Under the pieces are notes generated by a model. That model was given only the letters and a program-made list of their open reading frames with translations, searched no databases and was not told where the DNA came from. A stretch of DNA of 39,151 bases, taken from the IMG/VR virus record IMGVR_UViG_3300044712_001107, positions 1-39,151 of that record. One strand, 5' to 3'. This DNA is from a virus. Made by a program: the position numbers and the translations under genes. Positions 1 to 39,151 of this stretch are shown one piece after another. Each line of letters begins with the position of its first letter. The stretch's first letter is position 1.

Positions 1-123
1 TCCAAGTGCCTCCTGCAGTCTGATCCATAATTCGGTCTCTACGTCCGTGGCCGGCATCGGGCGGCCTTTGTTGATCAGCACCACCCAGTGCCCGCCGGGC
101 ATCTGCTGCAGTTCCACAGCCAT
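1..123 (-). CDS. Left-end partial copy of small 42-aa protein
   Basis: Same gene as the complete copy at 38994-39122, cut by the contig end after its glycine codon. The protein starts MAVELQQMPGGHWVV. No Shine-Dalgarno sequence precedes the ATG, so it probably depends on translational coupling with the upstream gene at 75-230, which it overlaps. Both contig-end mismatches lie just upstream of the ATG and are synonymous in this reading frame (CCT/CCG and GCG/GCA), hinting that this frame is translated upstream of the ATG too. No family is recognised. Confidence 0.55.
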   Translation of the reverse strand, partial: MAVELQQMPGGHWVVLINKGRPMPATDVETELWIRLQEALG

Positions 124-152
124 GCGAGGGGTGGCCGCGTGAGACTGGGGCC
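1..152. repeat. Left copy of the contig-end direct repeat (circular overlap)
   Basis: These 152 bases recur at 39000-39151, offset by 38,999. Only two positions differ: 127 (A here, C at 39126) and 136 (C here, T at 39135). Most simply the assembly closed on itself, so the molecule is circular or circularly permuted with a unit of 38,999 bp. A genuine short terminal repeat is possible but less likely, because the repeat lies inside overlapping small genes rather than at a packaging signal. The two mismatches suggest a mixed population or low coverage. Confidence 0.9.
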
Positions 153-230
153 GGGCTTCTGGCCGATGTTAGCCAGCCGGCTGTTGATTTTGTGCCGCTC
201 CAATTGTCCCCATGCTTTGCCTGTTTCCAT
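75..230 (-). CDS. Small hypothetical protein (51 aa)
   Basis: The start METGKAWGQLERHK is chosen because a strong GGAGG lies five bases upstream of the ATG. An in-frame ATG at 272 would add a CTTC pair but has no such site. The gene overlaps the frameshift extension at 169-230 and the next gene at 75-123. The C-terminal half looks less protein-like, and both contig-end mismatches change residues here (L/R and R/Q). One base may therefore be missing near 150-165, in which case this gene and the next would be a single protein. Function unknown. Confidence 0.45.
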   Translation of the reverse strand: METGKAWGQLERHKINSRLANIGQKPGPSLTRPPLAWLWNCSRCPAGTGWC

Positions 231-599
231 GCTTTCCTCCGCACACGTGGTGCAGCCAGTATCTTCCGTCATGCCGCCAGAGTTTCGCCCCGCACCAGGT
301 GCAGGTGCACTTGCACACGTTCCACTTGTGGTCGCATAAAACGCAGCGGCCTAGCTCGTCGTACTGCCGGTCCCGGCAGGCGGTGTGCTCAGCGGTAAAG
401 GGTGGCCGTCCGCCGGCATGGCCGCCTCCTTGGCGCGGTGGGCCTGATACCAGGCGGCCCGATCTTCCACGTTGCGCGCGTTCTGGCATTCTTTCTTGTA
501 GCAGGCCTTTCCGCCGCGCACGCTCTTGGGGATGAAGGATTCGCCGCAGTATTTGCAGATAAGGGGCTCGAGGTCCGGTTTATTTTTTTTTTCTGTCAT
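169..599 (-). CDS. Predicted -1 frameshift product with a second zinc ribbon (143 aa)
   Basis: The gene at 351-599 contains C CCT TTA exactly in the X XXY YYZ phase (minus strand, 402-396). A -1 slip there enters a frame that stays open to a TAA at 169-171. That frame encodes ACRDRQYDELGRCVLC and then CKCTCTWCGAKLW, a convincing cysteine-rich ribbon for which I find no supported start codon of its own. The fusion would hold 143 residues and two to three zinc sites. The identical heptamer is used in the tail chaperone pair of this genome. A missing base in the assembly is the main alternative. Confidence 0.45.
351..599 (-). CDS. Zinc-ribbon protein, unshifted product (82 aa)
   Basis: Starts MTEKKNKPDLEPL and overlaps the preceding gene by 20 bases, which suggests coupling. 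Residues from about 13 carry CKYCGESF followed by ACYKKEC, a likely treble-clef or zinc-ribbon site. A charged helix (NVEDRAAWYQAHRAKEAA) follows, then a Pro/Ser/Thr-rich tail. The protein is probably a small nucleic-acid- or protein-binding accessory factor of the leftward operon. A canonical slippery heptamer sits in frame at codons 67-68, so this may be only the short product of a frameshift pair. Confidence 0.65.
   Translation of the reverse strand: MTEKKNKPDLEPLICKYCGESFIPKSVRGGKACYKKECQNARNVEDRAAWYQAHRAKEAAMPADGHPLPLSTPPAGTGSTTS
396..402 (-). promoter_or_regulatory. Candidate -1 slippery heptamer CCCTTTA in zinc-ribbon gene
   Basis: Read on the minus strand in the zero frame as C CCT TTA. 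Both tRNAs can re-pair after a one-base backward slip. Downstream, at 379-364, the RNA can form a small hairpin (CTGCCG paired with CGGCAG), separated by 16 nt. That is longer than the usual 5-9 nt gap, so the stimulatory element is weaker than the one at the tail chaperone genes. Confidence 0.5.
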
Positions 600-873
600 T
601 CTGGCCCTGATCCTGCTGGGTTTCCTCGGTAATTGCCTTATCTTCTTGCGGAGCGAACGGATCGTGCTTGGGGCTCCATACCGGAGCCGGCTCATTGTCG
701 GGCACCACGTAGCCGGTAATCTTCAGCATATCGCGCACCACGCGCCCGACGTTCTCGTTATCTACCAAAACCATGATGATCTCCTGAACTTCAATCTTTG
801 CGTCCGTTGCTTTGCCGATGGCGTCAAGCGCCTGGCGGATGTCGTTGTTAATAAATGCGATTTCGATTTTCAT
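580..873 (-). CDS. Hypothetical protein with acidic/charged tail (97 aa)
   Basis: Starts MKIEIAFINNDIRQALDAIG. The first 60 residues look like a compact alpha/beta domain, with alternating hydrophobic strands such as IIMVLVDN and VRDMLKITGYVV. The last 25 are disordered and rich in Glu, Gln and Lys. It lies seven bases after the zinc-finger gene at 881-1171 and overlaps the next gene, so it belongs to the same leftward operon. No family recognised. Confidence 0.7.
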   Translation of the reverse strand: MKIEIAFINNDIRQALDAIGKATDAKIEVQEIIMVLVDNENVGRVVRDMLKITGYVVPDNEPAPVWSPKHDPFAPQEDKAITEETQQDQGQNDRKKK

Positions 874-880
874 GTTTCAC

Positions 881-1171
881 CTATGCCGCCACAATCGCGG
901 CCGTATGGGTCTGCTTCTTCTCCGGGTAAATTTCCGGCAGCAGCTGCTGGAACAGTTCTGGCACTTCCTCCACCGTCAGGGTCAGCGGCGCGCCGTTCTC
1001 CAGCTTCGCCTTGAGCTCTTTCTGGATGTGCTCGACAGTCAGGGGGATGGAGGTCCGCTTTAAGTGGCCGACAATTAACCAAAGGTCAAAATGCGGTTCG
1101 CACAGGGGGCTGGCCATGCCGGCGGTAAACGCCGGCCGGCCGCAGTACACGCACACCGTGCGCCCGCTCAC
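881..1171 (-). CDS. Small zinc-finger protein (96 aa)
   Basis: The N-terminus carries VCVYCGRPAF, followed by PLCEPHFD, giving a CxxC...CxxH metal site at residues 7-28. A helical region with HIQKELKAKLENG and a leucine-rich stretch follows. The start ATG overlaps the stop of the upstream gene (ATGA type). The layout suggests a small DNA-, RNA- or protein-binding factor. The specific role is unknown. Confidence 0.75.
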   Translation of the reverse strand: MSGRTVCVYCGRPAFTAGMASPLCEPHFDLWLIVGHLKRTSIPLTVEHIQKELKAKLENGAPLTLTVEEVPELFQQLLPEIYPEKKQTHTAAIVAA

Positions 1172-1851
1172 GACATCCTCTCTAGCTTGGCATCGACCAA
1201 TTCACCCAGGAAGTCCATAACGGCCACTTTCAGGCGCTCTTCCGCGGTGGGCTCGGGCTCCACCTGGCGCATCAGAGTGCGCGATAATTCCGCCTCTTCC
1301 TGCGCTTCGTATTCGGCGCTTTTCCGTTCTACAATCTCCGTGATGACCTTGAGTTCCTGCGCGCGGCATTCGGCCAGGGCCAGGGCATAGGCCAGGCGGG
1401 AGAGCGGTAGTTCAATACCATTGCGGTTGTACTCGTAGGAGACATAGCAGCCTTCTTCAGCAACCATCGGCACGATCAGGGGATTGCCGTCCGTCAGGCC
1501 GCCCTTGGTCCATTGGCCCACCTGGTCCTTCTCTTCCTGGGCCTTGTAGTATCCGCTGACCTTGTACATCCAGACCGACAATCGGATCGGCGCGCAGTTC
1601 GGCACGCTCAGGAACACGGCCCACGGGTTGCTGTCCAGGTAGCCGTCGCGCATTTCGATCTTGCTCCAATCCAGATATGGCCAAAGGGCTTCAGGAAAGA
1701 GCGCCTTGAGCGATGATTCCAGCACCGCGAAATACTGCGCGCGCTCGGCTTCACGCCGTTCGTCCTCGGCTAACTTGTGCTCAACGATGCGCTTGATTTC
1801 ACTGGCCAGAGTTGCCCGGCCTTCGGAGAGTAACTTCTGCAGCTCGTCCAT
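1168..1851 (-). CDS. Hypothetical protein (227 aa) with coiled ends
   Basis: Both ends are charged and helical (EIKRIVEHKLAEDERR near residue 18; AQEEAELSRTLMRQVEPE near 180). The middle, about residues 45-150, is a mixed domain rich in aromatic residues (WPYLDWSKIEMRDGYLD, VSYEYNRNGIELPL). It begins one base after the stop of the preceding small gene. There is no transmembrane segment or signal peptide, so it is probably a cytoplasmic early or accessory protein. I do not recognise the family. Confidence 0.75.
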   Translation of the reverse strand: MDELQKLLSEGRATLASEIKRIVEHKLAEDERREAERAQYFAVLESSLKALFPEALWPYLDWSKIEMRDGYLDSNPWAVFLSVPNCAPIRLSVWMYKVSGYYKAQEEKDQVGQWTKGGLTDGNPLIVPMVAEEGCYVSYEYNRNGIELPLSRLAYALALAECRAQELKVITEIVERKSAEYEAQEEAELSRTLMRQVEPEPTAEERLKVAVMDFLGELVDAKLERMS

Positions 1852-1852
1852 C

Positions 1853-2059
1853 TTACGCCCCCTGCTGGCCGTACTCGGCCGCCAGTTTCACTTCGGCGTC
1901 TTTGACCAGGCTCAACGCCTGGTCAACCGTCGCCGCGCCGCTGACTGAGACTTCCCAGCTCATCCCGCGGCTATTCTTCTCGACCTTGACCGAGACTTTC
2001 GCCTGGTCGTCGTTGTGATGATAAATGTGCTGCGATGCGTTGATGTGTTTGCGGTTCAT
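1853..2059 (-). CDS. Small hypothetical protein (68 aa)
   Basis: Starts MNRKHINASQHIYHHNDD; GGAG-like pairing upstream is weak, with AAGGAGTTATCGC before the ATG. The predicted secondary structure is strand-strand (KVSVKVEKN, WEVSVSG) followed by a helix (TVDQALSLVKDAEVKLAAEY), a small alpha/beta fold. The spacing to the 227-aa gene is one base, so the two are probably co-translated. Function unknown. Confidence 0.7.
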   Translation of the reverse strand: MNRKHINASQHIYHHNDDQAKVSVKVEKNSRGMSWEVSVSGAATVDQALSLVKDAEVKLAAEYGQQGA

Positions 2060-2076
2060 GCGATAACTCCTTGCGA

Positions 2077-2775
2077 TTACTGAATACCAAGATAGTGCAA
2101 CAATCGTTCATACTGCCATTTTATTTCGGCGTCCCTGGCGGCGGCCCTGGCGGCGGCCCTGGCGGCGGCCCTGGCGGCGGCCCTGGCGGCGGCCCTGGCG
2201 GCGGCCCTGGCGGCGGCCCTGGCGGCGGCCCTGGCGGCGTCCCAGGCGGCGGCCCAGGCGGCGTCCCAGGCGGCGGCCCTGGCGGCGTCCCAGGCGGCGT
2301 CCCAGGCGGCGGCCCAGGCGGCGGCCCTGGCGGCGGCCAACTCTTCGCTTGACGCTTCTCCGCTGGCGAATTTTCGCGCGGTTTCAATTGCGCTTCGTGG
2401 CCTCGCGTCTTCCGAAAATTCGCTCTCAAAAAACTTCAGCGACCGCTCAGCACAATCGCAGGCGAACAACCGCATAGCGCGTTCATCCCAGGCCACAAAC
2501 TGGCGCAGCAGGCGTGCTTCATGCACGACAAATTTGTCATCATCGTCAATGCGCTCTCCGCGAAATTCGGCTTCAAAAATGGCCTGGCCAATCCACTCCA
2601 TTACCTGCGTATTTTCGCAAAGGTGATAGCCTCTCTCGCATAACGAGATTTTCTTGACCAGCGGCATCCATTCACCAGGCGTCCATGTGCCGTCGTCATT
2701 TTTTACCGGCAGGCTCCACCGCGCGCTCCCGCCGTGGCAGGATGTTCCATCGAAGTGCAGGACTTTGAATATCAT
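2077..2775 (-). CDS. DUF7666-like N-terminal domain with Ala/Arg/Trp/Asp tetrapeptide repeat (232 aa)
   Basis: Residues 1-125 match a phage/metagenome family I know from its motifs: HFDGTSCHGG, a Trp-rich loop, SLCERGYHLCENT, AEFRGERIDDDDKFVV, and RLFACDCAERSL. Residues about 150-215 are a low-complexity tetrapeptide repeat (R/W)(A/D)AA, encoded by a near-perfect 12-bp tandem repeat. The end, EIKWQYERLLHYLGIQ, is helical. The repeat should form a long alanine-rich helix with Arg/Trp on one face. The function of the family is not established. It begins 23 bases after the SSB-like gene. Confidence 0.75.
   Translation of the reverse strand: MIFKVLHFDGTSCHGGSARWSLPVKNDDGTWTPGEWMPLVKKISLCERGYHLCENTQVMEWIGQAIFEAEFRGERIDDDDKFVVHEARLLRQFVAWDERAMRLFACDCAERSLKFFESEFSEDARPRSAIETARKFASGEASSEELAAARAAAWAAAWDAAWDAARAAAWDAAWAAAWDAARAAARAAARAAARAAARAAARAAARAAARAAARDAEIKWQYERLLHYLGIQ
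2129..2338 (-). repeat. 12-bp tandem minisatellite inside the repeat-protein gene
   Basis: About 17 consecutive copies of a 12-base unit (plus strand GGCGGCCCTGGC; variants carry CCAGGC or GTC). Because 12 is a multiple of three, copy-number changes keep the gene in frame. The left part is nearly homogeneous (RAAA units), and the right part mixes WDAA, WAAA and RAAA, which suggests recent expansion at the left edge. All reading frames stay open through the repeat. Confidence 0.95.
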
Positions 2776-2798
2776 GGGGCTTTCCTCGTGTTTCAGAC

Positions 2799-3692
2799 TT
2801 AGAATGGCATGGGCTCATCAGGGAATTCCGGTTCCGGGGCCATGCCGTCATCTGCCGCCGGCGCCGCGGCCGGCGGCTGGCTGCCCTTCCAGGCTTCCAG
2901 CCAGGGCTTGGCATCTACCAGCCAATCGGCCATCAGGGACAATCCCCCCTGACCCACATAGATTTTCTTCAGCAGGTCCAGCGTTGCTTCTTTGGGCATC
3001 GCCATCGAAAGCGGCGTGATCGGGCTCTTGCTGGCGCCCTTGCCGACCTGTTCGGTTTTGATCTCGTTGCCGAACGTCCCCAGGCACATCAGGAAACCGA
3101 ACGGGGGCACTTTCGGGGCGTGCTGCCGGCGGATCTTCGAGAGGAACTTATCCCACTCTTTGGCCGCATCCAGCAGCTTCTGTGCCTGGAAGCCCTTGGC
3201 GCTCAGCACCACCGGGCCCCACGGAACGTACTGGGTATCGCTATCCTTTGAGCACATCATGGCCAGCAGCTGCACATGGTGTCGCGCGCCTGGCGTGTAC
3301 TGGGTGAAGCGCTGGGTCTGGCCGGTCTGTTCGTTGCTCACCACCCAGGCGACCCGGTAGCTGATCGGTGCTACGAACACATAGCGCGAAACATACGCCT
3401 TGTATTCCTTGCCGCCGCGGCTGGTCAGATCGGCGGCCGTCATGGCCACCCCACGCAGCGCGCCGTACTCGTCGGTTGCGTTCTCCCAGCTGTCAGCGTC
3501 CACGCTCCAGCCGCCGAAATACAGGGCCGGCGCCTGCTGCGACAATGCGCGCATCTGCGGGCTGCCGTTCATCCACCAGAAATAAGGAGCGGTAAAGGGC
3601 AGCTCAATCCCGCCGCCCATCTGCATCCCGCCGGCCAGGGCCTGCGCGGTCTCGTCGGGGACATCGAAGTAGTCGTTATTCGGTACGTTCAT
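2799..3692 (-). CDS. Putative phage single-stranded DNA-binding-like protein (297 aa)
   Basis: The central part, about residues 90-150, is strand-rich (YKAYVSRYVFVAPISYRVAW, RHHVQLLAMMC). After a Pro/Ala linker the protein ends in an acidic tip with terminal PMPF (EPEFPDEPMPF). This closely imitates the DDDIPF-type tail by which SSB proteins recruit replication and repair partners. The size is larger than bacterial SSB, so it may be a phage recombination or annealing factor instead. It is the first gene after the promoter and LexA-like box at 3734-3787. The tail is seen directly; the function is inferred. Confidence 0.5.
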   Translation of the reverse strand: MNVPNNDYFDVPDETAQALAGGMQMGGGIELPFTAPYFWWMNGSPQMRALSQQAPALYFGGWSVDADSWENATDEYGALRGVAMTAADLTSRGGKEYKAYVSRYVFVAPISYRVAWVVSNEQTGQTQRFTQYTPGARHHVQLLAMMCSKDSDTQYVPWGPVVLSAKGFQAQKLLDAAKEWDKFLSKIRRQHAPKVPPFGFLMCLGTFGNEIKTEQVGKGASKSPITPLSMAMPKEATLDLLKKIYVGQGGLSLMADWLVDAKPWLEAWKGSQPPAAAPAADDGMAPEPEFPDEPMPF

Positions 3693-3733
3693 CGGTCAGT
3701 TTCCTTTGTTTTTGTCGGGTTTGGGTCAGATAT

Positions 3734-3747
3734 GGAACGTGTGTTCC
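3734..3747. promoter_or_regulatory. Candidate SOS (LexA) box
   Basis: GGAACGTGTGTTCC matches the Bacillus/actinobacterial-type LexA consensus CGAACRNRYGTTYC at 13 of 14 positions, with the core GAAC-N4-GTTC intact. It lies just downstream of a predicted leftward start site and upstream of the SSB-like gene, a sensible target for DNA-damage induction. An adjacent GTTC-CTC-GAAC dyad overlaps it at 3743-3753. Confidence 0.55.
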
Positions 3748-3759
3748 TCGAACATTAAT

Positions 3760-3787
3760 ACTATACGGCGCACCTCCTGTTTTGTAA
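3760..3787 (-). promoter_or_regulatory. Candidate leftward promoter for SSB-like gene
   Basis: On the minus strand a TTACAA (3787-3782) is followed after 16 bases by TATAGT (3765-3760). The -35 is weak and the -10 has five of six consensus bases. The 103-base gap between genes is unusual in this tightly packed operon and also holds the LexA-like box. Confidence 0.45.
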
Positions 3788-3795
3788 TATTTTTC

Positions 3796-4092
3796 CTATC
3801 CCTCAAATTGCCAATTCAGATCCTGCAGTTTCGTGCCGATGTGCGACCGGGCTTCGATCTTCGCCCGTGTCGCATCCCGCACCGGCCGCGGCGAACCTTT
3901 GAAAGCCCGCGCTCCGCCCGGCCAGGTGCGCACCGTCCAGCCGTGTTCCTCGAACCAGGCGACCATCTCGGCAAGCGTGCTGCCGTAGTTGATGTGCGCC
4001 TCGTTGGCCGTGTTGGTCGTGCGCCAGCCGTCTTCGTACTGGCGGACCAGGATACCGGTCGGCACTTCGAAGAGGTCCACGCGGGTGATCAT
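3796..4092 (-). CDS. Hypothetical protein (98 aa)
   Basis: The start MITRVDLFEVPTG is chosen because its ATG overlaps the stop of the small membrane gene upstream (ATGA). The sequence contains IRVDL-type strands, a helix with EMVAWFEEHGWTVRTW, and a basic C-terminal half (RPVRDATRAKIEARSH). It is a soluble small alpha/beta protein of the early leftward operon. No family recognised. Confidence 0.65.
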   Translation of the reverse strand: MITRVDLFEVPTGILVRQYEDGWRTTNTANEAHINYGSTLAEMVAWFEEHGWTVRTWPGGARAFKGSPRPVRDATRAKIEARSHIGTKLQDLNWQFEG

Positions 4093-4256
4093 CTCCCCAC
4101 CCCCAGGACGAACACGATCAGGCACGCGCCGATCAGCATCATGCAGGCGATGAAGATATCAAGGGTAAACATGCGCAGCGTGTATTTACGCCCGAGCATT
4201 TGTTTTGCGGTGGCCAGGATGGCCGCCAGTCCGAAGATCAGTAAAACGGCTTCCAT
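4089..4256 (-). CDS. Small two-helix membrane protein (55 aa)
   Basis: A short gene with a strong TAGGAGG seven bases before its ATG and an ATGA overlap with the next gene. The product begins MEAVLLIFGLAAILATAKQ. It contains two hydrophobic segments (about residues 3-17 and 29-52) separated by a basic turn, QMLGRKYTLR. It is probably an inner-membrane protein. An early superinfection-exclusion or host-takeover role is possible, but nothing in the sequence shows it. Confidence 0.7.
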   Translation of the reverse strand: MEAVLLIFGLAAILATAKQMLGRKYTLRMFTLDIFIACMMLIGACLIVFVLGVGR

Positions 4257-4265
4257 GCTGCCCTC

Positions 4266-4595
4266 CTAACGAACCGGAATATCGAAACCGAGTGCGCGCG
4301 TCTGTTCCTGCGCGATGGCGGCCACGGCCGGGTAAGTCACGGCCGGCAGGTCTTCCACCCGATCCAGCACCGCCTGCAGGATCAGCGGGCTTTCGGCGCG
4401 AGTGTGCACGATCAGGGTGCTGAGCATGTAGGAGATCAGGCCCCAGTCGTTCAGCGAGCTGGCCATGCGGTTGATCTGGCTGGCGTAGCGGCTGGCGTCG
4501 GCCTGGGCGGCGCGTTCGGCCTGGCAGGCGGGGCAGAGGTGGTTGGTGAGGGTGGCCAGGCGGTGGCAGTTGTGGCAGCGGGCGGGGCGGGGCAT
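4266..4595 (-). CDS. Zinc-finger protein (109 aa)
   Basis: The first 25 residues hold CHNCHRLATL and CPACQAERA, a CxxC...CxxC zinc ribbon. The rest is helical (RYASQINRMASSLNDWG, SPLILQAVLDRVEDLPA). The ATG overlaps the TAA of the gene upstream (TAATG), so the pair is coupled. It could be a small regulator or an adaptor for a host enzyme. Confidence 0.7.
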   Translation of the reverse strand: MPRPARCHNCHRLATLTNHLCPACQAERAAQADASRYASQINRMASSLNDWGLISYMLSTLIVHTRAESPLILQAVLDRVEDLPAVTYPAVAAIAQEQTRALGFDIPVR

Positions 4596-4843
4596 TAGAG
4601 CACCTCCGCGTAACCCTGATCGAGCAAGCGAGTCAGGTATTCTTGCGTTCCGGGAAGATCGTAAGTTACGACCTTGATCAACGATCCGTTTAGATAAATG
4701 TGGCAGGAAAACTTCCCGTCATTCCGGCCATTGAGAATGGCGCGGTACACGTTGCAGTAGTGAGTTCCGGGGGTGCCGGTGGTGCGGCCTAGAACGATGC
4801 GGATGGTGTCTGCGGTCAGGGTGGGGCGGGCGGTGGATTTCAT
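4595..4843 (-). CDS. First gene of the leftward operon, hypothetical (82 aa)
   Basis: Lies directly downstream of the operator-controlled leftward promoter, so it should be the first gene expressed on induction. The protein (MKSTARPTLTADTIRIVLG...) is strand-rich (CHIYLNGSLIKVVTYDLPG) with a C-terminal helix QEYLTRLLDQGYAEVL. A CAGGAAGCAAATCAC stretch upstream supplies a ribosome-binding site. In lambda this position holds antitermination genes, but the sequence does not resemble a known N protein. Confidence 0.65.
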   Translation of the reverse strand: MKSTARPTLTADTIRIVLGRTTGTPGTHYCNVYRAILNGRNDGKFSCHIYLNGSLIKVVTYDLPGTQEYLTRLLDQGYAEVL

Positions 4844-4860
4844 GTGATTTGCTTCCTGTG

Positions 4861-4890
4861 TTGTAAGTGGTAAGTTGTAATTACTTACAA
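4861..4890. promoter_or_regulatory. Operator O1 (30-bp dyad)
   Basis: A 30-base element bounded by TTGTAAGT and ACTTACAA, with GGTAAG inside the left half. It is nearly the same sequence and exactly the same length as O2. It covers the start region of the leftward promoter, whose -10 begins two bases away. Probable binding site of the XRE repressor encoded at 4986-5216. Confidence 0.8.
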
Positions 4891-4891
4891 T

Positions 4892-4919
4892 ATTATAGCA
4901 GGTTGCATGAAAAATGCAA
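4892..4919 (-). promoter_or_regulatory. Leftward early promoter (PL-like)
   Basis: On the minus strand: TTGCAT (4919-4914), a 16-base spacer, and a perfect TATAAT (4897-4892). The -35 is inside O2 and the start point falls in or beside O1. It reads into the small-gene operon beginning at 4843. Confidence 0.7.
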
Positions 4920-4943
4920 GTGGTAAGATGTAACTACTTGCAT
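4914..4943. promoter_or_regulatory. Operator O2 (30-bp dyad)
   Basis: Second 30-base copy, bounded by ATGCAAGT and ACTTGCAT. Its centre is 53 bases from the O1 centre, about five helical turns, so proteins on both sites would face the same side. Its left edge contains the -35 of the leftward promoter and its right edge the -35 of the rightward promoter. One occupied site could therefore silence both. Confidence 0.8.
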
Positions 4944-4966
4944 TTTCTAATCTTTGGGTTTATACT
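4938..4966 (+). promoter_or_regulatory. Rightward repressor promoter
   Basis: TTGCAT (4938-4943), a 17-base spacer and TATACT (4961-4966), followed by an AGGAGG ribosome-binding site and the repressor gene. The -35 is the right edge of O2, which predicts autoregulation by the repressor. Confidence 0.7.
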
Positions 4967-4985
4967 GTATGTAACAGGAGGCCCA

Positions 4986-5216
4986 ATGGATCTAATGACT
5001 GCAGGGACCGTTCGTTTAAGGGTCAAGGAAATTCTTGACGAACGGGGAATTTCAATAGTCGAAGCCGCCAAAAGAACGGGGTTGACGTATCACACAATCG
5101 CCGGATTCTATAAGGGCTTCTACGTTCGCATCGGAACTGAAACTATTGCTGCTTTATGCGATGGTCTGGAAATTAAACCGATGGATCTATTCGAGTATTC
5201 CCCCAAAACAGAATAG
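4986..5216 (+). CDS. XRE-family repressor (76 aa)
   Basis: Start MDLMTAGTVRLRVKEIL is chosen for its AGGAGG site; a longer in-frame start at 4914 would lie inside the operator. The protein is a single Cro/CI-like helix-turn-helix domain: IVEAAKRTGLTYHTIAGFYK forms the recognition helices, followed by the typical ETIAALCDGLEIKPMDLFEY ending of this family. It has no C-terminal dimerisation or protease domain, so it cannot be cleaved in the way CI is by RecA. It probably represses from O1/O2 and maintains lysogeny, or acts as a Cro-like switch. Confidence 0.85.
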   Translation: MDLMTAGTVRLRVKEILDERGISIVEAAKRTGLTYHTIAGFYKGFYVRIGTETIAALCDGLEIKPMDLFEYSPKTE

Positions 5217-5224
5217 AATTGACC

Positions 5225-5269
5225 ACAAAACAAACGGCCCCAGCGATCAGTAAATGATCTCCAGGGCCG
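5225..5269 (-). terminator. Terminator after integrase/tRNA unit
   Basis: CGGCCC (5235-5240) pairs with GGGCCG (5264-5269), with an inner GATCA/TGATC stem. On the minus strand the hairpin is followed by TTTGTTTTGTGG. It would stop leftward transcription from integrase and tRNA before it reaches the repressor gene. In the plus direction there is no T-tract. Confidence 0.6.
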
Positions 5270-5280
5270 CATCCATGTCC

Positions 5281-5346
5281 GGTTTCGCTCCATCCGCCAA
5301 GATTTCAGCGAAACCACTCCCGCACCTTAATAACCGAATAGTTATT
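5281..5346. repeat. Two dyads beside the tRNA: candidate recombination arm sites
   Basis: GGTTTCGCT (5281-5289) is inverted as AGCGAAACC (5307-5315), and AATAAC (5329-5334) is inverted as GTTATT (5341-5346). Both lie between the tRNA 3' end and the terminator, where the arm-type sites of an integrase or excisionase would be expected. No protein-binding evidence exists, and the attachment function is an inference from position. Confidence 0.35.
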
Positions 5347-5357
5347 TTTAGTGCTTG

Positions 5358-5430
5358 TGCCGAGTCACAGAATCGGACTGTGGACACTGCGATTTTCAGT
5401 CGCATGCTCTACCAACTGAGCTAACTCGGC
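5358..5430 (-). tRNA. tRNA-Phe (anticodon GAA), possible attachment site
   Basis: All four stems are intact: a 7-bp acceptor GCCGAGT/ACTCGGC, D stem GCTC/GAGC, anticodon stem TGCGA/TCGCA around CTGAAAA (anticodon GAA), and T stem CACAG/CTGTG. The 73 bases end at discriminator A, and CCA is not encoded. Positions 1-48 look like an ordinary bacterial tRNA-Phe, but the T loop reads TCCGATT, so position 55 is C instead of the near-universal U (pseudouridine 55). It lies 24 bases beyond the stop codon of the integrase gene on the same strand, the usual place for an attP that uses a tRNA gene. Confidence 0.9.
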
Positions 5431-5454
5431 GTTCGTTGTCTTGATTTTTCAATT

Positions 5455-6471
5455 CTAACTGTGCTCTAAGGTCTTGGTACGGTTACCGTTATCCTTCGGA
5501 AGGCCCATAAGCCGGTCGACCGGTGAATAGCTGCGCATCTGATCCAAATTGAGCGCCTGGGTGTACCGTTCCAACATCTGCAAATCAGCCCAACCGCCGG
5601 CCTCCTGTACCAGCCGGCTGCTTGCGCCGTTGTCGATCGCCAGGGTGGCAAACGCCCGGCGCAGCTGATGCGGGCTGAACTTCCCAATCCCTGCCTTTTC
5701 CCCCAACCTGTAGAACAGCACGCGCAGCGTATTGCGATCCATCGGCTCCCCGGTATCGGGAGCCATGGTCACCACAAACACGTTCTTGATATGCGGCTTG
5801 GCATAAAGCGGGCGCACGGCCAGCCAGGAAGACATGCACGACCTGGCGTAATCGAAAAACCTGGCCGGCTTCCACTTTCCACCCTTGCGCGGCACCCACA
5901 GCAGGCCCTTGTCCATATCCAGGTGCTCCAGATCCAACCGGCACACCTCGGTGGCGCGCAGCCCGGTATCCAGCATCAAGGTGATCATCGCCAGGTGCCG
6001 GCGGCCTACGCCTGAAGAGGTATCCAGGGAGATCAGCAGCTTATTCAGCTTTTCAATATCGGGAGTAGGCTGCGGGCCCGGATCTGAGCGGCGCACGGTG
6101 AAGTCGAGGAGGGGATGCTTGGCCCCAAAGCGCCAGGCATAGAAAGAACGGACCGCATTACAGGCAGAATAGCACGTCGAATCGGACCACTCCGGGTGAC
6201 TGGCAATAAACCCGGCGGCATCGATAGGGCGCGCTTTCTTCAGTGGTATGCGGTTTTGTTCTATCCAGCTCCCCCACAAAGCCAGATAGTGGCTGTATAG
6301 AGTCTTCGTAGTTGCGGCCAGTTTTGCTACAGCAATGTACTGGTCAAAGTCCTTCACATATAGATTATCCAACGCATTCCCCAAATAGTCACATAACGTA
6401 ATCGGCGATGTACCGGGCACCATGCAATTTAGGTGCCAAAAAATACGCCGTTTGTCATGAATGATTGTCAC
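5455..6471 (-). CDS. int: Tyrosine-recombinase integrase
   Basis: Phage-type site-specific recombinase that should integrate the circular genome into the host chromosome. An N-terminal SAM-like core-binding domain (about residues 30-125; KTLYSHYLALWGSWIE) precedes the catalytic domain. Visible catalytic residues are Arg in LDTGLRATEVCRL, Lys in PRKGGKWKPARF, HQLRR (H-x-x-R), the Trp of GGWADLQ, and the nucleophile Tyr in LERYTQ. The true start may be MVPGTSPITL at 6423; both give a full-length enzyme (322-338 aa). It is convergent with the repressor gene, divergent from the replication operon, and beside tRNA-Phe. Confidence 0.93.
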   Translation of the reverse strand: MTIIHDKRRIFWHLNCMVPGTSPITLCDYLGNALDNLYVKDFDQYIAVAKLAATTKTLYSHYLALWGSWIEQNRIPLKKARPIDAAGFIASHPEWSDSTCYSACNAVRSFYAWRFGAKHPLLDFTVRRSDPGPQPTPDIEKLNKLLISLDTSSGVGRRHLAMITLMLDTGLRATEVCRLDLEHLDMDKGLLWVPRKGGKWKPARFFDYARSCMSSWLAVRPLYAKPHIKNVFVVTMAPDTGEPMDRNTLRVLFYRLGEKAGIGKFSPHQLRRAFATLAIDNGASSRLVQEAGGWADLQMLERYTQALNLDQMRSYSPVDRLMGLPKDNGNRTKTLEHS

Positions 6472-6485
6472 ATTTTAGGAGCCGT

Positions 6486-6800
6486 ATGATCCGCCGCACT
6501 CACTCCGACAATGCCATGCTCGAAGACCTGCAAGCCGTGCTGCTCGACTGCCTGATCGAGCGCGGCCTTCACAAAGAATACCAGGCCGGCATTTTATCCG
6601 CCATTCCGCCAGATCAGCGCAAACAAATACAGGTACTTCTGCAAGAAGACCTGGAAACCTATACCTATCTCGAAACCCGCATCCGTGAAGCCCTGGCCAT
6701 CCTGGCTGAGGCCCGGCCGGGCCCAACCGCATACAACCCGAACCGCGCGGCGGTGAGGGCACCGAGACCACTCTCAATCCTAGAGGTACAGCATGCCTGA
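6486..6800 (+). CDS. Small helical protein, first gene of rightward operon (104 aa)
   Basis: Start MIRRTHSDNAMLEDLQ is chosen because AGGAG lies a few bases upstream. The product is largely helical (LQAVLLDCLIERGLHKEYQ, QIQVLLQEDLETYTYLETR), with a short disordered tail that overlaps the initiator gene by eight bases. Its position directly before a replication initiator suggests an excisionase-, regulator- or replication-accessory role, but no family is recognised. Confidence 0.65.
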   Translation: MIRRTHSDNAMLEDLQAVLLDCLIERGLHKEYQAGILSAIPPDQRKQIQVLLQEDLETYTYLETRIREALAILAEARPGPTAYNPNRAAVRAPRPLSILEVQHA

Positions 6801-7665
6801 GAACCGCATTCGGGATGACGGAGACCTGCGCAAGTGGCGAACCGAGATCCCGAACATCATTGATGACTGGGGGCTGGACGTTTATTCGTTTCGGCTTTAC
6901 GTCCATCTCAAACGGGTAGCCGGAGATAACGGAGATTGCTTCCAGTCCACCGATAGCCTGGCCGCAGCCTGCTGCATGAGTGCCGGCGCAGTTTCAAACG
7001 CAAAACAGGCGCTCAAGGAAGCCGGCCTGATCGAAATCGAGCTCTCGGAAAACGATCACGGAGGCCGGAAATACCACAACATCACCATCAAAAACATCTG
7101 GCCGGAAAACTTCAAGAAGTTCTTAAGTTCATCACGTGAACTTGCAAGTTCACCACATGAAGGCTCAAGTTCACCACATGAACTTGCAAGTTCACCAGGT
7201 GAACTAAAGAAAGAACCTATTAAGAAAGAACCCATTAAGAAGATGGTGGAGTACGAGTCGGAGCCCGACGAAATTTTTTCGCGCATGCAGCACACCTGTG
7301 AACAGCTGATCGGCCGGCTCTGCACTCCAGGCGATCTGCCCACCATCGAGGCCTTCATTCGGGAGGGTGTTCTCGAAGAGGATATTCGTTCCGCGCTGGC
7401 CTGGCGCGTCGAACAGAAGATCCGCCCGGTGGCCAACATCCGCCAGTTAGAGGCCGGCGTGCTGCGCTCGAAGGCTGCGCGCACTCAGGCAGCCAACGCC
7501 GCCGCGGCGCCGGTATCCCAAAATGGGAATTTCATCCCAGGCGGTTTATCCCAAAAAGGGAAGATGACCGAGGAAGCTCGGGAGGCCTCGTGGAGGCGCA
7601 CGATGGCGGAGCTGGAACAGCGCTACCAGGAGCGCGATGCCCTGGCTGAAGAGGAGGAAGCATGA
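6793..7665 (+). CDS. Replication initiator, lambda O-like arrangement (290 aa)
   Basis: Residues about 15-95 form a winged helix-turn-helix domain (DDWGLDVYSFRLYVHLKR; STDSLAAACCMSAGAVSNAK), as in phage replication initiators and DnaD-like organisers. Residues 111-138 are a Ser/Pro/Glu linker with a seven-residue repeat (SSPHELA type), because the gene carries four 21-bp-spaced iterons there. Two IKKEP repeats follow. A second helical domain (IEAFIREGVLEEDIRSALAW) covers about 155-235, where DnaD-type proteins bind DNA or partners. Origin DNA inside the initiator gene, between two domains, is the lambda O design. It probably recruits host helicase. The next gene overlaps by four bases. Confidence 0.75.
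   Translation: MPENRIRDDGDLRKWRTEIPNIIDDWGLDVYSFRLYVHLKRVAGDNGDCFQSTDSLAAACCMSAGAVSNAKQALKEAGLIEIELSENDHGGRKYHNITIKNIWPENFKKFLSSSRELASSPHEGSSSPHELASSPGELKKEPIKKEPIKKMVEYESEPDEIFSRMQHTCEQLIGRLCTPGDLPTIEAFIREGVLEEDIRSALAWRVEQKIRPVANIRQLEAGVLRSKAARTQAANAAAAPVSQNGNFIPGGLSQKGKMTEEAREASWRRTMAELEQRYQERDALAEEEEA
7125..7206 (+). repeat. Four iterons: candidate replication origin
   Basis: Four 19-bp copies start at 7125, 7146, 7167 and 7188, exactly 21 bases (two helical turns) apart. The best copy, AAGTTCACCACATGAACTT, is a dyad; copy 2 has a degenerate right half and copy 4 ends in A. Bases 7207-7241 to the right are rich in A/T and contain a 15-base direct repeat (AAGAAAGAACC(T/C)ATT), a likely unwinding element. 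The spacing is a multiple of three, so the initiator frame stays open. Confidence 0.8.
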
Positions 7666-8198
7666 ACGATTTTCTTTACTGCGACGGCGGGGTTATCCAG
7701 GTCAACCCATCCCCCATCGGCGGCACCTTTGCCTACCGCATTCTTCGAGACGGCCAGGTCATCCGCGAAAACGGCGGGGTGATCGTGGCCGATTCCGCCC
7801 AGCCCCTGATCAGCAACAACCTCACCGAAATGCTCGCCCTGGTGCGCGGGTTGGGCGAGCTGCCCGACGATTGGACCGGCACGATCTGCAGCGACTCGCA
7901 GATCACTCTCGGGCGCGCCTTCCATGGCTGGAAGTGGACCAACGTGCCGGCCTGGCTGCGCCACGAATACGCTGCCAACCGCCTGCGCCTGGTCAACTGG
8001 GCGAAGATTACCCCGCTGCTGCTGTCCGGGCATCCCACGCGCGCGCAGCTGCAAGAAGGAATCGGCAAGCGCGGCACGCCGGTCAGTGAGCATAACGTCT
8101 GGTGCGACCAGCAGTGCGGCCAGATGGCTGCCGAAGTGCTCAACCTGCTGAAAGTGAAAGAAGGCCTGAATGTGCGCCCGCTACCAGTTCCTCAATAA
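7662..8198 (+). CDS. RNase H-like nuclease (178 aa)
   Basis: The motif order fits the RNase HI fold: YCDGG at residues 6-10 (first Asp), SNNLTEMLALVRGL (Glu), ICSDSQITLGR (second Asp), and EHNVWCDQQCGQMA near 143 (final Asp). Family members cleave the RNA strand of RNA-DNA hybrids, so removal of replication primers or transcripts at the origin is likely. The start overlaps the initiator stop (ATGA), tying it to replication. The spacing between motifs is unusual, so I hold the enzymatic call as probable only. Confidence 0.6.
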   Translation: MNDFLYCDGGVIQVNPSPIGGTFAYRILRDGQVIRENGGVIVADSAQPLISNNLTEMLALVRGLGELPDDWTGTICSDSQITLGRAFHGWKWTNVPAWLRHEYAANRLRLVNWAKITPLLLSGHPTRAQLQEGIGKRGTPVSEHNVWCDQQCGQMAAEVLNLLKVKEGLNVRPLPVPQ

Positions 8199-8394
8199 AT
8201 CCCTGGCCGCCGCTGCCCAGCGCGCCCACCAGACCGACACGCCCCTGGAGAAATCCAAGGACTTCACCGAGACCCTTTACCGGATGCGCGCCCACCGCGA
8301 GGAATGCCAGGAGTGCATTGACGAACTCAAGGCCGCCTTCCCCGAGCTGAAGGGCCAGAACCTGATCATGCAGTCTTTGCTGACGGAGGAATGA
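8170..8394 (+). CDS. Small helical protein with CxxC (74 aa)
   Basis: Overlaps the RNase H-like gene by 29 bases and has a purine-rich AAAGAAGG site upstream. The protein is helical, with a CQEC pair in REECQECIDELKAAFPELKG and an acidic C-terminus ending MQSLLTEE. No family recognised. Its stop overlaps the next start (ATGATG). Confidence 0.65.
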   Translation: MCARYQFLNKSLAAAAQRAHQTDTPLEKSKDFTETLYRMRAHREECQECIDELKAAFPELKGQNLIMQSLLTEE

Positions 8395-8819
8395 TGGAAG
8401 TCCTGATTGCAGTTTTTGCATTCATGCTCTTTTTGACGATAACTACAGCGCGGTTGTTTCGCCCGCGCCACGGGCCCATGCGGGTGGTGCTGCTGCCCCA
8501 GGCCGAACCGCAGACCGAGGCCTACTACGGTCAGCACTATGATTTGCCCGGCCAGCATTCCGAGCGGCCGCAGATCTACGTCTGCGTCAGTGGCGTATGC
8601 AGCCCGACACGCCAGTACCAGGCCACCGGCAGATACATCCACTCGACCGCAGAGGAACGAGATGACTTTGACCGGGCCCAGACGCGCGCGGCCTATCAGC
8701 TCACTGGGGCAGAGATGCCCAGCGAGTGGGAAGAGATCGCCCAGATCGAAAACGGCCAGGTCATTGACGCCGAATTTGAGCCGGTAAAGGAAACCCTATG
8801 GTCTGCACACAACCGCTGA
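8391..8819 (+). CDS. Membrane-anchored hypothetical protein (142 aa)
   Basis: A single N-terminal transmembrane helix (EVLIAVFAFMLFLTITTARL, residues 3-22) is followed by a basic stop-transfer stretch and a soluble domain. That domain contains VCVSGVCSPTRQYQATG and an acidic C-terminus. Probably an inner-membrane protein with a cytoplasmic domain. It overlaps the next gene by 22 bases. Function unknown. Confidence 0.65.
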   Translation: MMEVLIAVFAFMLFLTITTARLFRPRHGPMRVVLLPQAEPQTEAYYGQHYDLPGQHSERPQIYVCVSGVCSPTRQYQATGRYIHSTAEERDDFDRAQTRAAYQLTGAEMPSEWEEIAQIENGQVIDAEFEPVKETLWSAHNR

Positions 8820-9007
8820 CAATCGCCGCGATTGAGAAAAATTACACCTGCTGCCTGACGCGCGTGCGCGACTCTCACCTGCTGAGCATGCCGCTGCGCA
8901 TGGCGATGTTCACCACTGCCGGCGGATGGGTGCTGATGGCCCATATCACAGACCGGTTTGTTATCCCGGAATGCAGCCGGCCCTATGTGCTGCTCAGCAG
9001 CAACTGA
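8798..9007 (+). CDS. Small cysteine-containing protein (69 aa)
   Basis: Begins MVCTQPLTIAAIEKNYTCC; mixed alpha/beta, with four cysteines of which three lie in the first 21 residues. It overlaps the preceding gene by 22 bases and has a GGAAACCCT stretch before its ATG. No recognisable domain. Confidence 0.55.
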   Translation: MVCTQPLTIAAIEKNYTCCLTRVRDSHLLSMPLRMAMFTTAGGWVLMAHITDRFVIPECSRPYVLLSSN

Positions 9008-9034
9008 GAATAACCAATAATAACTGGAGGAACG

Positions 9035-9385
9035 ATGGATAAACAAGAACTCTTTAATAGCAAACCTTCGGGTGATCGTTTACAAGCCTTGCGCGAAATT
9101 GCAGCCATGATGCACGCGCAGGATGGCACTTTCGTTATTCCCGAAAAGGTTGAATACCCAGAACCGGAGCCCGCTGCCGCGGCCACCGATGCCCCTATGC
9201 TGGTCGCTGAGCCTCCCGCCGAAACTGATGCAATGGGCTACCCGTTACCCGCGATATTTACAGCGCCGAACCCTGACCGTGTCCACAAAGGTGGCCCGTA
9301 TTTCAACCCCACCAAAAAGGTCAAGGAAGAGAGCAAGAAACGCCGCAAGATGGCTGCCAAATCCAGAAAGGTAAACCGCCGCTAG
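9035..9385 (+). CDS. Hypothetical protein with basic C-terminus (116 aa)
   Basis: A TGGAGGAACG site stands before the ATG. The N-terminal third is helical (SGDRLQALREIAAMMHAQDG), the middle is disordered and Pro/Ala/Glu-rich, and the last 25 residues are strongly basic (KKVKEESKKRRKMAAKSRK). The tail suggests nucleic-acid binding. No family recognised. Confidence 0.7.
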   Translation: MDKQELFNSKPSGDRLQALREIAAMMHAQDGTFVIPEKVEYPEPEPAAAATDAPMLVAEPPAETDAMGYPLPAIFTAPNPDRVHKGGPYFNPTKKVKEESKKRRKMAAKSRKVNRR

Positions 9386-9443
9386 CCCCCTCCCCCACTT
9401 AAGGGAGCGTTTTACACCCCCCTACCGAGGCGCACTCTCACAA

Positions 9444-10043
9444 ATGAAACCAAAACTCCGCACTCCCCTGATCCTGCTCACCGCTGCCGCCCTGCTGTGG
9501 ACCATCTCCGGCATGATCGACTCTCGCCCGTGGTCGCTGCTGATCCAGGCGGTGATGTTCATCTGCGGTGGGGCGGCGCTCTACACCGGCCTGTCTCACC
9601 TGGTGTACACCACCGCGGATGTGATGGCCCGCTTCGCCGCGGCGCGCTCCGCCGGCGACCTGCCGCGCATCCAGGCGGTGACCAATATGCTGCAGGTGAC
9701 CAAAACCATGACCGAGTCTCAACTGGCCGTGATCGGCAGGCTGCGGCCGGAAATGGAAATGGTCCCCGGCAACGGAACTGATCCGCTCTACACCCTCGTG
9801 CTCCCGGCCGCGCGCGTACCCTGGGATTTCGTTGAGGACTGGGTCCACCAATGCAGCGACTCTGCCCTGGTGCCCGTGCGGCGCTGGTCGGAGGGCTCCA
9901 AGAGGCGCGAATATGCCGAAGCGCTGACTGCCCACATGATTGACGGCGGCTACGCCAGCCAGCCGGCCGGCAACGAACCTTCTCACTGGGTCAGCCCAAA
10001 GGCAAGAGACGCCGGGCTGCTCAGCATCGGATACAAGGAATAG
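9444..10043 (+). CDS. Two-TM membrane protein with soluble domain (199 aa)
   Basis: Residues 9-24 (LILLTAAALLWTISGM) and 32-55 (LLIQAVMFICGGAALYTGLS) are hydrophobic helices joined by a short loop. About 140 soluble residues follow, with a helical part (QAVTNMLQVTKTMTESQ) and a mixed domain containing WDFVEDWVHQCSDS, EYAEALTAHMIDGGYA. It has its own 58-base upstream gap. Probably anchored in the inner membrane. Function unknown. Confidence 0.7.
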   Translation: MKPKLRTPLILLTAAALLWTISGMIDSRPWSLLIQAVMFICGGAALYTGLSHLVYTTADVMARFAAARSAGDLPRIQAVTNMLQVTKTMTESQLAVIGRLRPEMEMVPGNGTDPLYTLVLPAARVPWDFVEDWVHQCSDSALVPVRRWSEGSKRREYAEALTAHMIDGGYASQPAGNEPSHWVSPKARDAGLLSIGYKE

Positions 10044-10064
10044 GCGCCCTGCATGGAGGCCTGA

Positions 10065-10184
10065 ATGAGTGAATCACTAATTGTTTTTTTCGTCGGAATG
10101 TTCATCGGGGCGGGCATTGTAATATTTTCTGCCCTATCTGTTTTGGCGGCAATCGAATTTATAAAAAATCGAGGAAATGAATAG
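10065..10184 (+). CDS. Tiny single-TM protein (39 aa)
   Basis: Short gene preceded by GGAGG (TGGAGGCCTGA before the ATG). The product starts MSESLIVFFVGMFIGAG and is essentially one transmembrane helix with a glycine-zipper-like GMFIGAG, ending in a charged tail FIKNRGNE. It fills the gap after the two-TM gene. Function unknown. Confidence 0.6.
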   Translation: MSESLIVFFVGMFIGAGIVIFSALSVLAAIEFIKNRGNE

Positions 10185-10187
10185 TCA

Positions 10188-10340
10188 TTGAAAAACTATT
10201 ACTACGACATGATGTACCGTTTATCCAGGCGCGGATCGCGCCTCACCGGCTGGGTATTTACCCGCTGCATCTGCTGCCATCAGCCCCTGCGCGTCGTTGG
10301 CGCGTGGGTCGGTAACCATGATAACTGCATGCCATTCTAG
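10188..10340 (+). CDS. Small basic protein with cysteine cluster (43-50 aa)
   Basis: TTG at 10188 gives a 50-residue product beginning LKNYYYDMMYRLSRRGSRL; ATG at 10209 gives 43 residues. It carries TRCICCHQPLRVV and a later NHDNC, a possible small zinc knuckle. A GAGGAAATG stretch upstream gives weak support. It is followed after seven bases by the next gene. Confidence 0.5.
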   Translation: MKNYYYDMMYRLSRRGSRLTGWVFTRCICCHQPLRVVGAWVGNHDNCMPF

Positions 10341-10347
10341 GAGACCT

Positions 10348-10668
10348 ATGCCGTACTTTGATCCCATTCACCAATCCATTCATGAATTGATCAGCGAGCG
10401 CGATGAGCTGGCCTGCAAGGTGGAAGATTTCCGCGCTGAAGCCCTCGCCTGGCGCAAGCGCGCCGAAGATGCCAACCCGGCCGGCGGCGTGCGCATCGTC
10501 ATCGAAACCAATGACGCTACGGTGGGGGAGTGGATGGACAACCTGGTACTGGAGCGCCTGAAGCTGCGCGAAACCTGCAGCCGGCAGGCAGCGGAGATTA
10601 CCCAGCTGCGGCGGATGCTCAACCTGCGGGAGCCGCAGTGCAATCCGTGCGTGAGCGTGGAGGACTAA
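10348..10668 (+). CDS. Coiled-coil protein (106 aa)
   Basis: The start MPYFDPIHQSIHELISERD is chosen for its AGGAG site. Two heptad-rich helices (HELISERDELACKVEDFRAE and LERLKLRETCSRQAAEITQ) flank a loop. A final CNPC pair lies near the C-terminus. Probably oligomeric. The stop overlaps the next ATG (TAATG). Confidence 0.65.
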   Translation: MPYFDPIHQSIHELISERDELACKVEDFRAEALAWRKRAEDANPAGGVRIVIETNDATVGEWMDNLVLERLKLRETCSRQAAEITQLRRMLNLREPQCNPCVSVED

Positions 10669-10943
10669 TGACCCTCGATGAACTAAAGAGAAAGTGCGAA
10701 GGAGCGATAAATTACAGGGGGCTGGTATCGTTGCCGACTCCGGCGAAGATTGTGCTGAAACTCCCCGAAAATAAAAACTGCCCTAAGCGTCGTCGAATAT
10801 TCAGACAGCGCGGGCCAATGGGCGACGTGGTGGCGTGGGGGTTTGACGGATACGATACCGTGATCTTCGATGCGCAAGAAGTTCTTGATTACATAAACGG
10901 GATTATACACGGGGTGCTAGACGAAAAGGAGCAAGAAAAATGA
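10668..10943 (+). CDS. Small hypothetical protein (91 aa)
   Basis: Begins MTLDELKRKCEGAIN. A basic central segment (CPKRRRIFRQRG) is followed by strands (DVVAWGFDGYDTVIFDAQEV) and a helix. The opening Asp-Glu-Leu-Lys helix and overall size are common in phage accessory operons, but I cannot assign a family. Coupled to both neighbours by overlapping start/stop codons. Confidence 0.65.
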   Translation: MTLDELKRKCEGAINYRGLVSLPTPAKIVLKLPENKNCPKRRRIFRQRGPMGDVVAWGFDGYDTVIFDAQEVLDYINGIIHGVLDEKEQEK

Positions 10944-11428
10944 TTGACGCCGTTGAAATCATAAACCGATTTACAGAATACAACCCATCCAAAGGCGAGC
11001 TGCCTTTGCCGCTTCCTATCCCAGGGCATTGGTTCCGCAAAATTTGCGCGTTGGCTGACCGCATCGCAGCAGCGGAGAACGATAACGAAAGTTTGCGCGT
11101 CCGGCTGAAGTGGTCGAACCAGCGCATTGCTGAATTAGAAGACGCTTGTAATTTGGAAACCGAAACATCAACAAACCTCGGAATGTATCTCGACCAGGCA
11201 CGGCGCGAAAACGAGAAACTCATTGCGTTAGTGAACGAGCAAAACACAAAGCTGCAGTCCTTTCGCTGGATAGACGTTAGGGAGCGGCTTCCCGAATTGG
11301 GAGGGCAGTACCTGGTGACATCCAAAATGATTAACGATACTTGGGAATGCTCGTATACCCAATATTGCGGCTGGCATACGAAATTCGAGCCGTCTCACTG
11401 GATGCCGTTACCGGAGCCGCCAAAATGA
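10940..11428 (+). CDS. Coiled-coil protein with C-terminal DUF551-like domain (162 aa)
   Basis: Residues 35-105 are a long coiled coil (ADRIAAAENDNESLRVRL, LDQARRENEKLIALVNEQN). Residues 108-162 match DUF551: WIDVRERLPELGGQYLVT, then a Trp-rich strand, and the hallmark ending HWMPLPEPPK. DUF551 is widespread in phages and its function is unknown. The gene base composition is slightly more A-rich than its neighbours, as in the next two genes. Confidence 0.8.
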   Translation: MIDAVEIINRFTEYNPSKGELPLPLPIPGHWFRKICALADRIAAAENDNESLRVRLKWSNQRIAELEDACNLETETSTNLGMYLDQARRENEKLIALVNEQNTKLQSFRWIDVRERLPELGGQYLVTSKMINDTWECSYTQYCGWHTKFEPSHWMPLPEPPK

Positions 11429-11679
11429 GCTGGAGACAATATTACTCTCAAGAAATCATCTGCGAGTTTTGTGGCAGAAAAGACCAGTACGGTCCGTTTC
11501 TGGCTTCGCGGACAAAAGCGGATGTCCGTAAAATGGCAAAGCGGGAAGGGTGGCACGTGGTTCGGGGTCCATGGAAACCGCAATTTGACATAAAGAAATC
11601 GGCAGACATTTGTCCGGGATGCTTTTTAACCGACCAGCAGAAGAAATATAAGGCGGTGAAAGGCGCGGTGGAAGCATGA
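11425..11679 (+). CDS. Zinc-ribbon protein (84 aa)
   Basis: Starts MSWRQYYSQEIICEFCGRK, overlapping the DUF551 gene by four bases. The CEFC pair at residues 13-16 and CPGC near residue 66 define a zinc ribbon flanking a basic helix (TKADVRKMAKREGW). This is the type of small DNA- or RNA-binding protein common in phage accessory regions. Confidence 0.7.
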   Translation: MSWRQYYSQEIICEFCGRKDQYGPFLASRTKADVRKMAKREGWHVVRGPWKPQFDIKKSADICPGCFLTDQQKKYKAVKGAVEA

Positions 11680-11882
11680 ACGAAATGGCCAAAGGCCGCA
11701 GCGTGATCGTGATCGAAATCCTCGGAGAAACGATACTGCAATCCGAACTGGACAATCTTGCGGAGAACTGGACTCACTTTGGAATGCCGCGCGGAAAATA
11801 CACCTTGCATCCCAAAGAGGTTGAGCAATTGACGAACGATATCCGCAAGTTAGTAGCCGCATATAACAAGGTGTCCCAATGA
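11676..11882 (+). CDS. Small hypothetical protein (68 aa)
   Basis: MNEMAKGRSVIVIEILGETI begins a strand, followed by two helices (QSELDNLAENWTHF and EVEQLTNDIRKLVAAYNK). It overlaps both neighbours by four bases, a tightly coupled cassette. No family recognised. Confidence 0.65.
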   Translation: MNEMAKGRSVIVIEILGETILQSELDNLAENWTHFGMPRGKYTLHPKEVEQLTNDIRKLVAAYNKVSQ

Positions 11883-12076
11883 CCCGCCTCTACCGTGTCT
11901 GTTTCAAAACCGCGCACCTGCAGGTGCTGAAAGAATCCTGGCAGGAGGCTGCCAGCAAAGCCGAGGCCATCCGCCAGGCGCGCACCCAGAATGCCGGGTG
12001 GGTGGCCAGGCGCATCGAACAGGATCTACCGCCGGCGGTGTTCGTGGAGTGCGAAGGGATGAGGGTGAATGTATGA
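11879..12076 (+). CDS. Small hypothetical protein (65 aa)
   Basis: MTRLYRVCFKTAHLQVLKES starts a strand-helix arrangement with SWQEAASKAEAIRQARTQN as the helix. The last part ends in a short strand. Overlaps the next start by four bases. No family recognised. Confidence 0.65.
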   Translation: MTRLYRVCFKTAHLQVLKESWQEAASKAEAIRQARTQNAGWVARRIEQDLPPAVFVECEGMRVNV

Positions 12077-12267
12077 AATCGGGAACTATGCTTCTGTGTG
12101 CGAACTGCGGAAAACGCAAACCTAAAAGGGATATGATTTGGTGTTGCACTCCCAGGCGCCGGCGGTATTTTGTTTGTCTGGAATGCTGCAAACCTGGTCG
12201 CTCAATGTCATGGCACGGCTTGGCAGCGGATTGGCGCTGGCAAATCGTAAACATAGGAACATTATGA
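12073..12267 (+). CDS. Zinc-ribbon protein (64 aa)
   Basis: CANCGKRKPKRDMIWCC and CLECCKPGRS give four CxxC-like cysteine pairs within 40 residues, with a basic patch (PRRRRYF) between them. It is a compact zinc ribbon, likely nucleic-acid binding. The start is coupled to the preceding gene and the stop overlaps the next ATG. Confidence 0.7.
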   Translation: MKSGTMLLCANCGKRKPKRDMIWCCTPRRRRYFVCLECCKPGRSMSWHGLAADWRWQIVNIGTL

Positions 12268-12974
12268 AATCCACCAAACTAGACTTTCTTACCTTCGCCC
12301 TCTGGCTCGCCTTCATCCTGGCTATGGCCGCCAGTGTCCAGCATCTCGCCTGGACATTCGGCACCGTTGAACGCCCTGGCTTTGAATGGCTGGGCTGGGT
12401 GCCGGCGGTGGCCGTCGATACCGGCCTGGCCGCCCTGGCCTACACCATTCAGGCGCGCAGAAAAACAAAGCGCCCGGTGTTCGTGCTGTGGGGCGGGGTT
12501 GTTTTCTTTGCTGCGATCAGCGCAGGAGCAAACCTGTACCATGCGCTGAGCGTTGAGAACGTCGCAGTAGCAACCGATGCCGTTGTTTGGATCAAAGCCG
12601 TGGTGCTGAGTGCGACGCTGCCGGCGATGTACGTTTTCATCGGCGAGATTATCAGCGGCGATGAAGCACAGGTCATCGCCGCTGCCGAACGTGAGGAGCA
12701 ACGCGTCCGAGCAAAAGAGGAGCGCAGCCAGCGCCTGGCCGAGCAACAAGCAGCAAACGAGCAACGGCGCCTGGAGATCGAGCAACACAAGCTGTTGCTG
12801 CCGGTTGTGATCGAGCAACCCGAAGCGCCTGGCGTTTTCTGCGAGCGATGCTCGACCCTGTTCAAGAACAGGCAGGCCTATGCTGCCCATGGGTGCAACA
12901 AGATCAAGAGCAACGGCAACGGCCGTTCAGATTCGCTTGACGCACCGGTGAAGATCACTACACTTAAGGAGTAA
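12264..12974 (+). CDS. Four-TM membrane protein with coiled coil and C-terminal zinc finger (236 aa)
   Basis: Hydrophobic segments lie at about residues 8-27, 43-62, 73-95 and 107-127. The pattern WVPAVAVDTGLAALAY and SAGANLYHAL resembles DUF2637 membrane proteins known from actinobacterial plasmid-transfer loci. A charged coiled coil (EEQRVRAKEERSQRLAEQQ) extends to about residue 185. A finger, CERCSTLFKNRQAYAAHGC, follows at about 198-216. A membrane anchor joined to a DNA-type zinc finger suggests tethering DNA or a partner at the membrane. The family resemblance is from memory. Confidence 0.6.
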   Translation: MKSTKLDFLTFALWLAFILAMAASVQHLAWTFGTVERPGFEWLGWVPAVAVDTGLAALAYTIQARRKTKRPVFVLWGGVVFFAAISAGANLYHALSVENVAVATDAVVWIKAVVLSATLPAMYVFIGEIISGDEAQVIAAAEREEQRVRAKEERSQRLAEQQAANEQRRLEIEQHKLLLPVVIEQPEAPGVFCERCSTLFKNRQAYAAHGCNKIKSNGNGRSDSLDAPVKITTLKE

Positions 12975-12976
12975 CC

Positions 12977-13162
12977 GTGTCCGACAATCCGCACTCAAAA
13001 TTAGGTAGCACAAAAAGTGGGGGAGGGGGCCAGATCTGCCAGTTCTGCGTACACTTCAAAGAACTCAAGCCCCGGCCCGGCCAGCTCTACCACTACGGCT
13101 TCTGCAAATTCATCGGCGCTGGGGTCAACCATGGAAAACGTTATGGATCACGTAAGCATTAA
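12977..13162 (+). CDS. Small cysteine-rich protein (61 aa, GTG start)
   Basis: GTG at 12977 follows TAAGGAGTAACC, a good ribosome-binding site. The protein has a glycine run then CQFCVHFKELKPR and FCKFIGAG, a CxxC...C site, and a basic end. Probably a small metal-binding protein. It overlaps the next small gene. Confidence 0.6.
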   Translation: MSDNPHSKLGSTKSGGGGQICQFCVHFKELKPRPGQLYHYGFCKFIGAGVNHGKRYGSRKH

Positions 13163-13235
13163 AATCGAGGCGGAAAGCTGGAGAAAAATGGCTTTGTTTT
13201 TATTCAATCTTTGGGTTGGAACTAAAATTCCATGA
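13131..13235 (+). CDS. Possible 34-aa protein
   Basis: ATG at 13131 lies inside the end of the preceding gene and reads MENVMDHVSIKIEAESWRKM, then a hydrophobic FLFNLWVG. It may be a short amphipathic peptide. There is no clear ribosome-binding site, only a CATGG context. Kept as a weak call. Confidence 0.35.
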   Translation: MENVMDHVSIKIEAESWRKMALFLFNLWVGTKIP

Positions 13236-13307
13236 TTAGCATAATAATATTTATCAAAACCATGAAAACACTTTCACCCACCCTACCGAACGGAAAAGGA
13301 GAATAGA

Positions 13308-13625
13308 ATGGATCTGATGGGATATGTAATCCTCTGGCTGATCTGCGGTTTCATCGCAGGCGCAATCTACAATAACAAAGGCCGCAGCGCGTTGACCGGC
13401 TTCCTGGCCGGCGTCTTGCTGGGCCCGTTGGGCGTGATCCTCGCCCTGGTATCCGGCAACGATAAGAAAGGCCTGGCCAGGCGTGAAGCCGAAGAGGTCG
13501 AGAAACAGGTCGAAGCCGGCGAGCTGAAGAAGTGCCCATACTGCGCAGAGCTGGTCAAGGCGGAGGCCATCGTGTGCAAGCACTGCGGCCGCGACCTGGC
13601 CCCCTCCCCCACCGCGCAGGAGTAG
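13308..13625 (+). CDS. Two-TM glycine-rich protein with zinc ribbon (105 aa)
   Basis: A GGAGA site lies before the ATG. Residues 4-20 (MGYVILWLICGFIAGAI) and 28-50 (ALTGFLAGVLLGPLGVILAL) form two glycine-zipper-like helices. A charged linker follows, and then a classical zinc ribbon KCPYCAELVKAEAIVCKHCG. This architecture is frequent in bacteria and phages, with unknown function. A membrane stress or exclusion role is possible. Last gene before the convergent terminator. Confidence 0.8.
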   Translation: MDLMGYVILWLICGFIAGAIYNNKGRSALTGFLAGVLLGPLGVILALVSGNDKKGLARREAEEVEKQVEAGELKKCPYCAELVKAEAIVCKHCGRDLAPSPTAQE

Positions 13626-13644
13626 GTTCGTTTGCCTTAAATCT

Positions 13645-13675
13645 AAAGGGGAGTCCGGCATGGACTCCCCTTTTT
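13645..13675 (+). terminator. Convergent intrinsic terminator
   Basis: A 12-bp perfect stem, AAAGGGGAGTCC (13645-13656) with GGACTCCCCTTT (13662-13673), has a five-base loop and continues into TTTTT on the plus strand. It separates the rightward operon from the end of the leftward late operon. In the minus direction only TTT follows, so it works best for rightward transcripts. Confidence 0.9.
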
Positions 13676-13700
13676 ACTATCCTGCACGCCGCCGTACAGG

Positions 13701-14657
13701 TTATGCCTGTCTCACATCATCCTCATCCCACGCCGGCCCATTATACGCCGTGCCCACAGGCGCCACCACATCGGCCGCGCGGATGTCCTGGGTAAAGTTC
13801 ATCAGCAGCCGGCCGTCGTGGGCCCCTGTGAGTCCGTCACCGGCCCTGTATTCGAGTTTTGCCCAGATTGCCCCGATGGGTTTCGGCACTCCGCCGCGGC
13901 TGACTTCCCAGCCGCCCGTGCCGTCTGCGTAGCCCTGCTTGTAACCTGGCGTGCGCAGGTAGTAAACGACATCAAAGAACTGCCGACCCTGCAGGGTCAG
14001 GCGCTCGCGGGCAATCGGAACGATGTAGGAATTGTGGCTGTGCCCGTTCACCACGATATCCGCATCCGGCAGGTAAACCGCCTGGCGGTTGGTCTGGATC
14101 ACCCCGCGCGTGACCGGAGCTTCGCCGCCTGAGCCGTGGAAATATTTGATCTTGATCGAACGCTTGGCAGAGTCCTGGCTCTGCTTCAGCAGCACGTTCA
14201 CCCATCCGCCGTAGCCGCCGTGCACCACCGGGGAGCCGGCGGCGCGCAGGTTGGATACCAGGCGGTCCGCCAAATTGGTATTTGCGTTTTTGAGCACGGA
14301 TAGTTCGTGGTTCCCGTCCGCAATAATGGAGAGCTGCTTGCGGTACTCTACCAGGTAATCGGTGGCGTCGCTGACCACGAAATCGTAGTAATCTTCCCGG
14401 CGGTACTCCGGCCTGAGCTCATCCATGCTGCGCCGCGGGTCGAACCTGCCCTGCATGGCGTCGAAGAAGTCTCCGAAAATCATCACCCAGGCGCGCCGGC
14501 GTTTGGCCTCCTGCAGGTGCTCGCGCAGCAGATCCCGGTTGCACTGCACCGAGTCAAAGTGCACGTCCGACATAAACAGAATTTCCTGGCACCATCCCGA
14601 TGTCAGGCCGTCCACCCGGAAGGTTGTCACGGCCCCGAGCTGCGTTGGTGAGTTCAT
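13701..14657 (-). CDS. Calcineurin-like metallophosphoesterase (318 aa)
   Basis: The five classical metal-binding motifs are visible: MSDVHFDS (Asp-x-His, residue ~30), FGDFFDA (Gly-Asp), ADGNHELS (Gly-Asn-His-Glu), a later histidine in KYFHGSGG, and NGHSHNSY (Gly-His-x-His). The fold hydrolyses phosphoesters, with substrates from DNA ends to nucleotides. It is the last gene of the late operon, seven bases after the lysin, so it is made late. End processing or host nucleic-acid degradation is possible, but the substrate is unknown. Confidence 0.85.
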   Translation of the reverse strand: MNSPTQLGAVTTFRVDGLTSGWCQEILFMSDVHFDSVQCNRDLLREHLQEAKRRRAWVMIFGDFFDAMQGRFDPRRSMDELRPEYRREDYYDFVVSDATDYLVEYRKQLSIIADGNHELSVLKNANTNLADRLVSNLRAAGSPVVHGGYGGWVNVLLKQSQDSAKRSIKIKYFHGSGGEAPVTRGVIQTNRQAVYLPDADIVVNGHSHNSYIVPIARERLTLQGRQFFDVVYYLRTPGYKQGYADGTGGWEVSRGGVPKPIGAIWAKLEYRAGDGLTGAHDGRLLMNFTQDIRAADVVAPVGTAYNGPAWDEDDVRQA

Positions 14658-14664
14658 GGTTTCC

Positions 14665-16530
14665 TTATTTAAAGATCGTGTCGAACCTGGCCCTTAGTTC
14701 CATGATTGCTAACATTACCTCATCCAGCGTGGCGCCGGCGGCCGGCGGAGTGACCACCACGGGCGGAGGTGTGACCACCACCGGCGGTGGCTCAACTGGG
14801 GGCGGCGTGACGACCACTGCGCTCGTCTTCAGGAATTCCTGCAGCTTTGTCGCCGTATCGCACCACAGGCTGAGGTTGACCGCCGAAGGAGCGCCGGCCG
14901 CATCCACCATCTTGCTCATGCGCTGGTTGCCGGCGGAGAACTCCAGCATCACGACCCGCTCATCGTACAGGTAGGGCAGGATGCTCCACTTGAACGTGTC
15001 ACCTGGTGCGTACTGGTAAATACTCCACAGGTCATCGAAGACGTTGGTGGAGCTGAGCGTTTCCTCGGTAATCGCCATCCACATCCAGGAGGCGCGTGAA
15101 TTCAGGCCGGTTTCGACTTCGCCGTTGTAGTTGGCTGCCAGCCATTCCTTGGATGTCTTGTAAATGATCGGCACGGTGGGGATGGCGCCGGCCTGCATCA
15201 GCACGCGCAGTTTGTCCACCACGTAGCCCAGCACGTAAGCCTGCCAGGTGGAAGCCAGGTCAGCGCCTTTGAACGTCTTGGTCGAGGTCTGCTCGATAAT
15301 CAGGGCTTTGATTTCCCGAAACTTGATCGTACCCGCCCGCACTTTGTCCCAGCACTGCGCGGTCTGGGTTACCCAATCACCCGCGCCAATTGCCCAGGCG
15401 CCCATCAGGCCGGGCAGGGCGATGTTCTGCCAGACGCTGTGGCCGTCCAGTTCGGGTTTGGATTTCATCTCATCCATGAACAGGGCGGCGTCAATGATGA
15501 ACTTGCCAATCACCGGCACGCCGGCGGCCGCGGCCTGGTCGAACCTGCCCGCAAAGGTGCCCTCTGTTGCGCAGATGCGGTGGCTGCCGGTCCAGAATGA
15601 CATGCTTGCCATCTGCAGGATCAGCGCATCCACCCCCCACTGATCCAGGGGGATAGTCGATTTCTGCGTGGGCAGCATTTCCATAACCCAGGCGCGCTGG
15701 TTCGTGGGGGTGAGCTTGTTGTAAATTTGTGCCATAGGTGAGGTTTCCTTTTTGCCGATCCAATCCAGCATCTCGTCCAGCGTTCCGTTAAAGATATTCC
15801 AGTCCAGCTGCCCGCCGTAGGTGGAGCCGACCGGCAGCATCATGCGGCTGGAATACTGCCAGATGCGCCAGGTAGACCAGGCTTCCATGTTGCTGGGTTG
15901 CCAGTCTGCGATGTTGATCACTTCCCACAGATCCTTGCGGGTGAAATACTTGTCCACGTTGTGGCGGGTCATGCCCGCGCGCACGTACACCCAGCTGGGC
16001 GCGTGGTAGACGTCCAGGCCGTAGTCCGGCCAGCTGGCCACCCAGCCCCCATTGAAGGCCGGCAGCCAGGCGTTCATCGCCGGGGAAAAGGATGTGGGGA
16101 AGTTCTGCCTGGAATAAACGATCACCCGCTTGTCAGGGTGCCGGTCGCGCAGGCCTTCGCACAGCAGGCGCGCCGTTTCGCTGATCTGTGCGGGCGGGAG
16201 CTTATTGCCGTTACCGTCGTCCCACTGCTCGATATCCACGGCGATAAAATCGGGCTGCTCTCGGGTGATGGCCTGGCTGTACAGCTCTACCAGGAAGCTC
16301 GGGCTGGCCGTGGGGTCATGCCAGTAGTAGCAGCCGACTATCGGCACCCCGGCAGCTCTAGCAGCCTGTATATTCTTGACTGTGGAGTAATTGCCGTAGT
16401 CGCTGATCTGTTCCTGTGCGCCCTTGAACACGGCAAAGGAAACCCCGACCTCACGGACCAGCTCCGACCAGGGCAGCATGACTTCGCCCCGGTAATCCAG
16501 GTAACTGCCCCAATCGATGCCGATGATCAT
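14665..16530 (-). CDS. GH25-like lysozyme with two tandem barrels (621 aa)
   Basis: The N-terminus has the GH25 pattern: GIDWGSYLDY, then VSFAVFKGAQEQ, AARAAGVPIVGCYYW, FIAVDIEQWDD with the catalytic Asp/Glu pair, and WRIWQYSS, over residues about 1-250. Residues 280-560 repeat the same order (AAAAGVPVIGKFI, ALIIEQTSTK, WSIYQYAPGD) but lack the Asp of the acidic pair. A Pro/Val/Thr linker and a short helix end the protein. The enzyme should cut peptidoglycan, either as endolysin or as a tail-tip lysin. It lies after the fibre genes and far from the holins. Confidence 0.75.
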   Translation of the reverse strand: MIIGIDWGSYLDYRGEVMLPWSELVREVGVSFAVFKGAQEQISDYGNYSTVKNIQAARAAGVPIVGCYYWHDPTASPSFLVELYSQAITREQPDFIAVDIEQWDDGNGNKLPPAQISETARLLCEGLRDRHPDKRVIVYSRQNFPTSFSPAMNAWLPAFNGGWVASWPDYGLDVYHAPSWVYVRAGMTRHNVDKYFTRKDLWEVINIADWQPSNMEAWSTWRIWQYSSRMMLPVGSTYGGQLDWNIFNGTLDEMLDWIGKKETSPMAQIYNKLTPTNQRAWVMEMLPTQKSTIPLDQWGVDALILQMASMSFWTGSHRICATEGTFAGRFDQAAAAGVPVIGKFIIDAALFMDEMKSKPELDGHSVWQNIALPGLMGAWAIGAGDWVTQTAQCWDKVRAGTIKFREIKALIIEQTSTKTFKGADLASTWQAYVLGYVVDKLRVLMQAGAIPTVPIIYKTSKEWLAANYNGEVETGLNSRASWMWMAITEETLSSTNVFDDLWSIYQYAPGDTFKWSILPYLYDERVVMLEFSAGNQRMSKMVDAAGAPSAVNLSLWCDTATKLQEFLKTSAVVVTPPPVEPPPVVVTPPPVVVTPPAAGATLDEVMLAIMELRARFDTIFK

Positions 16531-16539
16531 TGAATGCTC

Positions 16540-17229
16540 CTATATTTCATAAGACAGCAACATGGTAACAATGCGCTTTCCTCCAGATGTGCTAAGCGCG
16601 GCAAGTGTTCCGTCTTTATACATAGTAATGGTCGTGGTATTTATCCCGATAATTCCTTGACACGGAGCGACCTGCAAAGCAGTTGCATCAATCACTAATC
16701 CGAATCCGATCCACTGCCCGTTAGCCGTATTGGCCGATGCCACTGGCGCCGTGTAAGTGGTGGTCCCAGTCGTAGCTGTGCCGTTTGTCCCTTCTCTGAT
16801 GATCGCCGTCACCATGCGTCCGATAATGTTGAAACGGTACATCGTATTCGTTGGATTTGCAGAATATCCTGTTATAGAAGGCGTCCAATTGAACCACTGC
16901 GGAAACCCCACCGGGTTGGCATCCCGCGAATAGAACGGTGTCACGATTGCCGCATTGGCGACGGCATAATCAGACCCGGCCGTTACCGTCACCGTAGTGT
17001 TGGGCGCGCTGTAGCTTGCCCCTACCACGTAGAAATATTTGAGGGTGGTTTGGGTAAACTTGAACTTTAGCCCCACGGTAAAGAAATCTGTCCAGTTTCC
17101 TACCGCCGTGAATGTGTTTGCGCTGGCATAGGTCAGGGTAAAGGAAATCGGTATCCAGCCGGTGCCGCCGTCTGTTTCCATCGCCTCCATGCGGGCAAGG
17201 CGGTGCTGCAGGTTATCTATCTCGTTCAT
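16540..17229 (-). CDS. Tail fibre / tip protein (229 aa)
   Basis: A short helical start (MNEIDNLQHRLARMEAME) that could trimerise is followed by a beta-rich body full of Thr, Asn and Gly (TTVTVTAGSDY, TNGTATTGTTTYTAPVAS), typical of receptor-binding or fibre tips. The ATG overlaps the stop of the Gp37-like protein (ATGA type), so it belongs to the tail-tip set. Host receptor unknown. Confidence 0.65.
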   Translation of the reverse strand: MNEIDNLQHRLARMEAMETDGGTGWIPISFTLTYASANTFTAVGNWTDFFTVGLKFKFTQTTLKYFYVVGASYSAPNTTVTVTAGSDYAVANAAIVTPFYSRDANPVGFPQWFNWTPSITGYSANPTNTMYRFNIIGRMVTAIIREGTNGTATTGTTTYTAPVASANTANGQWIGFGLVIDATALQVAPCQGIIGINTTTITMYKDGTLAALSTSGGKRIVTMLLSYEI

Positions 17230-18326
17230 GCTTCAGCCCTCACCTGGCAGTCTATGGTTTCCCGGCCGTTCTCCACGGTCACATGGATGGCGTTGATGTG
17301 GGCGTCATAACCCTGCCCGCGGTATTCGGCATAGACTACATCTCCGAAATTGTAGTGAACCCCGTACAGGCAGCCGTCGGCGTCGATAATGTTGCCGGTC
17401 AGCACCTTCTTTGCGCGGTAGGTCTGCAGCCCGGCATTAGCCTCGCTTTGGATGGCCGCATCCGTGGCCGTGTTCCTGGCGTCAACCCATTTCTCCCGCA
17501 GGTTGAAAGGCGACAACCCGGCGGCGGTTGAGTTGGTTGCCGACTTCACCACCCGGTCCGCGCCCAATCCCTGCCCGCCGGCATACACGGCGGTGTATTC
17601 CTCGCTGTGGTCTTCGATGAAGGATGGGCTTTCCAGGTTCTTGCGCTCCCGGCTGATCACTACCGTCTGCCCGCTGGCCCGGCCGTGATCCACCCCGCGC
17701 CGGCCGGTGTAGGTGCGGAATTCCAGAGTCGCCGCGCCGGTGTAGACCGTGTCGTAGGCCAGGTAGGTGCCCTGCTGGAAACTCTCCTGCACCAGGTCGG
17801 TCAGCACATCGCTGACGATCCTGCGGGAGAACTCTTTGGTCACGGTGGGCCCCAGCGCCAGATCGGCCTGCACGCTCAGGTAGGCGGCCAGGCTGCGCGT
17901 GGCATCGGTGGCGGATGCGCCCAGATTTTCGCGCACAATGGCCTTGCACAGATCGTCGGCCTTGCCCGTTTTCGCGGCCTGGGTGGTGCCGGCGGCGTAG
18001 GCCACGTGCCGGCTGGCCAGCAGGTAATTGGCGTCCTGCGCTTCCACGCGGAAGATTTCCCGCCCGCTGTTGTCGGTGATGTAGCCGAAGGCGCGCACAA
18101 AGAAAACGCTCTCACCGTCCAGGTACGGCGCATTCGCCCCCACCGTGCGCCAGGGCTCCAGGCGGGTGTCGACCCGAAACAGGCTGGTATCGGTGGAGAC
18201 CGGGTCAAGATCAAGGGTCAGGTATCCGGTCTTGCTCTCAGCGCGCCCGTATTCCAGCCGGACGAACCCATTGATGATCGTCTGCAGGGTGCCGAAAGGA
18301 TCGCGCAGGTAAATTTGTGTCGCCAC
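17226..18326 (-). CDS. Tail-tip protein, ReqiPepy6 Gp37-like (366 aa)
   Basis: Matches the siphovirus Gp37-like family, a baseplate-hub/tail-associated protein: an N-terminal YLRDPFGTLQTIINGFVRLE-like segment, a central VEAQDANYLLASRHVAYAAG, and the C-terminal GDVVYAEYRGQ with DAHINAIHVTVENG. It presumably forms the hub between the distal tail protein and the fibre. Its neighbours are the Dit-like/propeller protein upstream and the fibre downstream. It overlaps the upstream stop by one base. Confidence 0.75.
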   Translation of the reverse strand: MATQIYLRDPFGTLQTIINGFVRLEYGRAESKTGYLTLDLDPVSTDTSLFRVDTRLEPWRTVGANAPYLDGESVFFVRAFGYITDNSGREIFRVEAQDANYLLASRHVAYAAGTTQAAKTGKADDLCKAIVRENLGASATDATRSLAAYLSVQADLALGPTVTKEFSRRIVSDVLTDLVQESFQQGTYLAYDTVYTGAATLEFRTYTGRRGVDHGRASGQTVVISRERKNLESPSFIEDHSEEYTAVYAGGQGLGADRVVKSATNSTAAGLSPFNLREKWVDARNTATDAAIQSEANAGLQTYRAKKVLTGNIIDADGCLYGVHYNFGDVVYAEYRGQGYDAHINAIHVTVENGRETIDCQVRAEA

Positions 18327-20743
18327 TATCTCACCGCCCCATCAATGCTCCAATACTGATCGCGCCAGGTCATTACAATGGCCGTGGCGGCCGTGGTGCT
18401 GCCGTACATGAAGGCTGATACGTTATTCGCGCCGGGCAGCAGCTCCCAGTTGAGGTTGGAGCCGGGGAGAATGGTATTGAGAATGTTGCCGCGGAATGAT
18501 GAAGTGAAGGAAACCCGCTGCGGGTTGAGGTCAAGCACGGCGGTTTCGCCGGCCAGCAGGGTCAGGTTAAAGAAAATCGACTTGCCGGTAGTGTAGTTTT
18601 TGAGCTGGTAAGTCGTGCCGGGCCCGGTGAAGGTAATTTTCGGGTAAGCGGTTGCGCTGCCTATGTTGGGCACGGTGACGGTGGCGCCGTAGGCAGTGCC
18701 AGATGTGCTGTAGCCGATATACAGCGTTCCAGATTTGTCGATAACCGTGGAGTATAGATTTGCAGAGCCAGGGGTATCGACTTCCATCGGCATAAATGAC
18801 GATCCATTCCAGATCACCATTCTGTCAGAGGGGGCTATCCCGCCGATGCTCGTGAACGAACCGCCGACATACAGTAAATTATTGTTAATGTACAGCGCAT
18901 AAACCTGGTCGTTTGCGCCACCGTTCATTCCGCTCCAGGACGTGCCATTCCACTTGGCAATATAGGCCGCTCCTGTCGCTCCGGTAACAGATGTAAATGT
19001 TCCGCCGGCATATAGTGTCCCATCCGGTCCAATCGCAAGCACGTTGACGTTTCCGCCCATGCCAGATCCCAGCGCGGACCAGGCTGCTCCGTTCCATTTC
19101 GCGACGTAATTGACCGTGGTTCCCCCGGCTGTCGTAAAGTTTCCGCCGGCATACAGCGTTCCGTCCGGCGCAATCACGATTGACTTGACCAGGCCGTTCA
19201 TGCCTGTGCCCAGGGCTGACCAGGCGGCGCCATTCCACTTGGCGATATAGTCACCGTCGGCCGACCCCAGATCCGTGAACTGACCGCCGGCATACACGGC
19301 CCCATCGTTGCCCACTGCGATCGCATAAACCGTATTGTTCGCTCCGGTCCCCATCGGATACCATGAGCCGCCGTACCATCTGGCAATTTTGACTGTATTT
19401 GCGACGCCGCTCGCAAGGGTAAACAGACCGCCTGCATATAGCGACCCGTCAGGGCCGGCGGCCAACGTCATAACGCCGCCACCGCTCATGCCAGTTCCCA
19501 GCGGAGACCAGGCCGATCCATCCCATTTGGCGATATAGACAGTATTGGCCACGCCCCCGGCCAGGGTGAAGATCCCGCCGGCATAAAGATATCCGTCCAC
19601 GCCGGCGGTCATTGCAAACACCGCCTCATTCATCCCGGTGCCCATCGCAGCCCATGCCCCTGATGAATTGCGGCTGATGATGTAATTCGCATTCGCCACG
19701 CTGGTCTGATACCCCAGCGCCGCGCCTTTCTCGCCTTCCTGCTGAATATAGGGCAGGTACATACGGAAATTGAGCGGCACTTTCTCATTGTAGGAATTCG
19801 CCTGGCCGTCCATCTCCAGGCCGCCCTCGTAGACCGCCTGAATGATCTGCGTTTCCGCGCTCTCCAGGCTGCTGCCGTCGAGTTGGTCCACCTGCAGCAG
19901 CAATGGCTGCCGGCTGGTCGTCAGGTCAGGCTTGAGCGCGTTGATCAGCGCGGCCCGCTTGGTTTCGATGGCGGCGTAGTCGCCCGCGCCGGTCATATTG
20001 ACCACGATGGAAAACGGGCGTTCCTGTGTCACCGTGTTCTGGTAGAAAGCTCCCCCCAAAGTGGAGGGCACGGCGATATTGGTCAGCATCGCCATTCCCA
20101 GCCCCGCAATGCCGACGATCCTGGCATAGGTCGAGATTTTCATATACGTTCCTCCGGCGCGCGATTGGCCCGACCGCCAGCTGGTCGAGGCATGGGGTGT
20201 GCCGTTCCATCGGTAGGCCGTCTGGCCTGGCACCAGCCCGATCAAGCTGCCGTCGATATAGGTGGAGACCGCGCCGGTCTCCAGCTGGAAGCCGTCCACA
20301 TAAAACTTGGTCGTGCTGGCCACCGATGAGCGTGTGATGTACAGGCGGAAAGTCGCGCTCGCATCGGCCGTCCAGGTCACCGAGCGGCGCTTCCAGTAGC
20401 CGGTGCCGGTCCAGGTGGTGTTGCTCGATTTCAACGCGCCGCCGGCGTCGCCGATCCACAGGTTGAACGTCTGCCCGGCGACATCCAGGATATCCGCACT
20501 GAATGAATAAGACTGTCCGCTGGTCAGGGCGATGGCATAGTACAGGCCTGAGACCACGCCGGTGGCCGTGGTGATTTCACAGGAAGCCGCGCCGCGGCGC
20601 ATCTGGGTGGTGACGCGGGCAATCGAGACCCCGGCGCCGCTGGCCGTGTAGCCGGTGGCGTCAATCTCAAAGCTCGGATTGGTAACCAGGTTGGTGGCTT
20701 CCTTGGGTACGATGATCGAAACTTCCAGCGTTCGCAGTGTCAT
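18326..20743 (-). CDS. Distal tail protein with carbohydrate-binding and beta-propeller domains (805 aa)
   Basis: Residues 15-170 are a jelly-roll carbohydrate-binding-like module (NLVTNPSFEIDATGY, FYVDGFQLETG). Residues 200-345 resemble the phage distal-tail (Dit) domain. Residues about 355-660 hold six clear propeller blades of about 47 residues each (DGTLYAGG and IAKWNGAAW repeats), with a seventh degenerate one. Residues 665-790 return to a tail-type beta domain (AVLDLNPQRVSF, ILPGSNLNWELLPG). The protein should sit at the tail tip between tape measure and hub, with the propeller and jelly roll contacting the cell surface. It overlaps the tape-measure gene by four bases. Confidence 0.75.
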   Translation of the reverse strand: MTLRTLEVSIIVPKEATNLVTNPSFEIDATGYTASGAGVSIARVTTQMRRGAASCEITTATGVVSGLYYAIALTSGQSYSFSADILDVAGQTFNLWIGDAGGALKSSNTTWTGTGYWKRRSVTWTADASATFRLYITRSSVASTTKFYVDGFQLETGAVSTYIDGSLIGLVPGQTAYRWNGTPHASTSWRSGQSRAGGTYMKISTYARIVGIAGLGMAMLTNIAVPSTLGGAFYQNTVTQERPFSIVVNMTGAGDYAAIETKRAALINALKPDLTTSRQPLLLQVDQLDGSSLESAETQIIQAVYEGGLEMDGQANSYNEKVPLNFRMYLPYIQQEGEKGAALGYQTSVANANYIISRNSSGAWAAMGTGMNEAVFAMTAGVDGYLYAGGIFTLAGGVANTVYIAKWDGSAWSPLGTGMSGGGVMTLAAGPDGSLYAGGLFTLASGVANTVKIARWYGGSWYPMGTGANNTVYAIAVGNDGAVYAGGQFTDLGSADGDYIAKWNGAAWSALGTGMNGLVKSIVIAPDGTLYAGGNFTTAGGTTVNYVAKWNGAAWSALGSGMGGNVNVLAIGPDGTLYAGGTFTSVTGATGAAYIAKWNGTSWSGMNGGANDQVYALYINNNLLYVGGSFTSIGGIAPSDRMVIWNGSSFMPMEVDTPGSANLYSTVIDKSGTLYIGYSTSGTAYGATVTVPNIGSATAYPKITFTGPGTTYQLKNYTTGKSIFFNLTLLAGETAVLDLNPQRVSFTSSFRGNILNTILPGSNLNWELLPGANNVSAFMYGSTTAATAIVMTWRDQYWSIDGAVR

Positions 20744-22497
20744 GCCATTAACCTCGCTACGGCCTGCCGCCGTGAAATCTCCGAGACGATTGCCGCCGGG
20801 TTCAGAGCGTAGATGTTGTAGGTGTCGCCCTTGATGGCCTGGCCAGCCGGGGTGACCGTAACGGTTTCGCCGGCGGATGCGGTTTTGTCTGGCCCGAGCG
20901 GGTAGCCTTCATAGCCGTACTTGCTGGGGATGACGAACGAGCCGCCATTAGCAAAGCGGCCGCCTTCAGCGCCGCCGCCGTTGCCGGCAACGCCTGTCTG
21001 GCCTGAAGATGAGGAAGATCCGCTGCCCGAGCTACCTCCGCCAGGGGGCGTCCAACTGAACGACGGTCCCTGAATATTGGCCGTGCCCATCGCGTTTAGT
21101 TGGGCAGCCTTTGCTAATGCCCGGTCAAGGTCGCTGAAATCGGCGCGGATGGTTACCAGGTAATCGCCATACGCCAGGTCTTTGATCGCCTGGGTATATT
21201 CAGCAATAGTGATCTTGCCGGCGTCCAACTGGGCACGCAGTTCCTGCACGCGAATCATGGTGCCGTAGGTCTTCTCATTCACCAGGCCCATAGACTTTGC
21301 CAGGTCGAGCGCGGCAACGGAGTCCAGGCCGGCTGCGGCCTTCTGATACAGCATTTCCTTGGTCAGCGGCTTCATGCTGTCGTTGATTAAATTTAGTCCG
21401 GCCTGGTTGAGGTCTTCCATCGCTTTCTTCCAGTCTTTCGCGGTTGGAGCCGCTGCCCCCAGGCTGGAAGCAAATTCGTCAAAACCTGCGGCGGTGACTT
21501 TTGCGGCGTTTTTCGTATCAATCAGCGCGGTCTTGATTTTCTCGGTTTCTTTTGTTGCGTCAAATTCAGCCCTGGTCACCGCCACAATCTCGCCGGTATA
21601 AACCCTCATTGCCCCGGTGCCGTTGCTGACCACCTTGTATACCTGGCCGGTCTCATCTACTAGCTTCCCGGCTGCGCGTGAAGCGCGGGCCATCTCCGTG
21701 ACATAATCTTCATAGGTTTGGGACGTTTTTCTGACCTGGCTTTCGTGATCAGCCAGGATATCGGCGTACCCGCTTGTAATGCTTTGCAGTTGCTTAAAAG
21801 AGGTGTATGCCTGGTTGAGCACCGGCAGCAGCGCGTTCCCAAGATCGTACTTGACGCCCTGAATGGTGTCGCCCAAATCATCCAGGTTGCGCTCCCAATT
21901 GCGTGCCGCCTCTACCTGTTTCTCGGTCAGCACCATGTTGTCGGCTACCGCGTCGCTCATTTCGCGGATGCCCTTGGAACCGAGCTCCATGAACTCTGCG
22001 ATGTCCTTGCCCGAGCGGCCGAAATTGTCCGTCAGGAAATTGGCGCGCTCCAGGCCAGGCGCCAGCTTGATGTACTCGTCGCTCAGCTTGGCAATGCCCT
22101 CGATGGATGTATCCAGGCCCTTGCGCACCCGGAACTGCAGCATGTTGCTCAGGTCGCCGAATTCGATCTTGGCATCGTCGGCCACTTGGATCATCCGACT
22201 GGACTCTTCGACGCTAGCCCCGGTCGCCCTGGATAATTCCTTGACCTGCGAAGCATAATTGACAGTGGAGGTGACCAGATGATCATAGCCTTGTTTGGCT
22301 ACGTCTAAAATCGTGCTGCCCGCTTTTAAAACGTTATTGAATTCAATCGCCTTGATGCCGGCGGTAGAAAATCCGTCCCCCACTTTTCCGTAAGAGCCTT
22401 CCAGCCCCTTGATGGACTTATCGACATTCCCAAGCGCGCGCTGAGCATCCTCAACCGCGGCGTCAACCTCAATTTTTACCTTGTCGTTTCGGCCCAT
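20740..22497 (-). CDS. Tail tape-measure protein (585 aa)
   Basis: Long helical protein starting MGRNDKVKIEVDAAVEDAQR, the usual tape-measure opening. It has typical motifs KELSRATGASVEESSRMIQ and NWERNLDDLGDTI, and a Ser/Gly-rich C-terminal region. It follows the G/GT chaperone pair and precedes the distal tail protein, the fixed order in siphophages. With about 1.5 angstrom of tail per residue, a tail of roughly 90 nm is expected. No strongly hydrophobic lytic or membrane domain is visible. Confidence 0.9.
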   Translation of the reverse strand: MGRNDKVKIEVDAAVEDAQRALGNVDKSIKGLEGSYGKVGDGFSTAGIKAIEFNNVLKAGSTILDVAKQGYDHLVTSTVNYASQVKELSRATGASVEESSRMIQVADDAKIEFGDLSNMLQFRVRKGLDTSIEGIAKLSDEYIKLAPGLERANFLTDNFGRSGKDIAEFMELGSKGIREMSDAVADNMVLTEKQVEAARNWERNLDDLGDTIQGVKYDLGNALLPVLNQAYTSFKQLQSITSGYADILADHESQVRKTSQTYEDYVTEMARASRAAGKLVDETGQVYKVVSNGTGAMRVYTGEIVAVTRAEFDATKETEKIKTALIDTKNAAKVTAAGFDEFASSLGAAAPTAKDWKKAMEDLNQAGLNLINDSMKPLTKEMLYQKAAAGLDSVAALDLAKSMGLVNEKTYGTMIRVQELRAQLDAGKITIAEYTQAIKDLAYGDYLVTIRADFSDLDRALAKAAQLNAMGTANIQGPSFSWTPPGGGSSGSGSSSSSGQTGVAGNGGGAEGGRFANGGSFVIPSKYGYEGYPLGPDKTASAGETVTVTPAGQAIKGDTYNIYALNPAAIVSEISRRQAVARLMA

Positions 22498-23095
22498 TGC
22501 ATCACCTGTATCAGAAGATCGTTATCGGCCCGGTTGGCTCTCGCCCACTCGGCCCAATCGCCGGAAGCCTGGCGGCTGGCATAGGCGGTCAGCACGCGCG
22601 GGGCGATCTCCAGGCTGCGGATCTCTCCCACTCCCATGACCCTGCCATAAACCGCCTGTGCGCCGTACCGGGAAACTGCCTCAACCGCTTCGAGTATTCC
22701 CGGCCTGGCGCCGCCGTGCGCGCAATAGTAGTAAACGGCGGCGCCTACACTAAAGGGGCCTCGTCTTCCTCGCTGATGATCTTGATAATTTCCTGCATCA
22801 GCCAGATGATCAGCCGGCCGGCTGCCAGGCGCGGCGAGGCGGGGAAAGTCTCGGGCGTGTACTGCTTGGGTGGGGTGTCCTTGCTCTCGATAATGTCCCA
22901 CCGTTCCACGCACGCGCAGATCCCCGGCAGCACGGCCGGCGTATTGTCATCATTCAGGGCAACCTCGGCAATCGAGCTTTCCCCGAAGTTTCTGACCGCC
23001 TCTTTCCACGCTAAGTAACGCGGGAAGGGCAGCGGATAGGCCAGGGTGACCGTACCCGGAAAACGCCGCACAGGCGAGGTGATGATCTTACTCAT
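22476..23095 (-). CDS. Tail assembly chaperone, frameshifted product (gpGT-like, 206 aa)
   Basis: A -1 slip at 22751-22757 joins the 116-aa product to a second frame running to 22476 (PFSVGAAVYYYC... QVMQWAETTR). That extension has no start of its own and overlaps the tape-measure start by 22 bases, just as the T part does in lambda. The GT form recruits tail-tube subunits to the tape measure. Confidence 0.8.
22707..22757 (-). promoter_or_regulatory. Programmed -1 frameshift signal of G/GT
   Basis: The minus strand reads C CCT TTA (22757-22751) in frame with gene G, then five bases, then a 10-bp perfect stem GGCGCCGCCG / CGGCGGCGCC (22745-22736 and 22716-22707) with a 19-base loop. Heptamer, spacer and stem all fit the classical tail-chaperone frameshift signal. 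Confidence 0.9.
22745..23095 (-). CDS. Tail assembly chaperone, unshifted product (gpG-like, 116 aa)
   Basis: Starts MSKIITSPVRRFPGTVTLA and is of the size and position of lambda gpG homologues: after the tail-tube gene and before the tape measure. Its last codons encode EEDEAPLV and carry the slippery heptamer. It should coat the tape measure during tail assembly and is not expected in the virion. Confidence 0.8.
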   Translation of the reverse strand: MSKIITSPVRRFPGTVTLAYPLPFPRYLAWKEAVRNFGESSIAEVALNDDNTPAVLPGICACVERWDIIESKDTPPKQYTPETFPASPRLAAGRLIIWLMQEIIKIISEEDEAPLV

Positions 23096-23571
23096 TAGGC
23101 GGGCACGACCTCAGCGGCGGTTCCCCAGGCGGGGAGCACGGCGGAGCCGGCGGTCATGCGCAGTTTTGCCTTGAACTTGCCGCCCGACTCTTTGTACGAC
23201 GTGACAATCACGCCGCTGTTGCTGGCCACCACGGCGCTCAGACCGAACTGCTGCTCACCGGCTTCCCAGGCATGGCGCACGCCGATCTGCACGTCAAAGC
23301 TGAGCGCAGTATTGGCGCCGACCAGGGCGCGCAGGACGGTGGAAGCGCCGGTGGTAGCGGTGTTGTCCACGGGGCCGCCGAATTCCAGTGAGAAATCAGG
23401 CTTGCCGACCAGCACGCCCTTGACTGCATCCTGGAAGGCCGACATTTCCTCTTCGGAATAATCCAGGCCGAGATCGCCCAGCGAATCGATGTTGATCACC
23501 CGCATGGACCCGCCGCTGGAGATCAGCAGGCTGGTAAAATCCTGAACGGTACGTCCGGTTTGAACTGTCAT
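23095..23571 (-). CDS. Tail-tube-like protein 2 (158 aa)
   Basis: Precedes the chaperone genes, where the major tail protein lies in siphophages. Its segments GKPDFSLEFGGPVDNTATTG and TLVGANTALSFDV-like strands parallel the neighbouring 256-aa protein, so the two are paralogues. This shorter one lacks the C-terminal domain. It probably forms part of the tail tube. Confidence 0.7.
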   Translation of the reverse strand: MTVQTGRTVQDFTSLLISSGGSMRVINIDSLGDLGLDYSEEEMSAFQDAVKGVLVGKPDFSLEFGGPVDNTATTGASTVLRALVGANTALSFDVQIGVRHAWEAGEQQFGLSAVVASNSGVIVTSYKESGGKFKAKLRMTAGSAVLPAWGTAAEVVPA

Positions 23572-23575
23572 GTGG

Positions 23576-24346
23576 TTATCCTCTCATAAAGCCAAGCACA
23601 AAGGTACAGGCCGTCGCCGACCCGCCGAAAGCAATCTGCCAGCGCAAATACTGGCGCACGGTGGCGTTGGTCGCCAGCTGGACAATCCCGGATGTCGGCG
23701 CACTGGCCGTGGCGATCGCGCCCGAGGTGGCCCCGGAAAGCGCCAGCCAGGCCGTGCCGTTGGCCGAGTCGTCGATTGAAAGAGTGACCGATCCCGCCCC
23801 GGTGATCGAGCGGATCTGGTACATCAGCCACCCGCCGGCGGCCGTGGCTGCACCGTTGTCCACGTTGGTGTTGGCTGCATTGGCGCCGGTCTCGCTGCCA
23901 TAGGCATGCAGCAGCTTGCCCCAGTATTTGGTGTAAGCCATCGCCGCGGTGATATCAGGACCGGCAAAATCCATCCGCGCTGAAACGACCTGGTTGCCCG
24001 CGGCCTTATAGGCAACCTGGTACATCGGCGCGGCAAACACGTCGTCACCCATGGCCGGCGCAGCCATCACGCCGCGGGCCAGCAGCAGGTTGCGTCGGGC
24101 GCCCTGTGCGGCGACAGACAGCACGTGCAGGCCGCTGGTCGCCGTGTTGTCAAAGACGCCGTTGACCGGGCCGAAGGTAACCGCCGGTTTCCCCAGCAGC
24201 GCGCCGGTGATTGCGTCGCTCAGGCACAAAGTGTCGAACTCCTGAAACTCAATACCCTGCTCGCCGGTGTCCATCACGTAGCCGCTCTGGTCAAATCCGT
24301 CGATATACAGCCTCTCGTAATCGGTCAGTGTTCTACCGGTTGCCAT
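23576..24346 (-). CDS. Tail-tube-like protein 1 with C-terminal extension (256 aa)
   Basis: The first 150 residues align by eye with the next gene: TGRTLTDYERLYI versus TGRTVQDFTSLLI, AITGALLGKPAVTFGPVNG versus AVKGVLVGKPDFSLEFGG, and DNTATSG versus DNTATTG. Residues about 165-256 are an added beta domain (SVTLSIDDSANGTAWLALSG), probably displayed on the tail surface. Which of the two copies is the main tube subunit is not clear from sequence. Confidence 0.7.
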   Translation of the reverse strand: MATGRTLTDYERLYIDGFDQSGYVMDTGEQGIEFQEFDTLCLSDAITGALLGKPAVTFGPVNGVFDNTATSGLHVLSVAAQGARRNLLLARGVMAAPAMGDDVFAAPMYQVAYKAAGNQVVSARMDFAGPDITAAMAYTKYWGKLLHAYGSETGANAANTNVDNGAATAAGGWLMYQIRSITGAGSVTLSIDDSANGTAWLALSGATSGAIATASAPTSGIVQLATNATVRQYLRWQIAFGGSATACTFVLGFMRG

Positions 24347-24768
24347 CAGACCTCCTCAACAATCGTCACGCGCAGCCGCTGGGTGACGAAATACGGCCCG
24401 CCGCCCTGCTTGTCTTTCACGTCCATCAGGTCACCGTCGGAGATGATCCCGGCGATGTAGTAGGTGACGGACAGAAACTTGGTCGCATCCAGCAGCAGGA
24501 TCAGCTCGTCGCGCAGCGTGCCCAGCGTGCTGTAGGCGGTATCGTTCAGAAAACGGGTGTAGATGTCCGCCAGACAGTCCCATTCATGCTCCCGCGTCAT
24601 GCCGGCGGTATCATAGGCCGGGATGCTGCCAGGATACAGCACGCACATATTCGTCAAGCCGCTGTCCAGCACGCGGATATCGCCCTCGGTGACGCTGCCC
24701 TCCACGAAAGAGGGCGAGGTCAGCAGCAATGTTTTCAACAGCGCCTGCGCCGGCATGTACCCGCTCAT
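24346..24768 (-). CDS. Probable tail terminator / completion protein (140 aa)
   Basis: Helical N-terminus (MPAQALLKTLLLTSPSFVE) followed by a domain containing EHEWDCLADIYTRFLND and FLSVTYYIAGIISDGDL. Size and position between the gp10-like protein and the tail-tube genes are those of tail terminators. It overlaps both neighbours. The assignment rests on synteny. Confidence 0.55.
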   Translation of the reverse strand: MSGYMPAQALLKTLLLTSPSFVEGSVTEGDIRVLDSGLTNMCVLYPGSIPAYDTAGMTREHEWDCLADIYTRFLNDTAYSTLGTLRDELILLLDATKFLSVTYYIAGIISDGDLMDVKDKQGGGPYFVTQRLRVTIVEEV

Positions 24769-25187
24769 AGGCCCACTCTCCGGGCGACCAGGATAATCTC
24801 GTCGTGGATTTCATCCGGCAGCACCTGAAGTTCCTCTTCCATCACATCCCGGAAGACATCCCAGCGGCCGGCGTGCATCCATGCCTGACCGGTGCCGTAA
24901 GCGTCGCCCACCACGTATTTGGCATAGGCTTTTCCGTTCGGCCCGGCGGCCGTGTTTTCCACTGAGTAGCCGCGCTCAATTTCTTCGATCTTCCAGTGCG
25001 AGAACAGGCGTCCCGTGCGCACGTAGCGCTGACCGGAGCGCTGCGCGGGATAGGCCTGCATGCGCCGCACCACGCGGTTCATCACGGTGCGGATGCGCCG
25101 CCGGCCGATCAGGGGCAGTTCGGCAGAGAGGTTTTCCAATCCCTGCCGAACCATCTCCCCGCGCACGCGAACCGATAACCTGGTCAT
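24765..25187 (-). CDS. HK97 gp10-like head-tail connector (140 aa)
   Basis: Start MTRLSVRVRGEMVRQGLENL is chosen because its ATG overlaps the upstream stop (ATGA). The basic helical N-terminus, RRIRTVMNRVVRRMQAYPAQ, and a later domain with GPNGKAYAKYVV and WMHAGRWDVFRDVME resemble HK97 gp10-type connector proteins. It follows the gp6-like adaptor. Confidence 0.65.
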   Translation of the reverse strand: MTRLSVRVRGEMVRQGLENLSAELPLIGRRRIRTVMNRVVRRMQAYPAQRSGQRYVRTGRLFSHWKIEEIERGYSVENTAAGPNGKAYAKYVVGDAYGTGQAWMHAGRWDVFRDVMEEELQVLPDEIHDEIILVARRVGL

Positions 25188-25672
25188 CGGCCGATACTCC
25201 ATGTCCCAAAGTTGTCACGGGTAAACAGGTGATCGGGGGTTTCCCCGGTTTCGTCCGTTTCCCGGTAAGCGATCTGCCCGGCGTCCGAGGTGGTCCGGTT
25301 GGCTCCCATGGCCACTAACCCGGCAGCGTTGGCGTCCACCCAGGCACGCACATCGGCATTGATCGCCTTGATCGGGCTGACGCCGTTCTCCAGGGCGCGG
25401 TCAGAATAGAACCGCCCGGCGCTGTTGGCAGTGCTTGCGAGATCGGCGACCAGGGAGTTGACCACCCCATCTAAGGCCGGGGTGACATCTGCATCAGTGA
25501 TGGGGGTAACGAACCCGGCTGTAGCCAGGGCTACGTTGAGCATCGAGGAAACCTGGGCCAGCCATCCGGTGACCGCGCTCAAGCTCGGGTTGGTGGTAAT
25601 GTCAAAAGCGCCGGCGTTGGTATATCTCCGGCAGAGCGAGGCAACGCCTTCGGCGGACCCGTAGGAGGCCAT
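25184..25672 (-). CDS. Head-tail adaptor (gp6-like, 162 aa)
   Basis: MASYGSAEGVASLCRRYTNA is the usual opening of gp6-like connector proteins, in which a helical bundle (ALDGVVNSLVADLASTANSA) covers the N-terminal part. The C-terminal half is extended. Position after the head genes and before the gp10-like gene agrees. Coupled to both neighbours by ATGA overlaps. Confidence 0.65.
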   Translation of the reverse strand: MASYGSAEGVASLCRRYTNAGAFDITTNPSLSAVTGWLAQVSSMLNVALATAGFVTPITDADVTPALDGVVNSLVADLASTANSAGRFYSDRALENGVSPIKAINADVRAWVDANAAGLVAMGANRTTSDAGQIAYRETDETGETPDHLFTRDNFGTWSIGR

Positions 25673-26055
25673 CAGTCCACCATGAGCCAGACAGAAACCG
25701 AGTCGCCGTCATTGGCCTGGGCCATATCAATTTGGATGTAATCATTGACCGCAAACGGCGCGTTCGAATCGGTGATCGCGGCGGCAGCGGCAGTGACGCA
25801 TCCAGAGCGCGGGGCAAAATAGCCGTTAGTCGCTGCGTTAGTTACCGTTAGAAGCGGCACGGACGGCGTGACCCCGGATAGGCCCTTAGTCTTGATGCCT
25901 ACGTCGGTCGTGCCGGCAGGCGGAGCGTCGTTATATTGAAGCACCACGCCCATGATATAGCCTCTGATCGGCGTTGGCGTGACAAAGGTTCCCGCGGCGG
26001 CGCCGGCTCCACCGGTGGCGGCTGACGTGGTAAAAGGGCCGTGCATTTGCACCAT
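25672..26055 (-). CDS. Virion structural protein, possible capsid decoration (127 aa)
   Basis: A beta-rich, Ala/Thr-rich protein with AAAGTFVTPTPIRGYIMGVV, DVGIKTKGLSG and a final DSVSVWLMVD strand. It directly follows the major capsid gene, where decoration or fibre-like capsid proteins often lie. It has an AAGGA site inside a perfect 12-base palindrome. No family recognised. Confidence 0.5.
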   Translation of the reverse strand: MVQMHGPFTTSAATGGAGAAAGTFVTPTPIRGYIMGVVLQYNDAPPAGTTDVGIKTKGLSGVTPSVPLLTVTNAATNGYFAPRSGCVTAAAAAITDSNAPFAVNDYIQIDMAQANDGDSVSVWLMVD

Positions 26056-26094
26056 AAGGATATCCTTCCATTAGGGGCGGTTGCCCGCCCCTAA
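26056..26094 (-). promoter_or_regulatory. Hairpin after capsid gene and palindromic RBS
   Basis: TTAGGGGCGG (26071-26080) pairs perfectly with CCGCCCCTAA (26085-26094) over a four-base loop. There is no T-tract, so it looks like an mRNA 3'-end stabiliser or partial terminator after the highly expressed capsid gene. Next to it AAGGATATCCTT (26056-26067) is a perfect palindrome that contains the ribosome-binding site of the following gene. Confidence 0.7.
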
Positions 26095-26116
26095 CTCAAA
26101 ACAACCGGTAAGAAGT

Positions 26117-27016
26117 TTACGTAGCACCCAGGAAGGCCAGGCGCCAATCGCCGTACACCACGTTGTAGCGGGAGTAAAACTTGAACCAGTACTCCCCGCC
26201 GTCTGCCGCATCCGGGTCGAACCCATAATCCTGCAGGCTGGGCTCTTCGCGCATGGCCACGTAGATCGGCTTGGCCACTTCGGTGGTGCACAGACCCATG
26301 TAGCAGGTGCTGCCGATGTTGGGGTTGATCAGCGGGGTGCTGACGCCCAGGTAAGAGTTGATGTCGAAGTTCGCCTGGCCGCCCTTCTGGGGGTTGCCGC
26401 AGACCTGGAAAGCCACATCGCGCAGGGTAGGCGAGGTCAGGAAGATGTTGTACTCGTGGTCAACGAATTCACCCTGATCGTCGCGGAAACTCTTGGCCAG
26501 CACATAGCCAGTGTTCCAGCTGGCCACGCTCGCCGCGTTGGCGAACAGGTTATCCTGGGCGGTCTGGTAATGCGCGCCCTTGTCGACATGCGCGTCATTG
26601 AAGAAGGTCAGGCCGTCGTAGCACAGGCCGTAGGTGGAAGCATCGCCGGCGTCCAGGGCTTTGAAGACCAGGTTATTGATCGCGCGCTGGAAGTTTTCAC
26701 CGGCGCTGCGCACCTTGGTAAAGAGGGACGAGGTCTGGTCGTCTTGCACGGCGTTGTACGAAATGCCGACTTTGACCACCCAGTTGCGCGGCTTGACGTT
26801 CACCGATTTCTCAATGAAGTGACGCATCGGCCCGCCGCCCAAATCTTCCACGGGCATGGGAGCCGCGCCGAGGTCCACCAGATCCTGCGACTTGCCGGTC
26901 ATGTTGATCAGGCCGGCGACGGTCTGCCAGTTAAAGCGGGTCTCGCTAACGGCGGTCAGAAACCCGGTGCGGGCACCGACCACGAGATGTTGAGGTACGT
27001 TTCCAGAGATAGTCAT
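26117..27016 (-). CDS. Major capsid protein, Mu gpT-like (299 aa)
   Basis: The N-terminal GARTGFLTAVSETRFNWQTV and LGAAPMPVEDLGG segments are typical of Mu-like major head subunits (gpT). The body has ALDAGDASTYGLCYDGLTFF and a C-terminal WFKFYSRYNVVYGDWRLAFL strand pair typical of the HK97-fold end. It lies downstream of a gpI-like protease and a small decoration gene. The protein is slightly short for the family (Mu gpT about 305 aa). Confidence 0.8.
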   Translation of the reverse strand: MTISGNVPQHLVVGARTGFLTAVSETRFNWQTVAGLINMTGKSQDLVDLGAAPMPVEDLGGGPMRHFIEKSVNVKPRNWVVKVGISYNAVQDDQTSSLFTKVRSAGENFQRAINNLVFKALDAGDASTYGLCYDGLTFFNDAHVDKGAHYQTAQDNLFANAASVASWNTGYVLAKSFRDDQGEFVDHEYNIFLTSPTLRDVAFQVCGNPQKGGQANFDINSYLGVSTPLINPNIGSTCYMGLCTTEVAKPIYVAMREEPSLQDYGFDPDAADGGEYWFKFYSRYNVVYGDWRLAFLGAT

Positions 27017-27028
27017 GGTCTAGGTTCC

Positions 27029-27502
27029 TTATGCCCCGGCGCAAACCTGGGTAACCAGCTTGATGTAGACGTAGCCGTCTTCGACAAACTGAATGATGCC
27101 GATGTACGGAATATCGGCGGCATCCGCGACCAGATCAACATGATCCGCGTTCTGGAGGTAAGCGCCCAGACCGGCGGAGGCGTTGGTGATCGAGGTGTTG
27201 TTCTTGAAGCCCAACACGGTCGGCTCGATGTAGGCTTCCACGCCGGCCTTTTCAATGGTCTCCGCGGTGGAGATGGCGATGCTGCCGCCTTCCATGGCGA
27301 TGCCCATGAAGACATCGGTAGCGGCCACAACGGGGTGGGTAATGTCGTGGCAGGGGGTGACGTTGACCGTATCGGCGGACTGGTCGATGATCAGGGCTTC
27401 GCCCTTGTACCAGGTCTGCGCGATGGACGAATCCACAATGAACTTGTGGGTATTAGCTTTGCCGTATACCCGCAGCGGCTGATCTTTGGTGACAGCGCCC
27501 AT
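27029..27502 (-). CDS. Capsid-associated protein, DUF2190-like (157 aa)
   Basis: A beta-rich protein with EALIIDQSADTVNVTPCHD, VFMGIAMEGGSIAI and VLGFKNNTSITNA, ending in KLVTQVCAGA. It lies between protease and capsid genes, where DUF2190/decoration proteins are common in Mu-like heads. Probably a capsid surface or stabilising protein. The family name is tentative. Confidence 0.6.
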   Translation of the reverse strand: MGAVTKDQPLRVYGKANTHKFIVDSSIAQTWYKGEALIIDQSADTVNVTPCHDITHPVVAATDVFMGIAMEGGSIAISTAETIEKAGVEAYIEPTVLGFKNNTSITNASAGLGAYLQNADHVDLVADAADIPYIGIIQFVEDGYVYIKLVTQVCAGA

Positions 27503-27504
27503 GG

Positions 27505-28623
27505 TTATTTCTCCTTCGCAAATTCAGCCAGGTTGTAATCGGCCATTGCACCGAGTTCAACCGCGTTGGCTTTGAAAAATTCCTCAATCGTCTGCCCGGC
27601 AGCGATCCAGGATTTAAGGTGAACGGCCATCTCGGGCGGCATCACCGCCGTCCCGACCTGGGTGCGGGAAGATCCGCGCTCAGAAAAACTGATCAGCCCG
27701 GCCTCGTGAATCCGGCTCAGAAGTCCCTCGGCTTTCGCCTGCGCTTCCGGGGAGAGCGAGGTCAGAAATTCAGCCAGCTCATCAGTAGGAATAGGCAAAC
27801 CCATGGGGTGCGCTTCTGTTCCACCGGTCAGCCGGCTGCACAGCTCGGTGACGTGCGCCTGGCGCTGCTCGGTGGCAATGCGCTCAGTCGCAATCACGGC
27901 CGCGCGCTGTTCGATCAGCGCCTGCAGTTCGGCGGGTGGATTGCCGGAGGTCAGTTCGGCTCGCGCTTGCTGGAGAAACGTGTCTTTCTGTTCCTGCGTC
28001 AAGTTGGCGAAATCCATATCTGTTACCTCCAAATCTGTGGTGTCCGGTTCCGTTTCCGGCGCCGGCTTGTTGGGACCAGGCAGCCGTGCGGCAAGCCCGG
28101 AAATAGCTTTTTCTACGACCATCTCCACCCGTTCGATCAGGTTCATTTCGGGCAGCGTCTCCAGCTGTGCGGAGAGCTCCACCGGGCGCAGCAGGATCTG
28201 GTGATCGGCGGTGCGGCTGGCCGGCCAGTTGGTCAACGAGCCGCCCGTGATAACCTGCGCTTCGATATCAATGGTCGGGCTGAAGAAGCGCATCTGATCT
28301 GAGCCAACCAGCTGCCGGCCCATCTCGGTCCAGCGCGGCACGATCTGCACCACCCCGCCCACCTGCTGCACGTCCGTGATCCAGCCGGCGGCCTCGCCGT
28401 GGTTGTGGTTCATCGCGTCAATCGGGAAGCCCACCACATCGCCATTGGCGTCACGGGTGGACTGCAGCGCCATGCGCGTCTTGAGCACGTAGGTGGCCAG
28501 GTCTTCGGGTTTGATCTCGAGCTGCTGGCCCCACATATCGGTGAACTTGCCCGATGCCATGCCGTCAATGGCTTTGGCGTCCATCAGTGTCTGCAGGTTT
28601 ACGAACAGAAAATCTTTTTTCAT
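27505..28623 (-). CDS. Head maturation protease/scaffold, Mu gpI-like (372 aa)
   Basis: The start MKKDFLFVNLQTLMDAK (ATG 28623) has a TTTGGAGA site; a TTG 15 bases upstream would lie in it. Residues about 1-170 hold the protease domain: AMNHNHGEAAGWITDVQQ, then PRWTEMGRQLVGSDQMRFFSP. The rest is helical and Gln/Glu-rich (NLTQEQKDTFLQQARAELTS), a scaffold-like region. The gpI family cuts itself and the scaffold during head maturation. It is the first gene after the promoter-leader-terminator module. Confidence 0.8.
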   Translation of the reverse strand: MKKDFLFVNLQTLMDAKAIDGMASGKFTDMWGQQLEIKPEDLATYVLKTRMALQSTRDANGDVVGFPIDAMNHNHGEAAGWITDVQQVGGVVQIVPRWTEMGRQLVGSDQMRFFSPTIDIEAQVITGGSLTNWPASRTADHQILLRPVELSAQLETLPEMNLIERVEMVVEKAISGLAARLPGPNKPAPETEPDTTDLEVTDMDFANLTQEQKDTFLQQARAELTSGNPPAELQALIEQRAAVIATERIATEQRQAHVTELCSRLTGGTEAHPMGLPIPTDELAEFLTSLSPEAQAKAEGLLSRIHEAGLISFSERGSSRTQVGTAVMPPEMAVHLKSWIAAGQTIEEFFKANAVELGAMADYNLAEFAKEK

Positions 28624-28636
28624 AAGGTCTCCAAAC

Positions 28637-28674
28637 AAAAAGGCCGAACGCGCCGCGGTTGCGGTGGTTCGGCC
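28637..28674 (-). terminator. Leader terminator before capsid block
   Basis: GGCCGAAC (28642-28649) pairs with GTTCGGCC (28667-28674), and on the minus strand the hairpin is followed by TTTTTG (28641-28636). It lies about 50 nt after the start of the promoter at 28731-28758 and just before the ribosome-binding site of the protease gene, in the position of an attenuator or antitermination target. Confidence 0.85.
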
Positions 28675-28730
28675 AGTTGTTGAACGAGGTCGATACTATG
28701 TAATTTTTAGAACGTGCATCCTACAAAATT

Positions 28731-28758
28731 ATTATAGCACCGTTGGAAAATATTACAA
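28731..28758 (-). promoter_or_regulatory. Late promoter for capsid/tail block
   Basis: On the minus strand TTGTAA (28758-28753), a 16-base spacer, and a perfect TATAAT (28736-28731). It lies in the 135-base gap between a small-gene stop and the protease gene; the -35 directly follows the stop codon. Same spacing and same -10 as the promoter at 37571-37598. Confidence 0.7.
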
Positions 28759-28947
28759 TTACTTCCCCAATTCCATTACCCGCAGCGATTCGGCGCGCAC
28801 GATTTCAGCCTGCCACGGCATGGATTTCAGGTCGCACTTGACCAGGCGGATGACGTACTCGCCCGGCGGAAGGCGGTCGATTTCGCGCGCCAGGCTGACC
28901 ACGCGCGCGCTCAGGTCGGAGATGGGGCGAGGCGCCGGATCGGTCAT
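28759..28947 (-). CDS. Small hypothetical protein (62 aa)
   Basis: Begins MTDPAPRPISDLSARVVSLA. Its start overlaps the stop of the coiled-coil gene by four bases. The sequence has a helix (SARVVSLAREIDRL), strands with YVIRLVKCDL and PWQAEIVRAESLRV. It sits between the gpF-like gene and the capsid promoter. Function unknown. Confidence 0.6.
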   Translation of the reverse strand: MTDPAPRPISDLSARVVSLAREIDRLPPGEYVIRLVKCDLKSMPWQAEIVRAESLRVMELGK

Positions 28948-29096
28948 TTGCTCAATTCGACAATTTTGGCCGGCCCGAGCTGCGCGCCGCGCGGCAGGGT
29001 GCGGTTGACGACGCGCTCCAGCTCTTCGATGCGTTTCTTGAGCGCTTCGATTTCCGCCTTCAGCTCGTCGTTTTCTTCCTGTTTTGTTTTGGTCAT
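28944..29096 (-). CDS. Small coiled-coil protein (50 aa)
   Basis: MTKTKQEENDELKAEIEALK begins a charged heptad helix that runs to about residue 30 (IEELERVV), followed by a short tail. AGGAGCG lies before the ATG. It may act as a small scaffold or assembly factor in the head region, inferred only from position. Confidence 0.6.
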   Translation of the reverse strand: MTKTKQEENDELKAEIEALKKRIEELERVVNRTLPRGAQLGPAKIVELSK

Positions 29097-29104
29097 CGCT
29101 CCTC

Positions 29105-29761
29105 CTAAAACGTGTAAACCTGGCCCTTGTCGTCATACAGATAATGCTGGCATTCCCAGCAGCCGCACTCGTAGTTGTCGTTGCCGCGGTAGATCAGCAA
29201 GCCGTGGTTCTTCCACCAACTGGCCTTGTGGCGCTGGCCCTTCAGGCGCTGGCAGGTGCCGCACGATTCCTTGCCGTCCGGCCCGCCCAGGGTGAGCATT
29301 TTATTGGCAGCTCCGCGCACTTTGCCCGCGCTGTAGATCCCATCCAGCGTGCGCGCGTAACCCTCAGACCTGGCCTCGGACACGCCGGCGAGGATACCGG
29401 CGCCTTCGTCTTTGGCTTCCTTTTTCAGGTCGCGCAGCTGGTAGAACAGCTCGTCCACAAAACCAAACTCCCGCTCCACGCGCGCGTTGATCCACTCCAG
29501 GTCTTCGCCCTCCGCCGGCGCCGCTCCGCCGCCGTCAATCAGGCCCTGCTCGAAGGCCGGGTAAAACGCAGCCAGGATCGCCTTCTTAAACAGATTGCGG
29601 AAGCGGGTGATCCTGACACTGTCGGAGTACAGATACTCGGTGATGTAGCCGGCGCACTCGATTTTATAAGCGGAGCGAATCGGGGCGTAATCACCGATGG
29701 AAAGTTCCACTGCCGCGGCCGCGGCCGCGATGTGCTCAATCGCCGCATCGATATTAGACAT
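29105..29761 (-). CDS. Phage head morphogenesis protein, Mu gpF-like (218 aa)
   Basis: Helical N-terminal region with AILAAFYPAFEQGLIDGG. The C-terminal part is cysteine-rich and typical of the gpF-like end: ESCGTCQRLKGQRHKASWW and ECGCWECQHYLYDDKG. These proteins bind DNA or the portal during head assembly. It overlaps the portal stop by eight bases. The cysteines could bind zinc. Confidence 0.75.
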   Translation of the reverse strand: MSNIDAAIEHIAAAAAAVELSIGDYAPIRSAYKIECAGYITEYLYSDSVRITRFRNLFKKAILAAFYPAFEQGLIDGGGAAPAEGEDLEWINARVEREFGFVDELFYQLRDLKKEAKDEGAGILAGVSEARSEGYARTLDGIYSAGKVRGAANKMLTLGGPDGKESCGTCQRLKGQRHKASWWKNHGLLIYRGNDNYECGCWECQHYLYDDKGQVYTF

Positions 29762-31163
29762 TGCGCATCATCTCCGGGTGGTGGAGCAAATAGCGCGCCC
29801 AGCGGCTGCGCAGTTCGGCTTCAGCTGGGGGCGTGTCGGTCGGTTCGTCATCTTCCGGCGTGTCCTCTGTAGGCGGGGCATCCTGCGCGGGCGCGTTATC
29901 CTGCGGCGGCGCCTGCGGAGCGTCCTTCACCTTGGGCAAGTTCTCGGGCAGGAAGTCGGTCAGCTTGCGGATGGCCTTGAAGTCCTCATCGCCCAGGGGC
30001 ATGACGGCTTTCAGGGGAGCCAGGATTGAAGCCAGCTCGCCCAAAGAAATCTTCTTGCCCAGGCTGGTGATGGTGATCTTGGGCATCTCGCTGACGCCCT
30101 GAAATACCGATGGGTTCCATTCCTTCAGCTTTGGCACCAGGGTCTTATCGATCTGGTTGGCAAAGCCTTCCATCATGCCGTTGAAGGCAGTCATGAACAT
30201 GCTGCTGCTGTCGGTCATGGCCGCATTGGAGCCGGCGCCGGTGGTAGCCGATAGGGTGATCCACTGCGCCAGGAACAGTTGCAGCTTGACAATGCCGTAA
30301 TACTTGATTGCCTCAAGCAGCGCAGCAGCGGCGCTGAAAGGGATGTCCTTCAACTCGCCCGTGTAGCCTTTGGGCCATACTGCATAATTGCCCTCCTGCG
30401 CGGTGGTCACGGCATGCGCGGCTTTGGCCACGTCCTGCTTATCCGCCGGGGTCAGGGCCTGTTCGGCTTTGACATCCAAATAGCCGGCGGAGTGCTCGAA
30501 GCCGATGCCCTGGACAATCTCAAGCCCGTATTTAATTCGCTCCAGGCGCCAGACCGCCTCTAAAGGCGTCAGGCCTTCCGGGTTGTGGCTGTCGCCGAAG
30601 GTCAGATGCAGGCAGTTCTCCAGCGGCAGGGTCACCATCGGGTTGGGATAGACAAACTGCACCATGCCGATAACCTTGCCGTTGGGGTTGAATTCCCAGC
30701 GGTAAAACGAGCTGCTGTCACGCCAGCCCAGCCGGCGGATGCCAATCTTGTTGTCGCTGTACTGGCTCTGCCAGTCGTCTTCATCCGGCGGCTTCCACTT
30801 GGGCGAGCGCACGCCGGGCACGATTTCCCACAGGCCCCAACCAAAGAAGGGCACGTTATTAATCAGCGTGTCCAGGAAGGTCGAAGGGCCGCCGTCCATA
30901 TCTTCCAGGCATTGCTCGATAAACTCGCCGGCCGCCTCGTCTGCCGCGTTGGGGTTATCGGGCAGCTGCACCTCAAAGGACAGGCCGCGCGCGAGGGCGG
31001 AGAATACGAACCGCACCATCGAGACCTCGGGGTCCGAGCGGCGCAGGCGCGAATAGAGCGGCTGCACGCCTGGCCAGCGCAAATCTTTATGGTACGCGGC
31101 TTCAACAAACCCCATAAACTGCTGAAGGCCGGTCCTGCCAATTTCGGAAAATTCGACTGCCAT
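29754..31163 (-). CDS. Portal protein, DUF935/Mu gp29-like (469 aa)
   Basis: Portal motifs of the DUF935 family are visible: FSALARGLSFEVQLP, NVPFFGWGLWEIV, GWRDSSSFYRWEFN, FVYPNPMVTLPLENCLHLTF, and EGLTPLEAVWRLERIKYGLE. The C-terminal 70 residues are Pro/Asp/Glu-rich and disordered. It follows the terminase by nine bases and leads into the gpF-like gene, the normal packaging order. Confidence 0.85.
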   Translation of the reverse strand: MAVEFSEIGRTGLQQFMGFVEAAYHKDLRWPGVQPLYSRLRRSDPEVSMVRFVFSALARGLSFEVQLPDNPNAADEAAGEFIEQCLEDMDGGPSTFLDTLINNVPFFGWGLWEIVPGVRSPKWKPPDEDDWQSQYSDNKIGIRRLGWRDSSSFYRWEFNPNGKVIGMVQFVYPNPMVTLPLENCLHLTFGDSHNPEGLTPLEAVWRLERIKYGLEIVQGIGFEHSAGYLDVKAEQALTPADKQDVAKAAHAVTTAQEGNYAVWPKGYTGELKDIPFSAAAALLEAIKYYGIVKLQLFLAQWITLSATTGAGSNAAMTDSSSMFMTAFNGMMEGFANQIDKTLVPKLKEWNPSVFQGVSEMPKITITSLGKKISLGELASILAPLKAVMPLGDEDFKAIRKLTDFLPENLPKVKDAPQAPPQDNAPAQDAPPTEDTPEDDEPTDTPPAEAELRSRWARYLLHHPEMMRNV

Positions 31164-31172
31164 AGTTATCTC

Positions 31173-32621
31173 CTAACTCCAACGATTCGAGTAATTCTCT
31201 GTAGTTCCCAGGTCACGAACATCGTCCCAGGTGGCGCCGGCGTCTGCCAGGCGCAGGAACGCGCCGCTGGCCGCATCGACCTGGTCGTCATTGGCCCCGT
31301 TGGGAAACGAGGTCAGTTCGTCGATAAAATCCTCATTCCAGGCGCCTACCACTAATTTGACATTGCTCACTTCCGCCTGGCTAGCCAATGGATCGGCCCG
31401 CACTGCCTTTTCTCCGGTAACCTTGTCGGCATGGACGCCGTAGCCGCTCAGCATGGTCACCAGGTTATTAATCACGTCCACGCCCGAGCTGCCCGGTTCC
31501 TGTTCCAGCCAGATCTGTACGTTGCTGTACTTCGCCCGGTCTGCCGCCGCGGTTTGCTTGATGATCCGGTCGCGCTCACCGCTTGACCACTGCCCGCGGA
31601 TGACATCAATCACGTAATAGGTGGTGCCCACGCGAGCCATCAGCAGGCCCACCGTATAATCGCCGTCATTGGCCGTGGCGCCGCGGTCCCAGTAGCGCAC
31701 GTACACCGCGCCATCGGTGGGGGCCCCGCGCACGATCTCAAACCAGGAGCGCTTGAAGAAGTCGCCTTCTTGCTCCATTGGCCGCTGCTGGTACAGGGCC
31801 CAATAGGAGCGTTTCAGCACGACCTTGATCTTGGCCAGCGCTTCCAGCGGGTAGCGCTGCGGGTTGAGCGCTTCACCGACCTGGCGCCCGAGCGGGTCGT
31901 TGGCTTCGGCCTCTGCCGGCAGCCGCAGCACCTTCCAGTTGGGCCCATCCTCGCTGCGCAAAATCCGCCCGGCCAGGTCGTCTTCATGCCAGCGGGTCAT
32001 AATCAGGATGATCGCGCAGCCGGGTTCCTGGCGGGTGTACAGATCATCGGTGTACCAGTCGTAAACCGCGTCACGGTAAACCCGCGACTGCGCTTCCTTG
32101 CGGTTCTTGACCGGGTCATCGATCACGATCAGATCGCCGCCCTGGCCGGTGATGCCGCCGCCCACGCCCACCGCTCGCATGCCGCCGCCGGCGGTGGTTT
32201 CCCAATCGTGCACGGCGGAGCGTTCATTGCTCAGCGCCACACGGGTGGAGGCGATCCGCCGACTCTTGCGGCTGAATTTCTCTGCCAGCGTCTGGTTGTA
32301 TGCGCCGATGATCGCCCGCATGCCGGGGTTCTTCTCCAGGCGGTAGACCGGGTAGCGCACGGTGACCAGCTCACTCTTGCCGTGCCGCGGCGGGATGAAG
32401 AGCATCAACTTCTCCATCTCTCCTGCAGTTATCTTGTTAAGGTGCTGCTGAATGAGGAGCTGATAGTCCCAGTTCCACACCCAGTTCGGCGTGACCTGTT
32501 TCAGCCAGGCCTGGTATCCAATAAACGCCTGGGCCGGCTTGCGCTGGATCTGCCGCCGGCGCAGTTCAAGCTCAGCCTCCGCGCGCAGCTGCAGATATGA
32601 CTTTGAGCGGGTCTTCGCCAT
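31173..32621 (-). CDS. terL: Terminase large subunit (482 aa)
   Basis: ATPase: Walker A PPRHGKSELVTV (about residue 78), Walker B DLIVIDDPVKNR, and the TRWHEDDLAGRI coupling motif. Nuclease: YVRYWDRGATANDGDY, WLEQEPGSSG and ANDDQVDAASGAF supply the acidic RNase H-fold residues. The enzyme cuts and translocates phage DNA through the portal. ATG at 32621 is preferred over TTG at 32627. It overlaps the small subunit by 50 bases. Confidence 0.93.
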   Translation of the reverse strand: MAKTRSKSYLQLRAEAELELRRRQIQRKPAQAFIGYQAWLKQVTPNWVWNWDYQLLIQQHLNKITAGEMEKLMLFIPPRHGKSELVTVRYPVYRLEKNPGMRAIIGAYNQTLAEKFSRKSRRIASTRVALSNERSAVHDWETTAGGGMRAVGVGGGITGQGGDLIVIDDPVKNRKEAQSRVYRDAVYDWYTDDLYTRQEPGCAIILIMTRWHEDDLAGRILRSEDGPNWKVLRLPAEAEANDPLGRQVGEALNPQRYPLEALAKIKVVLKRSYWALYQQRPMEQEGDFFKRSWFEIVRGAPTDGAVYVRYWDRGATANDGDYTVGLLMARVGTTYYVIDVIRGQWSSGERDRIIKQTAAADRAKYSNVQIWLEQEPGSSGVDVINNLVTMLSGYGVHADKVTGEKAVRADPLASQAEVSNVKLVVGAWNEDFIDELTSFPNGANDDQVDAASGAFLRLADAGATWDDVRDLGTTENYSNRWS

Positions 32622-33195
32622 TGGCAATCCGTTCCAGCTGTTCGTCGGTCAACCCTTGCAGGTCAAGGTTCAATGAGGTTGAATTCTGCTTGCGCTGCCC
32701 AACCTCCTGGGCGATGTCATCCAGGGTGCCGCGGAATTGCTCAAGCAGGGCGGCGTTGAATCGCACCAGGTCAACCCGCTCGGCAAACTCTCCGCTGCCG
32801 ATGGATTTCACATCCGGCACCCAAACCTTATCCTCCTGGCTGATTTCCTTTTCAAGCCACAGCGCCAGGTTCTTCAGGCTGCGCACGCGGATGTGGTCCA
32901 AAGCGAATCCTTCCTGCAGCACGGCCAGGCGTTCGGCCTCTGCGCGGCGGGAGGCCTCCTGCGACATGGCGGTGTCCCAGTCTTCGGCGCGCTTGTGCCA
33001 TTTGTATTTTTTGGCCGCGTTGCGCCATGATCCGGGCAGCATGCGCGACTCTTTTATCCCTTTGAGGACTCTTTCCTTGTTTGCCGCGCCCAGAATGGAG
33101 CGCGTTGGGCCCATCATGCGGAAGAGCTCAAAGCGCTGGTACCACAGGTTATTCTCCGCCGGCAGCCGTTCCCAGCTCAGGCGTTTCTCGCTCAT
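32572..33195 (-). CDS. Probable terminase small subunit (207 aa)
   Basis: The start MSEKRLSWERLPAENNLWYQ overlaps the upstream stop (ATGA). The protein has a helix-turn-helix-like part (SWRNAAKKYKWHKRAEDWD) and a long helical C-terminal half (SLKNLALWLEKEISQED, ALLEQFRGTLDDIAQE). Its position directly before the large subunit and its size fit a DNA-recognising small subunit. Confidence 0.7.
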   Translation of the reverse strand: MSEKRLSWERLPAENNLWYQRFELFRMMGPTRSILGAANKERVLKGIKESRMLPGSWRNAAKKYKWHKRAEDWDTAMSQEASRRAEAERLAVLQEGFALDHIRVRSLKNLALWLEKEISQEDKVWVPDVKSIGSGEFAERVDLVRFNAALLEQFRGTLDDIAQEVGQRKQNSTSLNLDLQGLTDEQLERIANGEDPLKVISAAARGG

Positions 33196-33464
33196 CGGTC
33201 CACCACCTGGATCTGGATGGTTCGTTCGTCCGTCCGACCCTGCGTGGTGACGATCTTGCAGGCCGCCGTGTAAGTGGTGCCCGCCGTGCCGCCGCTCAGC
33301 CAGATCGTCACGCTGGTAGTGGTGTTGGCGCTGGAGTCTTTGGTCAGGCCCGTGCTGACCGTGGCGGTATGCGAAACAATCGTGTCGCCCACCGGCAGCC
33401 AGGCAGACCAATCAAACTGGTAATCCAGCACGGCGTTCGGGTCTTTGACAAATTTATCTGCCAT
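33192..33464 (-). CDS. Ig-like fibre-tail adaptor-type protein (90 aa)
   Basis: DPNAVLDYQFDWSAWLPVGD and the following TATVSTGLT strands match a common phage family seen near fibre genes. The end, TTYTAACKIVTTQGRTDERT, is a second strand hairpin. It forms a small Ig-like beta sandwich, probably joining a fibre to the virion. It overlaps the large fibre gene by 11 bases and the terminase small subunit by four. Confidence 0.6.
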   Translation of the reverse strand: MADKFVKDPNAVLDYQFDWSAWLPVGDTIVSHTATVSTGLTKDSSANTTTSVTIWLSGGTAGTTYTAACKIVTTQGRTDERTIQIQVVDR

Positions 33465-35946
33465 AATTCACCTTCCTCGTTTCGGCCGGAATAAGGTTCG
33501 ACCGGGTTTCAGATAATACAGTTCGCTTGCGGCTCTCGCCGGCAATGTCAACCGTGCGGTCATCGGTAAGCACCTTCAGCGCGCGCAGTTCTGCGGTCAC
33601 GTCGTAGGTCCGTTCGGCGGTCGGGGGAACCGCAAAGCGCAAACTAGCCGCGGCCGCCGCCAGAATAAACACGCCGGGCGAAACCGTCATCTTGGTATCA
33701 ATGGCGCCAACGGTCAGCGTCACCGCATAGCCGGTCAAGGTGAACGCGCCCAAAGCGGCAGGGGCCAGGTGCTTCCACAGCAGGCCGGCGGTCTGCCCGG
33801 TTTCGGTAAACGTTGAAACGGATACCGGCATAACACGCCCGCGCAGCAGGCCGGCGGCGCTCCCGGTTTGGGAGAACGTGCCGGCGGCTGCCGTCATAGA
33901 GTAAGAGCCGCCCTTATTGAGCCCGGCCGCGTTCCCGGTCAGGGTGAGCGCCGCGTAAACCGCGCTCAACCGCAGCCCGCGCGTAAACGTGACCGGCTGC
34001 CCGGTTTCGGCGATGGCTTTCGCCGCCGCCTGCAAAACATTACCGCGCAAAAGAGATGAAGCCCGGCCGGTTTCCGTAAATGTGCCGGTGGCGACAATCA
34101 CCTTGCGCCCGAATAACAAATTGGCAGCCTGGCCTGTCTCGGTGAAAGTGGCCGCGGTCGCCGCCAGGGTTTTTCCTTTCAGCAGGCCGGCTGCCTGGCC
34201 GGTTTCTGTAAACGCGCCGGCAACCGCCGCCAGAGAATGCTTCCACAGCAGCCCGCTCGCCTGTCCGGTCTCGGTGAAAGTGGCCGCGGCCGCCGCCATC
34301 GTTTTGCCCTTCTGCAGCCCCGCCGCTTGCCCGCTCAGTGCATAGCTCTGTGTCGTGGTCGGCAGCACGCGCTTCCAAAGCAGCCCTGCCGTCTGTCCGC
34401 TCAGTGTGAACGCGTTCACCGCCGCGGGCATGGTGACCCGCAGCACAGCATCATTTCCGCTCAGGGTATAGCTTTGAACCGCTGCCGGCAGTGCGTGCTT
34501 CCATAACAGGGTTGCCGCCTGCCCGGTCTCGCTGATGCTGGCCGTTGTGGCCGTCAAAACCTTTGCCCCGGTCGCTTTGGTCAGGGTTGCATTTTGCCCG
34601 GTTTCAATAAATACCGCCCGATCCGCGCCCAGGGTGAAGGTGCGCAGATCCGTCAGCGCGGTCAAAATGCCGGCGTTTGCCGCTCCGGTCACCGGTGTGG
34701 CGGTGCTGGCTCCCGTAGATCCCGTCGCGGGTTTTATTCCATCCGCGATGGCCAGTGAGCAGAATGAGCTGTTGGCGCTGTCGCCCTGTTCGGTCAAAGT
34801 CGGGCTGGTCGCTACCGATTCCGCGCTCCAGGCCGTGCCGTTTGCCAGGCTGGCGAAAGCCGCCAGAACCAATGCGTTGACAGTGGCCACGGTCACGGCT
34901 GTCGTGCCGTATGTGCCGGATGCGTTCAACCTGGCGCTGGGGGTCACGTCCACCGGCGCTGCAGGATTGACGTTGTAATACCCGATGATCCTGCCCAGCG
35001 CGCGCGTGGTCAGGCTGCTCCAGGTCCACGAGGTGCCGGTCAAACCGTTGCGCCCAACTACGGCGGTAAATATCTGGAAGCGCCCGGCCGTTCCCGCTAC
35101 GCCGCCCTGCCGTGTCCATCCTGTCGGAACGGTTGTATTTCCACTCGTGGCATGGTCGATGGTAAACGCCACCAGCACATCATCCGTTGCAGTGCCGCTG
35201 GGCTGCGGCAGCGCCAAAGAGGTTGTCCCATTGGTAGAGGTGCCCAGACCGCGCAGCTTGATCATTTTGCTGATCTGCAGGCTGGCATCCGATAGAGTGG
35301 TTTTGAATGCCCCGCTGTCGGCCGTCAGGGTATAGGTAGACGCTACCGCCTGAAGTATGCCCACGTGCATCGTGGACCAATTGCCGTCGAGGGCAAAACT
35401 GAATGCCTTAGAACCGCTTGCCCCAGCGCTGGCCTGGATTACGTACCATATTTCTGTGCCGCCTAATTCTGCCCCTTGGGTCATGCCGGAAGTTCCGACA
35501 TTTATGTCAGTGCCATTTACGTTTCCAGTTCCGACGACCCGCATTGAGTTATTGGCGGTGGTTGTTATGGATGCGGCGGTGACTGCACTCGTATTGTCTT
35601 GATATCCGGTTGGCGTGCCATCAATCGGATTCCCACTGGCTATCGCCCCAGAGAATGCAGCCATTGCAATAATGCGCCAGGTAGTAGCAATAGAGAACGT
35701 GTAATCCGCGCCTTCCGAACTGGCCCGCTTCCAGTACACGTTGACCCAGCAGTTATTGAGATTGTCGACCTGGCCTGTACCCCACTGTGCCCATCCTGCC
35801 GGCGGCGTCCAGGCGCTGGCGCTGATTTCGTTGTAACAAACCGCAATCAGAATATCGCCATCAGCCGTTCCCGAAGGTTTGGTGATGGTCAGATTTCCGC
35901 CCGAGGAGTTTCCGGCTGTGCTGCCGGAGCGGTAAGCGATTGCCAT
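33454..35946 (-). CDS. Large fibre-like protein with 22-residue repeats (830 aa)
   Basis: Residues about 1-205 and 225-430 are two jelly-roll-like domains of the same type (TITKPSGTADGDILIAVCYN and ALPQPSGTATDDVLVAFTID). Residues about 440-745 hold 14 repeats of 22 residues with a core TFTETGQAAGLL. The final 85 residues are basic and charged (RALKVLTDDRTVDIAGESRK). The body is probably a beta-solenoid or stacked fibre for surface binding. Its place before the terminase, not in the tail block, is unusual. Confidence 0.7.
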   Translation of the reverse strand: MAIAYRSGSTAGNSSGGNLTITKPSGTADGDILIAVCYNEISASAWTPPAGWAQWGTGQVDNLNNCWVNVYWKRASSEGADYTFSIATTWRIIAMAAFSGAIASGNPIDGTPTGYQDNTSAVTAASITTTANNSMRVVGTGNVNGTDINVGTSGMTQGAELGGTEIWYVIQASAGASGSKAFSFALDGNWSTMHVGILQAVASTYTLTADSGAFKTTLSDASLQISKMIKLRGLGTSTNGTTSLALPQPSGTATDDVLVAFTIDHATSGNTTVPTGWTRQGGVAGTAGRFQIFTAVVGRNGLTGTSWTWSSLTTRALGRIIGYYNVNPAAPVDVTPSARLNASGTYGTTAVTVATVNALVLAAFASLANGTAWSAESVATSPTLTEQGDSANSSFCSLAIADGIKPATGSTGASTATPVTGAANAGILTALTDLRTFTLGADRAVFIETGQNATLTKATGAKVLTATTASISETGQAATLLWKHALPAAVQSYTLSGNDAVLRVTMPAAVNAFTLSGQTAGLLWKRVLPTTTQSYALSGQAAGLQKGKTMAAAAATFTETGQASGLLWKHSLAAVAGAFTETGQAAGLLKGKTLAATAATFTETGQAANLLFGRKVIVATGTFTETGRASSLLRGNVLQAAAKAIAETGQPVTFTRGLRLSAVYAALTLTGNAAGLNKGGSYSMTAAAGTFSQTGSAAGLLRGRVMPVSVSTFTETGQTAGLLWKHLAPAALGAFTLTGYAVTLTVGAIDTKMTVSPGVFILAAAAASLRFAVPPTAERTYDVTAELRALKVLTDDRTVDIAGESRKRTVLSETRSNLIPAETRKVNYGR
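33715..34625 (-). repeat. 66-bp coding repeats of the fibre-like gene
   Basis: The 22-residue protein repeats correspond to about 66-base units, with strongest similarity over the TETGQAAGLL codons (for example around 34130-34280). They have diverged at synonymous and non-synonymous sites, so they are older than the 12-bp minisatellite. Confidence 0.75.
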
Positions 35947-36255
35947 TTAGGCCGGCCACATAAAAGCGTACTCAACTCCATCCAGCCGGCCGTGCTCGTC
36001 GATAGTAATGTCGAGCCGGTTGGCCTGGTTGGTGGGAATGGCGATTTCCCGCGTGGTGTTGGCGGGCACGGTCGCAGAGTAAACCTTGTTGCGGTTTGAA
36101 ACCAGGGTCGCCTTGCCAAAGCAGGGCTCGCTGGATGCGTTGATGCAGCGCAGCGTCGTCAAAATCAATGCTGTGTCATCATAGTCAACCTCCCAGCGCA
36201 CATATCCGCGCTGGGGGTCGCCGTCACCGCCCATCACCCGCGTCAGGATCGCCAT
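35947..36255 (-). CDS. Virion-associated hypothetical protein (102 aa)
   Basis: Start MAILTRVMGGDGDPQRGYVR is chosen by its TAATG overlap with the upstream stop. It is beta-rich (YVRWEVDYDDTALILTTLRC, VSNRNKVYSATVPAN), with TIDEHGRLDGVEYAFMW at the end. It lies among the putative fibre genes; a fibre-attachment role is likely but not shown. Confidence 0.6.
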   Translation of the reverse strand: MAILTRVMGGDGDPQRGYVRWEVDYDDTALILTTLRCINASSEPCFGKATLVSNRNKVYSATVPANTTREIAIPTNQANRLDITIDEHGRLDGVEYAFMWPA

Positions 36256-36674
36256 TAGGCAATCGTCAAAATACCGTTCGTATTGTCGAGGTCCAGCGTG
36301 AATGTTTCCCCGTTGGCCAGGGTCACGTCGCTGCCGTAGTCGTACCACCCGATCAGCGGGTCGGCTGGTGAGGTCGGTGTATCGTTATACAGCACAACAT
36401 AGCGAAACGTCGCCACCGCGCCGCTGGCCGTCAGCACCAGGTCATTGCAGACAAACTTCAGCGTGCCGCTTGTCTGCACGCAGCTCGCTACCGTCAGCAC
36501 CCGCGCCGAAAGGTTGGTATAACTGATCTGGGTCAGGTTGGCCAGCACTGTGTTGGTCGCTACCGGTGCATTAGCTGCAGCACAAAGCGCCACGGTGATC
36601 GCGCCGGTGCTCAGGTTGTGCACACCCTTGGCCAGATCCTCGGTGAATTGGTTGAATTTGTTGAAGGTTGCCAT
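36255..36674 (-). CDS. Virion-associated beta protein (139 aa)
   Basis: MATFNKFNQFTEDLAKGVHN is a frequently seen opening of a phage family of unknown function. The rest is beta-rich with IGWYDYGSDVTLANGETFTL near the C-terminus. In other phages relatives lie next to fibre or decoration genes. It is three bases from the membrane-protein gene. Confidence 0.6.
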   Translation of the reverse strand: MATFNKFNQFTEDLAKGVHNLSTGAITVALCAAANAPVATNTVLANLTQISYTNLSARVLTVASCVQTSGTLKFVCNDLVLTASGAVATFRYVVLYNDTPTSPADPLIGWYDYGSDVTLANGETFTLDLDNTNGILTIA

Positions 36675-36676
36675 TG

Positions 36677-37078
36677 CTATTTCTCCGGCTGCTGTTTGCG
36701 GGCGGCAGCGACCCGTTTCTTTTCGCGCTCGTTCAACATGGCGTTGAGCATCGCGCTTTCGTCGGCAATGTGCTCGTGCATATCGCCGGTCAGGGCCGCC
36801 AGTGCCCGCGCCAGTTCGGCAACCGCGTCGGTTAATGTGCGAAAGCCGGCCTCATTCTGCGTGGCCAGCTTTTCGATTTTTGCGTTATCTTCAGCGCGCT
36901 GATCCTTGAGAAACTTCTGCCAGGCATCGTCGCGCCCCTGGATAAACTTCTGCCAGGAGGTCGCCTGTTTTGAAAACCAGTTGAACAGCAGGCCGATCAA
37001 CGTCAGCACTAAAAATACGAACAGGGCCACGAATACGGCCTGCTCCCATGCGGTGTATGGCAGCGTTGGTGTACTCAT
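36677..37078 (-). CDS. Membrane protein with coiled coil, possible holin partner (133 aa)
   Basis: One transmembrane helix (AVFVALFVFLVLTLIGLLFN, residues 14-33) is followed by a long charged helix (KLATQNEAGFRTLTDAVAEL). It directly follows the LLH-type holin. A second holin, antiholin or spanin-like role is plausible from position. Confidence 0.6.
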   Translation of the reverse strand: MSTPTLPYTAWEQAVFVALFVFLVLTLIGLLFNWFSKQATSWQKFIQGRDDAWQKFLKDQRAEDNAKIEKLATQNEAGFRTLTDAVAELARALAALTGDMHEHIADESAMLNAMLNEREKKRVAAARKQQPEK

Positions 37079-37080
37079 CG

Positions 37081-37461
37081 TTAAGCGTCAGGGGTGCGAA
37101 TTTTCGCCAGTTGCACGCTGGCTTTAGGATCATGGTTGAAATTCTCGTTGACCGCCTTTTCAATCGCAGCATCAAGCAGGTGCAGATCGACTTTGACCCC
37201 TCTGGCTTTCAGCCACTGTTCGGCTATTTCCAGCGCATAATCCTTCTTGCTTTCGATCAGGCCGGCCAACTTCGACTGCTCCGCCGCCTTTACCGCAAGA
37301 TCCGCGGCCGATTCCACGGCCTCTGCCCAATCCGGCGCGTAGGCTTTCGCGCGCGCCCAAGCCAGCTTGCCCTGGGCAAACAGCCATCCCAATAAGGCCA
37401 CGGCCAGAATAGGTGCCACGTTCAGCAGCACCTGTTCACCAATTTTTTGTAGCAGTTCCAT
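37081..37461 (-). CDS. Phage holin, LLH family (126 aa)
   Basis: N-terminal hydrophobic segment (LLNVAPILAVALLGWLFAQG) is followed by the recognisable LLH-holin body: YALEIAEQWLKARGVKVDLH and LLDAAIEKAVNE. Family members form membrane lesions that release the lysin. A CTGGAGGCGAT site lies before the ATG, just after the leader terminator. The lysin gene is about 21 kb away in the same direction. Confidence 0.85.
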   Translation of the reverse strand: MELLQKIGEQVLLNVAPILAVALLGWLFAQGKLAWARAKAYAPDWAEAVESAADLAVKAAEQSKLAGLIESKKDYALEIAEQWLKARGVKVDLHLLDAAIEKAVNENFNHDPKASVQLAKIRTPDA

Positions 37462-37478
37462 ATCGCCTCCAGGTAAAC

Positions 37479-37510
37479 AAAAAGCCCCAACGTCAATAAG
37501 ACGCTGGGGC
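37479..37510 (-). terminator. Leader terminator before holin/packaging block
   Basis: GCCCCAACGTC (37484-37494) pairs with GACGCTGGGGC (37500-37510), 10 of 11 pairs plus one G-U; on the minus strand it is followed by TTTTTG. It is about 54 nt downstream of the predicted start of the promoter at 37571-37598 and just before the holin ribosome-binding site. Confidence 0.9.
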
Positions 37511-37570
37511 GTAATTCCAACCGTGCCTCTAGGCCATGGCCGCGCGCAACTGCGGCATTCCGCTACTCAA

Positions 37571-37598
37571 ATTATAGCCCGTTTCCTGGTATTTTCAA
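37571..37598 (-). promoter_or_regulatory. Late promoter for holin/packaging block
   Basis: On the minus strand TTGAAA (37598-37593; five of six consensus bases), a 16-base spacer, and a perfect TATAAT (37576-37571). This is the best sigma-70-type promoter in the window. It overlaps the end of the upstream gene. The 109 bases from the -10 to the holin start otherwise hold only the leader and the terminator. Confidence 0.8.
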
Positions 37599-37808
37599 TC
37601 ACTTCTTTAAGAGCTGCTCCGAACTTGTCCAGTGCCACTCGATTCCGCACGCGCATCTGCCGTGCGCCGCGTACAGCTCCAGGCTGCCGACTCTCAGCCA
37701 GGCCCGCCCGGAGATTTCCACCACTTCGCCCAACTGCGCGCTGCAGGATGGGCATGCAATTACCGCCGGCTGCGCGGCTGCTGTTTTGTACGTTGCTCTT
37801 TCTTCCAT
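37599..37808 (-). CDS. Zinc-ribbon protein (69 aa)
   Basis: ACPSCSAQLGEVVEISGRAW followed by RCACGIEWHWT gives a clear four-cysteine zinc ribbon. The start overlaps the preceding gene by 49 bases. It is the last gene before the late promoter, which begins in its stop region. A late-gene regulator could sit here, but a ribbon alone does not prove it. Confidence 0.7.
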   Translation of the reverse strand: MEERATYKTAAAQPAVIACPSCSAQLGEVVEISGRAWLRVGSLELYAAHGRCACGIEWHWTSSEQLLKK

Positions 37809-37975
37809 GATTCCTCGATGGTTTCAGCCGGCGGGATGTAGGCGACCAACCGGTAAGGTAACTCTTTCTTTTTATCCGCCTGGCGCAGGAACATACCGCT
37901 CAGGAAAGCGCCGGCGACCAGCATAACACCCAGGATGACAACCAGGGCGATGGCGATGGTGACCGCGGCGCTCAC
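37760..37975 (-). CDS. Single-TM protein (71 aa, GTG start)
   Basis: GTG at 37975 overlaps the stop of the nucleotidyltransferase gene (GTGA). Residues 3-30 form a transmembrane helix (AAVTIAIALVVILGVMLVAG), followed by a basic cytoplasmic tail (WKKEQRTKQQPRSRR). Probably a small inner-membrane protein of unknown function. Confidence 0.6.
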   Translation of the reverse strand: MSAAVTIAIALVVILGVMLVAGAFLSGMFLRQADKKKELPYRLVAYIPPAETIEESWKKEQRTKQQPRSRR

Positions 37976-38577
37976 TTTGCACCCCAGGTAAACAGGCGAA
38001 CGTCGCCCCAACGCCGTTCGGGCGAGATATCCCCGGATAGGCCTAGTGTTCTGAATATGCCGTCTTCGGTGCCGTCATCCATGCGCTTGTCGCCCTGAAA
38101 TACCCCATAGCCGGCGCGGTATTTCATACCGAACCTTTGGGCCCGCTGGCAGAGCATAATGTTAAACCGTTCGTCACCCGTGCGCATCTGCAGCAGCGCG
38201 CCCCAGTTCGAGCCGTCCGGTTCGGTCAGGTAGAGCTCCACCGGAACTTCGACCGGTGCGCCGACCGGCTTCAGTTTCAGAATGCGCGGCCAGGCTTCCT
38301 GCAGGGGAGCGTCGTACCAGTCCAGATCCTTCAGTAAGTTCAGCAGCATGACCGGCCGCGCAATGGTCTTGACCTCGCCAAACAGATCGGTCTGCCCGGC
38401 GGCGACGTAATCCACCTTGGGCCAGAGCACAATGTCAACATCGTGCACGGTCTCTTTGCGCCGGCGGACGCTGCCGGCGACCATAATCTTTTCGCAGCAC
38501 GGCGTCAGAACTTCAATCACGTGCGCGGCGACCTGGTCGGCCAGTGCGAGGCGGTAGTGGACTTCGTTGTCGCTCAC
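37972..38577 (-). CDS. DNA polymerase X-like nucleotidyltransferase (201 aa)
   Basis: AGSVRRRKETVHDVDIVLWP at residues 34-53 is the Pol-beta-type GS...DxD signature (Asp at DVDIV); further Pol X features are VELYLTEPDGSNWGALLQMR with a third acidic residue and the GLSGDISPERRWGDV end. The enzyme would transfer nucleotides to DNA or RNA ends. It has only a palm/catalytic part and no 8-kDa or HhH domain, so a repair polymerase or template-independent transferase are both possible. Coupled to neighbours by four-base overlaps. Confidence 0.75.
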   Translation of the reverse strand: MSDNEVHYRLALADQVAAHVIEVLTPCCEKIMVAGSVRRRKETVHDVDIVLWPKVDYVAAGQTDLFGEVKTIARPVMLLNLLKDLDWYDAPLQEAWPRILKLKPVGAPVEVPVELYLTEPDGSNWGALLQMRTGDERFNIMLCQRAQRFGMKYRAGYGVFQGDKRMDDGTEDGIFRTLGLSGDISPERRWGDVRLFTWGAK

Positions 38578-38816
38578 TTTGCCTCCACGCTTTCAAACAG
38601 CGCCAGGTACGCCCCGAGCTGCATCCCTGCATCCCTCGCCTCATTGGCCAGCCGGCGCGCCTTGCCCAGATCCTGCCGCGCGGTGATCAGCGCGTCGTAC
38701 AATTCGCCCACCGTGCAGTGGGGATACTCGACCGAGAGTGTCTTCACCGCCCGGTCAATCGCTTCGTGCTCCCGAACCCGCGCGGCCGCGCGGCCTGATA
38801 GAAAGTGTCCGATCAT
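38574..38816 (-). CDS. Small helical protein (80 aa)
   Basis: MIGHFLSGRAAARVREHEAI begins a largely helical chain (TVGELYDALITARQDLGKAR). ATGA-type overlaps join it to both neighbours. No family recognised; perhaps an accessory subunit of the neighbouring nucleotidyltransferase, an inference from order only. Confidence 0.6.
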   Translation of the reverse strand: MIGHFLSGRAAARVREHEAIDRAVKTLSVEYPHCTVGELYDALITARQDLGKARRLANEARDAGMQLGAYLALFESVEAK

Positions 38817-39004
38817 GATTCTCGATCCTCCTGGGCCGGCCGCAGCTCGTCCTCGTAAAACAGGCCGCGGCAGGGCCCGAACTGAACCTTGTAAAGAATT
38901 CCGTCCAGTATGCTCAGCGGGCGGACTTCCAGCACCACGCCAATCACCCGTGTTGCGGTCGTGGCGTGGTGCACCTGGTCACCGATAGAGAATTTATTTT
39001 CCAA
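38813..39004 (-). CDS. Small SH3-like protein (63 aa, TTG start)
   Basis: TTG at 39004 follows AGGAGG closely. The protein (MENKFSIGDQVHHATTATRV) has the strand order of small SH3/KOW-like barrels: IGDQVHH, GVVLEVRPL, YKVQFGPCRGLFYEDELRP. Such domains bind nucleic acid or peptides. It overlaps the 42-aa gene that crosses the contig end. Confidence 0.65.
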   Translation of the reverse strand: MENKFSIGDQVHHATTATRVIGVVLEVRPLSILDGILYKVQFGPCRGLFYEDELRPAQEDRES

Positions 39005-39122
39005 GTGCCTCCTGCAGTCTGATCCATAATTCGGTCTCTACGTCCGTGGCCGGCATCGGGCGGCCTTTGTTGATCAGCACCACCCAGTGCCCGCCGGGCA
39101 TCTGCTGCAGTTCCACAGCCAT
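38994..39122 (-). CDS. Small 42-aa protein, complete copy
   Basis: Complete reading of the gene cut at the left contig end: MAVELQQMPGGHWVV... ending LQEALGK, stop at 38994-38996. Strand-rich centre (GHWVVLINKGRPMP) and a short C-terminal helix. The start of the next gene (TTG 39004) lies within its last codons. Function unknown. Confidence 0.55.
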   Translation of the reverse strand: MAVELQQMPGGHWVVLINKGRPMPATDVETELWIRLQEALGK

Positions 39123-39151
39123 GCGCGGGGTGGCTGCGTGAGACTGGGGCC
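39000..39151. repeat. Right copy of the contig-end direct repeat
   Basis: This copy matches bases 1-152 except at 39126 and 39135. It allows the small gene that is cut at the left end to be read complete here (38994-39122), and it joins the leftward gene run at 123 to the one starting at 39004. Confidence 0.9.

Follow-up and report, generated by a model that had tools for sequence, protein, structure and literature searches.

Promoters followed by terminators precede two late gene blocks of a probably temperate phage and suggest an antitermination gate outside the known Q families

At one locus of the virus genome analysed here, a near-consensus promoter is followed by an intrinsic terminator, and both lie ahead of the ribosome-binding site of the holin gene. 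Does this stop signal hold back the late genes until a phage factor lets the polymerase pass, or does it have another function? The genome, IMG/VR record IMGVR_UViG_3300044712_001107, is 39,151 bases long and was analysed in full (the window). Its termini (1-152 and 39000-39151) repeat each other with 150 of 152 positions identical, so the assembly probably covers the whole genome and runs on beyond its starting point. The window encodes an integrase and a complete tRNA-Phe, and the phage is therefore probably temperate. The tRNA-Phe gene (5357-5430, minus strand) adjoins the integrase gene and is likely either an attachment site or a carried tRNA. The minus strand carries the late genes, which code for holin, terminase, Mu-like portal, and Mu-like protease. 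Homologues suggest that the host may belong to the Anaerolineae.

The locus, designated site A, reads on the minus strand in the order gene 37808-37599, promoter, leader, terminator, ribosome-binding site, and holin ORF. The features of site A and its surroundings are as follows.

37972-38577, minus strand: gene of a 201-aa protein with a weak DNA-polymerase-beta-thumb match
37599-37808, minus strand: gene of a 69-aa zinc-ribbon protein, its stop codon abutting the -35 hexamer
37593-37598, minus strand: -35 hexamer, TTGAAA
37577-37592, minus strand: 16-bp spacer, ATACCAGGAAACGGGC, a candidate factor-binding element with a weak AACGG.GC motif in common with site B
37571-37576, minus strand: -10 hexamer, TATAAT
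37511-37564, minus strand: 54-nt leader with a predicted start near 37564
37484-37510, minus strand: intrinsic terminator stem-loop, -21.9 kcal/mol
37483-37478, minus strand: terminator tail, TTTTTG
37466-37470, minus strand: ribosome-binding site of the holin gene, GGAGG in the sequence
37081-37461, minus strand: first late gene, holin LLH of 126 aa (PF09682 Holin_LLH, E 3.3e-6), ATG at 37461
31173-32627, minus strand: terminase large subunit gene, downstream of site A
29754-31163, minus strand: portal gene (Portal_Mu)

Every part of the layout described in the earlier note, TTGAAA-16-TATAAT, then 54 nt, then a terminator before the holin ribosome-binding site, was confirmed on the minus strand. 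The promoter matches at 11 of 12 positions a consensus of E. coli sigma70 type. The terminator has an 11-bp stem with eight G-C pairs, a loop of five, a U5 run, and the tail TTTTTGTTTA. No similarity match was found in the phage collection for the DNA of the site A region, nor any match for the holin protein, and the analysis turned up no close relatives of the window.

A second promoter-leader-terminator unit, absent from the earlier note, is located at 28758-28642 on the minus strand before the capsid-protease gene (site B).

28731-28758, minus strand: promoter TTGTAA-16-TATAAT
28675-28724, minus strand: leader with a predicted start near 28724
28642-28674, minus strand: intrinsic terminator, -22.8 kcal/mol, with a TTTTTG tail (TTTTTGTTT)
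28632-28629, minus strand: ribosome-binding site of the protease gene, GGAG
27505-28623, minus strand: Mu-like I protease/scaffold gene (PF10123), first gene after site B

The spacer is 16 bp long at both sites, and the gap between the -10 and the stem is 56 nt at site B versus 60 nt at site A. From this layout, an RNA some 80-86 nt in length is predicted. The two leaders were rejected as copies of one another, their sequences being unlike. With the hexamers excluded, the spacers are weakly similar (p=0.028), and p=0.058 was obtained for the 16 nt after the -10; these values hint faintly at a recognition element that the two sites might have in common.

The pairing of promoter and terminator is not a chance arrangement. 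In the scan, promoters scored with a sigma70 matrix were paired with intrinsic terminators 15-130 nt downstream; the matrix was an approximated, hand-entered one of E. coli, from which the consensus of the host may differ. At strict thresholds (promoter score at least 13, hairpin -20 kcal/mol or lower), two pairs were found in the window, sites A and B, versus none in 100 dinucleotide-preserving shuffles, and the two promoters have the top scores of the window scan. The pR'-tR' pair of lambda was recovered. The annotated PR'-tR' of P22 was not listed, so the scan is not exhaustive.

The layout also recurs in the late operons of related phages. A set of 209 partly overlapping loci around related terminases, about 2 Mb, was searched for promoters with a score of at least 11 located 15-130 nt upstream of a strong terminator, distinct terminators being counted. 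On the late (terminase) strand, such a promoter precedes 18 of 138 strong terminators; on the opposite strand the count is 0 of 75, and in random windows a promoter was in range for 0.8%. Genes behind the pairs include holin-like membrane proteins, the terminase small subunit, the portal, and a scaffold-like gene. Terminase-linked pairs were found in contigs of Anaerolineae genomes as well, including two long ones of 136 and 287 kb, and the layout precedes the holin genes of the holin relatives L004, L006, and L011. Of the longer records, G004 and G005 have the closest terminases, and neither shows a qualifying pair before its late genes at the same thresholds. Very short leaders, with 25-32 nt between the -10 and the stem, precede holin-like genes in L042, L046, L204, L212, and L037; they are partly related to one another, and TGTGCTTTGCC is present in several. 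A GTAG-like motif after the -10 of several sites was remarked by eye and is not claimed as a signal.

A pattern search with the leaders of L006 and L011 picked up additional contigs of viruses along with two genomes of Anaerolineae. In the L274-L282 family obtained in this way, the region from promoter spacer through terminator is conserved. The late leader (GGCGTTTGTTGGCTTCCAACCAACCA...) is strongly conserved in this family, L286, and L287, with first late genes that are not homologous; in the family this gene codes for holin-LLH in some members and for an unrelated membrane-like protein in others. Among diverged members, leader and terminator have an identity of 0.74 versus 0.26 in the upstream DNA, and the spacer one of 0.61 versus 0.35 in the 20 nt upstream of the -35. 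The earlier note had proposed to look for covariation of the leader in related phages. Compensatory changes were recognized at three pairs of the upper terminator stem (in only seven sequences). The window does not have the conserved leader of this family.

The earlier note had compared site A with lambda pR'-tR', where the signals are a Q-binding element in the spacer, a -10-like pause element, and a -35-like element. The order of the parts bears out this comparison, as in lambda too a sense promoter and then a terminator lie ahead of the lysis genes. The distance between the -10 and the stem is different, 60 nt at site A versus 143 nt in lambda in the identical scan. Q-type late promoters need a binding element between the -35 and the -10 together with a -10-like pause element (PMC6606751). 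No protein of the Q families PF03589 or PF06530 was found in the window or in nine related records at E<=1. The -10-like pause element is at chance level, as equally good elements were present in 74% of shuffles for site A and 30% for site B, and the mean across sites was below that of the shuffles. No convincing Q-binding element emerges from the spacer similarity (p about 0.03) either; affiliation with the Q family is therefore not shown, and this part of the lambda comparison is unconfirmed. Phage P22 offers a precedent. In its annotation (NC_002371), the antiterminator gene 23, the late promoter (37852-37880), the terminator (37917-37945), and holin gene 13 (at 38244) follow one another, and the terminator begins 30 nt after the transcription start. 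The Q-dependent unit of P22 and site A thus have in common a regulator-position gene, a strong promoter, a leader of 30-60 nt, an intrinsic terminator, and a holin. In contrast to P22, the upstream gene of the window codes for an unrelated 69-aa zinc ribbon and not for a Q-family protein, two promoters would be gated in one genome, and the phage collection contains no DNA similar to the region. The sequence itself, site B, the related phages with this layout at their late operons, and PR'-tR' of P22 all back the assignment of site A as a late promoter with a leader terminator before the holin and packaging genes.

With moderate confidence, sites A and B are interpreted as late-gene gates under a trans-acting phage antiterminator, in which transcription from an early or constitutive promoter would stop at the terminator. 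Promoter activity, termination, and conditional read-through are predicted here from the sequence. A strong host promoter of sigma70 type would fire early or constitutively at both sites, but the polymerase would be halted by the intrinsic terminator ahead of the first late gene, and a short transcript some 80-86 nt long would result. Once the phage is induced, a factor that it encodes would load at the promoter or immediately downstream of it, and the polymerase carrying this factor would resist the terminator. The holin, packaging, and portal genes behind site A and the protease, capsid, and tail genes behind site B would then be made together. The terminator of site A may additionally block read-through from the upstream minus-strand operon. 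The location of both late blocks (lysis, packaging, and capsid) behind a promoter and a stop signal suggests that a phage protein must let the polymerase pass.

Other readings of the two units were considered. The short RNA could itself be the product, a small regulatory RNA, with the late genes expressed by partial read-through or from another promoter. The sar and oop units of P22 are annotated with their own promoter and terminator, and an RNA acting in trans would be consistent with the conservation of leader and terminator loop in the L274-L282 family. However, sar and oop run antisense to the genes with which they overlap, whereas the units of the window are in sense orientation directly before late ribosome-binding sites, occur twice in one genome, and would give RNAs that are unlike. 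As the Rfam scan of the window also found the tRNA alone, with no known leader RNA or riboswitch at site A, a regulatory RNA is considered unlikely. Simple insulation of operons by the terminator, with a weak or dead promoter and with a phage activator or sigma factor acting at other promoters, is quite unlikely. A run of minus-strand genes, extending from 4843 across the join of the record's ends to 37599, does lead into site A, inter-operon terminators are common, and the E. coli-type matrix may not represent the consensus of the host; against this, at both sites, as in many relatives (18 of 138 versus 0 of 75), the promoter comes ahead of the terminator, and the promoters of the window are those ranked highest by the scan.

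A cis-acting leader RNA, which the earlier note had offered as the alternative to an antitermination factor, would act by attenuation through an alternative hairpin, a ligand, the ribosome, or a structure like put of HK022. A small GUUGG/CCAAC hairpin of the L274-L282 leader overlaps the terminator foot, and both leaders of the window have an ATG at +6/+7 with 7-9 codons, which would fit this mode of control. At site A the claim failed its test: an alternative antiterminator hairpin is not supported, with 89% of shuffled leaders sequestering the 5' arm of the terminator equally well or better, and 78% of shuffles fold at least as well as leader A. No site in the set was exceptional in sequestration of the 5' arm. 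The tiny ORFs have no spaced ribosome-binding site, and that of leader A stops about 23 nt before the terminator stem; short upstream peptides were therefore rejected as attenuators. The put element is a structured RNA in a short leader just after the promoter, with two sites per genome. The window resembles HK022 in the short leader and the two sites, but leader A is not more structured than its shuffles. With no Rfam family either, control in cis is very unlikely.

A trans-acting antiterminator of no known Q family is favoured, since the cis test failed at site A and no known Q family was found in the window or nine related records. The gate would then follow the logic of P22, lambda, and AlpA with a factor outside the known Q families. 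AlpA of Pseudomonas aeruginosa is a non-Q factor that acts at two promoters through an element between the -35 and the -10 (PMC7969949, PMC9371919). Its two target promoters, the intrinsic terminator just before the first gene, and the lysis genes driven are like the layout of the window; AlpA is a helix-turn-helix protein, unlike the zinc-ribbon candidate discussed below, and the spacer element of the window is weakly supported. P7 of Xp10 is a phage protein by which the host polymerase bypasses intrinsic terminators ahead of late genes (PMC6624301). The proposed factor is similar to P7 in its phage origin and in terminator bypass before late genes; P7 is set apart in the description consulted, which gives no promoter-proximal element of the window's kind.

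The zinc-ribbon gene is the first candidate for the factor, because it lies directly upstream of the promoter, like the Q gene of lambda and gene 23 of P22; that its product is the antiterminator is a guess from position only. Lambda Q carries an inserted zinc finger (PMC9371919), which may be noted as a resemblance only. A zinc-ribbon gene is located upstream in the window and in seven of seven distinct genomes of the L274-L282 family, in two of these immediately ahead of the promoter, the position it has in the window. The protein of the window and that of L006 are 30% identical over 54 residues (E 2e-8 in a single comparison). G003 has a homologue of the 201-aa protein at the corresponding place upstream of its zinc-ribbon gene. 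Since the genomes share synteny, the linkage of zinc-ribbon gene and leader alone does not establish that they are connected in function. G002, G006/L037, and L042 have the layout with no zinc-ribbon gene directly upstream. No homologues were found in phage records, and none were confirmed by a pattern scan of viral contigs, a scan that was insensitive, as loci found later do hold zinc-ribbon genes. Sequence and fold searches of the PDB gave nothing significant for the protein, whose model is of medium confidence (pLDDT 74). It is a tentative and rather doubtful idea that this protein and its relatives of 65-75 aa are a new family of processive antiterminators in temperate phages linked to Chloroflexota (Anaerolineae), which would load at elements close to the late promoters and carry the polymerase past the neighbouring leader terminators, here at two late operons.

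Gating of late genes by a promoter and a leader terminator is already known from lambdoid coliphages. That its layout is present twice in one genome and across many terminase-related viral contigs, in phages linked to Chloroflexota, points to a wide distribution of this logic where known Q proteins are lacking, and new antiterminators would thus remain to be discovered.

Some minor observations were made in the same genomes. In L006 (1550-3510; about 8000-10150 in G003), a DNA methyltransferase gene lies between the zinc-ribbon gene and the late promoter. It is flanked by two terminators with a common ACCAACCA/TGGTTGGT stem and looks like a moron insertion. The C-terminal part of the 232-aa protein encoded in the window at 2077-2775 (minus strand) is made up of a lengthy AAWDAA/AARAA repeat rich in alanine. 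At 4880-4950, close to a promoter-like site, direct repeats and dyads occur densely (TTGTAAGTGGTAAG..., ATGCAAGTGGTAAGATGTAACTACTTGCAT); these are possible immunity operators.
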